Shown one piece after another: positions 1 through 64,000 of a stretch of 64,000 bases of DNA (positions within the stretch are counted from its first letter, which is position 1; every line of letters starts with the position of its first letter). This stretch comes from Halomonas sp. TA22 (lineage in GTDB: Bacteria > Pseudomonadota > Gammaproteobacteria > Pseudomonadales > Halomonadaceae): assembly GCF_013009075.1 (NCBI RefSeq), contig NZ_CP053108.1, positions 2,108,001 through 2,172,000 of the forward strand. The letters run 5' to 3'. The notes below the pieces were generated by a model. That model was not told the DNA's origin. It saw only the letters and a list, made by a program, of their open reading frames with translations, and made no database searches. The position numbers and the translations under genes were made by a program.

Positions 1-286
1 TCAAGGATACCCCCTGGCCATGCCGCGCTTCAGCACCTCAAGGCCGGTGACGCGCCACTTGGATGGTGCTGGCTATGAGGTATTCACGGGCATAGGACCC
101 GACCTGATGACTGGCGCTCGCCAAGCGGCGGAAGGCGCCATCGACTGGCTGGGCATGACGCACAACCTGCCGGCCGATCAGGCCTACATGCTCTGCTCTG
201 TCTGCGGCGACCTGAGGATCAGCGAAATCGTAGATGCACCCAACTGGGTAGTGGCGTTCTATCTACCAAGAATTATTTTCGAATAG
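1..286 (+). CDS. Acetamidase/formamidase C-terminal part (cut by window start)
   Basis: The reading frame is open from the left edge and stops at 286, so only the last ~95 residues are visible. They contain the block GPDLM..ARQAA..AIDWL followed by LPADQAYMLCSVCGDLRISEIVD, which is the C-terminal signature of the FmdA/AmdA acetamidase-formamidase family (zinc-dependent hydrolysis of formamide or short amides to ammonia and the acid). An internal ATG at 20 lies inside the conserved domain and is unlikely to be the true start. Whether the upstream part is intact cannot be seen. Family assignment is from sequence pattern; the substrate is not determined. Confidence 0.75.
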   Translation, partial: QGYPLAMPRFSTSRPVTRHLDGAGYEVFTGIGPDLMTGARQAAEGAIDWLGMTHNLPADQAYMLCSVCGDLRISEIVDAPNWVVAFYLPRIIFE

Positions 287-297
287 TCTAATTAGAC
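286..297. repeat. 12-bp perfect palindrome at formamidase stop
   Basis: GTCTAATTAGAC is a perfect palindrome that begins on the last base of the formamidase stop codon. It is too short for a terminator stem with a loop and has no T-run. It could be a protein binding site for the next gene. Confidence 0.4.
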
Positions 298-311
298 AAG
301 TTATGTATATC

Positions 312-359
312 ACTCCTGTGAGCTGAGCCCACCCTGGGCTTGTTACACCTCACAGGAGT
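312..359 (+). promoter_or_regulatory. Nested hairpin sequestering a Shine-Dalgarno sequence
   Basis: ACTCCTGTGAG (312-322) pairs perfectly over 11 bp with CTCACAGGAGT (349-359). Inside the loop AGCCCA (326-331) pairs with TGGGCT (335-340) around a 3-nt loop. The AGGAG ribosome binding site of the ATG at 366 lies within the 3' arm, so the folded RNA would hide it. This resembles a translational switch or RNA thermometer. The gene it precedes is broken, so the element may be a relic. Confidence 0.55.
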
Positions 360-365
360 TCCAAT

Positions 366-830
366 ATGCCTCCACCCTGCTCGCGCTGTGTCTCGCAGCG
401 CTAAAAGGTCGTGCAGCCGGAGAAGGTGCTGGAGTTCTACCGGGACCTGACCGATTACGCCAGCTATGAGCTGGAGACGGCTGGCGTGCTCAAGGGCGGC
501 GGTCGCAAGTTCTGGGCACTGGCCCGCAGCGGCTGGAGGAGTGCTTTGAAGGGGCAGGATCAGGTCAATGCCTATCTGTTGCTGGCCACGTCCTGCGATG
601 GGTCGCTTGCCACCGTGGCTACGCCAACCTCGGTACGGGTGGTCTGCAACAACACCCTGACCATTGCCGTGGACGGCATAAGTCAGGGCGTGAAGGTCTC
701 GCACAGCACCGAGTTCGATCCCAAGCGGGCCCGCAGCAACGACTACCGCATGGGGGCTCCGCCTGGTTCAGCCAAGGGGCCCAGCCTCAAGAACAAGGCG
801 CTAGAGTCGACCTTGGCGCTGGTGGCCTGA
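366..830 (+). pseudogene. DUF932 (phage/plasmid-related) protein, broken
   Basis: An ATG at 366, 7 nt after AGGAG, opens a frame that stops after 12 codons (TAA at 402-404). Homology to DUF932 proteins then resumes from 411 (GTG), with recognisable parts such as VLEFYRDLTDYASYELETAG and KGQDQVNAYLLLATSCDGS. The ~140 residues present are well under half of the usual ~300 or more, and both the N-terminal and C-terminal parts are missing. DUF932 proteins are found on plasmids, phages and integrative elements and have no established biochemical role. A second small remnant of the same gene lies at 17198-17262, so the catabolic island is bracketed by DUF932 pieces. Treated as a degraded mobile-element gene. 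Confidence 0.6.
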
Positions 831-1237
831 TCGACTGCGGATGTTGAGAGACCGATCACAACCATCACGAGAAGTGGGTCAAGCAGACTCTGGCCTGCAA
901 TGTTGCAGCGGTGATGCTGTCCACATCCCCTCAGCAATCCTGAGCAGAGCAATGACGACCAGAATATTACATAGCACTTGTAAGACGATTGGGTTAATTG
1001 AGGTAAGAGTGTTCCTTCATATCGCCACCGCTTTCGAATTGCACTCGCCCTCCCTTGTTACCATACAGCTTTTCGGTGGAGTGGTGGTAATAGTTGAAAG
1101 AGCCCAGCTGTTTCCGGCCAGGCTCTTCTAGTAAATATATTGGGCTACAATTCGCCAGGTAATTCAAAATTGAACAACAGGTCGTCCTGAGCGTCCATCC
1201 CTGCCAACTAAAGTAACCGACACTCGCGAAAATGGCG
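831..1237. other. Non-coding stretch, no recognisable gene
   Basis: About 400 bp of lower-GC sequence between the DUF932 remnant and the lyase gene. Short open frames exist on both strands but none has a ribosome binding site with recognisable protein content. I see no clear terminator, repeat or insertion-sequence end here. Confidence 0.5.
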
Positions 1238-2104
1238 CTATTTTGCTGAATAACGCTCTGCAGTTGCCAACATCTCCGGCAACCCAATCGCCTCATTGAG
1301 TTCATCGAAAGCCGCCATGCGGTCGCGAAAGGGTTCGGTGGTGCCGTGAGCCTTGAGGCTCTCGAAGTAAGCCGTCACCTGGCGAATCACTGCGCGAGCC
1401 AGCCCACCGGGGAAAATCACCAATTTGAAGCCTAAATCGGCGAGCTGTTCGGCGCTGCCCGCCGGGGTGCGACCACCCTCGACCATATTGGCCAACAGCG
1501 GTACACGATGTTTAAAATGCTCGGTAATCATTAACTGCTGTTGCCGGCTCTGGGGCGCCTCGATGAATAGCACATCCGCCCCCGCTTCCAAATAATGCTC
1601 GCCACGCTCTATGGCCGCTTCGATCCCTTCCACAGCTATACCATCGGTCCGCGCGATGATCTGTGTCGCCTTGCTATGGCGTGCATCACAGGCCGCCTGG
1701 ATTTTACCTACCATTTCATCGGCACTAATCAAGGTCTTGCCACTAAGGTGACCGCAACGCTTGGGAAATGTCTGATCCTCAAGCTGGATCCCAGAAGCAC
1801 CGCTGCGCTCGAATATACGTACAGTACGCTGCACGTTAAGTGCATTGCCATAGCCAGTATCGGCGTCAACAATCAAGGCAATATCGACGCGGTCGCGAAT
1901 CGCCGCGATGCTGTCGGCAACCTCGGTCATGGTCACTAGACCCAAGTCAGGACGGCCCAGTTGGGTGTAGGCCAGACTGGCCCCAGATAGATATAGGCAC
2001 TCGAAGCCAGCCTGCGCCGCTAGGTTGGCCGTAAAGGGGTCATAGACACCTGGAGCGACCACTGCACCTTGAGTTTGTTGGATCAAGTCGATTAGCGGAA
2101 TCAT
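1238..2104 (-). CDS. Isocitrate lyase/PEP mutase family C-C lyase (PrpB / 2,3-dimethylmalate lyase-like)
   Basis: A 288-residue TIM-barrel protein of the PrpB/oxaloacetate decarboxylase/PEP mutase superfamily. It has the metal-binding motif VDADTGYG (residues 79-86) and the lyase loop KRCGH (115-119), whose cysteine is the catalytic acid in true lyases; phosphonopyruvate-forming mutases lack it. Such enzymes cleave 2-methylisocitrate, 2,3-dimethylmalate or oxaloacetate, releasing pyruvate or a related acid. It sits in tandem with the GntR regulator and opposite tctCBA and a LeuCD-like hydro-lyase, so hydration or isomerisation of an unsaturated or branched acid followed by C-C cleavage is a reasonable pathway. 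The precise substrate is inference; 2,3-dimethylmalate is one candidate because the same enzyme set (LeuCD-like DmdAB plus this lyase) acts on it in Eubacterium barkeri. Confidence 0.8.
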   Translation of the reverse strand: MIPLIDLIQQTQGAVVAPGVYDPFTANLAAQAGFECLYLSGASLAYTQLGRPDLGLVTMTEVADSIAAIRDRVDIALIVDADTGYGNALNVQRTVRIFERSGASGIQLEDQTFPKRCGHLSGKTLISADEMVGKIQAACDARHSKATQIIARTDGIAVEGIEAAIERGEHYLEAGADVLFIEAPQSRQQQLMITEHFKHRVPLLANMVEGGRTPAGSAEQLADLGFKLVIFPGGLARAVIRQVTAYFESLKAHGTTEPFRDRMAAFDELNEAIGLPEMLATAERYSAK

Positions 2105-2127
2105 GGCATTACCCTCAAAGATAGAGA

Positions 2128-2913
2128 TTACGCGTCCCAGACGCGTTTGTTGTTAGAGGTCTTGCGCCCGAGCGACATCTGATGCTCATAGGTGTCGGGA
2201 CAATAAAACCCTTCAATGTATTCCACGGGCCGGCCGTCTTCATCAAATACCGTGCGGCGGATGCATAGCAGTGCATCACCCGGTTCCATATTGAGTAAGT
2301 TGGCTTGGTTGGGTGTTGCTAACTTGGCAGTAATTGCTTGCTCAGCGTGAGTCACCTTGGCCCCGGCACGCTCAAGCAATAACAATAGTGGCTGGGTAGC
2401 CATGTCATCCCCAGTGAAGGCGCGGCCTATCGTTTCTGGCACATAGGTGGTCAGCAGCGAGAACGGCGCACCGCGGTGGCTACGAACACGGATAGCTTTC
2501 TGCACCAGCGCTCCCGGCGCCACTTCAAGCGCAAGTGCAACCTCAGCAGAGGCAGCGACATAGCCGAAATCGTGCACCTTGACCTCAGTTTTAAGGCCCA
2601 TGGCTATCAGGTTCTCTATGACACCTGAAATACTTGCCTGCACAGGCGAATGCTCGTTAGAGGCTATGGGGAAGGTGCCCCTGCCACGATAGCGCACCAC
2701 CAAACCTTCTCGATCCAAGCGTTCCATCGCCTTGCGAATAGTAATTCGCGAGACCTGAAACTGCTCAGTCAGCAGAATTTCGTTAGGGAGGGGTTGTTCG
2801 GGGGTATAGCGCCCTTCAAGAATTTCCTGGCGCAAGACCAAATAGACACGATGATGCTTCGGCCATGGGTCACTTGAGTCCCCGTTGGGCTGACGTTTTA
2901 AGAGGTCTGTCAC
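2128..2913 (-). CDS. GntR family regulator, HutC/UTRA type
   Basis: 261 residues. The N-terminal ~85 residues form a GntR winged helix-turn-helix (ILLTEQFQVSRITIRKAMERL, then the wing YRGRGTF). The rest is a UTRA ligand-binding domain. The start is GTG at 2913, preceded at good distance by a perfect AGGAGG, so the unusual start codon is well supported. It is cotranscribed with, and upstream of, the lyase gene and divergent from tctC. The likely role is substrate-responsive control of the island through the two inverted repeats in the shared intergenic region. Confidence 0.85.
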   Translation of the reverse strand: MTDLLKRQPNGDSSDPWPKHHRVYLVLRQEILEGRYTPEQPLPNEILLTEQFQVSRITIRKAMERLDREGLVVRYRGRGTFPIASNEHSPVQASISGVIENLIAMGLKTEVKVHDFGYVAASAEVALALEVAPGALVQKAIRVRSHRGAPFSLLTTYVPETIGRAFTGDDMATQPLLLLLERAGAKVTHAEQAITAKLATPNQANLLNMEPGDALLCIRRTVFDEDGRPVEYIEGFYCPDTYEHQMSLGRKTSNNKRVWDA

Positions 2914-2976
2914 TGCGCCTCCTACCTTACTCGGTAGCTTGTTAGGCGAACGGTGAGCTCGCGATTACTGGACTTT

Positions 2977-3012
2977 ATGTCCTATTGACATAACAAAGAT
3001 ACCATGTATCAA
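2977..3012 (+). promoter_or_regulatory. tctC promoter with two candidate GntR operators
   Basis: TTGACA (2985-2990) and TATCAA (3007-3012) are spaced by 16 bp and fit a sigma-70 promoter for tctC. ATGTC-N5-GACAT (2977-2991) overlaps the -35 element and GATAC-N3-GTATC (2998-3010) overlaps the -10. Both inverted repeats are perfect and of a size bound by GntR/HutC dimers, so repression by the adjacent GntR protein is likely. The transcription start is not established. Confidence 0.5.
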
Positions 3013-3100
3013 TGAATGTTGCCAAGGATCAAATTCGTCATTAAGTGCCAGCTGCTTCGTCGAGTTTGATTTCTATAACAACGACAGTCGGAGACGCCAT

Positions 3101-4126
3101 ATGAAATACCAACAACAAGTCAGTTTCCTTGCCTCCTCGATCAAGCCCGGCTTGCCCAGGCTTGTCACCGGCATATCGTGCCTGGTGCTTAGCATCGGCC
3201 TGGTCGGAGCCGCTCAGGCAGACTGGCCAGAGGACCCCATTGAAATCGTCGTGCCCTTCGATGCCGGCGGAAGCGCAGACCGCATGGCGCGCGGCCTCGC
3301 TGAGCACATGTCGCCTCGACTTGGCGTGCCGATAAGCATCATTAACCGCCCTGGTGGTGCCGGGGCACTTGGTGCTACCTATTTTCAACAGCAGGCCGCT
3401 AATGGCCAGACACTGCTTGTGATACAGGCTTCCCCCTACCTGGCTAGTGCTATTGAGATCGGGGGCGCACCGGTGAAATGGGATGACTTCGAACTGCTCA
3501 GTGCCCAGTGGAACGACTACGGAATCGTTGCGGTACATAACGAAAGCCCTTATCAAGACCTCGAATCACTGGTCGAGGCGATGCGCGATCCTGGTGAGGT
3601 CAGTTCCGGCATTATTGTTGGAAATGGCGGTCATCTGCAGACATTAGTAATGATGGATGCCCTCGACATTGAGCACGATAACGTGCGCTTCGTTACTTAC
3701 AGCGGTGGCGCCCCGCTACGAGCGGCGCTGGCAGGTAATCAAGTCGACTTTGAGATCCTCGCTGCCGAGGCAGCGCTGAGCATCAGCGATGAAATACGGG
3801 CCCTAGCGGTGGTCAATGACCAACCCAGCGACAACTGGGACGCTCCACTATTCAACGACGTAATGACGAGCCTAGGCGTTGATCCTTTGCCGCTGATCGG
3901 CGGCAACGTCACCGGGCTAATCGCCCACGCCTCGCTGCAGGAAGAGTATCCGGAGCGCTACCAGCGGCTAATACAAGCCTATCAGGACACCCTCGAAAGT
4001 GACGAATTCCAAGTCTGGTCCACCAAAGCAGGTATCGGGGCCGACTGGGTCTCACCGGAAGAGAGCCAGGCACTGGTCGACGAGGCCTACCGCGCCATCC
4101 AGCAGTATGCCCCACTCTTGCAGTAA
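3101..4126 (+). CDS. tctC: Tripartite tricarboxylate transporter substrate-binding protein (Bug family)
   Basis: 341 residues with a long N-terminal signal region ending near AQA-D (about residue 40), then the Bug-family core WPEDPIEIVVPFDAGGSADRMAR. These periplasmic proteins bind carboxylates (citrate, malate, aromatic or branched acids) and deliver them to TctAB in the inner membrane. It is the first gene of a five-gene plus-strand set tctC-tctB-tctA-leuC-like-leuD-like and has a promoter with two inverted repeats upstream. The ligand cannot be read from sequence; the neighbouring hydro-lyase and lyase point to an unsaturated or branched di- or tricarboxylate. Confidence 0.85.
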   Translation: MKYQQQVSFLASSIKPGLPRLVTGISCLVLSIGLVGAAQADWPEDPIEIVVPFDAGGSADRMARGLAEHMSPRLGVPISIINRPGGAGALGATYFQQQAANGQTLLVIQASPYLASAIEIGGAPVKWDDFELLSAQWNDYGIVAVHNESPYQDLESLVEAMRDPGEVSSGIIVGNGGHLQTLVMMDALDIEHDNVRFVTYSGGAPLRAALAGNQVDFEILAAEAALSISDEIRALAVVNDQPSDNWDAPLFNDVMTSLGVDPLPLIGGNVTGLIAHASLQEEYPERYQRLIQAYQDTLESDEFQVWSTKAGIGADWVSPEESQALVDEAYRAIQQYAPLLQ

Positions 4127-4190
4127 ACGCGGCGAACGGATCCCACCCTTAGACCATCGTTCATCGAATTGACATCGCGGGAGGCACGGC

Positions 4191-4661
4191 ATGGAAACCT
4201 CAACACGGCGGCACAGCTTTCCCTTGGGAAACGTGCTGTTCTCACTGAGCCTGGCGGTCGTGTTCGGCTACTACGCTCATGGCGTCCATGCCGCAGCCCG
4301 AGGTGTCACCGACTGGCTCCTGATACTGCCAGCAGCAGGAATCGGTATCACTGCACTATTGGTGATTACCGGTGCCAAAGTAATCGACTGGTACCGCCAG
4401 GTGGGCGCAGCCAGCTCTAGCGCCTCCGACGACTCGACAAGACCCGCATTGCTGTTCATGGGGTTGCTGGCCCTCTATGTGTCCGCGATATCGATTATAG
4501 GATTCGATCTGGGCAGCTTTTTGTTCTTATGCCTAGCCCTTTACCTGCAGGGTGAGAGACGCTGGTGGGTAATTCTCGGTTTTGGACTAGTGGTCTCCGT
4601 TCCCATTGTGGTGCTGTTTATCGAGCTGCTGGGCATCCGCCTGCCCACTCTGCTGCTCTAA
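4191..4661 (+). CDS. tctB: Tripartite tricarboxylate transporter small membrane subunit TctB
   Basis: 156 residues with about four hydrophobic segments (near residues 12-32, 40-62, 84-104 and 112-150), which is the TctB pattern. The start ATG follows GGGAGG at suitable distance. TctB is the small membrane component that works with TctA. It lies between tctC and tctA, 64 bp after the former and 37 bp before the latter. Confidence 0.85.
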   Translation: METSTRRHSFPLGNVLFSLSLAVVFGYYAHGVHAAARGVTDWLLILPAAGIGITALLVITGAKVIDWYRQVGAASSSASDDSTRPALLFMGLLALYVSAISIIGFDLGSFLFLCLALYLQGERRWWVILGFGLVVSVPIVVLFIELLGIRLPTLLL

Positions 4662-4698
4662 TTTCTACCGTCACTCTAGCTAGGAGGCACCATACGTC

Positions 4699-6201
4699 AT
4701 GATCAATGTCGAGGCCTTCCACGCCGCTCTGAGTCTGCTGGGCAATACTCCAGCCGCCTGGTTGGTAGTTCCCCCAGGACTGGTCATTGGGCTTTTCTTT
4801 GGCTCGATTCCGGGACTCTCCATCTCCATTGCCATGGCGGTATTCCTGCCTGCGACTATGTACATGGACTTTCTGCCGGCCATTCTATTTCTTACCGCCA
4901 TTTTTACCGGTGGAGGCTTCGGTGGAGCGATCCCTGCCATCATGATGAATATCCCAGGCACGTCCTCCTCCGTAGCTACTGCGTTTGACGGCTACCCCAT
5001 GGCGCGACGCGGCGAGCACGCCCAGGCGCTGGGGATCGGCCTGGTAGCCTCGGTGCTAGGTACGTTGATTGGTTATCTACTGCTGCTGTTCACCGTGCAG
5101 TCAATCTCCCAATGGGTCCTACGCCTGGGCCCCACCGAGATGTTGGTTGTGGCCATATGGGGTGTCACTTTGATCGCGGTGCTCAATGATGCCAGCATCT
5201 CTAAAGGCATCGCCGCCGGTATATTAGGTATTCTTATCAGCACTATCGGCTACAGCGACGCGGGGCAGATGCGCGGCACCTTCGGCAGTATGTATTTGCT
5301 AGATGGTATACCGGTGATCCCCGCACTGATCGGTTTCTTCGCCGCCTCGGAGCTTTTTAATTTAGTTGGCAAGCGCTATATCGTTGATAATAGCGCTCTG
5401 CGCGTGGTCCACTTCCGCAATATTCTTATGGGGATGAGGGAAGCACTCAGCAAGCCTTTTCAGCTATTACGAGGCGGCAGCATGGGGGCTGTTATTGGCG
5501 CCATTCCAGGTGTTGGCGCCAGCATTGCCAACCTCGCAGCCTACGCCACCGCCAAGCAGCGATCGAAGGACCCGGACTCATTTGGTAAAGGCAATCCATC
5601 AGGCCTCATCGCTGCCGAGTCGGCCAATAGTAGCTCCGAAGGCGGCTCAATGATCACTTTGCTCGCGCTCGGGCTGCCTGGCGGTGCCGGAACCGCAGTG
5701 CTGCTCGGTGCCTTTGCCATGCATAACGTTACTGGCGGGCCACGATTCATTAGAGAAAATCCCGATATCGTTTATGCCCTGATCATTGGCAACATGGCCC
5801 AGGCGGTACTGCTTCTGCTAGTGGGGCTCGGCTTCATCTTCCTCGCTGGCTATATCGTCAAATTATCTCTCAAGTTAATGATTCCTATTGTGATGGTTCT
5901 CTCAGTGGTCGGCTCATACGCTATTACCGGCAACATGGTTGGGCCCATTACAGTAGTGGCTACTGGCATTATTGGTTGGCTAATGCGCCGCTATGGCTAT
6001 CCGGTTGCAGCTACCGTAGTTGGCCTGCTGGTTGGTGGCATGGCCGAGGGCGAACTGGTACGCAGCATGCAGATCAGCGGTGGAAATCTCGGGTTTATCG
6101 CCGACCGTCCCATTACCTTGGTGCTGCTTGCCCTACTACTGCTCTCGGTACTACCACGCGTGATTGGTAGCGTGATCAAGCGTCGCCACGCAATTTCTTG
6201 A
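4699..6201 (+). CDS. tctA: Tripartite tricarboxylate transporter large membrane subunit TctA
   Basis: 500 residues, the full family length, with ~11-12 transmembrane helices. TctA signatures are visible, including PGLSISIAMAVFLP near the start, the GGGFGGAIPAIMMNIPGTSS block around residues 70-95 and GAIPGVGASIANLAAY in the middle. It forms the ion-coupled permease for the solute delivered by TctC. TAGGAGG precedes the start. It is followed 25 bp later by the LeuC-like gene, so transport and metabolism are probably transcribed together. Confidence 0.9.
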   Translation: MINVEAFHAALSLLGNTPAAWLVVPPGLVIGLFFGSIPGLSISIAMAVFLPATMYMDFLPAILFLTAIFTGGGFGGAIPAIMMNIPGTSSSVATAFDGYPMARRGEHAQALGIGLVASVLGTLIGYLLLLFTVQSISQWVLRLGPTEMLVVAIWGVTLIAVLNDASISKGIAAGILGILISTIGYSDAGQMRGTFGSMYLLDGIPVIPALIGFFAASELFNLVGKRYIVDNSALRVVHFRNILMGMREALSKPFQLLRGGSMGAVIGAIPGVGASIANLAAYATAKQRSKDPDSFGKGNPSGLIAAESANSSSEGGSMITLLALGLPGGAGTAVLLGAFAMHNVTGGPRFIRENPDIVYALIIGNMAQAVLLLLVGLGFIFLAGYIVKLSLKLMIPIVMVLSVVGSYAITGNMVGPITVVATGIIGWLMRRYGYPVAATVVGLLVGGMAEGELVRSMQISGGNLGFIADRPITLVLLALLLLSVLPRVIGSVIKRRHAIS

Positions 6202-6226
6202 CACTGAAAATCACTGGGAAGCCCTC

Positions 6227-7615
6227 ATGACTCAGCCTTCTCTCACCCTATTTGAGAAAATATGGCATCAGCACGTAGTCGCCAGCGAAGGGGAATTCGA
6301 CCTGCTTTGGGTCGACCGCCATTTCGTTCATGAGGGCTCATTTCATGCCTTCGATAAGCTCGACAGCAGTGGTCGGCCACTGGCTTACCCCGAGCTAACT
6401 TTCGGCATTGCCGACCACTACGTGCCGTCAGATCTAACACGCCTCGAGGATGATCCTGAAGTGGCCGGCATGATTCGCCTGCTGGAAGATAATACAACCA
6501 AACATCAGCTTACCTATATGGGACTCGGTCATGGCGACCGCGGCATTGTCCACGTCGCAGCACCTGAACTGGGCCTAACCCTACCTGGGCTAATCATCGT
6601 CTGTGGTGACTCCCATACCACCACGCATGGCGCCTTCGGCGCGCTGGCCATGGGCATAGGCGCGACTGAAGTCGCCCATGTGCTCGCTACACAAACATTG
6701 TGGCAACGCCGCCCCAGAACCATGCGTATTCATGTCAAGGGTGAGCTCGCGCAAGGCGTCACTGCCAAGGACCTCGCGCTGCATATCATTCACCAGATCG
6801 GTACAGGCGGCGCCACCGGCCACGCCGTTGAGTACACAGGCTCGGCAGTCAGTGCACTTTCCATGGATGCTCGCATGACACTATGCAATATGACCATCGA
6901 GGCTGGCGCTCGAGTAGGTATGGTCGCACCGGATGAAACCACCTTTACCTGGCTACGCCATGCGCCCCAGGCACCGCAAGGCAGCATCTTCGAACAGGCC
7001 GAGTGCCAATGGCGTGAACTCTACAGCGACCCCGATGCCACTTATGATAAGGACATACTAATAGAGGCCGGTGAAGTGGCTCCGCGCGTCACATGGGGCA
7101 CCAGCCCAGAGCAGTCCATAGCAGTGGATGAGCCTTTCTCTCCAGCCGACAGCGAGGCCAACCGTACGTCGTTAGCGTACATGGGGCTGAGAAGGGGTGA
7201 ACCAGTTCTTGGTCTGCCTATCGACCAGGTATTTATCGGCTCGTGCACCAACTCACGGCTGAGCGATCTGCGCGCCGCCGCCGCTGTGATGGTCAACGGC
7301 ATGGTCAAGGTACCAACACTGATCGTCGCCGGCTCCAACCGCGTCAAGGTTCAAGCCGAGGCTGAAGGACTCGCAGATATCTTCCGCAAGGCGGGCGCTA
7401 GCTGGGGTGAAAGCGGTTGTTCAATGTGCGTGGCCATGAACGGTGATAGCGTCGGTCCAGGTCAACGCTGCGCCTCCACCAGCAACCGCAATTTTCCCGG
7501 TAGGCAAGGCCCCGGCGCACGCACCCATTTGATGAGTCCAGCCATGGCCGCCGCCGCCGCGCTCAACGGCAAGATCGTCGATGTCCGTCAATCCCCTACA
7601 GGAGCCAGCGCATGA
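6227..7615 (+). CDS. LeuC-like hydro-lyase, large subunit (aconitase superfamily)
   Basis: 462 residues. The aconitase-type [4Fe-4S] ligands are Cys340 (IGSCTNSR) and Cys398/Cys401 (GCSMC), and the substrate-loop motif CGDSHTTTHGAFG (126-138) is intact. The protein closely follows isopropylmalate dehydratase large subunits, but the N-terminal substrate region reads FVHEGSFHAFDKL rather than the usual LVHEVTSPQAFEGL. No leuA or leuB is nearby. The context is a tricarboxylate transporter and a C-C lyase, so a catabolic hydratase or isomerase (dimethylmaleate, citraconate or similar) is more likely than leucine synthesis. A decayed copy of its C-terminal part lies at 17249-17440. Confidence 0.82.
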   Translation: MTQPSLTLFEKIWHQHVVASEGEFDLLWVDRHFVHEGSFHAFDKLDSSGRPLAYPELTFGIADHYVPSDLTRLEDDPEVAGMIRLLEDNTTKHQLTYMGLGHGDRGIVHVAAPELGLTLPGLIIVCGDSHTTTHGAFGALAMGIGATEVAHVLATQTLWQRRPRTMRIHVKGELAQGVTAKDLALHIIHQIGTGGATGHAVEYTGSAVSALSMDARMTLCNMTIEAGARVGMVAPDETTFTWLRHAPQAPQGSIFEQAECQWRELYSDPDATYDKDILIEAGEVAPRVTWGTSPEQSIAVDEPFSPADSEANRTSLAYMGLRRGEPVLGLPIDQVFIGSCTNSRLSDLRAAAAVMVNGMVKVPTLIVAGSNRVKVQAEAEGLADIFRKAGASWGESGCSMCVAMNGDSVGPGQRCASTSNRNFPGRQGPGARTHLMSPAMAAAAALNGKIVDVRQSPTGASA

Positions 7616-8250
7616 AGCCCGTCACTCAGGTGGAAAGCCCAGCCCTGCTCCTACTTGACAATAATATCGACACCGACCAGATCATTCCTGCTCGCTTCCT
7701 GCGCAAGCCACGGAGCAGCGGTTATCATCACTATCTTCTATATGATGCCCGCTACGATATGCACGGCCAACCGCTGCCAGAATCACCGATTCCTGAGCCT
7801 ACAACAGAGGGAGAGCCTGGCTCTGCGAAAATCGTTCTTGCCGGTCATAACATCGGTTGTGGCTCATCACGGGAAGGCGCCGTCTACGCCTTCGTCGACT
7901 ACGGCATTCAGGTCATCATCTCGACTAAAATCGCCGACATTTTCCGTAACAATGCCATCCGTAACGGCTTGCTGCCGATCATGCTCGACCAGGCACCTTT
8001 CGATGAGCTCGTCGCCCACTGCCAGACCAACCCGCAAGCTTCCTTAGTAGTGGATCTGGACATCTGCACAATACGCTGGGGAAATGATCGAGGCCTGTCC
8101 TTCGAGATCGATGCAGGAAGTCGCGAACGCCTACTTAAAGGGATTGATGATATTCAGGCCACTCTGTCCCGAGAACAGCAAATCAGATACTTCGCCACGC
8201 GTTTACTGAAAGAGAGGCCTTGGACGATCCCTGCTAAGCCAATGCAATAA
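7612..8250 (+). CDS. LeuD-like hydro-lyase, small subunit
   Basis: 212 residues, full length for LeuD. Motifs are NNIDTDQIIPARFL near residue 18 and the swivelling-domain signature GCGSSREGAVYAF around residue 83. Its ATG overlaps the stop of the large-subunit gene by 4 bp (ATGA), giving translational coupling and a balanced heterodimer. With the large subunit it would interconvert an unsaturated acid and its hydroxy acid. This is the last intact gene of the plus-strand carboxylate operon. Confidence 0.82.
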   Translation: MKPVTQVESPALLLLDNNIDTDQIIPARFLRKPRSSGYHHYLLYDARYDMHGQPLPESPIPEPTTEGEPGSAKIVLAGHNIGCGSSREGAVYAFVDYGIQVIISTKIADIFRNNAIRNGLLPIMLDQAPFDELVAHCQTNPQASLVVDLDICTIRWGNDRGLSFEIDAGSRERLLKGIDDIQATLSREQQIRYFATRLLKERPWTIPAKPMQ

Positions 8251-8745
8251 CGAAGCCGATACGGCAGGTTTAAAAGAGGCTCCAACATCTTTTATCGGTC
8301 TCACGGTGGCTGCCGAGGACTGCGCATGCTAAATGAGCTGTGTGATTTGCACAGAATTTTTTCGTCTGCTGCCTGCTCTATCTAAAAGCAAGCACGCCCT
8401 CACATGGCAAAATACAATATTATCGCCGCTATCAACGGCCGCTGCGCGATTACCTAATCGGCGGACTTGAATTCATGATCCCGGCCTTGGTGAGGATGGC
8501 CCCTCTACAATGGCCTGCTGTGCAGCTGTCTGAGCGGTCGCTTAATGGAAAGGGGTTGGGCATGGCCGATGGCCCACTAATCTCACGTGCGAATCTTAGA
8601 AAAACAGCCTCGCGCTTGGGACCTGGCAGAGGTCACTCCGGTCTCGTTGGGACGGCTAACCGAACGTCAGAAGGCCAAGAGCGTTATCATTGTGCAGGAC
8701 GCCTTCACAAGTTACTTCAACTCGGAAAAAAGTATAAGGATTTTC
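8251..8745 (+). pseudogene. Gene-poor stretch with a relic of an FAD-linked oxidase/Fe-S protein
   Basis: No intact gene is present. The frame from about 8587 to 8733 encodes PRAWDLAEVTPVS..LTERQKAKSVIIVQDAFTSYF, which resembles the region near the C-terminal cysteine-rich domain of YdiJ-type FAD-linked oxidases (D-lactate or D-2-hydroxyglutarate dehydrogenases), where VQDAFTSYF-like segments occur. The rest of that ~1000-residue protein is absent. The frame runs straight into the first codons of the following broken MFS gene. The relic assignment is tentative. Confidence 0.35.
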
Positions 8746-9643
8746 ATGGCAGCAGTAATCCAATGGCGTCAGCTGGTGCCCTTTCTAACTCTGATGATCC
8801 TAGTGGCGCTCAACCTTCGACCCGCCCTGTCCTCCGTGGCCCCCATGCTTGTCCGTATTCAACAGGACATCGGCCTATCAGCCATGGCCACAGGCGCGCT
8901 CACAACACTGCCGGTTTTATGTTTGGGGCTATTTGCCCCCTTGCCCCGTGGCTGACCAAGCGGCTCGGTGCCGAGCGCACTCTTGGTTTGTCACTCCTAA
9001 TACTGGGGAGTGCTTTAGTACTACGCGCCCCATTATGCTCTACATTGGCACGTTATTGGTCGGCGCTTCAATTGGTATCGCCGGTACACTGCTGCCCGCC
9101 CTGGTCAAGCGATAACTCCCGCAAGGGGCCGATATAGTCACCGGCGTCTATACGATGGCCTTATGCTTGGGTGGTTCGCTAGGTGCTGGTCTTAGCGTTC
9201 CCTTGGCAGCTCTCGGCGCGCCCTGGCTGGCACGATTAGGACAAGATCAACGCCCCACTATCCTTTTGCTTCTCAGCTGTACCGCCGTTGGTATTCTGGT
9301 ATTGCTACAGGGGCCGCTTTCGTGGCGCTGGCCTGGCGTAATCCTGCTTGGGCTTGGCCAAGGTGGTTGTTTCAGCATGGCACTTCCACTGATTGTGCTG
9401 CGTAGTGCCAACTCGCAACTGGCAGGTCAACTCTCCAGCATGGCTCAAGGTATCGGATACAGCCTCGCTGCAACAGGGCCACTCTTGGTAGGTATCCTGC
9501 TTGAGTACACGAGCGGCTTAACAGTCCTGACCAGTGTACTGCTTGCTTTCGTTGCCGTCGCGATGGCCTGCGCCTTGCTGGCGGGTCGTCGATGTCAGTT
9601 AGATATTGATGGGCAGGGCCAACTGATCACAACAGAGTTCTGA
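8746..9643 (+). pseudogene. CynX/NimT-type MFS transporter, decayed
   Basis: The start (ATG 8746) gives a typical first helix and LRPALSSVAPMLVRIQQDIGLS. The frame breaks near 8950, where a missing G turns the expected GLFAPLAPWLTKRLG into a stop. A second frame change falls near 9030. An in-frame TAA at 9113-9115 interrupts LLPALVKR before the conserved IVTGVYTMALCLGGSLGAGL. The C-terminal half (9155-9643) then goes directly from PLAALG to a late loop, so ~100 central residues are also missing compared with ~400-residue CynX proteins. It was a cyanate/nitroimidazole-type exporter family member and is not functional now. Confidence 0.75.
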
Positions 9644-9809
9644 GGCTCCCCGTCCTAAGCACTTGCGCGTAAGGTCAGAGGTACTCCGGCAGCACGGGCC
9701 ATGGACATCTAGACCGTTAATTAGAAAGCCGGCACGGTTTAGACTGCTTTTCGCCGTGCTTTGAAGCTTCTATATGCTTAGCGTATGGTCCTCGCCTTGT
9801 AAGTATTGC

Positions 9810-10151
9810 TCACCACACTTTTGCGTTTGGTGGCTGGACCGGTAAGTTGAGGAGCAAGGACGAAAGTGTTTTCCCATGACCATCGAGGTTCAACGCGCCA
9901 TTCACCCCGCCCTGCAGTGCATCGTCAATGACTAAGTTCACACCACCAAGCAGTGGCAAAGGGTAACGCTTTACTCGCAGGTCGCCACGGTGTGCGAATA
10001 GCTCGGCCACCTTGGCTTCGGTAACTTGGTCCAGCAACCAGTTATAATGGTGTGGTTCGTAGGCAAAAACACATAGACTCAGTCTGTCTCCCTTATCACC
10101 AGCTCTGGCATGAGCGTAACCATGAAGTCTTTGGTGGTTGGTGGCGCTCAT
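9810..10151 (-). CDS. AtuA C-terminal-domain-like protein
   Basis: 113 residues matching the small C-terminal domain of AtuA-family proteins: ARAGDKGDRLSL near the start, a KRYPLPLLGGVNLVIDDAL block and a GHGKTLSSLLL segment. In AtuA of acyclic terpene utilisation this domain is normally fused to the DUF1446 domain; here it is a separate gene whose ATG overlaps the stop of the DUF1446 gene by 4 bp. The biochemical role of AtuA is unknown. It is the last gene of the TRAP-BKACE operon. Confidence 0.75.
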   Translation of the reverse strand: MSATNHQRLHGYAHARAGDKGDRLSLCVFAYEPHHYNWLLDQVTEAKVAELFAHRGDLRVKRYPLPLLGGVNLVIDDALQGGVNGALNLDGHGKTLSSLLLNLPVQPPNAKVW

Positions 10152-11524
10152 ATTCTACCCTCCTGGTACAACGTGATCGATGGTATGACTTGATGTCGCG
10201 GCACCAGGAAAGAAGCCGTCTTTAGACGGCGAGTATGATGCCGGCGTACCCCGCCACCGCCCGCAGGACCGCAGCAGTACAAGGCCAACAGCTCTTGGGT
10301 CGCGAGCTCCACCACCTCAGCCCGGACATGCTCGACGGCTAGACGCAGCCGGACATCCTCACATAAGGCATTTAACGGTGGCTTATAATTCTGGCAGTCT
10401 CCACTAAACACGCTTGACACGCCGATCAGATCGAAACGTGAGCGAAGCCCATCAGGGCAACGCAAGGCCAGTCGTTCTCGCAGAGTATCCCGTGCCAAAG
10501 TGGCACGCGCTACGGCATTGGGCCCTGCATAGGAGATTTCAGCTTCTCCCTGATAGCCATCGAGAAAGCTAATGGTGGTTTTCAGATGCTCAGGTGCTGG
10601 TTTGCCACGAACGCCACTCACCGCTACCCGATCATGCCCTACCTGGCGCACCTCGACATGAGTCAGATCAAGCACGACATCCGGGGTCACATACGCGCTG
10701 GGGTCGTGGATTTCGTACAGCAACTGCTCTTTGACCGTTTGCTCTGTCACTAGTCCGCCCGTACCTGGGGGTTTAGTTACCACCAGGCCCCCATCTCGCT
10801 CTACCTCGACGATGGGATAGCCTAGCTGTGCCATGCCGGCTACATCCTTGACACCGGGATCGGCGAAGTAGCCGCCAGTGACCTGCGCCCCACACTCTAT
10901 CAGGTGGCCTGCTAGGGTTCCTGCGGCCAGCCTATCCCAGTCATCTTCAGCCCAACCGTGATGATATCGAAGCGGTGCCAATGCTAGGGCTGGATCAGCC
11001 ACTCGCCCGGTAATCACTACTTGAGCACGCTGGGCGAGGGCCTCCACGAGAGCATCAGAGCCCAGATAGACATTCGCGGCGACTACTTCATCTCGATTCG
11101 GTAACTCTCGTCTCTCTCCCTCCCAAGGCTGCCAGTCAAGAACGTGTATCTGTTCTCGAACATCATCTCCAAGAATTACCGCGATACGCGCATCGGAAAT
11201 TCCTCCCCCTCCCCGGTTGACCAACTGAGATATGCGGCGTCGAGCAGCATCAGGATTTGCCGCGCCAAAATTACCCAGCACAGTTACGCCATGACGCAAG
11301 CATTCGCCAAGAATAGGTGAAAGGAATGCATCCAGCAGCGGCTCATCGCCGCTCTCTGGATCTCGCAAACGGGCCAGCTGGGCCGCGGCTAGCGTGCGCT
11401 CTCCAAGGGTCTCGAACATAAGCGCACGAGGCGCATCATAGCCTAGCAGCGCCTCCACCAAAGGCACGGCGGCATCGGTACGGTCACCGGAAAATCCAGC
11501 GCCACAGCCTACTACAACTGTCAT
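10148..11524 (-). CDS. AtuA family (DUF1446) protein
   Basis: 458 residues with the DUF1446 pattern: GCGAGFSGDR at the start, LMFETLGERTLA, VTVLGNFGAANPDAA and VITGRVADPALALAP. This is the large domain of AtuA, a protein required for growth on acyclic terpenes in Pseudomonas but with unknown catalysis. It overlaps BKACE and the AtuA C-terminal gene by 4 bp at each side, indicating tight coupling. Its presence beside a beta-keto acid cleavage enzyme and a hydroxyacid dehydrogenase suggests it processes the acid or CoA ester of the imported compound; that is inference. Confidence 0.8.
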   Translation of the reverse strand: MTVVVGCGAGFSGDRTDAAVPLVEALLGYDAPRALMFETLGERTLAAAQLARLRDPESGDEPLLDAFLSPILGECLRHGVTVLGNFGAANPDAARRRISQLVNRGGGGISDARIAVILGDDVREQIHVLDWQPWEGERRELPNRDEVVAANVYLGSDALVEALAQRAQVVITGRVADPALALAPLRYHHGWAEDDWDRLAAGTLAGHLIECGAQVTGGYFADPGVKDVAGMAQLGYPIVEVERDGGLVVTKPPGTGGLVTEQTVKEQLLYEIHDPSAYVTPDVVLDLTHVEVRQVGHDRVAVSGVRGKPAPEHLKTTISFLDGYQGEAEISYAGPNAVARATLARDTLRERLALRCPDGLRSRFDLIGVSSVFSGDCQNYKPPLNALCEDVRLRLAVEHVRAEVVELATQELLALYCCGPAGGGGVRRHHTRRLKTASFLVPRHQVIPSITLYQEGRI

Positions 11525-12366
11525 GACGCATGCTCCCCGGTTGGAGGTGTCAGTCCCAAAAACGCCCTTGCCTGTGCGGCATCCATGAGAGGACGGCGAC
11601 TTTCGACCTCAATCCTAGAGCGTGCCAGTTGCACCAGTTCCGCATTGTTCTCCACCCGCGTGCCATCCGGTCGCCACAAGTTATTCTCGAAGCCCACCCG
11701 AGCATGCCCGCCAAGACGAGCCGTCAATCCCATGCACTCCGTCTCCGTCGGGCCGAAGGCACATACCGCCCAGCGATCACTTGGGCTCAGTTGCTGCATA
11801 AATTCTGGTAAACGTTCAGGATTCGCCACCGGGGGAGTCTCGTAACGTCCCAGCACGAACAACAGGAAGGCACTCTCCAACGGCAGCACACCGTTATCAC
11901 GGAGTCGATTAAAATCCACTAGATCCTCGGGAGAATATAAGATGTATTGAATGCTACAGCCGCTCGCCTGGAGGTGCCTGCAGAGCTCACCACTAGCCGC
12001 GATCTCTTTCGTTTCACCAAACAACTCGCGCAATGCAAGAGAGACGGCTTCCGGTTGAAGCTCTGCCATCATTTGCCGCTGGGCTTCGGGGCCATAACGC
12101 CCCGCGGCCTCGCTAGTCACCTGAAGCACCAACTCCTCACCTACAGACTCTTGGATCGCGGACAGCGCCTCCCGATACACTCCTACATCAAGCAGATGGC
12201 GCCCATCGGGCTCTCGGACGTGCAAATGCATCATTGCCGCACCGGCATCTCGACAGGCCACCGCATCCTTAGCCAAAGCCTCTGGCGTTAAAGGGATGGC
12301 AGGATGATCAGCATGGATTCGGCGTGCCCCGTTTGGAGCCACCGCAAGCAAGCAAGGGGTTGTCAT
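11521..12366 (-). CDS. Beta-keto acid cleavage enzyme (BKACE, DUF849)
   Basis: 281 residues. The N-terminal VAPNGARR, the zinc-site motif MMHLHVREPDGRH (about residues 45-57) and VLQVTSEAAGRYGPE identify the BKACE family. These zinc TIM-barrel enzymes condense a 3-oxo acid with acetyl-CoA and release acetoacetate and a new acyl-CoA. The gene directly follows a 3-hydroxyacid dehydrogenase with a 4-bp overlap, which is the arrangement expected if the dehydrogenase makes its 3-oxo substrate, as in carnitine degradation. The side chain of the substrate is not predictable here. Confidence 0.85.
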   Translation of the reverse strand: MTTPCLLAVAPNGARRIHADHPAIPLTPEALAKDAVACRDAGAAMMHLHVREPDGRHLLDVGVYREALSAIQESVGEELVLQVTSEAAGRYGPEAQRQMMAELQPEAVSLALRELFGETKEIAASGELCRHLQASGCSIQYILYSPEDLVDFNRLRDNGVLPLESAFLLFVLGRYETPPVANPERLPEFMQQLSPSDRWAVCAFGPTETECMGLTARLGGHARVGFENNLWRPDGTRVENNAELVQLARSRIEVESRRPLMDAAQARAFLGLTPPTGEHAS

Positions 12367-13274
12367 GCTTTCACCTCTCGGGTGCCAGTGGCGACGCCCA
12401 TCGACTGCTGCAGTATTACCAGCTGTGAATCCCGATTCGCAAAGAGCTCTGCTAATGACTGACCTTGGGTCGCCTGATCCACCCCATCCACTATTCTGGT
12501 TTTAAGCGCTTCATCCATGACAGGAACACCTAGGCTCGACCACCGATATTGTTGGCTGGGCCCGAGATGCTCCAAGTAGTGCTTTATGCCGCCTTGACCT
12601 CCGCCTAGATGATAAGTCAAGAAGGGCCCTTGGATTGCCCAGCGCATGCCTGGCCCCGCTGTCACTGCCTTGTCGATGTCTTCCACACTTGCCACCCCCT
12701 CCTGAAGCAAATACAGGGCTTCTCGCCAGAGCGCAGAGGACAGTCTATTGGCAATATGTCCCACCATTTCCTTGCGCATCACCACGGGTTGCTTGCCTAT
12801 CCCGCGATAAAAGGCAATCAGATTTTCCACTACATCGGGGTCAGTGCCATATAGCTCCACCAGTGGTACTAGGTGGGGCGGGTTGAAAGGATGAGCGATG
12901 GCGATTCTCGAGGAAGCTGGCGCCCCAAGTGCGATATCGGAATGCTTAAGTGAGGAGGTGCTACTCACCACTAAGGCCGAGTCAGGTGCAAGGCGCTGTA
13001 TCTCAGCAAGCAGCTCTCGCTTGAGTTCAGCAGACTCCGGGGCATTCTCCACCACTAGCTCAGCCTGTTCGACTGTATCAGCCAGAGTTTCACACACCTG
13101 AGGTTGACGCGGGTCTACGCCCAATGTGGCCATATCGGCCGCGACTAGATCCGAGAACGACGCCCGGACAGTTTCGTCCGGATCGAATGCACTGACCTTA
13201 AGTCCATGAGATAGAAAATAGGCGGCCCAGCTAATGCCAATAGTTCCGCAACCAATAACTGCGATATGCGTCAT
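12363..13274 (-). CDS. NAD-dependent beta-hydroxyacid dehydrogenase (HAD/lambda-crystallin/carnitine dehydrogenase-like)
   Basis: 303 residues. Rossmann motif VIGCGTIGISWAAYFLSHG at the N-terminus, then STSSLKHSDIA and the catalytic-histidine region IAHPFNPPHLVPLVE, as in 3-hydroxyacyl-CoA dehydrogenase relatives acting on free beta-hydroxy acids (L-carnitine dehydrogenase, L-gulonate dehydrogenase). ATG at 13274 is chosen because it begins directly at the Rossmann strand and follows AGGAAG; the ATG at 13295 is an alternative. It likely oxidises the imported 3-hydroxy acid to the 3-oxo acid that BKACE cleaves. Confidence 0.8.
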   Translation of the reverse strand: MTHIAVIGCGTIGISWAAYFLSHGLKVSAFDPDETVRASFSDLVAADMATLGVDPRQPQVCETLADTVEQAELVVENAPESAELKRELLAEIQRLAPDSALVVSSTSSLKHSDIALGAPASSRIAIAHPFNPPHLVPLVELYGTDPDVVENLIAFYRGIGKQPVVMRKEMVGHIANRLSSALWREALYLLQEGVASVEDIDKAVTAGPGMRWAIQGPFLTYHLGGGQGGIKHYLEHLGPSQQYRWSSLGVPVMDEALKTRIVDGVDQATQGQSLAELFANRDSQLVILQQSMGVATGTREVKA

Positions 13275-13291
13275 CGATACTTCCTGATATG

Positions 13292-15169
13292 TCATGTTGA
13301 AGCTCCCTGCAGCAGAGTTCGACGAGAGGCCTGCCAAGCCCAGGCATAGAGAGCGAATAACCCGATGACACCCGCCAGGCCCGGTACGGCCCCCGGCATT
13401 ACTGCCAAAATACCGACGACAGACAGCATCGATGCATCTAACCAACGACGGCCAAACAGCCTGGCTCCCCCCAACACGCCGGCAAATGCCAGGACAAAGG
13501 CGAGCGCACGCAGTGCCGCCACCGTGATGTCCCAGATACCACCCATACCAATCAGCGCCGGGTAGGCAAGAATGAGGAAAGGAATGATGTAGGTCGTCGC
13601 CCCAAGCCGGACTGCATGACCTGCAACTTGCAGCCAGCCCGCTTGGGCAATGCCGGCAGCAACGAAAACGGCGATGCAAACCGGTGGAGTAATCACGGAG
13701 ATCGTGGCGAAATAGAAAACAAACAGGTGTGCCACCAACGGCTCTACCCCCATGCGGGTCAGTGCCGGCGCCAAGACAGCAGCGACCAACACATAAGCCG
13801 CTGTGGTAGGGATCCCCATCCCCATGATCAAGCAGATCGCAGCGACGATAAGAGCCACCAGGAATAACTGCTCGCCAGCAACACTTACCACCAGCGTTGA
13901 AAGCGTCACCCCGATGCCCGTCAGGTTAAGCATGGCCACTAGAATCTGAGCACCTGCGAGAAGCACGCCAATGATCACCATTCCCTTTCCGGCATCCTCA
14001 AGGCCGGTCATCAGCATACGAAGCATTCGCTTGGGCGACATTCGGTCTAGGATGCCGAATGCCACGTAGCAGAGGAGCAGCAGTGAGATGCCTAGAAACG
14101 CGGCGTACTGAATCGAATATCCGTTGAGCACCCCACCAAACAAACCACCGAGGGCAGCGACAATAGGCACAATTCGCTTAAATTGAAGCACATCAGACCA
14201 ACTCGGCAGTTCAGCTTCAGGCACCAGCGGTAGAGATCTGCGAAGGGCTACCAAATGTATGGTAAAGAACACCGCGATGTAGAACAGCACAGCGGGCAGC
14301 AGCGCGGCGAGAGCGATGGTCACATAGCTGATACCAAGTATCTCAGCCATGATAAAGGCGGCAGCCCCAAGTATCGGAGGGGCGATCTGGCCGCCTGTTG
14401 ACGCCACCGACTCAACCCCGCCGGCGAAGGCCGGGGGATACTTCAGCCGCTTCATCATGGGAATAGTGAAGTTGCCCGTCGTGGCGACGTTGGCTACGGC
14501 ACTGCCACTGACCATAGCGAACAGACTGGAGGCCACCGTAGCGATCTTGGCGGCGCCGCCCTGGCTGCGTCCTCCAATGCGCATGGAAAGATCAATGAAA
14601 GTCTGGCCACCCCCCGTGTGTAAAAGCAAGGAACCGAATAGGACGAAAGCCGCAATCGTTGTTGCCGCCACACCGAGCAGCATTCCCCAGATTCCTAAGT
14701 CGCCTAGGAATAAAGTCTCCGTGACGAACGCTGTATCAAACCCTCGGTGGCTCAGCGGCCCCGTTAGTCGATCACCAAACAGGGCATAGGCGATCCCCAG
14801 AGCTACCATCACCGGAAAAACCCAGCCAATCGCACGACGTGCAATTTCAAGAATGGTCACTACGAGAAAGCCGGCAAGCAGCATGTCCTGGGTCGTGGCC
14901 CAAGGCAGTGTGGTGAGGATGGCTTCAGCGTTGAAGGTGATATACAGACAGGCACCAATGGCGCCAGCTGCCAGCACCATATCAATGAAGATTCCGACAG
15001 GGCGCCAACGCTTGCCGGAACCGAGCGGGAAGCTGAAAAGGCCCAGCCCGATCACCAGCGCAAGAAACACGCTTCGATGAACCAAGCTATCGAACGGCCC
15101 TATTGCCGAAGTATAGAAGATGAAGCCTCCTAAGATCAGGGCGACCAGCATCAGGCATGTTTTGCGCAT
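13292..15169 (-). CDS. TRAP transporter fused permease (DctQ-DctM, 4TM/12TM type)
   Basis: 625 residues and very hydrophobic, with about 15-17 membrane segments. The fused small and large permease layout is typical of TAXI-TRAP systems. Family features include FGSLLLHTGGGQTFIDLSMRIGG and GGVESVASTGGQIAPPILGAAAF. The start ATG follows AAGGAG. It is 19 bp downstream of the TAXI binding-protein gene and 17 bp upstream of the dehydrogenase, so uptake and catabolism form one operon. Confidence 0.9.
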   Translation of the reverse strand: MRKTCLMLVALILGGFIFYTSAIGPFDSLVHRSVFLALVIGLGLFSFPLGSGKRWRPVGIFIDMVLAAGAIGACLYITFNAEAILTTLPWATTQDMLLAGFLVVTILEIARRAIGWVFPVMVALGIAYALFGDRLTGPLSHRGFDTAFVTETLFLGDLGIWGMLLGVAATTIAAFVLFGSLLLHTGGGQTFIDLSMRIGGRSQGGAAKIATVASSLFAMVSGSAVANVATTGNFTIPMMKRLKYPPAFAGGVESVASTGGQIAPPILGAAAFIMAEILGISYVTIALAALLPAVLFYIAVFFTIHLVALRRSLPLVPEAELPSWSDVLQFKRIVPIVAALGGLFGGVLNGYSIQYAAFLGISLLLLCYVAFGILDRMSPKRMLRMLMTGLEDAGKGMVIIGVLLAGAQILVAMLNLTGIGVTLSTLVVSVAGEQLFLVALIVAAICLIMGMGIPTTAAYVLVAAVLAPALTRMGVEPLVAHLFVFYFATISVITPPVCIAVFVAAGIAQAGWLQVAGHAVRLGATTYIIPFLILAYPALIGMGGIWDITVAALRALAFVLAFAGVLGGARLFGRRWLDASMLSVVGILAVMPGAVPGLAGVIGLFALYAWAWQASRRTLLQGAST

Positions 15170-15188
15170 GGGACCGGGCTCCTTGCCG

Positions 15189-16160
15189 TTATTCCACCGG
15201 TTTCAGATGGTCGGGAATCTCGTAGCCCTGCTCTTCGAAGTAGCGAGCAGCTCCCGGGTGGAACGGCACGGTACCGCTTTGCAATGTCAGCTCGGCCAAG
15301 TCCACGTCAGCCATGTTGGCCAGTGCACTAATCTGCGGCTCGGGGTTCTCCATTACCGCCTTGACTATCGAATAGGCAGTTTCCTCGTCTAGATTGGGCG
15401 AAGAGTGCATGGCAAGTCCGAAACTCCAGGTTGTGTAGGCCGGGATGCCCTCGGCTGCCCCCGCAGGAATCTCCACTACTGAGATGTCCGGCATCTGCTC
15501 GCGAAGCTGGTCTGCCTGCTCATCGGTCAGTGACAGCACTTCGATCGGAGTAAATGTAGAGATATCAAGCGAAGAGCCATCGAGCTTATTGCCAACGCCG
15601 GACTTCACGTAGCCCCCCATGCGATTGTCTTTGACTCCGGCGATCACGTCCGTGGTAGAGCCACGTACATAGTTCGGGGTGATACCCAGAGTTTCCATCA
15701 CAGAAATAGTGGTCGCCTCAGTGGCCGAGCCAGTAATACCGGGGTTGAGCCGCACTCCTTCTAGTTCAGCCATGGACGACACATTAGCATCCTGGCGCAT
15801 CACCACATTCTGTGGTGCGGCCGAGTAGACCCACAGCAGACGGTTATCGACTGGCCGACCATCAAATTCATCATCACCTGCATAGGCGTGGTACCCCACG
15901 TTTGTAGTGACAAGGCCCATATCGACTTGGCCACGCAGGATGCGGCGCAGGTTATCAACGGTTGCGCCCGTCTCGACTATGGACGCGCGGACTCCATCGA
16001 CCTTTTGATTGATAATTTGGCCGACTGCGACGAAATAGCCGTATTGGCTGGAAGAAGTGGAAGTAGAACCGATCAGTAGTTGCTCTTCAGCCTGGGCAGA
16101 ACCGACCATCAGGCTGGCACTGAGCATAGCGGCCAGCAGCGGCGTCTTGAATGAAGGCAT
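15189..16160 (-). CDS. TAXI family TRAP transporter solute-binding protein
   Basis: 323 residues from ATG 16160, which begins a proper signal peptide ending in SAQA-EE (about residue 24). An upstream in-frame ATG at 16217 would place 19 charged residues before the signal and is rejected. The mature part starts LLIGSTSTSSSQYGYFVAVGQIINQ, the TAXI pattern. TAXI proteins bind dicarboxylates, amino acids or other organic anions in the periplasm. It is the promoter-proximal gene of the minus-strand operon and faces a LysR gene. Confidence 0.88.
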   Translation of the reverse strand: MPSFKTPLLAAMLSASLMVGSAQAEEQLLIGSTSTSSSQYGYFVAVGQIINQKVDGVRASIVETGATVDNLRRILRGQVDMGLVTTNVGYHAYAGDDEFDGRPVDNRLLWVYSAAPQNVVMRQDANVSSMAELEGVRLNPGITGSATEATTISVMETLGITPNYVRGSTTDVIAGVKDNRMGGYVKSGVGNKLDGSSLDISTFTPIEVLSLTDEQADQLREQMPDISVVEIPAGAAEGIPAYTTWSFGLAMHSSPNLDEETAYSIVKAVMENPEPQISALANMADVDLAELTLQSGTVPFHPGAARYFEEQGYEIPDHLKPVE

Positions 16161-16253
16161 GGCGTTGCTCTCTCTGGTTTTATAATTGGCGTTCTTAATA
16201 CGAGTATCGAATGACACTACCCAGCATGGGAAAGCCTGCTAGTATTTGTCTAA

Positions 16254-16263
16254 TATAATTATA
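16254..16263. promoter_or_regulatory. AT-rich palindrome in the TAXI/LysR divergent promoter
   Basis: TATAATTATA is a perfect palindrome that supplies a TATAAT -10 candidate on both strands in the 126-bp region between the two start codons. No good -35 was found on either side, as is common for activator-dependent promoters. The surrounding minus-strand CGTATAATTATATTA loosely resembles the shared element at 19674 and 23083. Confidence 0.35.
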
Positions 16264-16286
16264 CGAACGAGACTTTTGCTTTTCTT

Positions 16287-17189
16287 ATGCAACCTACCAT
16301 CCGCCAGCTGAAGGCTTTCGTGGCTATTATTGAATACGGAAGTTTCGTCGAGGCATCTGAGCGCCTTCACCTTTCCCAGCCTGCCCTGAGCATTGCCATT
16401 CGCAAACTCGAGGAGTCGGTCGGTGGCGTGCTGTTAAACCGCTCACCTAGGGGAGTGCAGCTGACATCGGAGGGACGCTTCTTTCTACCCATGGCGAGGC
16501 GATTGATTGGTGACTGGGAGGAAGCGCTTGGAGACTTGGGAGAGCTGTTCAATAAGCAGCGCGGTAAGGTTACTCTGGCCGCCTTGCCGACTCTGGCAGC
16601 TGGCTTCCTACCTGCCGTACTGGCTGATTACCGATACCGGTACCCGAACATAGCAATCAGCGTGCATGACGTATTGGCCAGTCAAGTGGATGAGCTGGTC
16701 AGCGACCGGCGAGCAGACATTGGCTTTTCGGTCCGCCCATCGAGAACGGAAGCTACTACTTTCGAGCCCCTAGTCGACGATCTTTTTGTCGCCGTGTGTC
16801 CTCATGACCACCCTCTGCTGGCGGCAGAGACAGTCCGGTGGGAAGATCTACTTACATATCCAATCATTGCCGTAAGCCGACTATCGAGTACGCGGCAGGC
16901 AATTGAAGAAGTCCTTCAAAATCTGAATAAAGAGATGAATCTGATGTGTGAGGTCAGCCAGATCGGCACGGCTGGGAGAATGGTCGCAGCCGGGCTTGGC
17001 GTTGCCGCCCTGCCCTCGCTGAGCTTCAGACAAATTTCATCAGAAGGAATAGATTGGCGGCCTCTGTCAGACCCGCACGTACCACGCACTCTTGGTATCA
17101 TCACACCGGCACGAACGCCCCTATCCGCAGCAGCTACGGCTATGCTGGAAGTTGTCCGTGAACATGCCTCATCAATGGGTCCTTTGTAA
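16287..17189 (+). CDS. LysR family regulator
   Basis: 300 residues with an N-terminal LysR helix-turn-helix (LKAFVAIIEYGSFVEASERL, then LSQPALSIAIRKLEE) and an effector domain starting near residue 90. It is divergent from the TAXI-TRAP-BKACE operon with a short intergenic region, the classical LysR arrangement, so it most likely activates that operon in response to the imported acid. The ligand is unknown. Downstream lies the chimeric relic. Confidence 0.88.
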   Translation: MQPTIRQLKAFVAIIEYGSFVEASERLHLSQPALSIAIRKLEESVGGVLLNRSPRGVQLTSEGRFFLPMARRLIGDWEEALGDLGELFNKQRGKVTLAALPTLAAGFLPAVLADYRYRYPNIAISVHDVLASQVDELVSDRRADIGFSVRPSRTEATTFEPLVDDLFVAVCPHDHPLLAAETVRWEDLLTYPIIAVSRLSSTRQAIEEVLQNLNKEMNLMCEVSQIGTAGRMVAAGLGVAALPSLSFRQISSEGIDWRPLSDPHVPRTLGIITPARTPLSAAATAMLEVVREHASSMGPL

Positions 17190-17197
17190 GTCAACAC

Positions 17198-17440
17198 CTA
17201 TCTTCTGCTGGCCACAGTGGCCAAACCTACCTCGGAACGGGTAATCTTAACAACACCCTGATCATCGCCGGCTCCAACCGCGTTAAAGTCCAAGCCGAGG
17301 CCGAAGGCCTCGCAGAGATATTCCGCAAGGCGGGCGCTAGCTGGGGTAAAGCAGTTGTTCAATGTGTGTGGCCATGAACGGTGATAGCGTCGGCCCAAGT
17401 AAGCGCTACGCCTCCAGCAACCTCAACTTCCCGACCTAGT
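17198..17440 (+). pseudogene. Chimeric relic: DUF932 fragment joined to leuC fragment
   Basis: Bases 17198-17262 match the DUF932 gene near 571-665 (CTATCT, TGCTGGCCAC, ACCTCGG and CAACACCCTGA in the same order), with ~24 bp missing at a GCCAC direct repeat. From about 17249 the sequence matches the LeuC-like gene near 7315-7500 at roughly 85% identity, covering the VKVQAEAEGLADIFRKAGASWG and MCVAMNGDSVG codons, with a 1-bp loss after TGGGGT that shifts the frame and a later 3-bp loss. The junction lies in a stretch (AACAC..TGA) present in both parents. Neither part can be functional. Confidence 0.8.
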
Positions 17441-17515
17441 TAGAATTGCCAAAGTGCAGGTGCGTATAGCGTCCACTTTGAAGCCCAAGATTTATACGAC
17501 CCGATTTTCTTCGGC

Positions 17516-18548
17516 TCAGTCAAAAAGAATGATCTGACGTACGGCCTTTCCAGCAGCCAGTTTCTCAAAGCCATCATTTATTTGGTCCAGAGTGAGGGTA
17601 TCACTAAGCAATTTATCCACAGGAAGTCTTCCCTGACGGAACAGGGCGATGTAGCGGGAGACATCGCGAATGGGCAAGCAGCTGTCCTTCAGGGTGCGTT
17701 TCTTCCGCCACCAGATTAACCTGCTGGATAGCCACTTTCTTGTCGGGATGCGGCAAGCCACCGGTCACCGTGATCCCACCCCGGCGGGTAACCAGATAGG
17801 CAAGCTCGAGCGCTTTTTCGGAGCCGGCCATCTCGATGGCGCAATCGACACCGCCGTTGGTGGCTGCCTTGATCTTGTCGACGCAGCCCTCTTCGCCGCT
17901 ACTGAAGACATGGGTGGCACCCAGTTTCTTGGCCAGCGCCAGCTTGTCGTCGTCCAGGTCGATGGCGAGCACTTCCGTTGCTCCTGCCACTAGGGCCCCG
18001 AGCATGCTGTTAAGCCCAACACCTCCCAGGCCGACGACAGCGACCGTCTGACCAGCCTTGATATCTGCCGAGTTGATCGCTGCACCGACTCCGGTCAGCA
18101 CCGCGCAGCCGAACAGGGCGGCATGGTGTAGAGGGAGTTCGGCATCGACCTTGACTAGGGAGTTGCGTGACAGCACGGCATACTCGGCAAAGGCGGAGAC
18201 ACCGATATGGTAGTGCACGTCCGTCCCGTCCTGCCGGTGCAGTCGGCGTGCGCCGCTGATCAGAGTGCCGGCGTTGTTGGCTACGGCGGCGGGCTCGCAC
18301 AGTGCCGGCCGTCCCTCGGCGCAAGGGGCACAATGGCCACAGCTGGGAACGAAGACGGTAACCACGTGATCGCCTTCCTCAAGGTCGTGTACACCTTCGC
18401 CTACCGCTTTCACGATGCCGGCAGCTTCGTGGCCCAACACCATGGGAGTGGGCCGAGGTAGGTTGCCATCCATGACGGAGAGGTCGGAATGGCACAGGCC
18501 GGCCGCCTTTATTTTATCGCTTAAAGTGAAATAGCTCTCTTTGTTATT
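17516..18548 (-). pseudogene. Zinc-dependent alcohol dehydrogenase (MDR), broken
   Basis: The frame encodes a medium-chain zinc alcohol dehydrogenase: KAAGLCHSDLSVMDG, GHEAAGIVKAVGEGV, structural zinc cysteines in CGHCAPCAEGRPALC, and VVGLGGVGLNSMLG. The first ~30 residues are replaced by unrelated codons with no start before an upstream TAA. An extra A in the run at 17699-17701 shifts the frame after VNLVAEE; the true C-terminus (PIRDVSRYIALFRQGRLPVD onward) continues in another frame to 17516. Part of the SYIGS-type segment is also gone. It would have oxidised an alcohol with NAD. It marks the right side of the decayed zone. Confidence 0.8.
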
Positions 18549-18645
18549 TTAACTTCTGGCCATCTTCCAGCTCTGTATCTCCTTTCGTAGCCGTCGTCAT
18601 TGCAGCTATGGTGATTTGGCAGTCCTAACACCACGGAGATACACC

Positions 18646-19476
18646 ATGACCTTCGACCAGGCCACCGCCGACGAACTCATCGACATTGTACGCCGCGCGG
18701 CGAAGGCCGAGATCCTGCCGCGCTTTCGCAATCTCGATGCCGATACCATTGAGACCAAGAGCGGGCCGCAGGACCTGGTGACGATCGCCGACAAGGGCGC
18801 TGAGGCGATGATCCAGCGCGAGGTCCTTGAGCGCTTTCCCGAGGCGACGGTGATTGGCGAGGAGGCGGTGGCCGACAATCCGGCGCTATTGACGAGAATT
18901 GCCGAGGCGGAGATGGCAGTGATCGTCGACCCGGTGGATGGCACTTGGAACTTCGCCCGCAATCTTACCCAGTTCGGGGTGATCCTGGCCGCCGCCAGTC
19001 GCGGCGAAACCGTTTTCGGGCTGCTGTACGATCCGGTGATGGACGACTGGATCGTCGCCCGGCGCGGGTGTGGTGCCTTCTACATGCGCCCGGATGGCAC
19101 CGAGCGACGCCTTGAGGTTTCCGCGACCCGCCCGCTGGACGAGATGACAGGATTTACCTCGCTGCGTCATTTCCCCCGCGAGCTGCAGTCCCCACTTGCC
19201 GCCACCTTCCCGGGCTTCTCGCGCATGATGACCATCGGCTGTGCCTGCCACGAGTACCGCACGCTGGCGAGCGGCTTCGCCGACTTCACGCTGGCCGGCG
19301 CCGTGATGCCCTGGGACCATGCCGCGGGCGTGCTGGTGCATCAGGAGGCCGGAGGTCACGCGGCGCTGCTCAATGGACGCGCCTACCGCCCCACGATCCA
19401 CCAGGGTCCGCTGCTGGTTGCAAGCAGCGAGGAGAGTTGGGAGCGGCTTTGCGAGCGATTCGCTTTTTTGCTCTGA
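18646..19476 (+). CDS. Inositol monophosphatase family phosphatase
   Basis: 276 residues with the IMPase metal motifs: GEEAVAD (71-77), DPVDGTWNF (95-103) and the late WDHAAG (223-228). Family members are Mg-dependent sugar, inositol, histidinol or nucleotide phosphatases. ATG 18646 follows CGGAG. It stands 270 bp upstream of the ABC importer on the same strand, separated by a promoter-like AT-rich region, so it is probably its own unit. The substrate is not determined; a histidinol-phosphatase-like (HisN) role is an alternative to inositol phosphate. Confidence 0.8.
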   Translation: MTFDQATADELIDIVRRAAKAEILPRFRNLDADTIETKSGPQDLVTIADKGAEAMIQREVLERFPEATVIGEEAVADNPALLTRIAEAEMAVIVDPVDGTWNFARNLTQFGVILAAASRGETVFGLLYDPVMDDWIVARRGCGAFYMRPDGTERRLEVSATRPLDEMTGFTSLRHFPRELQSPLAATFPGFSRMMTIGCACHEYRTLASGFADFTLAGAVMPWDHAAGVLVHQEAGGHAALLNGRAYRPTIHQGPLLVASSEESWERLCERFAFLL

Positions 19477-19673
19477 GCACCGCATTTAGCCGACCCTTTA
19501 TGGTGCACGACTCCCTCAATGCGCGATAACGAGGCGTACACGCTACTTTTAGGCCTCGTGATTGACATGGCGCTGGAATACTAAGTGGTTGAATGGGAAA
19601 TTAATTCCAAAAAATAAAAATTCTTAGGCATGACTATTGCCTGTATAGATCTCCGTTAGACAAGTTGGCACCG

Positions 19674-19703
19674 AATAATTATTAATACGTACAATTAATT
19701 ATA
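19674..19703. promoter_or_regulatory. AT-rich element shared with the nic operon promoter (copy 1)
   Basis: AATAATTATTAAT followed by ACGTACAATTAATTATA. The same arrangement occurs at 23083-23112 with 23 of 30 positions identical. It lies 45-75 bp before the importer start codon, where an operator or activator site would be. Candidate regulator is the TetR gene at 27499. Confidence 0.5.
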
Positions 19704-19747
19704 AACCCCTAAGAAAAACAAAGCCTTGAAAAGGAGACAACGACATC

Positions 19748-20740
19748 ATGACCATGACTGACAAGGTGTTCTGCGGTTTATCCATGCTCGCTCTGAGCAC
19801 CACGGTGGCCAGCGCCGAGGAGGTCACCATTCAGGCCATCAGCGGCAGCCTAGGCGGCGTGCCGCTGATGATCATGGAGAGCGAGGGGCTGGATGAGAAG
19901 CACGGCTTCCAAGGCAACTTCGAATTCCTGCCATCTAGCGGCGCCTTCCAGGCCTTTCTGCTCGGCGAGGCGGACATCTCCATGGACGAGGACATCCTCG
20001 GTGTCGCCATCGCCCGCAGCGAGGGCTTCAATGTCTCCGCCTTCTACCCGGTGGGCAACCTCTATCTGGGCATCGTGGTGCCCGGCGACTCTCCCCACCG
20101 GACGCCTGAGGACCTGCGCGGGGCGCGGGTCGGCCACTTCGGCGCCGACTCCGGTACCACCACCTTCATTCGTATGATCGTGCAGGAAATCTACGGCTTC
20201 GACGTGATGGACGAGTACGACTTCACTCAGGTCGGCCCGGCGGCTCTGGTGCGTCTTCTGGAGGCCGGCGACGTGGACGCCATCTTCAACTTCGAGTCCT
20301 ACGTCAGCGAGGCAATCCACGCCACCGACGGTCGCTATCTGTTGCAGGCCCATCAGGACTACAGCGGGCACACCGGCGGTTTCGCGCCCTGGATTACCAA
20401 CATGGTGGCCCACACCGATTGGCTGCAAGAGAACGCCGAGCTGGCCTACGCCATCCGCAACGCCTACGAGGAAGCGGTGCAGCTGATGGAAGAGTCCGAC
20501 TACGAGATCCTGCGCAAGGATTACGTCCGCGCGGGGCTCGGCATTACCAGCGACGAGGTGCTCGACGTGCTGATCGACAACGCCCGCAACTACGGCTACT
20601 TCACCACCGACTGGTCGGCGGAGAAGATCGAAGCCGCCTACGACTTCCTCGACACCCTCGCCGAGGACGGCACTCTGATCAGCGAGGTGCCCGACGGCGT
20701 GATGATCACCTTGGAAGACGACATCGCCCCGCGCCCCTGA
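19748..20740 (+). CDS. ABC transporter substrate-binding protein (NMT1/SsuA/TauA-like)
   Basis: 330 residues with a signal peptide ending near ASA-EE (residue 24). The mature part follows the NMT1/THI5-SsuA fold: IQAISGSLGGVPLMIMESEGLDEKHG, LGEADISMDEDILG and a hinge region DLRGARVGHFGADSG. AAAAGGAG precedes the start. First gene of a four-gene importer (binding protein, permease, ATPase, permease) that carries the same upstream element as the nic operon, so the likely ligand is a pyridine carboxylate or hydroxypyridine acid. The ligand is inference. Confidence 0.82.
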   Translation: MTMTDKVFCGLSMLALSTTVASAEEVTIQAISGSLGGVPLMIMESEGLDEKHGFQGNFEFLPSSGAFQAFLLGEADISMDEDILGVAIARSEGFNVSAFYPVGNLYLGIVVPGDSPHRTPEDLRGARVGHFGADSGTTTFIRMIVQEIYGFDVMDEYDFTQVGPAALVRLLEAGDVDAIFNFESYVSEAIHATDGRYLLQAHQDYSGHTGGFAPWITNMVAHTDWLQENAELAYAIRNAYEEAVQLMEESDYEILRKDYVRAGLGITSDEVLDVLIDNARNYGYFTTDWSAEKIEAAYDFLDTLAEDGTLISEVPDGVMITLEDDIAPRP

Positions 20741-20763
20741 GCCACACCTGAGGAGTCAGAGTC

Positions 20764-21513
20764 ATGCAATCGCGCACTCATCTGGGCTGGTCGCTCACGG
20801 CCGTGGCACTGCTGTTCCCGGCCTGGTGGATCGCCGCCGGCTCGGCGAACTTCATCGAGAGCCCCCTCACCGTGCTCCAGGCACTGCCCGGCTTTCTGGC
20901 CAGTGGCCACACCTGGTCCAACATCGGCATTACTCTTTACCGGGTGGCGGTCGGGCTCGGCTGCGGGGTGCTGCTCGGCATCCTAGCAGCGCTGGCCATG
21001 AACCATAACCGTCTGGCCGAGGAGGTGATCGGCGTCTACGTCACGGTGGCGCTGCGCACCCCCAGCGCCATCGTCGCCATCATCGCCTTGGCGATCTTCA
21101 AGCGCAGCGAGCTGGGCTATATCTTCGTGGTCGCCACGGTCACCTTCCCGTTCATGGCGCTGGGCCTGCGCGAGGGTCTGAAGAGCGCCGACCGAGACCT
21201 GATCGAGTTGTCGAAGATCTACCGCTTCGGCGTGCAGCGGCACGTGCGCCACGTGCTGCTGCCCTTCATCGCCCCGTTCATCTTCAGCGCCCTGCGCAAC
21301 GCCCACGCCCTGGCCTGGAAGGTGATCGTCGTCGCCGAGATCTACGGCGCCGCCCGCCATGGCTTCGGCGCCCAATTCGACCACGCCTGGGACTACATGA
21401 TCATGATCGAGGTGCACCTGTGGCTGTTGGTGTTCATGGCCCTGGTGCTGCTGGTGGAGTACGGCGTGCTACGCCGCCTCGAACGCGCCGTCTTCAAGTG
21501 GCGCAACGCCTGA
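20764..21513 (+). CDS. ABC transporter permease (SsuC/TauC type)
   Basis: 249 residues with about six membrane segments. The EAA-like cytoplasmic loop reads GLREGLKSADRDLIELSKIYRFG around residues 138-160. It lies 23 bp after the binding-protein gene. It is one of two different permeases in this importer, so the channel is probably a heterodimer. Its length is normal for the family, which makes it a useful reference for the shortened second permease. Confidence 0.85.
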   Translation: MQSRTHLGWSLTAVALLFPAWWIAAGSANFIESPLTVLQALPGFLASGHTWSNIGITLYRVAVGLGCGVLLGILAALAMNHNRLAEEVIGVYVTVALRTPSAIVAIIALAIFKRSELGYIFVVATVTFPFMALGLREGLKSADRDLIELSKIYRFGVQRHVRHVLLPFIAPFIFSALRNAHALAWKVIVVAEIYGAARHGFGAQFDHAWDYMIMIEVHLWLLVFMALVLLVEYGVLRRLERAVFKWRNA

Positions 21514-21540
21514 GCCTAGACCTATAGGGAGAACCGAACC

Positions 21541-22332
21541 ATGCAGCGCACCGCAAAACCCGTGCTCAAGGTGGCGAAACTTTCCGTCGCCTACAACGGC
21601 AGCCCGGCCATCTCGCGGCTCGACTTCGAGATCCACAAGGGCGAGTTCGTCGCCATCCTCGGCCCCTCGGGCTGCGGCAAGTCGAGCATGCTCAACGTCA
21701 TCAGCGGCCTGCTAGAACCCAGCGGTGGCGAGGTGATGGTGGACGACCTGCCGCTCTACGATCCCGGCCGCCGCGCGCCCAAGCTGGGCTATGTGTTCCA
21801 GTCTCACCGCCTGCTGCCATGGCGCACGGTGAAGCAGAACCTGGAGCTGGCGCTGTCAGCCTCCGACGTGCCCCGGGAGCGCTGGGAGCGCAACATCGAC
21901 GAGATGCTCGACATCCTGCACATCCGCCAGTTCAAGGATGCCTGGCCGCTCAATCTCTCCGGTGGCCAGCGCCAGCGGGTGTCGATTGCCCGGGCGATCT
22001 TGGTGGAGCCCTCCTATATCCTGATGGACGAGCCGCTCTCCACCCTCGACGAGGTAACCGCACGTAGCCTGCGCCAGGAGCTCGCCGGCATCTCGGCACG
22101 TACCGGCACCACCATCGTCTTCGTCACTCACTCGATCCGCGAGGCGGTCTATCTCGCCGACCGCATCATCATCCTCACCCGCGGCCCCTCCACGGTGTTC
22201 GAGGACTACCGCGTGCCTTTGGCGCGCCCCCGGGCCTACGACGATCCACGCATCGGCGAGGTGGAGCGCGACATCATTGACCGGGTGCAGGCACCTTGGG
22301 GGATGCAGTCGCCCGCCGGGGAGGTGGCCTGA
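21541..22332 (+). CDS. ABC transporter ATP-binding protein (SsuB/TauB type)
   Basis: 263 residues. Walker A GPSGCGKSS near residue 41, Q-loop VFQSHRLLPW, ABC signature LSGGQRQRVSIARA, Walker B ILMDEPLSTLDE and the switch histidine in VTHSIREAV. It powers import through the two flanking permeases. Its stop codon overlaps the next permease start by one base (TGATG). Confidence 0.9.
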   Translation: MQRTAKPVLKVAKLSVAYNGSPAISRLDFEIHKGEFVAILGPSGCGKSSMLNVISGLLEPSGGEVMVDDLPLYDPGRRAPKLGYVFQSHRLLPWRTVKQNLELALSASDVPRERWERNIDEMLDILHIRQFKDAWPLNLSGGQRQRVSIARAILVEPSYILMDEPLSTLDEVTARSLRQELAGISARTGTTIVFVTHSIREAVYLADRIIILTRGPSTVFEDYRVPLARPRAYDDPRIGEVERDIIDRVQAPWGMQSPAGEVA

Positions 22333-23054
22333 TGCTCAGCGCCACGCAAAAGCTCGCAAGTCATGGCACGCTCATGCAGCGCCTGGGGCGCCAGCGCGGG
22401 CGGCTGAGCCGCCTGGCCGGCATTTTCATCGCCGCGGCCAGCCTGCTGATCCTGTGGCAGTGGCTCTCCATCGCCATCCGCCCCTGGGTGCCGAGCCCGC
22501 TGGCGACCTGGGGCGCGATGCTCGGCAACTTGCAATCGCCGCGCTTCTACGACCACCTGTGGCTGACCCTGGGTCGGGTGTTGGCGGCCTTCGCCGCAGC
22601 GACGCTGATCGGCTCGGCGCTGGGCATCCTGATCGGCCTCAACCGCAAGGCGGAGGCGTTCTTCCAACCGCTGCTGGCGCTGGCCCTGGCGGTGCCGGAC
22701 CCGGTCTACATTATCTTCGCCAGCGTGCAGGCCCGCGACACCGGCCTGGACGAGATGGTGAAGATCTACCGCATCCCGCCACGCAGGGCCTTTTGGGAGA
22801 GCCTGATACCGCAACTGGTGCCGGCGCTGCTCACCGCCGCGCGCTTCTCCTTCGCCCTCTCCTGGAAACTGGTGGTAGTGGTAGAGTCCATCGGACAGCC
22901 CAACGGCATCGGTGCGGCGGTGTTCAATGCCTTCCGTCTGCTGCAGATGCGCGAGGTACTGGCCATCGCCATCCTGTTCATTCTGCTGATGCAGTTGATC
23001 GAACATGGCGTACTCAAACAGGTCGAGAAGCGGCTGCTGCGCTGGCGGCGTTGA
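22332..23054 (+). CDS. ABC transporter permease, apparently lacking one membrane segment
   Basis: 240 residues, related to the first permease of the same operon. Aligning the two, the segment after AVPDPVY jumps straight to IIFASVQARDTGLDEMVKIYR. About 30 residues that in relatives form a transmembrane helix before the EAA loop are missing, with the frame kept. The EAA loop (GLDEMVKIYRIPPRRAFWESLIPQ) and the C-terminal helices remain. Either this is a deletion that inactivates the importer or a tolerated shortening. The start overlaps the ATPase stop. Confidence 0.75.
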   Translation: MLSATQKLASHGTLMQRLGRQRGRLSRLAGIFIAAASLLILWQWLSIAIRPWVPSPLATWGAMLGNLQSPRFYDHLWLTLGRVLAAFAAATLIGSALGILIGLNRKAEAFFQPLLALALAVPDPVYIIFASVQARDTGLDEMVKIYRIPPRRAFWESLIPQLVPALLTAARFSFALSWKLVVVVESIGQPNGIGAAVFNAFRLLQMREVLAIAILFILLMQLIEHGVLKQVEKRLLRWRR

Positions 23055-23082
23055 GCGGATGGACACCCGAGCCTTGCCTGGC

Positions 23083-23112
23083 AATAATTAAATTTACGTA
23101 TAATTAATTAAC
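23083..23112. promoter_or_regulatory. AT-rich element shared with the importer promoter (copy 2)
   Basis: AATAATTAAATTT followed by ACGTATAATTAATTAAC, matching 19674-19703. It lies 30-60 bp before the GTG start of the monooxygenase gene, in the short gap after the importer. In a high-GC genome two such AT-rich near-identical 30-mers upstream of linked operons are unlikely by chance. Confidence 0.5.
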
Positions 23113-23141
23113 AGCGAAAAGAGAACAACGGAGATACCACA

Positions 23142-24335
23142 GTGCGCCCATTGAAAATCGGCATCATCGGCGGCGGCATCGGCGGAGCGGCCCTGGCCAC
23201 CAGCCTGCGCCGCAACGGCTTCGAAGTGGCGCTGTTCGAGCGCGCCCCCGCCTTCGGCGAGGTCGGCGCCGGGGTCCAGATGACTCCCAACGCCGTCAAG
23301 GTGATCAAGGCCCTCGGCCTGCTCGACGAGATGCTCAAGGTCGGCTTCCTGCCCGAGGCGGTGGTGGGCCGCAACTGGAAGAGCGCCCGGGAGAACTTCC
23401 GCATTCCGCTCAAGGGAGAGTTCGAGGCGTTCTATCAGTCGCCCTTCGTGCACATCCATCGCGCCGATCTGCTGGCACTGTTCACCGACACCCTGCCGGA
23501 GGGCATCACCCACTTCGACAAGCAGTGCACGGCGGTGCGCCACACCGGGAGCGGCGCGGTGGCGGAGTTCGCCGACGGCACCACCTTCGAGGCGGACCTG
23601 ATCGTCGGCGCCGACGGCGTGCGCTCGGTGGTGCGCGGCGAGCTGTTCGGCCCGGAAGATCCTTCCTACACCGGTCACATGTGCTACCGCTCCACCGTGC
23701 CGGTGGCGGGCGTGGTGGACTACGTCGCCCCGGAATCCTCCTTCTGGCTCGGCCCCAACAGTCATGTGGTCACCTACTACGTGAAGGGCGGCAAGCAGGT
23801 GAACATCGTCGCCGTCTGCGAATCCGAGGCCTGGGTGGAGGAGAGCTGGAACGCGCGCAGCTCGCGAGAGGAGCTGCTCGCCTCCTTCGAGGGCTGGCAC
23901 CCCAACATCCGCAAGCTCTTCTCCCAGGTGGGCGAGGTCTACCGCTGGGGCCTGTTCGACCGTGACCCGATGGCGCAATGGTCGAAAGGCCATGTCACCC
24001 TGCTTGGCGACGCCGCCCACCCCATGCTGCCGTTTCTCTCCCAGGGCGCGGCCATGGCCATCGAGGATGGCTACGTACTGGCCGCCGCCCTCAAGCAACA
24101 TGCCCAGGACATCCCCGCCGCCCTGGCCGCCTACGAGCAGGAGCGCCGCCCGCGCACCAGCCGGGTGCAACTGGAGGCCCGCGAGCGCGGCCGCACCTAT
24201 CACCTGCCCTCGCAGCTGGCGCAGCTAAGACGCGACTTGGAGTACAAGCTGCGCAGCATCTTCCGGCCCCGCACCACCGGCATCAAGGCGGACTGGGTCT
24301 ACGAATACGACGCACGCAAGTTCGCCGGACAGTGA
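23142..24335 (+). CDS. nicC: FAD-dependent aromatic monooxygenase, NicC-like (6-hydroxynicotinate 3-monooxygenase candidate)
   Basis: 397 residues. N-terminal FAD motif IIGGGIGGAALA, the ADGVRS motif, and GDAAHPM from residue 289 place it in the salicylate/6-hydroxynicotinate hydroxylase group. The GTG start at 23142 follows CGGAG. It heads the nic-type operon just before nicE remnant, nicD, nicX and nicF. NicC converts 6-hydroxynicotinate with NADH and O2 to 2,5-dihydroxypyridine, the substrate of NicX, so this role fits. A 6-hydroxypicolinate or other hydroxypyridine hydroxylase feeding the same ring cleavage is an alternative. Confidence 0.78.
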   Translation: MRPLKIGIIGGGIGGAALATSLRRNGFEVALFERAPAFGEVGAGVQMTPNAVKVIKALGLLDEMLKVGFLPEAVVGRNWKSARENFRIPLKGEFEAFYQSPFVHIHRADLLALFTDTLPEGITHFDKQCTAVRHTGSGAVAEFADGTTFEADLIVGADGVRSVVRGELFGPEDPSYTGHMCYRSTVPVAGVVDYVAPESSFWLGPNSHVVTYYVKGGKQVNIVAVCESEAWVEESWNARSSREELLASFEGWHPNIRKLFSQVGEVYRWGLFDRDPMAQWSKGHVTLLGDAAHPMLPFLSQGAAMAIEDGYVLAAALKQHAQDIPAALAAYEQERRPRTSRVQLEARERGRTYHLPSQLAQLRRDLEYKLRSIFRPRTTGIKADWVYEYDARKFAGQ

Positions 24336-24344
24336 GGCCAGACC

Positions 24345-24521
24345 ATGACACGAAACAACAGACCCTATCGCATCGGTCAGATCGTACCTAGTTCCAACGT
24401 TACCATGGAGACCGAGATCCCGACGCTACTGCGGGCTCGCGAAAGCGTGGGCGAGGAACGCTTCACCTTTCACTCTTCGCGCATGCGCATGCAGCACGTC
24501 ACGCTATCAGGTGCTTACTGA
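24345..24521 (+). pseudogene. nicE: Maleate cis-trans isomerase, reduced to 58 codons
   Basis: The 58 codons encode the N-terminus of a NicE-type maleate isomerase (Asp/Glu racemase superfamily): YRIGQIVPSSNVTMETEIP, LLRARESVGEERFTFHSSRMRM. After HVT the sequence ends at once in LSGAY and a stop. The family is ~250 residues with two catalytic cysteines, both absent here. The ending looks like the C-terminal tail of the protein, so a ~190-residue internal deletion that kept the frame is likely. The remnant cannot isomerise maleate to fumarate, the last step of the pathway. Confidence 0.85.
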
Positions 24522-24530
24522 GGACAGATC

Positions 24531-25340
24531 ATGACGGCAGACAATAAGGACAATCAGGTCCGCGGATACAATGTCCACGCCAACGGTATCCGACAGCACC
24601 TGATCCACCATCCCGGCCCAGGTCCGCAGATGCTGCTCATTCCCGGGATTACATCGCCTGCCATCACTTGGGGCTTCGTCGCCGAACGGCTGGCCGAGCA
24701 CTTCGACGTGCACGTGCTCGACGTGCGCGGCCGGGGTCTGAGCGAAGCAGGCGATCTGGACTATTCGCTCGATACGATGGCCGCCGACGCGCTGATGGTG
24801 ATTGCAGCGGCCGGACTCGAATTGCCGATCGTGCTCGGGCATTCGATGGGCGCACGCACGGCGATCCGGGCGGCGCAGATAAATTCCGCACCGATCGGGC
24901 AGCTGGTGCTGGTCGACCCACCAGTATCGGGGCCGGGACGGCGCGCTTATCCTTCGCCCTGGAGTTGGTACGAAGACTCGATCCGGCTGGCCGAGAGGGG
25001 CTGTTCGGGTGAGGAAATGCGCAAGTTCTGCCCGACTTGGAGCGACGAACAGAACGCCCTGCGTGCCGAGTGGCTGCATACCTGTCAACTTGATGCGATC
25101 CGTACCGCCTACGATGGCTTCCACAGCGACGACATCCATGCCGACCTGCCCAAGATCACGCTACCGATCCGCCTAGTCGTTGCCGGTGGCGCTCCGGTGA
25201 TTGAGCCCAAGGACGTAGCGGAAATCCAGACGCTGGCACCGCAAACCGAGATTCGGACCGTCGAAGGGGCCGGTCACATGATCCCATGGGACGACCTCGA
25301 AGGCTTCCTCGACGCAGTCATGGACCTGGAGCCCCATTGA
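24531..25340 (+). CDS. nicD: N-formylmaleamate deformylase
   Basis: 269 residues, an alpha/beta hydrolase with strong similarity to NicD of Pseudomonas putida: ITSPAITWGFVAERL, LDVRGRGLS, LVDPPVSGPGRRAYPS and GAGHMIPWDDL. The catalytic triad falls at Ser105 (GHSMG), Asp129 and His249, each four residues after the known NicD positions. It hydrolyses N-formylmaleamate, the NicX product, to maleamate and formate in the cytoplasm. The gene starts 9 bp after the nicE remnant. Confidence 0.92.
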   Translation: MTADNKDNQVRGYNVHANGIRQHLIHHPGPGPQMLLIPGITSPAITWGFVAERLAEHFDVHVLDVRGRGLSEAGDLDYSLDTMAADALMVIAAAGLELPIVLGHSMGARTAIRAAQINSAPIGQLVLVDPPVSGPGRRAYPSPWSWYEDSIRLAERGCSGEEMRKFCPTWSDEQNALRAEWLHTCQLDAIRTAYDGFHSDDIHADLPKITLPIRLVVAGGAPVIEPKDVAEIQTLAPQTEIRTVEGAGHMIPWDDLEGFLDAVMDLEPH

Positions 25341-25398
25341 ACCCTGGCTTTGCAGACAAGCCTAGCGGCACTTGACCAAAAACAATGAGGAACTACCA

Positions 25399-26430
25399 AT
25401 GGATCAAGCAAGCTTTACCGAGATCTGCCTGCATCAATTGAAAATGTCCGGCGTACATGAGAGTGAGAAGCTCGTCGTGCTAACGCAGGGCAACGAGAGG
25501 CTCGATTACGCCGACGCCTTCATGGCGGCGGGCCAACGCCTGGGCGCCAACATGTACCACATGCGGCTGCCAGCGCCGCTACCCAGCGGCGGTTGGAAAG
25601 TCGGCGTCACCGGACTGGCGGCGTTGCCCGAGGCGGTCGAGGCGCTGAAGCAATGTGACATGCTTATCGACTGTATCTTCCTGCTGTTCTCGCCGGAGCA
25701 GTTCGCGATTCAGGAAGCGGGCACGCGGATTCTCACCGCGGTCGAACCGCCCGAACTGCTGGCACGCATGCTGCCTTACCCCGAACTGCGCGAGAAGGTC
25801 GAGATCGGCGCTGAACTCCTGTCGCAGGCCAAGACTATGCGGATCACTTCACCGCACGGCACGGACGTGACCTATAAGCTCAATACCTATCCCACCATCG
25901 CCGAATACGCCTGTACTGACACGCCCGGGCGCTGGGACCACTGGCCCTCGGGCTTCGTCTTTACTGGCGGCGACGATGACGGCGTGGACGGCCAGATCGT
26001 TGTAGCACCGGGCGATATTCTGCTGCCCCAGAACATGTACGTGCGCGAGCCGATCACCTACACCATCGAAAAAGGCTGGATCACTGACATTCGCGGTGGT
26101 CTCGATTCGGAGCTGGTGAAATCTTATATGGACGCCTTCAACGATGAACGTGGCAAGGGCATGAGCCATGTCGGCTGGGGCATGAATCCGCAGGCCAAGT
26201 GGCACGGCATGACGCCCGGCGCCTTTCCCGGCGGCATGGGCATGGAGCCGCGCAGTTTCTACGGCAATGTGATGTTCTCGACCGGTCCCAATAACGAGCT
26301 GGGCGGGTCGAACGATACCCCTTGCCATCTCGATATTCCAATGCGTAATTGCTCACTTTTCCTCGATGATGAGCCGATCGTGATCGATGGCGATATCGTC
26401 GTCAAAGAGATGCAGATGGCACGGGCCTAA
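25399..26430 (+). CDS. nicX: 2,5-dihydroxypyridine 5,6-dioxygenase
   Basis: 343 residues from ATG 25399 (preceded by GAGGA). It matches NicX throughout: TRILTAVEPPELLARMLP, PGRWDHWPSGF, MSHVGWGMNPQAKW and GPNNELGGSNDTPCHLDIP. The Fe(II) ligands align as His257, His310 and Asp312, a constant offset of eight from His265/His318/Asp320 of the P. putida enzyme. It opens the ring of 2,5-dihydroxypyridine with O2 to give N-formylmaleamate. This gene is the best marker for a pyridine-ring degradation pathway here. Confidence 0.93.
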   Translation: MDQASFTEICLHQLKMSGVHESEKLVVLTQGNERLDYADAFMAAGQRLGANMYHMRLPAPLPSGGWKVGVTGLAALPEAVEALKQCDMLIDCIFLLFSPEQFAIQEAGTRILTAVEPPELLARMLPYPELREKVEIGAELLSQAKTMRITSPHGTDVTYKLNTYPTIAEYACTDTPGRWDHWPSGFVFTGGDDDGVDGQIVVAPGDILLPQNMYVREPITYTIEKGWITDIRGGLDSELVKSYMDAFNDERGKGMSHVGWGMNPQAKWHGMTPGAFPGGMGMEPRSFYGNVMFSTGPNNELGGSNDTPCHLDIPMRNCSLFLDDEPIVIDGDIVVKEMQMARA

Positions 26431-26491
26431 TTCCCTGGGGCCGATCCGCTCGTTTCTCTTGGATCGCCCGTCTTTTTTTAAGGGGTATCAG

Positions 26492-27157
26492 ATGTCGCAA
26501 GAAAAGATCTATAGCGCCGCAGGTTTCGGCTCCCCAGTCCCGCGCGGGAGCCGACCGGCGATCATTGTGGTGGATTTTACCTATGGGTTCACCGACACGC
26601 AGTACCCGACTGCCACTAATATGCATGCTCAGATCACCGCGACGCGTATGCTGAGTGATGCGGCGCGTGCGAAGGGTTTTCCAGTGATCTATACCACCAT
26701 CTCTTATCATCCCGATGAGCTGGACAAACTGCCCTGGCTGAAAAAGGCTACCGGCATGGCCGCGCTAGTCGAGGGCATGCGTCTGGTCGAGGTGGATGCG
26801 TCCACCGGTATTCAGCCTGAAGATATGATCGTGACAAAAAAAGGCGCTTCGGCTTTTTTTGGAACCTCACTCGCCGCGTTGCTGACCGGAGCCAAGGTCG
26901 ATACATTGATCGTGACCGGCGCCACCACCTCGGGCTGCGTACGCGCTACCGTGGTCGACGCGGTCCAATCCGGCTTCAACGTTCTGGTGCCGCACGACTG
27001 CTGCGCCGATCGGGCCACGCCACCGCACGAGGCCAATCTCTACGACATGCATCAGAAATACGCCGACGTGACAGATGCCGATGATCTTCTCGCTTGGCTA
27101 CGTTCGCTCGTGGACCAATCCGCTCCAGTCGAGCACAGCGGAGAGACTTCGGCATGA
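26492..27157 (+). CDS. nicF: Maleamate amidohydrolase
   Basis: 221 residues from ATG 26492; an in-frame upstream extension lacks homology. Isochorismatase-like hydrolase with the Asp-Lys-Cys triad at Asp28 (VVDFTYGF), Lys117 in TKKGASAFF and Cys149 (TTSGCVRA). Similar to NicF, which converts maleamate to maleate and ammonia. It follows nicX by 61 bp. Its product would need a maleate isomerase, whose local gene is destroyed. Confidence 0.88.
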   Translation: MSQEKIYSAAGFGSPVPRGSRPAIIVVDFTYGFTDTQYPTATNMHAQITATRMLSDAARAKGFPVIYTTISYHPDELDKLPWLKKATGMAALVEGMRLVEVDASTGIQPEDMIVTKKGASAFFGTSLAALLTGAKVDTLIVTGATTSGCVRATVVDAVQSGFNVLVPHDCCADRATPPHEANLYDMHQKYADVTDADDLLAWLRSLVDQSAPVEHSGETSA

Positions 27158-27336
27158 GCCATTTTCCCAAATGGCCGCACGTTTGCGCGGTAACGGTGTT
27201 ATCCGATCTGCAGTGGTCCTCGAGCGACTGTACCAATGGAAATCCACTACCTGGTGGCGATATTGGGCTCAACCATCCTTGGTCCACTGATGATGCGTTT
27301 CGACCCAACTCTAGAGATCCTGTGCCACCTGGCTGA
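27154..27336 (+). pseudogene. Remnant of a further operon gene after nicF
   Basis: ATG at 27154 overlaps the nicF stop by 4 bp (ATGA), as expected for the next gene of the operon. It opens a 60-codon frame beginning MSHFPKWPHVCAV. The start vaguely resembles polysaccharide-deacetylase-like proteins (FPKWP-x-CAVTV), but similarity is lost after ~20 residues. The remaining bases up to 27498 hold no gene that I recognise. I interpret it as a truncated gene; the identity is uncertain. Confidence 0.35.
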
Positions 27337-27498
27337 CCGAGAAGCGGGTCGGCCGGTAGAATACTGGTGGCTGGTCGCGTGACCAGCGGCTATGTACACG
27401 CCAGCGTAGTTGATGCCATGCCTTATGGCTTCTATAAGATCTTATTATCAGAAAGCGCCTGACAGCCGACCATTTAACTTCTAACACAGAGTATTCAC

Positions 27499-28182
27499 GT
27501 GCCTACTACAGCCAAGAAAAAACGGCCAGGACGGCCAGCGGGGCAGACTCAACTTCGCGAACAGATCCTCGACGCAGCGGAGGTGCTGTTTGCCGAACAA
27601 GGTTATGCCGGTGCTTCCTTGCGTCATGTTGCACAAGCAGTCGACGCCACAACCGCACTAATTACTTATTATTTTAATTCTAAGGAAAACCTTTTTCGCG
27701 AAGTTTTCATGCGCAAGGGCTGCGAAGTTGCCGATGCACGAATGGAAGCTCTCAAGCTTCTTCAGGCATCTAGCCGCATCCCCACCGTCGATGAGCTAGT
27801 CAGAGCTTTTCTGTCTCCGTCGATTCAACTGAGGAAAACCAATCAAGGTCGTGCCTTTCTTCGTCTGCATTCTCGGTTGCACATGGAACCGGAACAATTT
27901 TCTTTCGAACTTCGACGTCAGGTCTACGACAAATCTACCCATGCTTATGCAAAAGCATTCCAACAAGCTTTGCCGGAATTAGATGAAATCATTGTTATGA
28001 AGAGAATGTCTTTTATTATCGGAGCGTATCTCTATGCGTTTTCTGATACGAATCGAATGGATGAGTTGATCCCCAATATCAGCAAATCCAAGAGTATCGA
28101 TATCGAATTAAATGAAATAGTCCAATTTGCAACAGCAGGTATGCTTGGGGCAACCCGCTTAGGCTCTGAAGGGGATGAGTAG
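27499..28182 (+). CDS. TetR family regulator
   Basis: 227 residues. The N-terminal basic stretch AKKKRPGRPAG is followed by a TetR helix-turn-helix (LREQILDAAEVLFAEQGYAGASLRHVAQAVDATTALITYYFNSKE, shown here only as the family block). GTG start with a weak ribosome binding site. Base composition is clearly more AT-rich than the nic genes. It is the only regulator near the nic operon and importer; NicS, which controls nicotinate genes in P. putida, is also TetR-type, so control of the shared 30-bp element is plausible. Confidence 0.82.
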   Translation: MPTTAKKKRPGRPAGQTQLREQILDAAEVLFAEQGYAGASLRHVAQAVDATTALITYYFNSKENLFREVFMRKGCEVADARMEALKLLQASSRIPTVDELVRAFLSPSIQLRKTNQGRAFLRLHSRLHMEPEQFSFELRRQVYDKSTHAYAKAFQQALPELDEIIVMKRMSFIIGAYLYAFSDTNRMDELIPNISKSKSIDIELNEIVQFATAGMLGATRLGSEGDE

Positions 28183-28201
28183 AGTTAACCTTAATTGCAT
28201 A

Positions 28202-28234
28202 TGTAACGAGGCATACCATCCATGCTTCGTTATA
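28202..28234. terminator. Hairpin between convergent TetR and MFS units
   Basis: TAACGAGGCAT (28204-28214) pairs with ATGCTTCGTTA (28222-28232) with one G-T pair and a 7-nt loop. It lies between convergent transcription units, 20 bp after the TetR stop. There is no T-run, so it may act as a weak bidirectional terminator. Confidence 0.45.
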
Positions 28235-28307
28235 GCCGACAATGGCCCGGCAATGAAAAAGCGTGAAGAAGCCAAGCCCAAGCGAGCCTCACGGGTGGCA
28301 ACAGCAC

Positions 28308-28433
28308 TCAACACAGCCGCATGCCCAGCAGCAACATGCCGGCATCCGCCATCTGCCACCCCCACCACGCCAGCGCCAATGCACCGGCAGTGAGCGTGGC
28401 GGCGGCCAGCCGAACGAGACGCGCCTGGCTCAT
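28308..28433 (-). CDS. Small membrane peptide coupled to the MFS gene
   Basis: 41 codons whose ATG overlaps the stop of the MFS gene by 4 bp (ATGA). The peptide starts MSQARLVRLAAATLTAGALA and continues into a hydrophobic stretch with WWGW and a MLLLGM segment, consistent with one transmembrane helix. Small partner peptides placed directly after OFA-type MFS genes are known (annotated as MFS transporter small subunit). The match rests on position, size and hydrophobicity, not on detailed homology. Confidence 0.5.
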   Translation of the reverse strand: MSQARLVRLAAATLTAGALALAWWGWQMADAGMLLLGMRLC

Positions 28434-29638
28434 GCCTGCACCTCAGTGGGCGTGGGGCGCGTGACCGGCGTTTCGCGGATGTACCAGTGCAACGCGGCGG
28501 CCACCAGCGAGAGCAGGATGGCGATCTTCCACACCACATCGTAGTTGCCGGTCAGGTCGTAGAGCCAGCCGCCCATCCACACCCCCATGAACGAGCCGAG
28601 CTGGTGGAACAGGAACACGATGCCGCCCAGCATCGACAGGTGACGCACGCCGAATACCACCGCCACAATGCCGTTGGTGAGCGGCACGGTGGAGAGCCAC
28701 AGCAGCCCCATGGCGATGCCGAACATATAGGCACTGGTCGGGCTCAGCGGTACCACGAGAAAGGCGGTGATCACCACCCCGCGGATCAGATAGAGCCAGC
28801 TCAACAAGCGCGGCTTGGAGTAGAGCCCGCCTAACCAGCCCGCGGTGTAGGTGCCGAAGATGTTGAACAGCCCCACCAGCGCCAGCACGGTGCTGCCCAC
28901 TTGAAGGGCAAGGCCATTGTCGACGAGATAGCCCGGCAGGTGCACGCCGATGAACACCACCTGGAAACCGCACACGAAGAACCCCAGGCAGAGCAGCCAG
29001 AAGCCGCGGTGGCCGGCGGCCTCGTTCAACGCCGCCGAAAGTGAAAGGTCGCTACCCAAGCGCGGCGAGGGACGGTCGCGCAGCAGCATGCCAAGCGGCA
29101 AAATCAAGGCAGCAAGCGCCCCCATCGCCAGCAGTGCGCCCGCCCACCCAAGCCACCCCATCAGGCCCAGGGTGCCAGGCAGCATGGCAAATTGGCCAAA
29201 GGAGCCCGCGGCACTGACGATGCCCATCGCCAGGCTGCGTTTCTCGGGAGTCACGGCGCGCCCCACGGCGCCAAGGATCACCGAAAAGGTGGTGCCCGAG
29301 AGCCCCAGGCCGATCAGCAACCCTGCGCTCAGTGACATGCCCAGCGCCGTTTCCGAAAGTCCCATGAAGCAGAGTCCCAGGGCGTAGAGCAGCCCGCCGA
29401 CCACCACCACCCGAGCCGCCCCCAGGCGGTCGGCGAGTGCCCCGGTAAACGGCTGGGCAAGCCCCCAGATCAGGTTCTGCAGAGCCAGAGCGAAGGCGAA
29501 CACCCCGCGCCCCCAGCCAAGCTCGCTGCTCATGGGCTCCATGAACAGCCCGAACCCGTGCCGTAGCCCCATGGCCAGCGAGATGACGAGGCTGCCGACG
29601 ATGACCAGCAGCAGCGAGTGGCGACGAAGGGCGTCCAT
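28430..29638 (-). CDS. MFS transporter, oxalate/formate antiporter (OFA/MCT) type
   Basis: 402 residues with 12 predicted membrane helices. The start MDALRRHSLLLVIVGSLVISLAMG and the early motif GLRHGFGLFMEPMSSELGWGRGVFAFALA are typical of OFA/monocarboxylate MFS proteins. The helix 2-3 motif reads GALADRLGAARV. It likely moves a monocarboxylate or a similar anion. The unit is divergent from the second MFS gene and ends in the coupled small peptide. Confidence 0.85.
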   Translation of the reverse strand: MDALRRHSLLLVIVGSLVISLAMGLRHGFGLFMEPMSSELGWGRGVFAFALALQNLIWGLAQPFTGALADRLGAARVVVVGGLLYALGLCFMGLSETALGMSLSAGLLIGLGLSGTTFSVILGAVGRAVTPEKRSLAMGIVSAAGSFGQFAMLPGTLGLMGWLGWAGALLAMGALAALILPLGMLLRDRPSPRLGSDLSLSAALNEAAGHRGFWLLCLGFFVCGFQVVFIGVHLPGYLVDNGLALQVGSTVLALVGLFNIFGTYTAGWLGGLYSKPRLLSWLYLIRGVVITAFLVVPLSPTSAYMFGIAMGLLWLSTVPLTNGIVAVVFGVRHLSMLGGIVFLFHQLGSFMGVWMGGWLYDLTGNYDVVWKIAILLSLVAAALHWYIRETPVTRPTPTEVQA

Positions 29639-29713
29639 GAAGGGGGGACCTATGGGTAGAGGAGTCGATCAATGTCGCATGCTGCGTGGCAATTGCCTAT
29701 CCCCCGCAACGCC

Positions 29714-29735
29714 TGCCGGCCGCTAAAGGCCGGCA
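29714..29735. other. Strong GC hairpin between divergent MFS genes
   Basis: TGCCGGCC (29714-29721) and GGCCGGCA (29728-29735) form a perfect 8-bp stem around GCTAAA. The 3' side on the plus strand has AAGGTTCTTTATACTTT, only weakly T-rich. It could sit in the leader of the plus-strand MFS gene or be an intergenic repeat. Function is not clear. Confidence 0.4.
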
Positions 29736-29819
29736 AGGTTCTTTATACTTTCGTCGCAGCCTGCGATCATGCGCATTCGACAAGCGGCCGAACGTTCAGG
29801 CCGCGCCAGGAGAGCCAGC

Positions 29820-31043
29820 ATGCAGGTCACCCAACACCCCCCTCGCGGCGCCGTTGCCCGCCACCCTCGCCTGGCCGAGTTCGCCCTGGCGCTGGGCGGC
29901 TTCGGCATCGGTACCAGCGAATTCGTCATCATGGGGCTGATGAACCGTGTCGCCACCGACCTTGCCGTCAGCGTGCCCCAGGTCGGCTACGCGATCAGCA
30001 GCTACGCGCTGGGCGTGGTGGTCGGCGCACCGCTGATCTCAGCGCTGGCCGCCCGAGTGCCCAAGCGCCTGCTGTTGATCGTGCTGATGCTGGTATTTGC
30101 CGTGGGCAACATCGCCAGTGCCATGGCGCCCGGCTTCTGGTCCTTCGTCGGCCTGCGCTTTCTGGCCGGTCTGCCGCATGGCGCCTACTTCGGCGTCGCC
30201 GCACTTGCCGCCGCCGGGGCGGTGCCCATCACCGAACGTGCCCGGGCGGTGGCCAGGGTGATGATGGGCCTCACCGTGGCGATCTTGATCGGCGCGCCGC
30301 TGGGTACCTGGGCCGGCAACCTGCTGGGCTGGCAGGTCGCCTTCGGCGGGGTGGGCGGTATCGCCCTGGTCACCGCGCTGCTGATCCGGCTATGGGTGCC
30401 GATCCAGCCGTTCGACCCGCTGGCGAGCCCCTTGCGGGAGCTGTCGGCGCTGGTCAAGCAGCGCGTGCTGATCACCGCGGCGATCGCCTGCGTCGGTTGC
30501 GGTGGCATGTTCGCGATCTTCAGCTACGTGATGCCGACCCTGACCCAGCAGGCCGGCATGAGCGAGGCGCTGGGTCCGCTGGTACTGGTGATCTTCGGTA
30601 TCGGCTCGATCATCGGCAACCTGGCCGGGGCGCGGCTGGCCGACAGGAACCTGATGCGCGCGATCCCGACGATTCTGCTGTGGTGCGTGGTCATTCAGGG
30701 CGCGTTCTACTTCGCCGCCAACAACGTCTGGTCGGGACTGCTGTTCGTCGGTCTGGTGGGCACCAGCATGGCCCTGGCGCCCTCCCTGCAGACCCGGCTG
30801 ATGGATGTCGCGGAAGACGCCCAGACCATGGCCGCCTCGCTCAATCATGCCGCCTTCAACGGTGCCAATGCGCTGGGTGCCTGGCTTGCGGGTCTTGCCG
30901 TTCAGTTCGGCTTCGTGTGGTCGACGACCGGGCTGGTGGGAGCCGCACTTGGGGTGTGCGGCCTGGTGATCTTCGCCGCGGGACGCTGGCTTGAGCGCCG
31001 CGACGAGGCGCGCACGCACGCCACCTGCTCCCAGCAAGGCTGA
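29820..31043 (+). CDS. MFS transporter, DHA1 (AraJ/YdhP-like) exporter
   Basis: 407 residues from ATG 29820, chosen for the CAGGAGAG ribosome binding site; an in-frame ATG at 29769 adds basic residues without homology. Twelve helices; first helix ALALGGFGIGTSEFVIMGLM is the DHA1 AraJ-type signature, and helix 4 has GLRFLAGLPHGAYFGVAAL. Related proteins export sugars or drugs. No regulator is adjacent. It lies directly upstream of gmk but with its own promoter spacing. Confidence 0.85.
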   Translation: MQVTQHPPRGAVARHPRLAEFALALGGFGIGTSEFVIMGLMNRVATDLAVSVPQVGYAISSYALGVVVGAPLISALAARVPKRLLLIVLMLVFAVGNIASAMAPGFWSFVGLRFLAGLPHGAYFGVAALAAAGAVPITERARAVARVMMGLTVAILIGAPLGTWAGNLLGWQVAFGGVGGIALVTALLIRLWVPIQPFDPLASPLRELSALVKQRVLITAAIACVGCGGMFAIFSYVMPTLTQQAGMSEALGPLVLVIFGIGSIIGNLAGARLADRNLMRAIPTILLWCVVIQGAFYFAANNVWSGLLFVGLVGTSMALAPSLQTRLMDVAEDAQTMAASLNHAAFNGANALGAWLAGLAVQFGFVWSTTGLVGAALGVCGLVIFAAGRWLERRDEARTHATCSQQG

Positions 31044-31067
31044 ACGACGCTCGGCAACGTCGCATGA

Positions 31068-31805
<738 letters not shown>

Positions 31806-31890
31806 ACTCTTCTGTCCCCTGCAGCATCGAACTGGCCACCAAGGCCCGTTCTTCGCCATTTCGCTCCATCTCATATTCAGGTATTCGCTC

Positions 31891-32142
31891 ATGGCACGAG
31901 TTACCGTCGAAGATTGTCTTGAAAACGTCGAGAATCGTTTCAAGCTGGTGATGATCTCCACCCAGCGTGCCCGTCAGCTGGCTCGCGGCTCCCGCGACGC
32001 TCAACTGCCTTGGGAAAACGATAAGCCCACCGTCATGGCGCTGCGCGAAATCGCCGCCGGCAAGGTCGACGAGAGCGTCCTCGACGAGCCGATCGAAGCA
32101 CCGGTGCGCATTCGTCGCGAGCCCGAGATGAGCGACGAGTAA
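31891..32142 (+). CDS. rpoZ: RNA polymerase omega subunit
   Basis: 83 residues beginning [20 protein letters not shown] with the conserved RARQLARGS segment and the [13 protein letters not shown] motif. Omega binds the beta-prime subunit, aids assembly and forms part of a ppGpp site. It stands between gmk and spoT in the expected order, 85 bp after gmk. Confidence 0.97.
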
Positions 32143-32210
32143 CACCGCTGCAGGTGCTAGGCGTGATCTCACATCGCTCTCGTTCGTCGTAATGGGTATA
32201 GGCGCACTAC

Positions 32211-34340
32211 ATGTTCACCATTGATGACCTGGCCGACCGCCTCGGTGGCTATCTTCCCGCGGATGAGATCCAGCAGGTCAAGCGCGCCTTCTACTACGCC
32301 GAACAGGCCCACGACGGCCAGCGCCGTCGCTCGGGCGAACCCTATGTGACCCACCCGCTGGCGGTGGCCAATATCCTCGCCAACATGCACATGGACCATC
32401 AGAGCCTGATGGCCGCCATGCTGCACGACGTGATCGAGGATACCGGCGTCTCCAAGGAGGCGCTGACCGCGCAGTTCGGCGACGCCGTGGCGGAGCTGGT
32501 CGATGGGGTCTCCAAGCTGACCCAGATCACCTTCGAGGACAAGGCGGTCGCCCAGGCCGAGAACTTCCAGAAGATGGTGCTGGCGATGTCCCGCGACATC
32601 CGCGTGATCATCGTCAAGCTCGCCGACCGCCTGCACAACATGCGCACCTTGGGTGCGCTGCGCCCGGAGAAGAAACGCCGCATCGCCCGCGAGACGTTGG
32701 AGATCTACGCGCGTATCGCCAGCCGCCTGGGCATCAACACCATCCGTATCGAGCTCGAGGACCTCTCCTTCCAGGCGATTCACCCGATGCGCGCCGAGCG
32801 CATCAAGCACGCCGTCTCCAAGGCGCGGGGCCACCGCCGCTCGACGATCCGCCAGCTGCAGAGCAGCCTGCAGCGGTGTCTGGATGACGACGGCCTGCCG
32901 GGCACGGTGATCGGCCGCCAGAAGCACTTACTGTCGATCTATCGCAAGATGCGCGACCAGCGCAAGCCCTTCGCCGAGATCATGGACGTGTTCGGCTTTC
33001 GCATCATCACCGACGACGTCGACAGCTGCTATCGCATCCTCGGCGCGGTGCACAATCTCTACAAGCCGGTGCCGGGGCGCTTCAAGGATTATATCGCCAT
33101 CCCCAAGGCCAACGGCTACCAGAGTCTGCATACCACGCTGTTCGGCACCGGCGGCATGCCTATCGAGGTGCAGATCCGCACCCGCGAGATGGAGGCGATG
33201 GCCAACAACGGTATCGCTGCCCACTGGCTCTACAAGGCGGGCCAGACGGCACGGCCGATCGCCGCGGGCAGCCACGCCCGGGCACGGGAGTGGGTACGCG
33301 GCCTGCTCGAGATGCAGCGCCATGCCGGCAATCCGCTGGAGTTCATCGAGCACGTCAAGAACGACCTGTTCCCCGACGATATCTACGTATTCACTCCCAA
33401 GGGCGACATCATGGAGTTGCCCCAGGGCGCCACGGCGATCGATTTCGCCTACAGCGTGCATACCGATATCGGCAACAACTGCATCGCGTGCCGTATCGAC
33501 CGCCACCTGGCACCGCTCTCCAGCCGCCTGGAGAGCGGTCAGACGCTGGAGATCATCACCGCGCCAGGGGCGCGTCCCAGTACCACCTGGCTGTCGTTCG
33601 TGATCACCGCCAAAGCACGCTCGGCGATACGCCACGCACTCAAGAACCAGAAACACACCGAATCGGTCCAGCTCGGCCGCCGCCTGCTCAACAAGGCGCT
33701 GGCCGATTTCGACACCAGCCTCGAGGAGCTGCCCAAGGGCCATCTCGACAAGCTGCTCGAGGAGCTCTCGCTCAAGAGCGACGAGGCGCTGCTGGAGTCG
33801 ATCGGCCTTGGCACCCGCATGGCCTATGCCATCGCCCGCCGCTTGTTCGACTCCCTGCCGGGGGAGGAGAGCGTCAGCCTGCGCCGCAACACCGACCAGA
33901 CGGGGCCGATCGTCATCAACGGCGTCGAAGGCATGGTGGTCAACTTCGCACGCTGCTGCCACCCGCTACCCGGCGATCCGGTGATCGGCCACCTCTCCTT
34001 CGGCAAGGGCATCGTGGTACACCGCATGGAGTGCGGCAACCTCGATGAGCTCAAGGAGGATCCCGAGAAGCTGTTTGCGCTGGAGTGGTCCGATACTCCC
34101 GACGACGACTTCCCGGTAGCGCTGCGCATCCATATGGAGAGCCGCCGCGGCCTGGTCGCCGAGCTTGCAAGCCTGGTCACCGATGCCGATGCCAACATCG
34201 AGCGCATCGGCATCGAGGAGCGCGATGCACGGCTGTCGATCATCAACCTGACGCTTGCCGTGCGCGATCGTGTCCACCTGGCGCGCATCATCAAGCGTAT
34301 CCGCAACCTGCCCCATGTCGGCAAGATCACCCGCGTTTGA
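32211..34340 (+). CDS. spoT: Bifunctional (p)ppGpp synthetase/hydrolase SpoT
   Basis: 709 residues. The hydrolase HD domain is intact (HDVIEDT with His72-Asp73). The RelA/SpoT synthetase domain ([18 protein letters not shown]) follows at about 275-330, a TGS domain at about 385-450 ([29 protein letters not shown] region) and a C-terminal ACT domain. It makes and degrades the stringent-response alarmone. The start ATG lies 68 bp after rpoZ with a weak ribosome binding site. Order gmk-rpoZ-spoT-ridA is conserved. Confidence 0.97.
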
Positions 34341-34413
34341 ACTGATCGCCGCACCCGTCGAAGTAACGAAGACGAGCGTGACTGGCGTTACTGATCACAT
34401 TCTGGAGATACCC

Positions 34414-34803
34414 ATGAGCAACAAGGCAGTGATCAATACCGATAAAGCCCCTGGCGCCATCGGCCCCTACTCACAAGCCATCAAGGCCGGCAATACCGTC
34501 TACCTGTCGGGACAGATTCCGCTGGACCCGAAGACCATGGAGCTCGTCTCCTACGACTTCGAGACCCAGGCACGTCAGGTGTTCACCAACCTCAAGGCGG
34601 TGTGCGAGGAGGCCTCGGGCTCGCTTCAGGATATCGTCAAGATCAACCTCTACCTGGTCGATCTCGAGCACTTCCCGGTGGTCAATCAGGTGATGGAGGA
34701 GTTCTTCACCGCCCCTTATCCCGCGCGTGCCGCGGTCGGCGTCAAGGCGCTACCCAAGGGCAGCCAGGTCGAAGCCGAAGCCGTGATGGTGCTTGGCGAC
34801 TGA
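34414..34803 (+). CDS. ridA: 2-iminobutanoate/2-iminopropanoate deaminase (RidA)
   Basis: 129 residues from ATG 34414 (TGGAGATACCC upstream). Motifs [22 protein letters not shown], the conserved catalytic-site arginine in YPARAAVGV and the C-terminal VEAEAVMV identify RidA/YjgF. It hydrolyses reactive enamine/imine intermediates from PLP enzymes. Its position after spoT is usual in gammaproteobacteria. Confidence 0.96.
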
Positions 34804-34816
34804 GCTCGGTGACTGC

Positions 34817-34830
34817 ACTCGGCAGCGAGT
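34817..34830 (+). terminator. Possible terminator after ridA
   Basis: ACTCG-GCAG-CGAGT forms a 5-bp stem with 4-nt loop, followed by CAACCGTTTTCC. The stem is short, so it is only a candidate end for the gmk-ridA unit. Confidence 0.35.
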
Positions 34831-34902
34831 CAACCGTTTTCCTGCTAATTTTTCTGTCCTACACTATTTGATAGGAATGATTAATTAGCAGGGAAGAATA
34901 CA

Positions 34903-35418
34903 ATGGCAATACTCAAGCAAGGCCGCCTGGCAGCCCTTCTCCTGTCGGGCACCATCATTTGCTCGACTCCCACATTGGCACATGCCGACCTCTACTTTGC
35001 CGCCGGGGCGACCAGCGAGAACACCGTTGTCGTCAGCATCGAGATCGATCGTGACTACAGCCTGCAGCACTGGCATCCGCAGCTCAGCCTGCGGCTGGCG
35101 ACGGGTGTGCTACTGCTGCCGGGGGATGAGGGCGATGACAACGCTGCCTGGCGCCTGACACCGGCCTTTCGCTATACCTTCGCCGGGGAGCGCGGGGTCT
35201 TCGCCGAGGCAGGAATTGGCGCTGGGGTGTTTCTCAATACCCATCTCGAAGGCCAAGAGCTCTCGACCGCCTTTCAGTTCGAGGATCGCCTGGCGATCGG
35301 CATACCCTTCGCCGGTGGCGAGCTGGGGGCCAGCCTGATGCACTACTCAAACGCCGGCATCAAGCGGCCCAACGACGGCTTCGAGACGCTCATGCTGAGC
35401 TATCGTACCGCGTTCTGA
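34903..35418 (+). CDS. pagL: Lipid A 3-O-deacylase, PagL type
   Basis: 171 residues with a signal peptide ending near AHA-D (residue 28) and an outer-membrane beta-barrel pattern ending in the terminal phenylalanine. The catalytic residues are visible as His147 and Ser149 in MHYSNAGIKRPNDG and Glu161 in GFETLML. PagL removes the 3-O-acyl chain of lipid A in the outer membrane and alters envelope properties. It is a single gene convergent with the epimerase-like gene. Confidence 0.88.
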   Translation: MAILKQGRLAALLLSGTIICSTPTLAHADLYFAAGATSENTVVVSIEIDRDYSLQHWHPQLSLRLATGVLLLPGDEGDDNAAWRLTPAFRYTFAGERGVFAEAGIGAGVFLNTHLEGQELSTAFQFEDRLAIGIPFAGGELGASLMHYSNAGIKRPNDGFETLMLSYRTAF

Positions 35419-36294
35419 TCACGCCCTCTGGGGCTCGAGGAAGCCACCCTCCTCGAGCACGTGGGCGTAACCCTCGCGATAGGTGGGGTAGCGAAAGCGG
35501 TATCCCGTCTTGCACAGGCGAGTATTGTTACAACGCTTGCTGGAACGGCGACGCAGCGGTGACTGGATCGTCTCGGTGGCCTCCACCTTGAGCTTGCCGG
35601 CCAGCCAGTTCATCACCTCATGCAAAGGGGCCGATTCGCAATCGGAGGCAAGATAGATATCGTCAATCGACTCGCCCTTGAGGGTCAGCTCGATTAGATG
35701 CGCCAGCACGCCGGCACAGTCGTCTCGATGGATGCGGTTGGAGTACATCGGCGGCGTGGCGGCCGCCACGCGACCCTCGCTGACCTGGCGGATCAGGCGA
35801 TCGCGCCCCGGCCCGTAGATCCCCGAAAAGCGCACCGAGGTACCGGGAAGGGCATGATCGATCAGCGCCTGCTCGGCCTCGCGCATCAGCCCGCCGGAGA
35901 ATCCCGCCGGCTCCGTCGGACTGGTCTCGTCGACGATTTCGCCCTCGCGCTGGGCGTAGACGCTGGTAGAGGAGACGAAGAAGATACGCTTCGGTGCCTT
36001 GCGCCGTTCGCCATATTCGCCAAGCACGGCGCACAGGCCATCCAGGTAGGCGGCACGATAGGCGCCCTCATCGAAATGGTCGGCGCTGATCACGTAGACG
36101 ACGATATCGGCATCGGGCAGTTCGGCAGTGGCGCCCTCCTCGTTGATGTCCAGCGCAAGCCCCTGGATGCCCGACCCCTTGAGGCTTTCGACATTGCGTC
36201 GCACGCCTATTACGCGGTATCCGGCATCGATCAGGCGCGCTCCCAGCGCCATTCCAATGTCGCCACAACCAATTATCAGTGTAGTTTTCTTCAC
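35419..36294 (-). CDS. NAD-dependent epimerase/dehydratase family protein (YeeZ-like)
   Basis: 291 residues from a GTG at 36294 that directly precedes the Rossmann motif LIIGCGDIGMALGARLIDAGY. An upstream in-frame start at 36363 would overlap the oxyR leader and is less likely. Extended SDR family; the sequence has FVSSTSVYAQREGEIVDE and a later YGPGRDRL. Close relatives are uncharacterised (YeeZ). It is divergent from oxyR with ~80 bp between starts, a position in which OxyR control is possible. Confidence 0.8.
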   Translation of the reverse strand: MKKTTLIIGCGDIGMALGARLIDAGYRVIGVRRNVESLKGSGIQGLALDINEEGATAELPDADIVVYVISADHFDEGAYRAAYLDGLCAVLGEYGERRKAPKRIFFVSSTSVYAQREGEIVDETSPTEPAGFSGGLMREAEQALIDHALPGTSVRFSGIYGPGRDRLIRQVSEGRVAAATPPMYSNRIHRDDCAGVLAHLIELTLKGESIDDIYLASDCESAPLHEVMNWLAGKLKVEATETIQSPLRRRSSKRCNNTRLCKTGYRFRYPTYREGYAHVLEEGGFLEPQRA

Positions 36295-36374
36295 CTTTCT
36301 CTCGCCCCTTGATAAAAAGTCCCTATTGGAAAACACATGTCCATCTGCTCGAGAGGATGCCAACTGGCACCACC

Positions 36375-37295
36375 ATGACTCTAACAGAACTGCGCTACAT
36401 CGTAACCTTGGCTCAGGAGCGTCATTTCGGACGCGCCGCCGAACGCTGCTTCGTCTCCCAGCCGACGCTCTCCGTAGCCGTCAAGAAGCTCGAGGAGGAG
36501 CTGGGCGTGGCGCTGTTCGAGCGCACCAAGTCTACGGTCCAGGTCACGCCGCTGGGTGGACAGATCGTCGAACAGGCGCAGCGCGTTCTAGAGCAGAGCA
36601 GCGTCATCAAGGAGCTGGCCAACGCCGGCAAGGATCAGCTCGCCACCCCGCTGCGGGTGGGTGCGATCTTCACTATCGGGCCCTATCTGTTTCCGCACCT
36701 GGTGCCGGAGCTCTCCCAGATGGCACCGCAGATGCCGCTCTATATCGAGGAGGGCTTCACCGCCTCGCTGCGCCACAAGCTCAGAAGTGGCGAGCTCGAT
36801 GCGATCATCGTCGCGCTGCCGTTCACCGAGTCCGACGTGCTCACCAAGGCGCTCTACGAAGAGGAGTTCGAGGTGCTGATGCCGGCGGATCACGCCTGGA
36901 CCAGAAAGGAGTTCATCGACAAGGAGGATCTGTTGACCGAGCGCCTGCTGCTGCTTGGCGAGGGACACTGCTTTCGTGAGCAGATTCTCGAGGCCTGCCC
37001 GGCGATCGGCGATCATCTCAGTGGACCCGGTAACAATCTGACGGCGGAGGGTGGCTCGCTGGAGACGATTCGCCACATGGTCGCCTCGGGGCTTGGGGTG
37101 ACGGTACTGCCCAAGTCGGCCGTCGGCACCAGCCACTACGAGAACGGTATCCTCGCCAGCCGCCCCTTCACGCCAGAGGCACCCTCGCGCACCGTCGCCA
37201 TCGCCTGGCGGGCGAGCTTTCCGCGGCCCAAGGCGATCGATGCCCTCACCGGCGCCATCGCGCGCTGCCGAAAACTGCAGCTCACCCCGCTATGA
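36375..37295 (+). CDS. oxyR: Hydrogen peroxide sensor and regulator OxyR
   Basis: 306 residues from ATG 36375. LysR helix-turn-helix ERHFGRAAERCFVSQPTLSV at the N-terminus. With this start the redox cysteines fall at Cys199 and Cys208 (GEGHCFREQILEAC), the same numbers as in E. coli OxyR, which supports the start choice. Peroxide forms the Cys199-Cys208 disulfide and converts the protein to an activator. The stop overlaps the recG start by 4 bp, so the two are cotranscribed. Confidence 0.95.
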   Translation: MTLTELRYIVTLAQERHFGRAAERCFVSQPTLSVAVKKLEEELGVALFERTKSTVQVTPLGGQIVEQAQRVLEQSSVIKELANAGKDQLATPLRVGAIFTIGPYLFPHLVPELSQMAPQMPLYIEEGFTASLRHKLRSGELDAIIVALPFTESDVLTKALYEEEFEVLMPADHAWTRKEFIDKEDLLTERLLLLGEGHCFREQILEACPAIGDHLSGPGNNLTAEGGSLETIRHMVASGLGVTVLPKSAVGTSHYENGILASRPFTPEAPSRTVAIAWRASFPRPKAIDALTGAIARCRKLQLTPL

Positions 37296-39373
37296 ATCCA
37301 CTGGAGCAGCCGGTCACCGCGCTGAGTGGCGTGGGCGAGGCCTTGACGGCCAAGCTGGCCCGGCTGCGAATCGAGGCGGTGGTGGACCTGCTCTTCCATC
37401 TGCCGCTGCGCTATCAGGATCGTACGCGTATCACGCCGATCGGCACCCTACGCGCCGGCCAGGAGGCAGTGGTCGACGGCGAAGTGGCCGCGGCCGACGT
37501 GGTCAAGGGGCGGCGTCGCAGCCTGCTGGTGCGCCTCAAGGATGGTTCAGGCATCCTCAGCCTGCGCTTCTTTCACTTCTCTCCGGCGCAGCAGCAGCAG
37601 TTCTACAAGGGCGCCCACGTGCGCTGTTTCGGCGAAGCCCGCGCCGGCGCCACGGGGCTCGAGATCTATCACCCCGAGTATCGCCTGCTCAAGGTCGACG
37701 ATGTCCCGGTCGATGAACACCTCACGCCGATCTATCCCACTACCGAAGGGCTCAACCAGCCCCGCCTGAGGACATTGATCCAACAGGTGCTACGCCAGCT
37801 CGACCAGACCCCCGAGGCCTTGGAGGAGTGGCTACCCGACAACCTGCGCGAGCGCTTCCGCCTCCCCGCGCTGCATGAGTCGCTGCGCTACCTGCACGAG
37901 CCGCCGCCGGACGCCGATGTGGCACGCCTGGTCGAGGGTCACCATCCCGCCCAGCGTCGCCTGGCGCTGGAGGAGCTGCTAGCCCACCAGCTCAGCCTGC
38001 GCCAGGTACGCCTGCGCATCCAGGCCGACGGCGCTCCACGCCTGCCCTCCGGGCGCAGCCTGCAGACGCGCTTTCTCACCCAGCTGCCCTTCGCCTTGAC
38101 CAGCGCCCAGCGCCGGGTACTCGACGAGATCGCCCACGATCTGGAGCAACCCCTGCCGATGCTGCGCCTGGTACAGGGCGACGTGGGCTCGGGCAAGACG
38201 GTGGTGGCGGCCATGGCGGCCCTGCAGTCGATCGCCGGCGGTTGCCAGGCCGCGCTGATGGCCCCCACCGAACTGCTCGCCGAGCAGCATTTCCGCAACT
38301 TCCGCGACTGGTTCGCGCCGCTGGGCATCGATGTGGCGTGGCTTGCCGGCAAGCTCAAAGGCAAGACGCGGCTCGACACCAAGGCAGCGATCCTCGACGG
38401 CCGCGCGCAAATGGTGGTGGGCACCCATGCGCTGTTCCAGGATGACGTGCACTTCAAGTGCCTGGGGCTTGCGATCGTCGACGAGCAACACCGCTTCGGC
38501 GTGCACCAGCGCCTGGCGCTGCGCGAGAAGGGCGAGGCCGGGGGACTGACGCCCCATCAGCTGATCATGACCGCCACCCCCATCCCGCGCACCCTGGCGA
38601 TGAGCGCCTACGCCGACCTCGACCTGTCGGTGATCGACGAGCTGCCGCCGGGGCGCACGCCGGTGCAGACCGTGGCACTCCCCAATGAGCGCCGTCCCGA
38701 GGTGGTGACACGCATCCGCAACGCCTGCATGGAGGGGCGCCAGGCCTACTGGGTCTGTACCCTGATCGAGGAGTCCGAGGCGTTGCAGTGCCAGGCCGCC
38801 GAGGCGACCCGGGAGGAGCTTGTCGAGGCGCTGCCGGAGCTTGCCGTCGGTCTGGTCCACGGGCGCATGAAAGCGGCCGAGAAGGCCGAGGCGATGGCCG
38901 CCTTCAAGTCCGGCGAGCTCGACCTGCTGGTGGCCACCACGGTGATCGAGGTAGGGGTCGACGTGCCCAATGCCAGCCTGATGATCATCGAGAATCCCGA
39001 GCGGCTGGGGCTGTCGCAGCTGCACCAGTTGCGGGGGCGGGTGGGCCGCGGTGCGACCGAGAGCTACTGTGTGCTGCTCTACCGCCCACCACTCTCGGCG
39101 CACTCGCGCGAGCGCCTGGCGGTGATGCGCGAGACCAGTGATGGCTTTCGCATCGCCGAGAAGGATCTCGAGCTGCGCGGTCCCGGCGAAGTGCTGGGGA
39201 CCCGCCAGACCGGGCTTGCTCAGCTGAAGATTGCCGACCTGGAGCGTGACCGCGACCTGTTCGACCAGGTCACGCCGCTAGCCCGCGCGCTGCTCGCCGA
39301 AGTGCCCGAGGCCAGCGAGCCATTGATCCGGCGCTGGCTGGGCGACCAGGCCGGCCGCTACGGCCAGGTCTAG
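37292..39373 (+). CDS. recG: ATP-dependent DNA helicase RecG
   Basis: 693 residues, full length. N-terminal wedge domain (LPLRYQDRTRI), Walker A GDVGSGKTVVA, DEQH box (VDEQHRFGVHQR), TATPIPRTLAMS and the C-terminal QLRGRVGRG motif. RecG reverses stalled replication forks and processes branched DNA. It is coupled to oxyR. The stop overlaps the stop of the convergent YccS-like gene. Confidence 0.97.
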   Translation: MNPLEQPVTALSGVGEALTAKLARLRIEAVVDLLFHLPLRYQDRTRITPIGTLRAGQEAVVDGEVAAADVVKGRRRSLLVRLKDGSGILSLRFFHFSPAQQQQFYKGAHVRCFGEARAGATGLEIYHPEYRLLKVDDVPVDEHLTPIYPTTEGLNQPRLRTLIQQVLRQLDQTPEALEEWLPDNLRERFRLPALHESLRYLHEPPPDADVARLVEGHHPAQRRLALEELLAHQLSLRQVRLRIQADGAPRLPSGRSLQTRFLTQLPFALTSAQRRVLDEIAHDLEQPLPMLRLVQGDVGSGKTVVAAMAALQSIAGGCQAALMAPTELLAEQHFRNFRDWFAPLGIDVAWLAGKLKGKTRLDTKAAILDGRAQMVVGTHALFQDDVHFKCLGLAIVDEQHRFGVHQRLALREKGEAGGLTPHQLIMTATPIPRTLAMSAYADLDLSVIDELPPGRTPVQTVALPNERRPEVVTRIRNACMEGRQAYWVCTLIEESEALQCQAAEATREELVEALPELAVGLVHGRMKAAEKAEAMAAFKSGELDLLVATTVIEVGVDVPNASLMIIENPERLGLSQLHQLRGRVGRGATESYCVLLYRPPLSAHSRERLAVMRETSDGFRIAEKDLELRGPGEVLGTRQTGLAQLKIADLERDRDLFDQVTPLARALLAEVPEASEPLIRRWLGDQAGRYGQV

Positions 39374-41634
39374 GCGGCGGCCGCCTCGGCCGGTGCCGCC
39401 GCGCTGCCCTGCTTGACCAGCCGGTTGGCCGCCTCGGCGAGCGGCACCAGCTGACGGCAGATCAGCATCAGCTGGGTCTGCATCGTGGGATATGCCACCT
39501 CTCCTTCCCCCTCATCCTCTTCCTGGGTTGCCTCTGGCAGCACCTGAGCCAGTATCGCCACCAACTTCTCCTGCTCCTCCTCGAGCGCGGGCCCCGGCTG
39601 ACGCGCGGCGAGCCGCTCGGCTATCGCGGCAAGGTTCTCGGCAATGCGGCGCGCCACCGGTATCAGCGTGGCATCGAGTTCATCCTCGCCGACCCGATGG
39701 CGATGAGCGCCGAGCGCCGAGAGATAGCCCAGCAAGGTGTGCGATAGCACCAGGAAGCGGAAGCCATCGTCGGCATCCTGCTTGCTGTAGTGTCCCGGCT
39801 CCTGAAGCATGTTGGAGAGCATGGTCGAGAGCGCGGCATCGGCATTGTGGGCATTGCGCCGGGCCAGGCGATAGGCGAGGTCGTCCTGCTTGCCTGACTC
39901 GTACTGATGAATGATCTCCTCGAGGTAGCGGCGGCTGCTGCCCAGCACGTTGGCCGCTTCGCGGTTGACCCGACGTCCCTGCCAGTCCGGCAGGATGGTG
40001 AAGACCGCCACCCCGGCGATCAAGGCGCCGATCAGCGTATCCACCAGCCGCGGCCAGATCAGGTCGAAGCCATCCCCCACCTGGTTGAAGCTGCACAGCA
40101 CCAGCAGCGTGATGGCGGCCGTGGCCACCACGTAGCGCTTCTCGCGATTGGCGAAGAACACCACGCCCGCCGCCACCGCGATCAGGGTCTGCAGCACGGG
40201 ACTTGGAAACAGAGTGATCGATGCCCAGCCGGCAATCAGCCCAAGCACGGTGCCGATGATGCGCTGACTCAGGAAACGGCGGGTGGCGGCGAAGTTGGGC
40301 CGACATACGAACAGTGTGGTGAGCAGGATCCAGAACCCCTGGGTGGGATGGATGAGATGCAGCACACCGTAGCCGATCAGCAGTGCGGTGGGCAGCCGCA
40401 GGGCGTGGCGGAAGGTCGGCGAGCGCACGGTCAGGTTGAGGCGTATACGTTCCCAGGCGTCGGCGAGGCTCTTGGGCGAGCGATTGAACAGGCTGTTGTC
40501 GCCCTGCGAGTCGGCGGCGTCCGGATTGTGAGCGCTGGCGAGCTGCCCCTCCAGGGTCGCCAGGTTGTGGGCCAGCGCCTTGAGCGAATGGATCAGTCCG
40601 CGCCAGGCCGGGTTGCGCATGGCGCGCAGGTGGTCGATCGAGGCGTTGAGATCCTCGAGCGCCTGCTCGCTCTGGGCATGGTCGAAGGGGCGATTGAGCA
40701 GCAGTGCCTTGCCGAGGCGCTTGCACGCCTGGCCCTGCTGGTCGAGTAGCCGCTGGCAGCGGAACAGCACGTCATGATGGAAGAATGCCTCGGTCAGCTC
40801 GGAGTAGGGGTAGTGAGTCGAGCTGGCCCGCTCGTGGATGTCCTGGGCGATGAAGTAGATGCGCAGGTAGCGATTGAGCTTGCGATTGCCGCGCTGCCCC
40901 TCGAGGCGGCGGAAGATCATCTCCTTGGCCTGGTTGAGGGCGCCCACCACCTTGCCGTTCTGGCGTGCCAGCGCCAGGCGCCGCGCCTCCACGTCGAGCC
41001 CACGCAACGGCTCGAACAGCAGCGACTTGAGGATCAGGTACTCGCCAAGCTGGCGATAGACGTTGGCCATGCTCTGCTTGACCGGCTGACGCGAGAAGAG
41101 CGCGCACCACAGCACCGAGATCAAGCCATACCAGGCCGCCCCCGCCACCAGCAGCAGCGTCAGGTGCCAGACCCCCTCGTCCGGCACGCCGCCATGATGC
41201 TCGATGTTGATCATCGAGTAGATCGACAGAATCAGCGTTCCCGAGGCGATGGTGGCGTAGCGCTGCCCCACCGCGCCGAGCATGATCAGCACGAAGGTCG
41301 AGATCGCCAGCGCCGCGGCGAACAGCCACGGCCAGGGAAACAGCAGCTGCACGGAGAGCGATGCCGTGGCAAAGCACAGCAGGGTCACCATCAGTGCCTG
41401 CAGCCGGCCCTGCCAGCTATCGTCGGTCTCCGACAGGGCGCTGGCGATGATACCCAGGAACAGCGGAATCACCAGCGCGATGTCGCCCAGCGACCAGCTC
41501 AAGGCGAGGGCTCCGCTGAAGGCCAGGAAGACCCGGAAACTGTAGGCGAACTTGTCCAGTGTCCAGAGCCGCCGCAACGAGTGCGTGAGTGAAGTGGAGA
41601 TCATGATGGACCGCATTGTTGTTGGGGAGGGCAT
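39370..41634 (-). CDS. YccS/YhfK family inner-membrane protein (FUSC superfamily)
   Basis: 754 residues in two repeats of a hydrophobic block (about residues 30-160 and 400-540) each followed by a cytoplasmic helical region, the YccS/FUSC layout. Motifs include RVFLAFSGALALSW and FWILLTTLFVCRPNFAATRRFLSQRIIGT. Family members are proposed aromatic-acid or stress-related exporters; the function is unproven. Several in-frame starts lie within 40 bp (41634, 41616, 41604) and the ribosome binding site does not choose clearly. It is convergent with recG with overlapping stop codons and no room for a terminator. Confidence 0.85.
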   Translation of the reverse strand: MPSPTTMRSIMISTSLTHSLRRLWTLDKFAYSFRVFLAFSGALALSWSLGDIALVIPLFLGIIASALSETDDSWQGRLQALMVTLLCFATASLSVQLLFPWPWLFAAALAISTFVLIMLGAVGQRYATIASGTLILSIYSMINIEHHGGVPDEGVWHLTLLLVAGAAWYGLISVLWCALFSRQPVKQSMANVYRQLGEYLILKSLLFEPLRGLDVEARRLALARQNGKVVGALNQAKEMIFRRLEGQRGNRKLNRYLRIYFIAQDIHERASSTHYPYSELTEAFFHHDVLFRCQRLLDQQGQACKRLGKALLLNRPFDHAQSEQALEDLNASIDHLRAMRNPAWRGLIHSLKALAHNLATLEGQLASAHNPDAADSQGDNSLFNRSPKSLADAWERIRLNLTVRSPTFRHALRLPTALLIGYGVLHLIHPTQGFWILLTTLFVCRPNFAATRRFLSQRIIGTVLGLIAGWASITLFPSPVLQTLIAVAAGVVFFANREKRYVVATAAITLLVLCSFNQVGDGFDLIWPRLVDTLIGALIAGVAVFTILPDWQGRRVNREAANVLGSSRRYLEEIIHQYESGKQDDLAYRLARRNAHNADAALSTMLSNMLQEPGHYSKQDADDGFRFLVLSHTLLGYLSALGAHRHRVGEDELDATLIPVARRIAENLAAIAERLAARQPGPALEEEQEKLVAILAQVLPEATQEEDEGEGEVAYPTMQTQLMLICRQLVPLAEAANRLVKQGSAAAPAEAAAA

Positions 41635-41857
41635 GGTGCATGCCTATCATCGAGCATTAGACTTTAGTATAAGCTCGCAAGGCCCGCTATGCTCCCCCCT
41701 GCCATTAAACGGTGGCGCTTGAACGAAGCGCTCTCGCACCGCGATAACATGCGCAAGGCATGTTCGAATAATTAGTACATCAAAGCTCTATCTTTGAAAC
41801 AGTCACCTTTCGATACTCCTAGGTGTCCCAATACCACAACATAACAAGGACAAGCTG

Positions 41858-42679
41858 ATGGAACTCAAGTTGCTGCTCAACTGGCGCCTTCACCTAACGG
41901 TGATCCTGGCGTCACTGCTGGCTGAGTGGATCGGTATCCTGCGCCTCCCCCTGGGGCCGGGTATCCTACTGCTGCTGCCGCTCTTCTACGCCTTCATCAT
42001 CGGCGTGCTGTTCAATCCTCACCTGTTCAGCGCCATGGGCAAGATCATTCCCAAGCCGGTCAGCCAGGCATCAGGCCCCCTCATCCTGATCGCCATCTTG
42101 CCCTTCATCGCCAAGTTCGGCTCTACCATCGGACCCGCCATCGAGCAGATCGTCGCCGCCGGACCGGCACTGCTGCTCCAGGAGCTGGGCAACCTCGGCA
42201 CCATGCTGCTGGCACTGCCCTTCGCCGTGCTGGTGCTGCGCATGGGGCGCGAGGCGATCGGCGCCACCTACTCCATCGCCCGCGAGCCCAACATCGCCGT
42301 CATCTCCGATCGCTATGGCCTGCGCAGCCCCGAGGGCATCGGCATCATGGGGGTCTATGTGGTGGGCACCATGTTCGGCACGCTCTATTTCGCCTTGATG
42401 GCGGGCTATCTCGCTTCACTGGATATCTTCGACGTGCGTGCACTGGCCATGGCCTGCGGCGTGGGCAGCGGCAGCATGGTGGCGGCCTGCTCCGGCGCCC
42501 TGGCCGAGGCAGTCCCCGGCATGCGCGACGAACTGCTGGCCTTCTCCGGTGCCAGCAACCTGCTCACCTACGCCACCGGGCTCTATGTCTCGCTGTTCAT
42601 CGCCCTGCCGGCGGCGGAGTGGCTCTACAAGCGTCTCGGCGGCGCCGCTAGCAAGGAGACTTCCCATGAAAACGTCTGA
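41858..42679 (+). CDS. DUF3100 membrane protein
   Basis: 273 residues with about eight or nine membrane segments. The protein has PLFYAFIIGVLFNP near residue 45, SIAREPNIAVISDRYGLRSPEG in the centre and CGVGSGSMVAACSGALAEA near residue 205, consistent with the DUF3100 family. The repeated-helix pattern resembles 2-hydroxycarboxylate or sodium-coupled permeases. It is followed by a second small membrane gene with a 14-bp overlap and an M20 amidohydrolase, suggesting a two-subunit uptake system for an N-acyl or amide compound. No transport activity is established. Confidence 0.7.
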   Translation: MELKLLLNWRLHLTVILASLLAEWIGILRLPLGPGILLLLPLFYAFIIGVLFNPHLFSAMGKIIPKPVSQASGPLILIAILPFIAKFGSTIGPAIEQIVAAGPALLLQELGNLGTMLLALPFAVLVLRMGREAIGATYSIAREPNIAVISDRYGLRSPEGIGIMGVYVVGTMFGTLYFALMAGYLASLDIFDVRALAMACGVGSGSMVAACSGALAEAVPGMRDELLAFSGASNLLTYATGLYVSLFIALPAAEWLYKRLGGAASKETSHENV

Positions 42680-43163
42680 TACCGTCAATCCTGCAGCCCT
42701 CGACAGCGATGCACTCAAGGAGCTGCGCCCCGAGCAGCAGCTCGGCAAGACCGCGATCCTGCTCGGCGCGGTGTGCATCGCCGCCTGGTTCTCCAACATG
42801 GTCAACGGCGCACCGCTGCATCAGTCGCTGCCTGGCATGCTGATTCTCTATGCAATGGTGATGATCGGCCTGGTGATCGGGCGCGTCTCGCCCTTCTACC
42901 TGCCCAGCGTGGCCTGGGTGTCGCTGGTCAGCATCCTCTTCACGCTGCCCTTCTTTCCGGGCAACGACTGGATCGTCGCGCAGCTGGCCAGCGTCGACTT
43001 CCTGGCGGTGGTCACACCGGTACTCGCCTACGCGGGGCTTGCCCTGACCGGGCGTGAGTTCGCCATGTTCCGCCAGACGGGCTGGAAGCTGGTGATCGTC
43101 TCGCTGCTGGTGTTCACCGGCACCTTCGTCGCTTCCGCCTTCATCGCTCATCTGCTGCTCTAG
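42666..43163 (+). CDS. Small membrane partner of the DUF3100 protein
   Basis: 165 residues with four or five hydrophobic segments after a ~28-residue polar N-terminus. ATG 42666 has AAGGAG upstream, inside the end of the DUF3100 gene; the overlap of 14 bp implies coupled translation. I do not recognise a named function. Its fixed place between DUF3100 and the amidohydrolase suggests that the two membrane proteins act together. Confidence 0.7.
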   Translation: MKTSDTVNPAALDSDALKELRPEQQLGKTAILLGAVCIAAWFSNMVNGAPLHQSLPGMLILYAMVMIGLVIGRVSPFYLPSVAWVSLVSILFTLPFFPGNDWIVAQLASVDFLAVVTPVLAYAGLALTGREFAMFRQTGWKLVIVSLLVFTGTFVASAFIAHLLL

Positions 43164-43172
43164 GAGACGCTC

Positions 43173-44330
43173 ATGAACGCAAGCTCGTCCCCTTCCCCGG
43201 CACTGCTGCGCGAGTGGCGGCACGATTTCCATCGCCATCCGGAAACCGCCTTCGAGGAGCACCGCACCGCCTCGCGCATCGCCGATATCCTGCGCGACGC
43301 CGGCCTTGAGATGGTCACCGGCCTCGGTGGTGGCACCGGGGTGGTGGCGACCCTCGATGGCAAGCAGGGCCCGGGGCGCGCGATCGGCCTGCGCGCCGAC
43401 ATCGACGCCCTGGATGTCGAGGAGGCCAACGCCTTCGCCCACGCCTCTTCGATCCCAGGCAAGATGCACGCCTGTGGTCATGACGGCCACACCACCATGC
43501 TGCTGGGAGCGGCCTGCGCGCTGGCCGGCGATCCTGATTTCGCCGGGCAGGTGCACTTCATCTTCCAACCGGCGGAGGAGAGCGAGGGGGGTGGCCGCGT
43601 GATGGTCGAGGAGGGCCTCTTCGAGCGCTTCCCGATGGAAGCCATCTACGGCCTGCACAACTGGCCGGGCCTGCCGGTCGGCGAGGCGGCGGTACACGAC
43701 ACAGCCGTGATGGCGGCCTTCGACGTCTTCACCCTGACGCTCACCGGACGCGGCTGCCACGCCGCCATGCCTCACCTGGGCAGCGATACCATCCTCGCCG
43801 CCTGCCAGCTCGTCAGCCAGCTGCAGGGATTGATCAGCCGCGAGACGCCCCCCCACCAGAGCGCGGTGCTGAGCGTCACCCAGTTCCACGCCGGCGACGC
43901 CTTCAACGTGATTCCCGAACGGGTCGAGCTGCGCGGCACGCTGCGCTGCTTCGATGGCGAGCTGCGCGCCTACCTGGAGCGGCGCTTCGGCGAGGCCGTC
44001 GAAGCGCTGGCCGGCTTCCATGGGCTGACAGCCGAGCTCGACTACCAGTCGCGCTACCCCGCGACGATCAACACCCCCGCGCATGCGGCGCGCTGCGCCG
44101 AGGTGCTCGAGGCATTGCCGGGCATCACACAGGTGCATCGCGACATGGCGCCGAGCATGGCCTCGGAGGATTTCGCCTTCATGCTCAATGAGCGCCCCGG
44201 TGCCTATCTCTGGCTCGGCAATGGCGACAGCGCCGCGCTGCACAACCCGCGCTACGACTTCAACGACGCCATCGCCCCGCTCGGCGTGGCCTACTGGCAG
44301 GCGCTGGTCAGGCAGTTGCTCGCCGCCTAG
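43173..44330 (+). CDS. M20 family metallo-amidohydrolase (aminoacylase/hippurate hydrolase type)
   Basis: 385 residues. The M20D pattern is clear: RRDFHRHPE-like start (RHDFHRHPETAFEEHRTA), metal ligands in MHACGHDGHTTMLLGAA and the catalytic QPAEESEGGGRVMVEEG. Such enzymes split N-acyl amino acids or conjugates such as hippurate or auxin-amino acid amides. It follows the two membrane proteins by 9 bp, so the imported compound is probably an amide that is cut here. The substrate is not determined. Confidence 0.88.
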   Translation: MNASSSPSPALLREWRHDFHRHPETAFEEHRTASRIADILRDAGLEMVTGLGGGTGVVATLDGKQGPGRAIGLRADIDALDVEEANAFAHASSIPGKMHACGHDGHTTMLLGAACALAGDPDFAGQVHFIFQPAEESEGGGRVMVEEGLFERFPMEAIYGLHNWPGLPVGEAAVHDTAVMAAFDVFTLTLTGRGCHAAMPHLGSDTILAACQLVSQLQGLISRETPPHQSAVLSVTQFHAGDAFNVIPERVELRGTLRCFDGELRAYLERRFGEAVEALAGFHGLTAELDYQSRYPATINTPAHAARCAEVLEALPGITQVHRDMAPSMASEDFAFMLNERPGAYLWLGNGDSAALHNPRYDFNDAIAPLGVAYWQALVRQLLAA

Positions 44331-44436
44331 CGCCTCGATCTCCATGGATGCGTTTACCCACGACCTGGCATGGCCTGGTTAGGGTAGATGCGTCTTAAAA
44401 AATGGCCAATCCACGACAAACACAACGGAAATCGAC

Positions 44437-45315
44437 ATGAAGATCACGGTAATCGGCTTAGGCCAGATGGGCGGCAACATGGCACTGACGCTCCAGGCAG
44501 CGGGCTTCGAGGTATGCGGCACGGACCTCTTCGAGGGCACCCGCGAACGCCTGGCCGCCCAGGGGCTCGCCGTCGTCGCTCCCGATTCGTTGCCGCCAAG
44601 CGACGTCTATCTGCTCTCGCTGCCCACCTCCGACCACGTCCGCGAGGTGATCGAGCGAGCGCCGGGCCTGCTCGTATTGGCCCCCAGGGGCAGCGCGATC
44701 GTCGACACCTCGACCAGCGATCCCGTCGTCAGCCGCGAACTTGCCGGCAAGGTGCTCGCCGCCGGCCTCGAGTGGCTCGATGCGCCGGTCAGCGGCGGTC
44801 CCAAGGGTGCGGCGAGCGGCGAGCTCGGCATGCTGCTCGGCGGCGAGGCGACCACCATCGCGCGCCTCACGCCGATGCTCGAGGTGATGTCGGCCAAACG
44901 CACCCATGTCGGCGGGCCCGGCAGTGGCCACGTGGTCAAGCTCGCCAACAACTACCTGTGCGCGGCACACCTGCTGACCACTGCCGAGGCGGTGGCCATG
45001 GCCGCCCGCGCCGGCGTCGACCCGACGGCCTGCCTGGCCGGGCTCAACAGCGGCTCGGGGCGCAGCGCGGTGAGCGAGGTGAACTTCCCCGAGTGGATTC
45101 TCTCCGGACGCTTCGACTCCGGCTTCACCTGCGGGCTGATGCGCAAGGACCTGCGCCTGGCCCGCGACGCCGCCGAGCGCCTCGCCATGCCGCCGGGGCT
45201 GCTGCAGGCAGTGGTCGAGGCGTGGCACGCCGACCATGAACACCCAAGCGACAGCGATGACTTCAACCGTATCGTCAGTCCCCTCATGGCCGCTGGCGAG
45301 GAGCACTCCCAATGA
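44437..45315 (+). CDS. NAD(P)-dependent beta-hydroxyacid dehydrogenase (3-hydroxyisobutyrate dehydrogenase family)
   Basis: 292 residues. GLGQMGGNMALTLQAAGF at the N-terminus, DAPVSGGPKGAASGELGMLLGG around residues 113-134 and the catalytic lysine in VKLANNYL. Family members act on 3-hydroxyisobutyrate, tartronate semialdehyde or related short acids. Its stop overlaps the aldehyde dehydrogenase start by 4 bp; the two enzymes would act one after the other on a hydroxy acid and its semialdehyde. The pair is preceded by a 106-bp gap after the amidohydrolase. Confidence 0.85.
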   Translation: MKITVIGLGQMGGNMALTLQAAGFEVCGTDLFEGTRERLAAQGLAVVAPDSLPPSDVYLLSLPTSDHVREVIERAPGLLVLAPRGSAIVDTSTSDPVVSRELAGKVLAAGLEWLDAPVSGGPKGAASGELGMLLGGEATTIARLTPMLEVMSAKRTHVGGPGSGHVVKLANNYLCAAHLLTTAEAVAMAARAGVDPTACLAGLNSGSGRSAVSEVNFPEWILSGRFDSGFTCGLMRKDLRLARDAAERLAMPPGLLQAVVEAWHADHEHPSDSDDFNRIVSPLMAAGEEHSQ

Positions 45316-46862
45316 ACGCACTCAACCAGCAAGCCCGCGAGCGTCTCGCCAGACTGCTCGACCTCTTCGGCCTCGCCGGCCAGACGCCCCTCACCAACTG
45401 GATCGATGGCGCGCTTCAGCCAGGCGAAGGCGAGACGATCACCCTGCTCGACCCGGCCACCGGCGAGACGCTGATCGACTATCACGATGCCGGCGCGGCG
45501 GCGATCGAGCTCGCCACCCAGGCCGCGACGCGGGGGCAGCAGGCGTGGATGGCGCTGAGCGCCAGCGAGCGTGGCCGGCGCATGAACGACGCGCTACGCG
45601 GCCTCGAGGGGTACGAGGAGCCGCTTGCCCAGCTCGAGAGCGTGGTGGCCGGCAAGCCGATCCGCGACTGCCGCGGTGAGGTGGCCAAGGTGCGCGAGAT
45701 GTTCGAGTACTACGCCGGCTGGTGCGACAAGCAGCACGGCGAGGTGATCCCGGTGCCGACCACGCACTTGAACTACGTGCGCCACGTGCCCTACGGCGTG
45801 GTCGGTCAGATCACGCCGTGGAACGCACCGATGTTCACCTGCGCCTGGCAGCTCGCCCCGGCGATCGCCGCCGGTAATGGCGTGGTGCTCAAGCCCTCCG
45901 AGCTCACCCCGTTCACCTCGGTGGCGATCGCCAGGCTGCTGGAGGGGGGCGGGCTGCCCCGCGGGCTGATCAACATCGTCAACGGCCTCGGCCCGACCAC
46001 CGGCGCGGCGCTGACCGGCCACGAGACGATCGCCAAGCTGGTGTTCGTCGGCTCGCCTCACAGCGGACGGATGATCGCCGAGGCCGGCGCGCGGCGCCTG
46101 GTGCCCAGCGTGCTGGAGCTAGGCGGCAAGTCGGCCAATATCGTGTTTGCCGATGCCCGGCTTGACGACGCCGTGGCCGGTGCCCAGGCGGCAATCTTCG
46201 CCGCCGCCGGGCAGAGCTGCGTGGCCGGCTCGCGGCTGCTCATCCAGCGTCAGGCGTTCGAAGAGGTCACCGCACGCCTGGCACGGGCCGCCGCCGAGAT
46301 CGAGGTCGGCCTGCCAAGCGAGGAGGCGACGCGCATGGGGCCGCTGCAGAACGCTCGCCAGTACGCGCATGTGATGCGCATGATCGATGACGCCGTCGCC
46401 GCCGGTGCCCGTGTGTTGACCGGCGCCAGCCGCCCCGAGGGACTCCCCGAGGAGGCGCAGGGCTACTTTCTCGCCCCCACCGTGCTGGCCGACGTCACCG
46501 CCGAGATGGAGATCGCCCGAGAGGAGGTGTTCGGCCCGGTGCTGGTGGCGATGCCCTTCGACGACGAGGCCGATGCCGTACGCCTGGCCAACGCCACCCG
46601 CTTCGGCCTGGCCGGCGCGGTATGGACCCAGGACCCCGCGCGGGCGCACCGTGTCGCCGCGCAGCTGCGCGCCGGCACCGTATGGATCAACAGCTATAAG
46701 GCGATCAATGTGATGTCGCCCTTCGGTGGCTTCCGTGACAGTGGTTTCGGGCGCTCCAGCGGCCTTGACGGCCTGCGCGAATACAGCGTGCCCCAGAGCG
46801 TCTGGGTGGAGACCGGCAACGAGGCGAGCGTGGCGATGGGCTACGGCAACGGCGTGGGCTGA
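45312..46862 (+). CDS. Aldehyde dehydrogenase family protein
   Basis: 516 residues with the NAD aldehyde dehydrogenase landmarks: TPWNAPMFTCAWQLAPAIAAGN, general base Glu269 (LELGGKS) and nucleophile Cys303 (AAGQSCVAGSRL). It oxidises an aldehyde to the acid with NAD(P). It is translationally coupled to the preceding dehydrogenase. Its last 22 bp overlap the 3' end of the convergent LysR gene. Confidence 0.88.
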   Translation: MNALNQQARERLARLLDLFGLAGQTPLTNWIDGALQPGEGETITLLDPATGETLIDYHDAGAAAIELATQAATRGQQAWMALSASERGRRMNDALRGLEGYEEPLAQLESVVAGKPIRDCRGEVAKVREMFEYYAGWCDKQHGEVIPVPTTHLNYVRHVPYGVVGQITPWNAPMFTCAWQLAPAIAAGNGVVLKPSELTPFTSVAIARLLEGGGLPRGLINIVNGLGPTTGAALTGHETIAKLVFVGSPHSGRMIAEAGARRLVPSVLELGGKSANIVFADARLDDAVAGAQAAIFAAAGQSCVAGSRLLIQRQAFEEVTARLARAAAEIEVGLPSEEATRMGPLQNARQYAHVMRMIDDAVAAGARVLTGASRPEGLPEEAQGYFLAPTVLADVTAEMEIAREEVFGPVLVAMPFDDEADAVRLANATRFGLAGAVWTQDPARAHRVAAQLRAGTVWINSYKAINVMSPFGGFRDSGFGRSSGLDGLREYSVPQSVWVETGNEASVAMGYGNGVG

Positions 46863-47806
46863 TCCTGGGACGGTCGGCTCTCGTCAGGCGGCGTCCCGAC
46901 ATCACGAAACGCCTGCATCCAGTGCTGCAGGTGACGCAGCAGCAGAACGCTGGCCTTGGGCTGCTGGCGCCCGATGCGAGTCACCATGTGTGCCTGGGAG
47001 CGCCGGAACAGCGGGTCGTCCACCGGGCGCGCCACCAAGCTGCCGGCCTCTAGGTCGCGGGCCACGGCGAAGCGCGGCAGTAGGGTGATGCCCATGCCGC
47101 TGCGCACGTACTGCGCCAGCACCGCCATGGAGTTGGTATTCATCGCCGCGCGCGGGCGCAGGTGCGCCAGGTGGAAGGCGTGATCGACCATCTGGCGCAC
47201 ACCGTGGCCGAGGTCCCACATCGCCATCGGCTCATCGCTGAGCTGTACCAGGGTCAGTGGTTCGAGCTGAGCGACGAGCCAGTGGTCGGGGGGCAGAATC
47301 GCCATCAGCGGTTGTGGGCTCGAGCTCCAGAAGCGCAGCTGGGGGTGGGTACGCTCGTGGAACATCAGTCCGATGTGCGCCTGGTCCTCGACGATCGCCT
47401 CGATGATGCCGGTGGTGCCGGCCAGGTGAATGTCGAGCTGGATGCCCTGGTAGCGCTCGGTGAATTCGCGCAGCGGCGTGGCGATCAGATCGCCGACGAA
47501 GCCCTCCCCCACCACCAGCGACACGGTACCGGTCTCGAGACGCTGGTAAGCCTCCAGCGAGGCGATGAAGCTCTCGTCCAGGGCACCGCGCCGCGCGCAG
47601 TACTCGAGCAACATCTCGCCCACCGGCGTGGGCCGGATGCCGTGGCGCTGCCGTTCGAGCAGGGTCGCGCCCAGTGCCTCCTCGAGCAGCGCGATTTGCC
47701 GGCTTACCGCCGAGGGAGCGATATCCAGACGCGCCGCTGCCCGGCGGACCGAGCCCGATTCGATGGCGATGCGAAAATAGACCAGGCGCTGATGAGGGAT
47801 ATCCAC
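46841..47806 (-). CDS. LysR family regulator
   Basis: 321 residues: N-terminal LysR helix-turn-helix (FRIAIESGSVRRAAARLDIAPSAVSRQIALLEE) and an effector domain with VVGEGFVGDLIATPLREF. It lies convergent to the dehydrogenase/aldehyde dehydrogenase pair and may control it, though LysR targets are usually divergent. The closest pattern is the group with APSAVSRQ in the recognition helix. Confidence 0.85.
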   Translation of the reverse strand: MDIPHQRLVYFRIAIESGSVRRAAARLDIAPSAVSRQIALLEEALGATLLERQRHGIRPTPVGEMLLEYCARRGALDESFIASLEAYQRLETGTVSLVVGEGFVGDLIATPLREFTERYQGIQLDIHLAGTTGIIEAIVEDQAHIGLMFHERTHPQLRFWSSSPQPLMAILPPDHWLVAQLEPLTLVQLSDEPMAMWDLGHGVRQMVDHAFHLAHLRPRAAMNTNSMAVLAQYVRSGMGITLLPRFAVARDLEAGSLVARPVDDPLFRRSQAHMVTRIGRQQPKASVLLLRHLQHWMQAFRDVGTPPDESRPSQDQPTPLP

Positions 47807-47854
47807 GGTCGGCCTCTAGGGGAATGGCACCGGCACATGGCCAGGCGTCACCGG

Positions 47855-48211
47855 TCAGATATGGCGCAGCAGCTTCTGCAACCGCTGGAGGTCGGCTGCG
47901 TCGCCGACCAGGCGTACATTGCCCGCCATCATGCCGTCGAGAAAGGCCTGCTGGGTCGGCTTGCGCAGCACGTGCAGGGCGGTCTCGACATCGGCGAAGC
48001 GCAGTTCGAGATCGAGATCCACCGGCAGCCCCTTACCCGTGGCGATGCTGCGGGGCGACATGCGGTAGTAGCGGGCGATGGAGAGATCTTCGGTGGCGAT
48101 GCCCCAGTCCATGCCGCGCATCTGCTTGAGCGTATCGCGGAAAGCGGGTTTACGACGCTGGGCGCGCTTGAGCAGCAGCCCCAGCAGCCAGAGCATGAGT
48201 GTCAGCTTCAT
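47855..48211 (-). CDS. Conserved hypothetical protein, SCP2-like
   Basis: 118 residues from ATG 48211 (AGGAACC upstream). The N-terminus is hydrophobic (MKLTLMLWLLGLLLKRA) and may be a membrane anchor. The rest has alternating strands with ADVETALHVLRKPTQQAFLDGMMAGNVRLVGDAADL, similar to the lipid-binding SCP2 fold where a 'gkirveGD' segment precedes the last helix. Function is unknown. It lies between the LysR gene and hup on the same strand. Confidence 0.55.
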   Translation of the reverse strand: MKLTLMLWLLGLLLKRAQRRKPAFRDTLKQMRGMDWGIATEDLSIARYYRMSPRSIATGKGLPVDLDLELRFADVETALHVLRKPTQQAFLDGMMAGNVRLVGDAADLQRLQKLLRHI

Positions 48212-48276
48212 GGCGGTTCCTGAAAGATGAGCTGGCCAGAGTCCGGCCCGGCCCTGCAGATCAAGCGAAGCAGGCT

Positions 48277-48298
48277 GCCGGGGCACTCCAGCCCCGGC
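48277..48298 (-). terminator. Terminator hairpin after hup
   Basis: On the minus strand GCCGGGGC and GCCCCGGC form a perfect 8-bp stem around TGGAGT, 11 bp after the hup stop. The T-run is missing, but the position and stability fit a terminator. Confidence 0.55.
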
Positions 48299-48308
48299 AC
48301 ACGACGCG

Positions 48309-48584
48309 TTACTTGTCGACAGCGTCCTTGAGTGCCTTGCCCGGCTTGAACGCCACGGTCTTGCTGGCCGGGATCTTGAGCGGCTGACCGGTCTGGGGGT
48401 TCTTGCCGGTACGAGCGGCTCGCTCGCGCACGGTAAAGGAGCCGAAACCGATCAGGGAAACGTCCTGGCCCTTGGCGACACTACCGGTAATCTCGTCGAG
48501 GATGACGTTGAGTACCTGGCTGGCCTTGTCCTTGGAGAGATCGGCACGCTCGGCAATAGCCGAGGCGAGTTCTGGCTTGCGCAT
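48309..48584 (-). CDS. hup: HU-family nucleoid DNA-binding protein
   Basis: 91 residues from ATG 48584, which follows AGGAGG. The HU arm GKNPQTGQPLKIPASKTVAFKPGKALKD and IGFGSFTVRERAAR are typical. HU bends and compacts DNA as a dimer. The order hup next to a rubredoxin reductase and ubiC-ubiA matches Pseudomonas. An upstream extension of the frame has no homology and no ribosome binding site. Confidence 0.95.
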   Translation of the reverse strand: MRKPELASAIAERADLSKDKASQVLNVILDEITGSVAKGQDVSLIGFGSFTVRERAARTGKNPQTGQPLKIPASKTVAFKPGKALKDAVDK

Positions 48585-48701
48585 ACAGCCTCCTGGTTTT
48601 GGCATGGCAAGGCGGTAAATACCGCCGTTGTTGTTTTCGATTGAGGGTTGATCGCTTGTGGCGAGAGCGGCAGCGGGCACCAAGGCCCACGAAGCCGCTC
48701 A

Positions 48702-49874
48702 CTAGACTAGCAACGCAGGCGCCGCCCGCGCCAGCTCGACTTTCCGCCTCACGCAATTTCCTGTCAACGCGAATCCCACCAGACGGCCATTTTCATCCTC
48801 GGCCAGGGCTGACAGGTCATGCCCCTCGCCCTCGATTCGCCAGCGAAATGCCTCCTGCGTGGGCGGCAGGGCGACGCTCGGCAGCAGCGGCGTCTTGACC
48901 ACAATCGGCCAGGCGCCATACCTCACCTCGCAGGGCTCGCCGCCAAGCGTCGCCGCCAGGGCCTTGGCGGCGCTCTGCAGCGGCTGAACGTACATGGCGT
49001 TGATACCGGCAACGCAGGCGACATCGCCGAGCGCATGGATGCCTGGCTCCGAAGTGCGTAACCGCCGGTCGGTGTGGATGCCCGCCGCGCTCACCTCGAG
49101 TCCCGCCCGGGCCGCCAGTTCGCTGCGTGGCGCAAGCCCGGTGGCCATCAGCACCAGATCGGCCTTGAGTGTCCGACCGTCGTCGAGCGCCACGGCAAGC
49201 CCTGATCCGAGTCCAGCCCCGGCGGGGGCGAGCGCTTCCACGCCTCGCCCCAGCTCGAGCATGATGCCCGCCTCGGCGAAGGCCTCCCCCATGGCCCGGC
49301 CCAGCGGCTCGGGCAGCAGTCGCGGCAGCGGCGTGGTTTCCGGTGCGATCAGCGTGACCTGATGCCCGCCGCCGTGAAGATCGTTGGCGAACTCACAGCC
49401 CACCAGCCCGGCTCCCATGATCGCCACCCGGGCCGGCCGCCCCAGCGCCATCAAGGCGGCATGAAAGCGTCGATAGTCATCGAGATCGTTGATTGTGAAG
49501 ACGCGCTCGCCAAGCTCGGGCGCAATGACGAAGGGCAGCCTGGGCTCGGCCCCGGTGGCGATCACCAGCTCGCCATAGCGCAGCCATTCGCGGCCGATCT
49601 CGAGGCAGCGGCGGTCGGAATCGATGGCGGTGACGCGGGTATGGGTGCGCACCACCACGCTCAGTTGAGCGGCGATCTCCAGCGCTGAGCGCTGCACCAG
49701 ACGCGCAGGCGATATGTGCTTGGCAAATCCGGTAGAGAGCAGCGGCTTGGCGTAGTCGTCGCCACTGTCGGCGGTGATCAGAGTAATGGCACGCTCGGGC
49801 TCGCGGGCCCGCACCTGGCGGGCCAGGCCAAGGCCGGCCATGCCGGTGCCGAGAATGGTCAAGGGTGCGCTCAT
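48702..49874 (-). CDS. rubB: Rubredoxin-NAD(+) reductase-like FAD oxidoreductase
   Basis: 390 residues from ATG 49874 (CAGGAG upstream). N-terminal FAD motif ILGTGMAGLGLARQVRAREP, NAD motif VAIMGAGLVGCEFANDL at about residue 150 and the C-terminal ALGDVAC flavin site. It transfers electrons from NADH to rubredoxin, for alkane oxidation or oxygen defence. The rubredoxin genes found beside it in Pseudomonas are not present here. It is divergent from the ubiC remnant. Confidence 0.82.
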   Translation of the reverse strand: MSAPLTILGTGMAGLGLARQVRAREPERAITLITADSGDDYAKPLLSTGFAKHISPARLVQRSALEIAAQLSVVVRTHTRVTAIDSDRRCLEIGREWLRYGELVIATGAEPRLPFVIAPELGERVFTINDLDDYRRFHAALMALGRPARVAIMGAGLVGCEFANDLHGGGHQVTLIAPETTPLPRLLPEPLGRAMGEAFAEAGIMLELGRGVEALAPAGAGLGSGLAVALDDGRTLKADLVLMATGLAPRSELAARAGLEVSAAGIHTDRRLRTSEPGIHALGDVACVAGINAMYVQPLQSAAKALAATLGGEPCEVRYGAWPIVVKTPLLPSVALPPTQEAFRWRIEGEGHDLSALAEDENGRLVGFALTGNCVRRKVELARAAPALLV

Positions 49875-49954
49875 GGGGCTCCTGGCCAAGGGTGACGGCT
49901 TGAAGAGGAGCGGTCATGTTACACTAAGCGCCTTTTTTGTCCTGGACGCGTTGC

Positions 49955-50182
49955 GTGACAGATCGCCCCTGGTCTTCCTGATTCTGCTGCCCTTGCTGCG
50001 ATTTTGCACTGGCAGCCTGTCGCGGTCGCTCGGTCGTCCCCTTGACCCAGCTGCGCGGCCAGCGCCTGCATCGCCTTGCGAGAGCTCGCTCGGCAGTTGG
50101 CTGTTTCGGGCATTTCCAAGTGCTGGTACAGGAGTATTTTCTGGTTACCATGGCGCAGGCGCTGGAACTTCCGTCTGGCTAG
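49955..50182 (+). pseudogene. ubiC: Chorismate pyruvate-lyase, decayed
   Basis: Pieces of UbiC are visible in three frames. GTG 49955 starts TDRPWSS and hits a stop; TGSLSRSLGRP (50008 on) is the substrate-site motif; [10 protein letters not shown] then [10 protein letters not shown] follow in two different frames; and [18 protein letters not shown] ends the protein at 50182. The total is 228 bp, less than half of a normal ~540-bp ubiC, so frameshifts and an internal deletion are both present. The gene lies directly before ubiA, its usual place. UbiC makes 4-hydroxybenzoate for ubiquinone; this copy cannot work. Confidence 0.72.
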
Positions 50183-50264
50183 AGCTTGCCAGCCGGCAGG
50201 GGTGGGCGTTCATCAACGGCGCCACGGCACTAGCGCCACATCACTAGCCACTGCGGAGAATTCG

Positions 50265-51164
50265 ATGGGTCAAGGTGTGAATCCACGCGGCATCGGACGT
50301 CTGTCCGACTTCCTGCATCTGATGCGACTCGATCGGCCGATCGGCACCTGGCTGTTGATGTGGCCGACCCTATGGGCGCTGTGGATCGCCTCCAACGGCA
50401 TCCCGGAGCGCAATCTTCTGCTGATCTTCGTCGCCGGCGTCTATGCCATGCGCGCCGCCGGCTGCGTGATCAACGACTATGCCGATCGCCACTTCGACGG
50501 TCACGTCAAGCGCACCCGCAACCGACCTCTGGCCACCGGGCGCATCAGCGAGCAGGAGGCCAAGGTACTGTTCTGCACGCTGGTGGCAATCGCCTTCGTG
50601 CTGGTGCTGTTCACCAACCTCTTCACCATCCTGCTCTCGATCGGCGGGATCATCCTGGCCTTCATCTACCCCTTCATGAAGCGCTACACTCATTTCCCCC
50701 AGGTGTTTCTGGGTGCCGCCTTTTCCTGGGCGATCCCCATGGCCTTCGGCGCCGTGCAGCAGAGCGTGCCGCCGGAGGCGTGGCTGCTGTTTTTCGCCAA
50801 CATCGCCTGGACGGTGGCCTACGACACCCAGTACGCCATGGTCGACCGCGACGACGACCTGAAGATCGGCATCAAGTCCACTGCAGTGCTGTTCGGGCGC
50901 GCCGACAAGCTGGTGATCGGCCTGCTCCAGCTCATCACGCTTGGCCTGCTGGCCTGGGTCGGTGTGCGCCTGGGCTATGCCGATGTCGCCGCGGGGGGCT
51001 TCTTCTGGGTGGGCCTTGCAGCCATGGCGGCGATCTTCGTCTATCAGCAATGGTTGATTCGCCATCGCGACCGAGAGCGCTGTTTCCAGGCCTTCCTCAA
51101 CAATCACTGGGCGGGGCTTGTGCTGTTCGCCGGCCTGGCACTGAGCCTGTGGCCTGTCGTCTGA
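50265..51164 (+). CDS. ubiA: 4-hydroxybenzoate octaprenyltransferase
   Basis: 299 residues from ATG 50265 (CGGAGAA upstream). Membrane prenyltransferase with the two Asp-rich motifs: [15 protein letters not shown]-type motif near residue 72 and [16 protein letters not shown] near residue 190. It attaches the polyprenyl chain to 4-hydroxybenzoate in ubiquinone synthesis. It is intact although its partner ubiC is not. Confidence 0.95.
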
Positions 51165-51192
51165 GGTTCGCTTCGCGCACAAGATGGCAATG

Positions 51193-51210
51193 TTGTCACG
51201 CGACTGTCAT
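51193..51210 (+). promoter_or_regulatory. Pho box upstream of phoB
   Basis: TTGTCAC-GCGA-CTGTCAT is a canonical Pho box of two 7-bp direct repeats separated by 4 bp. A further half-site CTGTCAC at 51237-51243 is three 11-bp turns downstream, with a weaker TCCTCAT in phase at 51226. This supports autoregulation of phoBR under phosphate limitation. Confidence 0.82.
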
Positions 51211-51263
51211 ATTGAGGCGGTGTAATCCTCATCATTCTGTCACTGCCAGATGAGACCCGCCGG

Positions 51264-51953
51264 ATGACCGCCAAGACCGTGCTGATCGTCGATGATGAAG
51301 CCTCCATCCGCGAGATGATCGCCGTCGCCCTGGAGATGGCCGACTACCAGGTACTCGAGGCCGACAATGCCCAGAGCGCTCATGCCATCGTGGTGGACCG
51401 CAAGCCCGACCTGCTGCTGCTCGACTGGATGATGCCAGGCACCAGCGGCATCGAGCTTGCCCGGCGCCTGAAACGCGACGAGACCACCGCCGAGATCCCG
51501 ATCATCCTGCTCACCGCCAAGAGCGAGGAGGACAACAAGATCCAGGGTCTCGAGGCGGGTGCCGACGACTACATCACCAAGCCTTTCTCGCCCCGCGAAC
51601 TGGTGGCCCGGCTCAAGGCCGTGTTGCGTCGCACCACGCCGAAGGGGGTGGAGGATCCCGTCGAGGTCGAGGGGCTGCTGCTCGACCCTGCCAGCCATCG
51701 GGTCAGTTCCCACGGCAGCGCCGTGGATGTCGGCCCCACCGAATATCGCCTGCTGCAGTTCTTCATGACCCATCAGGAGCGCGCCTATACGCGCAGCCAG
51801 CTCCTCGATCAGGTATGGGGCGGCAACGTCTATGTCGAGGAGCGCACCGTGGATGTGCATATCCGCCGGCTGCGCAAGGCGCTGGGCGAGACGCACCAGC
51901 ACTTGATCCAGACCGTCCGCGGCACCGGTTATCGCTTCTCCGCCAAGGTGTGA
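51264..51953 (+). CDS. phoB: Phosphate regulon response regulator PhoB
   Basis: 229 residues. Receiver domain with acidic pocket Asp10/Asp11 and phosphorylation site Asp54 (LLDWMMPG), then an OmpR-type winged helix ending in VRGTGYRFS. Phosphorylated PhoB binds Pho boxes, including the one upstream of its own gene. It is followed one base later by phoR. Confidence 0.97.
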   Translation: MTAKTVLIVDDEASIREMIAVALEMADYQVLEADNAQSAHAIVVDRKPDLLLLDWMMPGTSGIELARRLKRDETTAEIPIILLTAKSEEDNKIQGLEAGADDYITKPFSPRELVARLKAVLRRTTPKGVEDPVEVEGLLLDPASHRVSSHGSAVDVGPTEYRLLQFFMTHQERAYTRSQLLDQVWGGNVYVEERTVDVHIRRLRKALGETHQHLIQTVRGTGYRFSAKV

Positions 51954-51954
51954 C

Positions 51955-53271
51955 GTGCGACTCTGGAGCCGCGAAATCTGGCGACTGGCGCTGCTCGCGG
52001 CAGGCTTCACACTCGTGGGTGCGCTGCTCTCGAGGCCAGGACTTGGGCTGGCCGCGGGGCTGGCCGCCGGCCTTGGCTATCATCTGGCCAAACTGCGCGC
52101 GCTCTACCGCTGGCTGACCCGCCACCCCCATGAGGAGCCTCCGGCCGCCCGCGGCCTGTGGGGCGAGCTGTTCGACCGGCTCTACAAGTACCAGAAGGCC
52201 CAACGCCTCACCCAGAACCGGCTGCGCGAGACCCTGCATCGCATTCAGGACTCCTCGGAGGCGATGAGCGACAGCGTGGTGATGCTCGACCGGCGCGGCG
52301 ATCTGGAGTGGTGGAACAGCGCTGCCAGCCGCATGCTGGGACTCAAGGCGACCCAGGACCGCGGCCAGCACATCACCAACCTGCTGCGCGATCCGCGCTT
52401 CATCGAGTACTTCGACGCCCGCGACTATCGCGAGCCGCTGACGCTCCCCTCGCCGCTCTCCGATCGTCTCGTCCTGCAGTTCCAGATCACGCTCTACGGC
52501 GACGACGAGCGCCTGTTGATGGCCCGCGACATCACCCGCCTGCACCGCCTGGAGCAGATGCGCCGCGACTTCGTCGCCAACGTCTCCCATGAGTTGCGCA
52601 CCCCGCTGACGGTGCTGGCCGGCTACCTGGAAACCTACAGCGACTATCGCGACCAGCTGCCGCCGCGCTTCGCACGCGGTCTCGACCAGATGCAGGAGCA
52701 AACCGGGCGCATGCAGAACCTGGTCAACGACCTGCTGCTGCTGTCGCGCCTGGAGAACGAACAGCGCACCGCCGACAGTGCACCGGTGGATGTCGCTTCG
52801 CTGCTCGACGCAATCCGTCGTGATGGTGAGTCGCTCTCCGGCGGCCATCACCAGATCGGCGTCGAGATCAGCTCGGACTTCCAGCTGCTGGGCAGCGAAC
52901 AGGAGCTGCGCAGCGCGATCTCCAATTTGCTCTTCAACGCCGTGCGCTACACCCCGCACGGCAGCCATATCACCCTGCGCTGGCGAGAGTGCGACGCGGG
53001 GGGGTGCATGGAAGTGCAGGATGACGGCGAAGGCATCGACCCGGTACACATTCCGCGCCTGACCGAACGCTTCTACCGTATCGACAAGGGGCGCAGCACC
53101 GCCACCGGCGGCACCGGCCTGGGACTTGCCATCGTCAAGCACGTCCTGTTGCGCCACGAGGCACGCCTGGTGATCGAGTCCCACCCCAGCCAAGGCGCGC
53201 TGTTTCGGTGTGTCTTTCCCCTCTCGCGGCTGAGCGTGGCGAACGATGATAGGCAGGCCCAGAGGCTCTGA
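51955..53271 (+). CDS. phoR: Phosphate regulon sensor kinase PhoR
   Basis: 438 residues from a GTG immediately after the phoB stop. Two short N-terminal membrane segments (residues 8-45), a PAS domain around 100-195, the H-box with His212 (VSHELRTPLTV) and an HATPase domain with GGTGLGLAIVKHV. It phosphorylates PhoB when phosphate is limiting, with PstSCAB-PhoU input in the membrane. Confidence 0.96.
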   Translation: MRLWSREIWRLALLAAGFTLVGALLSRPGLGLAAGLAAGLGYHLAKLRALYRWLTRHPHEEPPAARGLWGELFDRLYKYQKAQRLTQNRLRETLHRIQDSSEAMSDSVVMLDRRGDLEWWNSAASRMLGLKATQDRGQHITNLLRDPRFIEYFDARDYREPLTLPSPLSDRLVLQFQITLYGDDERLLMARDITRLHRLEQMRRDFVANVSHELRTPLTVLAGYLETYSDYRDQLPPRFARGLDQMQEQTGRMQNLVNDLLLLSRLENEQRTADSAPVDVASLLDAIRRDGESLSGGHHQIGVEISSDFQLLGSEQELRSAISNLLFNAVRYTPHGSHITLRWRECDAGGCMEVQDDGEGIDPVHIPRLTERFYRIDKGRSTATGGTGLGLAIVKHVLLRHEARLVIESHPSQGALFRCVFPLSRLSVANDDRQAQRL

Positions 53272-53312
53272 ACGCCATCGCTGGCGAATGCTGGCTATGG
53301 CGTACGACGGCT

Positions 53313-54332
53313 TTACTTCTTGCCCGTCCGGCTAGCAGCGAAGTTGGCGTCGATTCGTTGGCGCAGATAGTCCTTGGCGGAAATCGGCGGATACTTTCCT
53401 TCCTGCCCCTGGATCATCACATCCTTGTTAGCCTGGCAGAAGAACGCCATGCTGTAGCGCGACCCTTGGGACTCGTCAGGCTTGGGCATGCGGACACGGT
53501 GCAGGGTCGATTTCAGTCGGTCGTCGCTCCAGCGCATCAGCATGTCGCCGATGTTGCAAGTAATGACGTCACCCCGCGGAATCACGGTGGACCACGCCTG
53601 CCCATCGGCATCGCCCTTGGCGTCACGGCCGGGACATACCTGCAGCCCACCCTGCCCCTCTTGCTGGAAGACCATGGTCAGGCAATCGAAATCGGTGTGG
53701 GCGCCGGCACGCCATAGCGAAGGGTCGCGGCCAGCATCTGCCATCATCGGCAGGTAGTGAAGCAGACGCAAGGTGCTCTGGTATTCGGGCGAGCTACGGT
53801 CGTGAGCGCGGGTGAAGAAGTCGCGGTCGAACCCCAGCCGCTCGGCAAAACAGGAGAGCACTCGCATGCCGAGCCACCAGGCCTGATACTCGAAGTCGAG
53901 CACCAGGCGCTGAAACTCCGCCAGGGTCACTTGGTCCGGCCATAACCCCTGCATGTGCGGTAGCGTCACCTGAAAAGACTCCTTCTGATCGGCAGTACGC
54001 GTCGAGGGTCTGACCTGTGACTTGAATTCCCAGCCCGCATTCAGCCCCTCCTTCAGCGGAAACTTCGCCTTGGCCGCTTCGGGCAAATCGAAGAAGTGTT
54101 CTGAAATTCTAAAAGCCTGGCGAATATCCTCGGTGGCAATGCCATGGTTGACCAGCTGAAAGAAGCCCACTTCGGTAGCGGCCCGCCACAGCTGTTCGAT
54201 GATCGCCTCACGGCGGGCATCGAAATCGCTGAGATCGATTATCGGGATCTCGCGTTCGGTTTCACGCCCGATGCCGCCCAGAGTGCTTTCCAGCTGCAAC
54301 TCCTGAAGGCCGTATTGTGTAGTGTCACTCAT
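53313..54332 (-). CDS. 2-oxoglutarate/Fe(II)-dependent oxygenase (isopenicillin N synthase-like)
   Basis: 339 residues with the DIOX N-terminal block (IPIIDLSDFDAR, EVGFFQLVNHGI) and the complete iron triad His212-x-Asp214 (GAHTDF) and His278 (STLHRV), plus the 2-oxoglutarate pair Arg292-x-Ser294 (RYSM). It should hydroxylate or demethylate a small molecule using O2 and 2-oxoglutarate. Its leader carries riboswitch A, and it stands beside an NMT1-type importer and an oxopurine deaminase. A purine such as xanthine or a methylxanthine is therefore a likely substrate; this is inference from regulation and context. Confidence 0.82.
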   Translation of the reverse strand: MSDTTQYGLQELQLESTLGGIGRETEREIPIIDLSDFDARREAIIEQLWRAATEVGFFQLVNHGIATEDIRQAFRISEHFFDLPEAAKAKFPLKEGLNAGWEFKSQVRPSTRTADQKESFQVTLPHMQGLWPDQVTLAEFQRLVLDFEYQAWWLGMRVLSCFAERLGFDRDFFTRAHDRSSPEYQSTLRLLHYLPMMADAGRDPSLWRAGAHTDFDCLTMVFQQEGQGGLQVCPGRDAKGDADGQAWSTVIPRGDVITCNIGDMLMRWSDDRLKSTLHRVRMPKPDESQGSRYSMAFFCQANKDVMIQGQEGKYPPISAKDYLRQRIDANFAASRTGKK

Positions 54333-54375
54333 TGAAAATTCTCCAATTCAGGGGCGGGGTGATCCGCCGTGCATT

Positions 54376-54421
54376 GGAGCAATGCCGGGCAGCCAATCTG
54401 ACTGCCTGCCGCTTCTACTCC
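54376..54421 (-). promoter_or_regulatory. NMT1-motif (xanthine-I) riboswitch A with SD-sequestering switch
   Basis: On the minus strand the leader of the oxygenase gene reads GGAGTAGAAGCGG, a GGCAG/CTGCC hairpin, then GGCATTGCTCC. P1 is GGAG with CTCC. The 3' strand CTCCAAT (plus 54373-54379) is also exactly complementary over 7 bp to ATTGGAG (plus 54341-54347), which contains the ribosome binding site of the oxygenase. P1 and this second stem exclude each other, so ligand binding should free the site (ON switch). Class assignment is from my memory of the NMT1/xanthine-I motif. Confidence 0.72.
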
Positions 54422-54436
54422 GGTGGTGGCTTTAGC

Positions 54437-55225
54437 CTAGCGCTCGTCGTCGGAGGGCAGGCTCCAGCCGAAAAACAGCCGTTGTGCCAGCTGTACTGAC
54501 TTGAACAGCACCAGGCTGACCGCAGACAGGAAGAACAGCGCGGCAAAGGCCTGGGGAATCCTGAAATAGGAGGTCGAGAACTGGACGAAATAGCCCAGCC
54601 CCTGTTCGGCCGCCACGAATTCGGCGATCACTGCGCCGATGATGGCCAGCGTGATTGCCACTTTGAGGCCGCTGAAGATATGTGGCACCGCGTAGGGCAG
54701 ACGCACTTGCCACACTTCCCTGACAGGCGAGGCACGAAGCGAACGAGACAGCTCAAGCATCTCTTTCGGCGTTGCCAGCATACCGGTAGTGGTAGCGACC
54801 ACGATTGGGAAAAACGAGATCAGGCAAGCAATGACCAGGCGCGGCGCCTCACCCGCACCTAAAATCACAATCAGTAGCGGCGCCACGGCCACGATGGGGG
54901 TCGACTGGATGACCACCAGACAGGGAAACAGCGTCCGGGTGAGAAATTCTGATCGCACCATGAGGACCGCCAGCGGCAGACTAATCAGGATCGACAATCC
55001 AAAGCCCAGTAGTGCTACACGTAGCGTGGCCCACAGGTGCACCATCCAGCGGCTCATGTCGACCGACATGAAGGCTTCGGCAATGACGCTAGGAGCGGGC
55101 AAGATGAAGCTGGGCACGTCGAACAGTCGGCATAGCAGCTCCCACAACGGCAACAGGGCCAGCAGCGCAAACGCGGGCAATATTCTGTGGCCTATATCCG
55201 AGAATAACACTTTAAGATTGCTCAT
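54437..55225 (-). CDS. ABC transporter permease (SsuC/ThiX type)
   Basis: 262 residues with about six membrane segments and the EAA loop EMLELSRSLRASPVREVWQVRLPYAVP. AAGGAG precedes the ATG. It is the third gene of the importer operon (binding protein, ATPase, permease), followed by the oxygenase gene with its own riboswitch leader in the gap. With only one permease gene the channel is probably a homodimer. Confidence 0.88.
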   Translation of the reverse strand: MSNLKVLFSDIGHRILPAFALLALLPLWELLCRLFDVPSFILPAPSVIAEAFMSVDMSRWMVHLWATLRVALLGFGLSILISLPLAVLMVRSEFLTRTLFPCLVVIQSTPIVAVAPLLIVILGAGEAPRLVIACLISFFPIVVATTTGMLATPKEMLELSRSLRASPVREVWQVRLPYAVPHIFSGLKVAITLAIIGAVIAEFVAAEQGLGYFVQFSTSYFRIPQAFAALFFLSAVSLVLFKSVQLAQRLFFGWSLPSDDER

Positions 55226-55236
55226 CTTGCTCTCCT

Positions 55237-56085
55237 TTACGACACGCGACGGATGGCAAAAGATGCAGCATCACGCTTGCCCTGTTCGCAGGCCAAGTGG
55301 GGCGCTGGCGCCTCATTTGGTTGAGGGCCGAAGATATGTCGACGGATGCGCTGGGTGTAGGCGGTGAATGCGGTCAGTTCGATGGTCGCCGCGCTGCGTG
55401 GACGTGGGAGATCGATGTCGATGCTATCGGCGACAGTGGCCGGCCGCGGACTCATCACCAGCACCTTGTCGGCGAGCAGCACCGCCTCGGCAATCGAGTG
55501 TGTGATGAACAGCACTGTCTTGGGGCGCTCTCCCCAGATACGCAGCAGTTCGAAGCCCATCTGTTCTCGGCTCAGGGCATCGAGTGCCGAGAACGGCTCG
55601 TCCATGATCAAAATGTCCGGATCGAGCAACAGTGCTCGGGCAATACCCACGCGTTGCTGCATGCCACCGGAGAGCTCATCCGGGCGCTTATCGACGAATT
55701 CGTCCAGCCCGACCATATTCAGTAACTCTCGAGCCCGAACATGATCCTGGCGCCCCACTATGCGCCCCTTGTGACGAAGGGGAAAAAGCACGTTATTAAT
55801 GACATTCAGCCAGGGCAGCAAGGTGGGCTTCTGAAACACGATACCCACATCGTCACCGGGTTCGCTAACCGGCCGCCCGAAGATACGCACCTCACCCTGG
55901 GTCGGCTGCATCAACCCGGACAGCAAGCGCAGCAAGGTTGACTTGCCACAGCCGGAGGGACCCACGACGGCCACAAACTGATGGCGGGCGATTTCGAAAT
56001 TAACGTTCGTCAATGCCTGCACCTCTGCCTTGCGCCTGCCTCTATAGCAGTGGCCGACCCGATCGAAAGCGACATGCGGTTTCAT
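55237..56085 (-). CDS. ABC transporter ATP-binding protein (SsuB/ThiZ type)
   Basis: 282 residues. Walker A GPSGCGKST near residue 42, Q-loop VFQKPTLLPW, signature LSGGMQQRVGIARA, Walker B ILIMDEPFSALDA and switch histidine in ITHSIAEAV. Start overlaps the binding-protein stop by 4 bp. It energises uptake through the adjacent permease. Confidence 0.9.
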   Translation of the reverse strand: MKPHVAFDRVGHCYRGRRKAEVQALTNVNFEIARHQFVAVVGPSGCGKSTLLRLLSGLMQPTQGEVRIFGRPVSEPGDDVGIVFQKPTLLPWLNVINNVLFPLRHKGRIVGRQDHVRARELLNMVGLDEFVDKRPDELSGGMQQRVGIARALLLDPDILIMDEPFSALDALSREQMGFELLRIWGERPKTVLFITHSIAEAVLLADKVLVMSPRPATVADSIDIDLPRPRSAATIELTAFTAYTQRIRRHIFGPQPNEAPAPHLACEQGKRDAASFAIRRVS

Positions 56086-57086
56086 TGTGTGGCTCCCGGC
56101 ATGAAGGAACGATCGACGATCGCTTCAGGGTCTAGCATGTCCATATCTGCCTCCTGGGCTCGGGCGGTCCACTCCCAAGTGGTCGCCAAGCGCTCGGCAT
56201 CGAAGGCTCCCAGGCCATGCGCATCGCTTGCCTCGTTGTAAACCAGCGGACGAATCGAGCGAATGGTGGCCTCCGCCATCTCCACGTCGACTTCCGGCAC
56301 GACCGCATGCACGGCTTTAGCCGCCTCGTGGGGGTTTTCCCAGGTATATTCGATGGCCTTGGCATAGGCGCTGACGAAGCGGCGCGCCACGTCGGGACGT
56401 TCGTTGAGGAAGCGCTCGCTGGCAATCAGAGAAGTGGCGTAGAACTCCAGCCCGGCGTCGTACCAGGGCATGACGTGCAACGTCTTCCCAGCGGAGCGTG
56501 CGTTGGTCGCGTAGCGCTCATGGTCGGTAATCCAGCTGATCACCACATCGGTACGTCCGGTCAGCAGCATCGGGGCCAACGTGCCCGGGTCGCTATTAAT
56601 CAGCTGGATACTCTCCTCGTCCACGCCGTTGATATCCAGCAGTAGAGGCAGGAAGAGATTGGAGGATGTGAAAGGTGAGGTAGCAATCTGCTTGCCCGCC
56701 ACATCGGCGACCTCTTTGATGCCGGACTCTTCCAGGGTATAGAAGGCATGTGGGGCTTCGCTGAATACCGAATAGACGGCTTTGACGGGCATCTCGCCCT
56801 CCGCCCGGGCCATCATCAGCGCGGTAATGTCGGAAAGACCGATATCGGCTTGACGGGTCGCCAGCTTGGTCATGGCATCGTTGGAGCCACGTCCTTGGGA
56901 AATACTCACGTCAAGCCCCTCTTCTTCAAAGAAACCCTGTTCCAGTCCGACATAGATCGGCGCCTTATCGCCACCCGGTAGCCAGTCGAGTTGGAACGTC
57001 ACCTGATCGGCTGCATGGGTTAATCCGGCCATCAGGACCAGCACGGATACTATTGCAAGTCTGGGTATTAAGGGGGCTGTTTTCAT
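56082..57086 (-). CDS. NMT1/THI5-like ABC substrate-binding protein
   Basis: 334 residues with a signal peptide ending near THA-AD (residue 25). The mature start QLDWLPGGDKAPIYVGLEQGFFEEEGLDV is the NMT1/THI5 signature, used for pyrimidine-like thiamine precursors and for purine-type ligands. It is the first gene of the importer operon and follows a 155-nt leader that begins with riboswitch B, so the ligand is probably a purine related to xanthine. The NMT1 motif is named for its association with this protein family. Confidence 0.88.
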   Translation of the reverse strand: MKTAPLIPRLAIVSVLVLMAGLTHAADQVTFQLDWLPGGDKAPIYVGLEQGFFEEEGLDVSISQGRGSNDAMTKLATRQADIGLSDITALMMARAEGEMPVKAVYSVFSEAPHAFYTLEESGIKEVADVAGKQIATSPFTSSNLFLPLLLDINGVDEESIQLINSDPGTLAPMLLTGRTDVVISWITDHERYATNARSAGKTLHVMPWYDAGLEFYATSLIASERFLNERPDVARRFVSAYAKAIEYTWENPHEAAKAVHAVVPEVDVEMAEATIRSIRPLVYNEASDAHGLGAFDAERLATTWEWTARAQEADMDMLDPEAIVDRSFMPGATQ

Positions 57087-57241
57087 TGAAAATCTCCCAA
57101 GTCGTCAAAGGGCACGGGGCCGCATGACAGCCGGTTGGCAATGTATTGGCTTGGGTACGCTGGACAGACGGGAAGGGATATGAGGATAGAGGTCCTGCAT
57201 CGTCACGCCCCGACCTGCCGCGTTACCGCGCCAACCGGCTG

Positions 57242-57295
57242 CGTGTCTAGCAATGACCCAGGCCCGAAGGCCCTGACCGCTTCTACTCAGACACG
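57242..57295 (-). promoter_or_regulatory. NMT1-motif (xanthine-I) riboswitch B
   Basis: Minus strand: P1 CGTGTCT pairs perfectly with AGACACG; inside it lie GAGTAGAAGCGGTCAGG, a hairpin with TTCG loop, and GGTCATTGCT. This copy has the longest P1. Immediately after P1 a 12-nt segment CAGCCGGTTGGC (plus 57230-57241) is perfectly complementary to GCCAACCGGCTG (plus 57128-57139) near the end of the leader. The role of that long-range stem is not clear, and no direct anti-SD partner was found for this copy. Confidence 0.75.
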
Positions 57296-57300
57296 AAATT

Positions 57301-57632
57301 ACTGATTCATTTCTACGTAATCTGTCTTGCGCTAGGCGCTCGACATTTAATGTTAGCATCGAACATGCCAGCGAGGGCCTTAGGCTAAAAAACACTGATT
57401 TTATAAAAGGTTGCTTGAGCTTGTTGTTTCTCGAGCCAGACCAACATGCACCTCAATGAGACAGCGAGCTTCACTCTCTGCGCCAAAAATGAGCGAGATA
57501 ATCAAAAAGACAGACCTCACGATAAATTAAAATTCTATGTAAAACGCCGCACAACAACCAAAAGCTGGCCATTGGACAAGAATTTGCTAGAAGTAGCGGT
57601 GCAGCTGGCCCTCCGGGGCCTTTCATTATTGC
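57301..57632. other. Divergent promoter region between importer and deaminase
   Basis: About 330 bp without a gene between riboswitches B and C. It is more AT-rich than its surroundings and must contain both promoters. ACATTTAATGT (57343-57353) is a perfect palindrome with one central base and could be an operator. GGCCC-TCCG-GGGCC (57607-57620) followed by TTTCATTATT is a possible weak terminator or leader hairpin just before riboswitch C. No credible coding frame is present. Confidence 0.4.
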
Positions 57633-57674
57633 GGAGTAGAAGCGGTCAGGGGCGGCGCCCCGGGACATTGCTCT
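57633..57674 (+). promoter_or_regulatory. NMT1-motif (xanthine-I) riboswitch C with SD-sequestering switch
   Basis: Plus strand: GGAGTAGAAGCGGTCA, a GGGGC-GGC-GCCCC hairpin, then GGGACATTGCTCT. P1 is GGAG with CTCT (one G-U pair). Downstream, GCTCTG (57670-57675) can pair with CAGGAGC, which contains the ribosome binding site of the deaminase gene, with one bulged G. As in copy A, this alternative excludes P1, which predicts that ligand turns translation on. The aptamer ends 26 nt before the TTG start. Confidence 0.72.
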
Positions 57675-57700
57675 GAAGGTAACCCACAGGAGCAGATGCT

Positions 57701-59056
57701 TTGGCCTACCTCATTCGCAACGCAACAGCGATCTTCACTTCTCAAGCTTCTAACGCCACTGATATTCGCATTCGTGACAACCGTATCGTCGAGATCGGCG
57801 ATGACCTCATGGTGCAGGAGCATGAGCGAATTATCGATGCCCAGGGCTGCGTGATCTGGCCGGGGTTGGTAAATACTCATCACCATCTGGCTCAGTCAAT
57901 TCTCAAGGGGGTACCCGAAGGCCTCAACCAAGGACTCGGAGACTGGCTAGGCTCGGTGCCCTACCGTTTCTGGCCCAAGATCACACCGGAGCTGATGTAT
58001 CACGCGGCGCGGCTTGGCCTGTATGAGCTGTTGTGTTCCGGTGCCACCACCTGTGCCGATCACCATTATCTCTACCATCGCAACACCAGCCCGGAAGTCG
58101 AAGCCGCCGTGTGGCAGGCTGCCGATGAGCTCGGCATCCGCCTGGTACTTTGCCGAGGGGGGGCCACCGAGGCCGGTAGTCACAAGGGCATGGCGCGCCA
58201 TGCCATCGAACCAGAATCGGTCGAACAGATCGTCATGCGCCTGGAGAATACCCGGAAGCAGCAGCATCAACCCGCTGCCGATGCCATGCGCCGGCTGGTG
58301 GTGGCGCCCACCAGCTTGGTTCACTCAAGTACCCCAGACGCTTTGAAAACACTGGCAGCCTATGCACGCGAGCATGGGCTGCGCCGCCACTCGCATCTGC
58401 TCGAGGTAGGCTTCGATGACATCCAGGCACGCGAAAAATACGCCATGCGCGCCATCGATTACGCTGCCGAATGCGACTGGCTAGGGGAGGACGTTTGGTA
58501 TGCCCACCTGGTGCAGAGCGATGCTTATACCATCGCGCGGCTGGCCGAAACCGGCACCGGTATTGCCCATTGCCCCACCTCTAACTGCCGCTTGGGCAGT
58601 GGCGTGGCACCGGTGCCCGAGATGGCGCGACTGGGCGTGCCGATTAGCCTAGGTGTAGACGGTTCGGCTTCATCGGAGTCGGGTTCGATGCTACAGGAAC
58701 TTAATCTCACCTGGCTGCTGCACCGCGCTGTAGGAGGCCCTGAAGCTACCCGGCTCGAGACGATACTGGAGTGGGGCAGCCGTAGTGGTGCCGCCATTCT
58801 GGGGCTCCATGACGTAGGTGAAATCGCTGTCGGTAAAGTGGCCGACCTGGTGCTCTACGATATCGACCAGCCGCGTTTCGCCGGCGTGCATGTACCGCTC
58901 ATGGCACCTCTGCTGTGTGCCGAACCCACCACCGTTAAATACAGCTTCGTCAATGGTCGAGTGATAATAGAAGATGGAAACGTACTCGGCCTAGAGCAGC
59001 GCGAGCTCACCCAACAAGTCTGCGAGAGCGTCAGCAAGTTGCTTGCGATGGTGTGA
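57701..59056 (+). CDS. 8-oxoguanine deaminase-like amidohydrolase (TrzA/AtzB family)
   Basis: 451 residues from a TTG at 57701 preceded by CAGGAG. Metal-site motif NTHHHLAQ (His60/His62), SGATTCADHHYLY near residue 113, HSHLLE (His230/His232), His269, GTGIAHCPTSNCRLGSG and Asp320 in GVDGSASSES. The pattern closely follows 8-oxoguanine deaminase of Pseudomonas, which converts 8-oxoguanine to urate; guanine or isocytosine-type deamination is an alternative. Its leader carries riboswitch C. Product urate or xanthine fits the purine-oxidation reading of this locus. Confidence 0.85.
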   Translation: MAYLIRNATAIFTSQASNATDIRIRDNRIVEIGDDLMVQEHERIIDAQGCVIWPGLVNTHHHLAQSILKGVPEGLNQGLGDWLGSVPYRFWPKITPELMYHAARLGLYELLCSGATTCADHHYLYHRNTSPEVEAAVWQAADELGIRLVLCRGGATEAGSHKGMARHAIEPESVEQIVMRLENTRKQQHQPAADAMRRLVVAPTSLVHSSTPDALKTLAAYAREHGLRRHSHLLEVGFDDIQAREKYAMRAIDYAAECDWLGEDVWYAHLVQSDAYTIARLAETGTGIAHCPTSNCRLGSGVAPVPEMARLGVPISLGVDGSASSESGSMLQELNLTWLLHRAVGGPEATRLETILEWGSRSGAAILGLHDVGEIAVGKVADLVLYDIDQPRFAGVHVPLMAPLLCAEPTTVKYSFVNGRVIIEDGNVLGLEQRELTQQVCESVSKLLAMV

Positions 59057-59259
59057 TTTCACGCGCTTTTGTTGGACGTAATCGCACCTTGAATATTCAT
59101 TTTACTCGTCCTGCGACGAGGCAGAGCTGCTTTCAACGCAACAGTCAAAACAGCGCTGAAATTTCCTGCTCAGGCGAGCTGGATTTCTCGGCTACGTTAT
59201 GGGAGAACCTTGTCAGGTCATATGGCCCATCAAACGCTTGAATGAAGAGGAATAACAAG

Positions 59260-60840
59260 ATGTTCAAGAAGACCCTGCTTGCCACGGCCGTGATCGGCGC
59301 CATGCTGGCGTCGGCGGCCCAGGCCGAAACGCTGCGCTGGACGCGCTCCGCCGACAGCCTGACCATGGATCCCCACTCCCAGAACGAAGGGCCGACCCAC
59401 TCCGTCAACCATCAGATCTTCGATACCCTCATCTACCAGGACATGGACGTGGAGTACCAGCCGGGCCTGGCGACCGAGTGGCACGTCAGCGAGGATGACC
59501 CCAGCGTATGGGTGTTCAAGATTCGCGAAGGGGTGACCTTCCACGAAGGACAGGCACTGACCGCCGACGACGTGGTCTTCTCGCTCAACCGCGCACGTCA
59601 CGAACACGCCGACATGCGCGGCCTGTTGACCTCCATCGCCGAGGTGCGCGCCGTCGACGACTATACCGTCGAGGTGGTGACCGACGGACCCAACCCGCTG
59701 CTGCCCAACAACTTCACCAACCTGTTCATCATGAGTCGCGAGTGGGCCGAGGAGCACGGCGTCGAGGAGCCGCAGAACTACGCCGCCGGCGAGGAAACCT
59801 ATGCGGTGCGCAACGCCAACGGCACCGGCCCGTTCCGGGTCGAGAGCCGCGAGCCGGACGTGCGAACCGTGTTCGTGCGCAACGACGACTACTGGGGTAT
59901 CGATCACTACCCGATGGAGATCACCCGCCTGGTGTTCACGCCGATCGAATCGGCCTCGACCCGCGTGGCGGCACTGCTCTCCGGCGAGGTCGACTTCCTG
60001 CAGGAGACCCCGGTGCAGGACATCGAGCGCCTGGCCAATGCCGATGGCATCAAGAACGAGCAGGGCGCCGAGAACCGCACCATCTTCCTCGGCCTGCGCG
60101 TGGATGGCGAGACGCTGGACAGCGTCGACGTCGACAGCAACCCCTTCGCCGACCGTCGCGTGCGCGAGGCGATGAACCTGGCCGTGGATGCCACCACCAT
60201 CCAGCGTGCCGTCATGCGCGGCAACTCGCAACCCGCCGGGATGATCGCCCCGCCCTTCGTCAACGGTTACAGCGAGGAGATGGACGAGGTGCTGCCGGCC
60301 GATATCGACCGCGCCCAGGAGCTGATGGAAGAGGCCGGCTACGGCGATGGCTTCCGCGTCACGCTGAACTGCTCCAACGACCGCTACGTCAACGACGAGC
60401 AGATCTGCCAGGCAGTGGTCAGCATGCTGGCGCGCATCGGCATCACTGTGGACCTGGTCGCCCAGACCCGCTCGCTGCACTTCGCCGAGATGGCTCGCGA
60501 GGAGTACGACTTCTACCTGCTCGGCTGGGGCGTGCCGACCATGGACTCGGAGTACGTCTTCAACTACCTCTACCACACCAAGGAGGATGATCGAGGCAGC
60601 TGGAACTTCACCGGCTACTCCGACGAGCGTGTCGACGAGCTGACCGTGGCGATGGGCCAGGAGATCGACGAGGAGGCACGCAACGAGATGGTCAGTGAGG
60701 CCTGGCAGATCGTGCATGACGAGGTTCTCTACGTCCCTATCCACCACCAGATGCTGACCTGGTCGATGCGTGCCGATATCGATTTCCAGGTGCAGAGCGA
60801 GAATACGCCGCACTTCAAGTACCTGCGCTTCACCAACTGA
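59260..60840 (+). CDS. Dipeptide/oligopeptide-type ABC substrate-binding protein (family 5)
   Basis: 526 residues from ATG 59260, preceded by GAGGA; the ATG at 59242 has no ribosome binding site. Signal peptide MFKKTLLATAVIGAMLASAAQA. The mature part has the SBP-bac-5 pattern: LRWTRSADSLTMDPH, LATEWHVSEDDPSVWVFKIREGVTFHEG and NGTGPFRVE. It binds peptides or other small molecules in the periplasm. First gene of a five-gene operon with permeases and two ATPases. Confidence 0.9.
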   Translation: MFKKTLLATAVIGAMLASAAQAETLRWTRSADSLTMDPHSQNEGPTHSVNHQIFDTLIYQDMDVEYQPGLATEWHVSEDDPSVWVFKIREGVTFHEGQALTADDVVFSLNRARHEHADMRGLLTSIAEVRAVDDYTVEVVTDGPNPLLPNNFTNLFIMSREWAEEHGVEEPQNYAAGEETYAVRNANGTGPFRVESREPDVRTVFVRNDDYWGIDHYPMEITRLVFTPIESASTRVAALLSGEVDFLQETPVQDIERLANADGIKNEQGAENRTIFLGLRVDGETLDSVDVDSNPFADRRVREAMNLAVDATTIQRAVMRGNSQPAGMIAPPFVNGYSEEMDEVLPADIDRAQELMEEAGYGDGFRVTLNCSNDRYVNDEQICQAVVSMLARIGITVDLVAQTRSLHFAEMAREEYDFYLLGWGVPTMDSEYVFNYLYHTKEDDRGSWNFTGYSDERVDELTVAMGQEIDEEARNEMVSEAWQIVHDEVLYVPIHHQMLTWSMRADIDFQVQSENTPHFKYLRFTN

Positions 60841-60855
60841 TCGCGATGCAACCCG

Positions 60856-60884
60856 GCTCCCGTCCGCCACAAGCGGACGGGAGC
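60856..60884 (+). terminator. 12-bp hairpin between binding protein and permease
   Basis: GCTCCCGTCCGC and GCGGACGGGAGC form a perfect 12-bp stem around CACAA, 15 bp after the binding-protein stop. It is followed by TGCCTTGAT, not a T-run. Such hairpins act as partial terminators or mRNA 3' stabilisers so that the binding protein is made in excess over the membrane parts. Confidence 0.65.
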
Positions 60885-60904
60885 TGCCTTGATATGGAAA
60901 CACC

Positions 60905-61885
60905 ATGCTGGCATTTCTGATCCAGCGCGTCCTCCAGGCCATCTTCGTGATGCTGGTCGTCGCGCTTATCGCATTCTCGCTGTTCCACTACGTCGGCGAC
61001 CCGGTCCTCAACATGGTCGGCCAGGAGGCCACCGAGGCCGACCGCGCCGCGCTGCGCGCCCGCCTGGGGCTCGACCAGCCGGTAGTGGTGCAGTTCTTCC
61101 ACTTCGTCGTCAATGCCGCCCAACTCGAGTTCGGCATCTCCTACCGCTCGGCACGACCGGTCACCGACCTGATCCTGGAGCGCCTTCCGGCCACCCTGGA
61201 GCTGGCGATCATCTCGGCGGTATTCGCCATCGTGATGGGCATCGTACTTGGCATCTATACCGCGCTCTATCGCGGCAACTGGCTGTCGAAGTTCATCATG
61301 ACCGCCTCGCTGATCGGCGTGTCGCTGCCCACCTTCCTGATCGGCGTGCTGCTGATCTACGTGTTCGCCGTGGAACTCGGCTGGCTACCGGCCTTCGGTC
61401 GCGGTCAGACGGTGCGCCTGAGCGACTGGTGGAGCACCGGCCTTTTGACCGCAAGCGGCCTGCGCTCGCTGATCCTGCCGGCGATCACCCTGGGGCTGTT
61501 CCAGCTGACCCTGATCATGCGCCTGGTGCGCGCCGAGATGCTCGAGGTGCTGCGCGCCGACTACATCAAGTTCGCCCGCGCGCGAGGGCTCTCGAGCCGG
61601 GTGGTCAACCTGCGCCATGCGCTCAAGAACACCCTGATTCCGGTGATCACCATCATCGGCCTGCAGCTTGGTACCATCATCGCCTTCGCCATCATCACCG
61701 AGACGGTGTTCCAGTGGCCCGGCGTGGGGGCGCTGTTCATCACCGCGGTGCGCTTCGTCGACATCCCGGTGATGGCCGCCTATCTGATGATGATCGGACT
61801 GGTGTTCGTGATCATCAATCTGGTGGTCGACCTGCTCTACTACGTGGTCGATCCGCGCCTGCGCGTGCAGGGAGGTGGCAAATGA
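60905..61885 (+). CDS. ABC transporter permease, DppB/OppB type
   Basis: 326 residues. Begins MLAFLIQRVLQAIFVMLVVAL and contains the DppB EAA region RAEMLEVLRADYIKFARARGLSSR (about residues 215-238) and six membrane helices. It forms half of the translocation channel. Its stop overlaps the DppC-type start by 4 bp. Confidence 0.92.
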   Translation: MLAFLIQRVLQAIFVMLVVALIAFSLFHYVGDPVLNMVGQEATEADRAALRARLGLDQPVVVQFFHFVVNAAQLEFGISYRSARPVTDLILERLPATLELAIISAVFAIVMGIVLGIYTALYRGNWLSKFIMTASLIGVSLPTFLIGVLLIYVFAVELGWLPAFGRGQTVRLSDWWSTGLLTASGLRSLILPAITLGLFQLTLIMRLVRAEMLEVLRADYIKFARARGLSSRVVNLRHALKNTLIPVITIIGLQLGTIIAFAIITETVFQWPGVGALFITAVRFVDIPVMAAYLMMIGLVFVIINLVVDLLYYVVDPRLRVQGGGK

Positions 61886-62841
61886 GCCAGTCGATGCACT
61901 CCGATACGCCGATACCGCCCAAGCCCCCGAGCAAGTGGAAGACCTTCCTGGAGAGCGACATCGTCTACTCCTGGAAGCGCCAACCGGTGGTGATCATCGC
62001 CACGCTGGTGACGCTTGTGATGTTCGCCGGTGCCCTGTTCGCGCCGTGGATCGCCCCGCAGAACCCCTTCGATCCGCGCCAGCTCGACCTGATCGACGCC
62101 TTCACGCCGCCCATGACGACGTCGGACTTCACCGGCAATTTCTACCTGCTGGGCAGCGACAGCCAAGGCCGAGACGTTTTCTCGGCGATCCTCTACGGCT
62201 CGCGCATCTCGCTGCTGGTAGGATTCGCTGCGGTGATCTTCGCCCTGGCGCTGGGCACCGCGCTGGGTCTGATGGCGGGGTTTCGCGGCGGCTGGCGCGA
62301 CGCACTGATCATGCGCATCGCCGACGTGCAGCTCACCTTCCCGTCGATCCTGATGGCGCTGCTGATCTTCGGTGTGGTGCGCGGCTTCTTGCCGCGCTCG
62401 ATGCACGCCGAGGTGGCGATCATCGTGCTGATCGTCGCCATCGGCCTCTCCGACTGGGTGCAGTACGCCCGCGCGGTGCGCGGCGCGACCCTGGTCGAGA
62501 AGAGCAAGGAGTACGTGCAGGCGGCGCGGGTGATCGGTTTGCCGGCGCGCAAGATCCTGTTTCAGCACATTCTGCCCAACGTGATGCGTCCGGTGCTGGT
62601 GATCGGCACCATCGGCCTGGCGCTGGCGATCATCGCCGAGGCGACGTTGTCGTTTCTGGGCGTCGGCATGCCGGCCACCCAGCCGAGCCTGGGGACCCTG
62701 ATCCGGGTCGGCCAGGACTACATGTTCTCCGGAGAGTGGTGGATCCTGCTGTTCCCCGGCCTGGCGCTGCTGATGCTGGCGCTCTCCGTCAACCTGCTGG
62801 GAGACTGGTTGCGTGATGTCCTCAACCCAAAACTCCGCTGA
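61882..62841 (+). CDS. ABC transporter permease, DppC/OppC type
   Basis: 319 residues with a ~50-residue cytoplasmic N-terminus, six helices and the EAA loop RGATLVEKSKEYVQAARVIGLPARKI, followed by LSFLGVGMPATQPSLGTLI. It pairs with the DppB-type permease. It overlaps the next ATPase gene by 26 bp. Confidence 0.92.
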   Translation: MSQSMHSDTPIPPKPPSKWKTFLESDIVYSWKRQPVVIIATLVTLVMFAGALFAPWIAPQNPFDPRQLDLIDAFTPPMTTSDFTGNFYLLGSDSQGRDVFSAILYGSRISLLVGFAAVIFALALGTALGLMAGFRGGWRDALIMRIADVQLTFPSILMALLIFGVVRGFLPRSMHAEVAIIVLIVAIGLSDWVQYARAVRGATLVEKSKEYVQAARVIGLPARKILFQHILPNVMRPVLVIGTIGLALAIIAEATLSFLGVGMPATQPSLGTLIRVGQDYMFSGEWWILLFPGLALLMLALSVNLLGDWLRDVLNPKLR

Positions 62842-63877
62842 ACACGGCTTCGCCGAAACCGCCTCGGACACTGCAACGCTCAGCGTGCGGAAACTACGGG
62901 TGGAGTTCCCGACCCGCCACGGCACCCTGGTAGCGCTGGATGACGTCTCCTTCGATATCGCCCCCGGCGAAGTGCTTGGCGTGGTCGGCGAATCCGGCGC
63001 CGGCAAGTCGATGACCGGCAATGCGGTGATCCAGCTGCTCGAGCCGCCGGGGCGCATCGCCGGCGGCGAGGTGCATCTGGCCGGGAAGCGCATCGATGAC
63101 CTCGCCGAGGAGGATTTCGTGCCGCTGCGCGGTCGCCATATCGGCATGATCTTCCAGGACCCGCTGACCAGCCTCAACCCGCTGTTCTCGATCGGCGATC
63201 AGTTGATCGAGACGATCCGCACCCATCTGCCGATGGACGAGCGCCAGGCCCGCGAACGGGCACTGGAGCTGCTGCGCGAGGTGGGCATCCCGGCCCCCGA
63301 GACACGCCTTGGCGCCTATCCGCACCAGTTCTCCGGCGGCATGCGCCAGCGTGTGGTGATCGCCCTGGCGCTCGCCGCCGAGCCGGAACTGATCATCGCC
63401 GACGAGCCGACCACGGCACTCGACGTCTCGGTACAGGCGCAGATACTCGCGCTGCTCAAGCGGCTGTGCGCCGAGCGCGGCACCGCGGTAATGCTGGTCA
63501 CCCACGACATGGGGGTGATCGCCGAGACCGCCGACAGGGTGGCGGTGATGTACGCCGGGCGGCTGATCGAGATCGGCCCGGTGACTGCCGTGATTCGCGC
63601 CCCCAAGCATCCCTACAGCGAAGGGCTGATGGCCTCGATCCCCGGTATCGAGCAGACTCGCGAGCGCCTCTACCAAATCGAGGGTTCGATGCCGCGCCTG
63701 GCGGCGATCCCGCCCGGCTGCGCCTTCAACCCGCGCTGCCCGCACGCCCAGCCGCGCTGTCGCAGCGAGCGACCTGACCTGCTGCCGGCAGGGCCGGGCC
63801 TGGCGGCGTGCTGGCTGCACGATCCCATCGACCCGCTACCCCGGCTCGACGCGCAGGAGACACCCCATGCCATCTGA
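62816..63877 (+). CDS. ABC transporter ATP-binding protein, DppD/OppD type
   Basis: 353 residues from ATG 62816 (the GTG at 62813 is an equal option; GGGAGA upstream). Walker [12 protein letters not shown], signature [16 protein letters not shown], Walker [13 protein letters not shown] and a C-terminal cysteine-rich segment [12 protein letters not shown] typical of the DppD/OppD group that carries an Fe-S cluster. Confidence 0.92.
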
Positions 63878-64000
63878 CGCTCTCGAGGCTCCTGCCATGC
63901 CGCCACTTTCCGCACAGGGCGCCGTCGCCCAGCCAGACGTCCTGCTCGAGGCGGAGGACCTGGCGCGCCACTTCGATGTCTCCAAGCCCTGGCTCAACCG
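63867..64000 (+). CDS. ABC transporter ATP-binding protein, DppF/OppF type (cut by window end)
   Basis: The first 44 codons are visible from ATG 63867, which overlaps the DppD-type stop by 11 bp. VLLEAEDLARHFDVSKPWL is the usual N-terminal segment of OppF/DppF ATPases. The nucleotide-binding motifs lie beyond the window. Confidence 0.8.
   Translation, partial: MPSDALEAPAMPPLSAQGAVAQPDVLLEAEDLARHFDVSKPWLN

Follow-up and report, generated by a model that had tools for sequence, protein, structure and literature searches.

In which direction does a riboswitch control the genes behind it when a single small locus of Halomonas sp. TA22 carries three copies of it, two ahead of enzyme genes and one ahead of an importer? 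The locus lies in a window of 64,000 nucleotides, by which we mean the whole stretch of DNA analyzed here. The class in question, Xanthine (NMT1 motif) RF03054 in Rfam, has been characterized with one RNA that binds xanthine with a KD of ~3.7 uM and urate with a KD of ~25 uM (Yu and Breaker, 2020; PMC7373994). According to the accessible text of that study, OFF control was concluded from one E. coli reporter, in which the comparison was between wild type and a single aptamer mutant, made in two media and without a ligand series; the reporter carried the representative of H. intermedia, a copy upstream of NMT1-type genes (PMC7373994). The authors saw no genes for the degradation of oxidized purines (PMC7373994). 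The OFF assignment is repeated by Xu et al. (2021; PMC8266621), and among the titles and abstract beginnings of the open-access literature we found no report on direction beyond these two papers. What is at stake is a class called OFF from one reporter, whose authors themselves remarked on the absence of an activating role that might have been expected in some species (PMC7373994). The initial annotation of the window does not mention the direction of control.

Three members, one of them borderline, of the xanthine riboswitch class within 3.3 kb

The initial annotation had described three elements sharing a core, and the exact pattern GAGTAGAAGCGG-N(8-34)-CATTGCT indeed occurs at three places of the window (54378-54420 and 57249-57288 on the minus strand, 57634-57672 on the plus strand) and at none in 100 dinucleotide shuffles of it; the coordinates given for the elements were correct within a few bases. 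The assignment to the NMT1/xanthine family, for which a scan with the Rfam NMT1 covariance model had been proposed, holds for copies A and B, which score 52.7 bits (E 7.3e-9, whole window) and 39.4 bits against RF03054 and exceed its gathering score of 36 bits, while copy C, at 35.5 bits (E 4e-5 for a search of 6.3 kb), stays 0.5 bit below this cut-off. In the alignment of copy C, gaps fall at the U and the A of the outer P2a pair. An RF03054 search of the 3.73-Mb genome, with a prefilter that restricts what gets scored, returned copies A, B and C only, and all three fall inside 3.3 kb (Table 1). The gene types behind them are the published partners of the class (PMC7373994). By sequence, all three elements belong to a known riboswitch class and stand in the gene setting known for it, copy C being borderline by score, and a response of the locus to xanthine would follow from this family membership.

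An alternative is that one or more copies have drifted to another ligand or lost function. The gaps and the near-miss score of copy C could be read in this way, as could the variation of the core among B-type relatives in the Halomonadaceae (GGTAGAAGCNG). The C-type aptamer core is nevertheless invariant in six members of the family, and we consider such drift improbable.

Table 1. Coordinates of the features of the locus, numbered from the first position of the window.
Feature	Position	Strand	Basis
2OG-Fe(II) oxygenase, DIOX_N + 2OG-FeII_Oxy	53313..54332	-	
AUUGGAG, oxygenase Shine-Dalgarno strand	54341..54347	-	
Small hairpin separating both sequestor strands; two-sided changes in relatives at 2 of 5 pairs	54353..54368	-	
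CUCCAAU, copy C P1 3' strand and 3' neighbours; alternative partner AUUGGAG	54373..54379	-	Alignment, six genomes
Copy C, xanthine (NMT1) aptamer, intercistronic, permease/oxygenase	54372..54425	-	RF03054 35.5 bits, cut-off 36
ABC importer permease	54437..55225	-	PF00528
ABC importer ATPase	55237..56085	-	PF00005
NMT1/THI5-like substrate-binding protein, ABC importer	56082..57086	-	PF09084 158.3 bits
Copy B, xanthine (NMT1) aptamer, ~157 nt before the start codon of the substrate-binding protein gene	57243..57293	-	RF03054 39.4 bits
Copy A, xanthine (NMT1) aptamer, deaminase leader	57629..57678	+	RF03054 52.7 bits
Copy A P1 3' strand UGCUCU; complement GGAGCA at 57689-57694, holding part of the Shine-Dalgarno	57669..57674	+	Sequence, best helix
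Shine-Dalgarno AGGAG and following CA; predicted mask without ligand is the P1 3' strand	57688..57694	+	
Amidohydrolase/deaminase PRK12393, TTG start	57701..59056	+	NCBIfam NF009059 617.9 bits

Gene content and the probable intercistronic copy

The deaminase gene behind copy A starts with TTG, and its compared relatives start with ATG. Its product scores above the cut-off of PRK12393 ('amidohydrolase family protein'; 617.9 bits, cut-off 543) but below that of the 8-oxoguanine deaminase PRK08203 (406.2 bits, cut-off 532), leaving the earlier reading of the enzyme as acting on oxopurines without support. The closest solved chain is 2paj, 'putative cytosine/guanine deaminase' (phmmer E 3e-106), a protein for which isoxanthopterin deaminase activity was subsequently described. 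Isoxanthopterine is among the compounds named in PMC7373994. A pterin or lumazine was also considered as the true ligand and set aside.

The oxygenase behind copy C contains DIOX_N (79.5 bits) and 2OG-FeII_Oxy (69.4 bits) domains and has no NCBIfam match up to 0.001. A nucleobase substrate would fit this enzyme, because its nearest solved relative by sequence is the thymine dioxygenase 5c3p (E 3e-26). The stop codon of the permease gene ends at 54437; copy C begins 11 nt beyond it, in the same orientation, and by its position lies inside the importer operon. In the 6.1-kb stretch scanned with the sigma-70 consensus, the gap between permease and copy C holds no promoter-like match, and the only match of the stretch lies inside the oxygenase gene. 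Among non-redundant aptamers of the window and related loci, 32 of 56 oxygenase-linked aptamers lie at most 150 nt from the stop of an upstream frame on the same strand, compared with 8 of 42 for aptamers linked to importers and 5 of 31 for those linked to deaminases (frames of at least 150 codons, which are not proven genes). Copy C is therefore best read as a putative intercistronic switch. The initial annotation had placed each copy in the leader of its own transcription unit, which is only partly right, copy C being intercistronic by its position. The locus has the appearance of a cluster for purine uptake and oxidation that carries three riboswitches of the xanthine class.

The three-copy layout in other genomes

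RF03054 matches were found in 9 of the 275 family genomes, scanned with filters that lose weak matches. Five of the nine, the genome of the window included, have three matches, and the order oxygenase, importer binding protein, deaminase is identical in all five. A sixth family genome (G005) has the importer and oxygenase copies, and the match in G128 (28.5 bits, without a following frame) is probably due to chance. Wider sampling, in which the genome of the window is counted each time, gave matches in 16 of 390 genomes across the order and in 4 of 369 across the class. Loci from named genomes number at least 120; among the matches listed, Parahaliea maris has a triple with deaminase, importer and oxygenase, Marinobacter mangrovi has a triple in which the gene of the first copy lies beyond the end of the locus, and L028 and L100 have three aptamers each, two of them in tandem ahead of the oxygenase. 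Poor third matches at L051 and L059 were not counted as triples. Because the same triple is present in five family genomes and in Parahaliea, the three-copy layout is conserved and not peculiar to the window. The density noted in the initial annotation is supported, as the copies found in the genome fall inside 3.3 kb; the copy number recurs elsewhere.

Direction of control predicted for the enzyme genes

In copies A and C, the sequence allows the 3' strand of P1 to pair with either the 5' strand of P1 or the ribosome-binding site. Since P1 and this mask are mutually exclusive, ligand binding should free the ribosome-binding site, and with the P1 3' strand complementary to the Shine-Dalgarno, ON control would therefore be expected.

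Leaders were taken from 203 aptamer places in a sample including at least 120 named-genome loci; 11 were dropped for want of a frame and 8 for lying beyond the range of 12-260 nt. The aptamers in these loci were located by a regular expression, which missed some core variants (L165, L179) and, in L100, matched too short a segment of the first copy; a script assigned the start codons. Each leader was folded with and without the imposed aptamer and the cost of opening the Shine-Dalgarno was compared. Among leaders of at most 70 nt, from which exact repeats alone were removed, a drop in cost larger than 1 kcal/mol was seen for 19 of 30 deaminase leaders and for 19 of 36 oxygenase leaders; an increase of that size was seen for 1 of 30 and 0 of 36, respectively. 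Oxygenase leaders of 130-260 nt show little direction (9 down, 6 up, n=22).

Control sets were folded for the non-redundant leaders of at most 70 nt with GGAG in the Shine-Dalgarno (19 of 27 deaminase, 26 of 26 oxygenase). The mean effect in deaminase leaders, 2.36, exceeds both that of unrelated leaders (0.52, p 2e-4) and that of shuffled spacers (0.76, p 3e-4). For oxygenase leaders the mean of 1.34 exceeds that of unrelated leaders (0.34, p 0.004) and does not exceed that of shuffled spacers that keep GGAG (0.92, p 0.16). The fit between P1 strand and Shine-Dalgarno, assessed after leaders more than 80% alike had been merged (to 147), follows the same division: only 9 of 2000 swap permutations are as good for the 31 deaminase loci, and 35 of 2000 for the 24 deaminase loci of at most 40 nt, whereas oxygenase loci are not above swaps (596 of 2000 as good). 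The oxygenase effect is therefore partly built into a CUCC facing any GGAG, since neither shuffled spacers nor swaps are beaten, and it is the deaminase controls that carry most of the ON prediction.

Bases flanking GGAG were counted as well. A C follows it in 17 of the 22 deaminase leaders that have GGAG (of 31 in all) versus 89 of 309 other genes, and among the 35 oxygenase leaders no longer than 130 nt a U precedes it in 19 of 33, versus 21%. A closer control weakens the first contrast: the C was present in 7 of 14 deaminase homologues without a detected aptamer versus 20 of 26 with one; this aptamer-less set includes L179, which seemingly has a variant aptamer, and some of its Shine-Dalgarno matches look like coding sequence. 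The size of the folding effect varies with the choice of RNA ends, from 0.06 to 2.0 kcal/mol for copy A and from 0.01 to 1.55 kcal/mol for copy C, and is never negative in either. Set medians are positive under all five choices of ends, and values below -1 occur, depending on the ends, in at most 2 of the 19 deaminase leaders and 1 of the 26 oxygenase leaders. The family relatives also differ: in G026 the effect is 0.01 in the deaminase leader and ranges from -0.68 to 2.71 with the ends in the oxygenase leader.

The alternative helix of copy C is kept in the oxygenase leaders of six Halomonadaceae, with 95% of cells paired; 5 of its 7 pairs never vary and none changes on both sides. Because no pair changes on both sides, this conservation is equally expected from a fixed P1 and a fixed Shine-Dalgarno. 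The hairpin that the helix encloses has 87% of its cells paired and does show two-sided changes, at 2 of its 5 pairs.

These predictions have to be weighed against the published direction, under which all three copies would be OFF and the ligand would repress importer, oxygenase and deaminase jointly, avoiding a build-up of oxidized purines. The H. intermedia reporter and its authors' reading of the gene context speak for joint repression (PMC7373994), but the available account of that experiment describes a single aptamer mutant of an NMT1-type copy, set against the wild type in two media with no ligand series, and the deaminase and oxygenase leaders, by pairing their ribosome-binding sites with the P1 3' strand, predict the reverse. 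We regard repression through all three copies as somewhat unlikely, and on the combined evidence of folding and comparison hold ON control of the enzyme genes by copies A and C, as opposed to the published OFF, to be reasonably probable.

The importer leader and other platforms

Imposing the aptamer on copy B changes the predicted opening cost of the Shine-Dalgarno by 0.00. Among non-redundant importer leaders of 12-260 nt, 38 of 42 are longer than 70 nt, and the fit between P1 strand and Shine-Dalgarno at importer loci is no better than in swapped pairs. In these respects importer leaders differ as a class, as they would under a split control in which one ligand turns the enzymes ON through copies A and C and the importer OFF through copy B; the sole published direction that we found, OFF, also comes from a copy before NMT1-type genes (PMC7373994). 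However, importer leaders of 130-260 nt give no direction on folding (7 ON, 4 OFF, n=40), and this division of roles appears unlikely to us.

Other platforms were considered. Transcription terminators are at chance level in the stretch, with 4 terminator-like matches versus 5.2 expected. An anti-P1 helix is slightly above controls in long importer leaders (3 of 60 shuffles and 52 of 2000 swaps as good), and clearer in long oxygenase leaders (0 of 60 and 0 of 2000); for 10 leaders whose genes are unassigned, 0 of 60 shuffles and 9 of 2000 swaps equal it. A Rho-type C-over-G leader was rejected for copy B. An excess of C over G marks 31 of 38 long importer leaders, but 20 of 30 long oxygenase leaders share it, and the mean skew is small (0.09 and 0.06, respectively), so the property is not specific to importers. 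A leader peptide was likewise rejected, the short frame of copy B in the window having no counterpart in the leaders of relatives read by eye. A relay through a second GGAGCA-like copy was seen by eye in the long deaminase leaders of four loci and set aside, the computed direction being mixed (L028 +1.2, L110 +2.1, L045 -1.2, L100 -2.1).

Proposed mechanism

We propose that the three riboswitches most likely act on translation. Without ligand, deaminase and oxygenase would each have their ribosome-binding site masked by the P1 3' strand. Binding of xanthine, urate or a close analogue would close P1, free the site and thereby switch both enzymes ON. Lying inside the importer operon, copy C would allow the oxygenase to be controlled separately from the importer genes on a shared mRNA. 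The broader proposition is that RF03054 is not one OFF class: its deaminase and 2OG oxygenase copies would be ON, masking the ribosome-binding site with their own P1 strand. Importer and enzymes of this locus would be controlled by three copies, one of them intra-operon, that use different platforms. We see this as evenly poised between right and wrong. If enzyme-linked members are ON, the role of the class would be induction of purine catabolism by its substrate, not protection against a build-up of purines, and oxygenase and deaminase would be candidate consumers of oxidized purines. One locus with three natural copies would make a direct test of direction possible.

Comparison with known systems

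The locus shares with the published RF03054 class the core sequence and the P1/P2 architecture, as well as the partners, an IPNS-like oxygenase, an NMT1/THI5-like importer and a PRK12393 deaminase, and adjacent copies in opposing orientations are known from H. intermedia as in the window (PMC7373994). It differs in having three copies in one locus, one of them intercistronic, and in the ON control predicted for the enzyme genes, against the OFF reported; a three-copy locus is not described in the accessible text of PMC7373994. Within the literature searched, two things are new: a conserved layout of three copies, one of them intercistronic, and the ON prediction for enzyme genes.

Purine oxidation is also the theme of a cluster of xdhABC and guanine deaminase at 3.03 Mb of the same genome. 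Unlike the locus described here, that cluster has no RF03054 match and relies on a molybdenum enzyme, not a 2OG oxygenase. Urate degradation was searched for as uricase PF01014, which has no match in the genome.

In translational ON riboswitches, such as the add adenine type, the ligand frees a masked ribosome-binding site. The same outcome is predicted here, but the aptamer is a different one and the predicted mask is the aptamer's own P1 strand.

Leader architecture and aptamer arrangement

The long deaminase leaders of three loci (L045, L100 and L110) hold a second GGAGCAU-like copy, and either copy could potentially pair with the GAUGCU strand of the same leader. A relay is possible in these leaders as judged from their sequences, and the computed direction of the ligand effect was mixed among them. 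In the leader of copy B, which precedes the importer, CAGCCGGTTGGC and GCCAACCGGCTG could form a 12-pair helix enclosing 90 nt.

The oxygenase is preceded by tandem aptamers, spaced by approximately 160-200 nt, in loci L028 and L100, and no importer-linked copy was found within either locus. The aptamer of locus L165 (58.8 bits) is altered at two places in its core, with GCGTTCAG for GCGGTCAG and GGAAATTGC for GGACATTGC. The frame downstream, with AGGAGCG as its Shine-Dalgarno, reads by eye like a Rieske oxygenase.

Coordinates of aptamers, leader elements and neighboring genes
Feature	Location	Strand
Tandem aptamers, L028	3884, 4045	+
Tandem aptamers, L100	2474, 2672	+
Variant aptamer, L165	1501-1556	
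Copy B leader	57128-57241	-
CAGCCGGTTGGC	57241-57230	-
GCCAACCGGCTG	57139-57128	-
Out-of-frame ATG	57696	+
Deaminase TTG start	57701	+
ATG/TTG site	57696-57703	+
SBP_bac_5 family binding protein	59242-60840	+
xdhABC and guanine deaminase cluster (L173)	G000:C1 3024000-3040000	

Genomic context and deaminase start

No xanthine riboswitch match was found at the separate xdhABC and guanine deaminase cluster of the same genome. In the window, a gene for an SBP_bac_5 family binding protein lies 185 nt beyond the deaminase in the same direction, and the frames behind it, up to 63877, read like its importer. An out-of-frame ATG stands a short way upstream of the deaminase start codon, which is TTG in the window and ATG in relatives.
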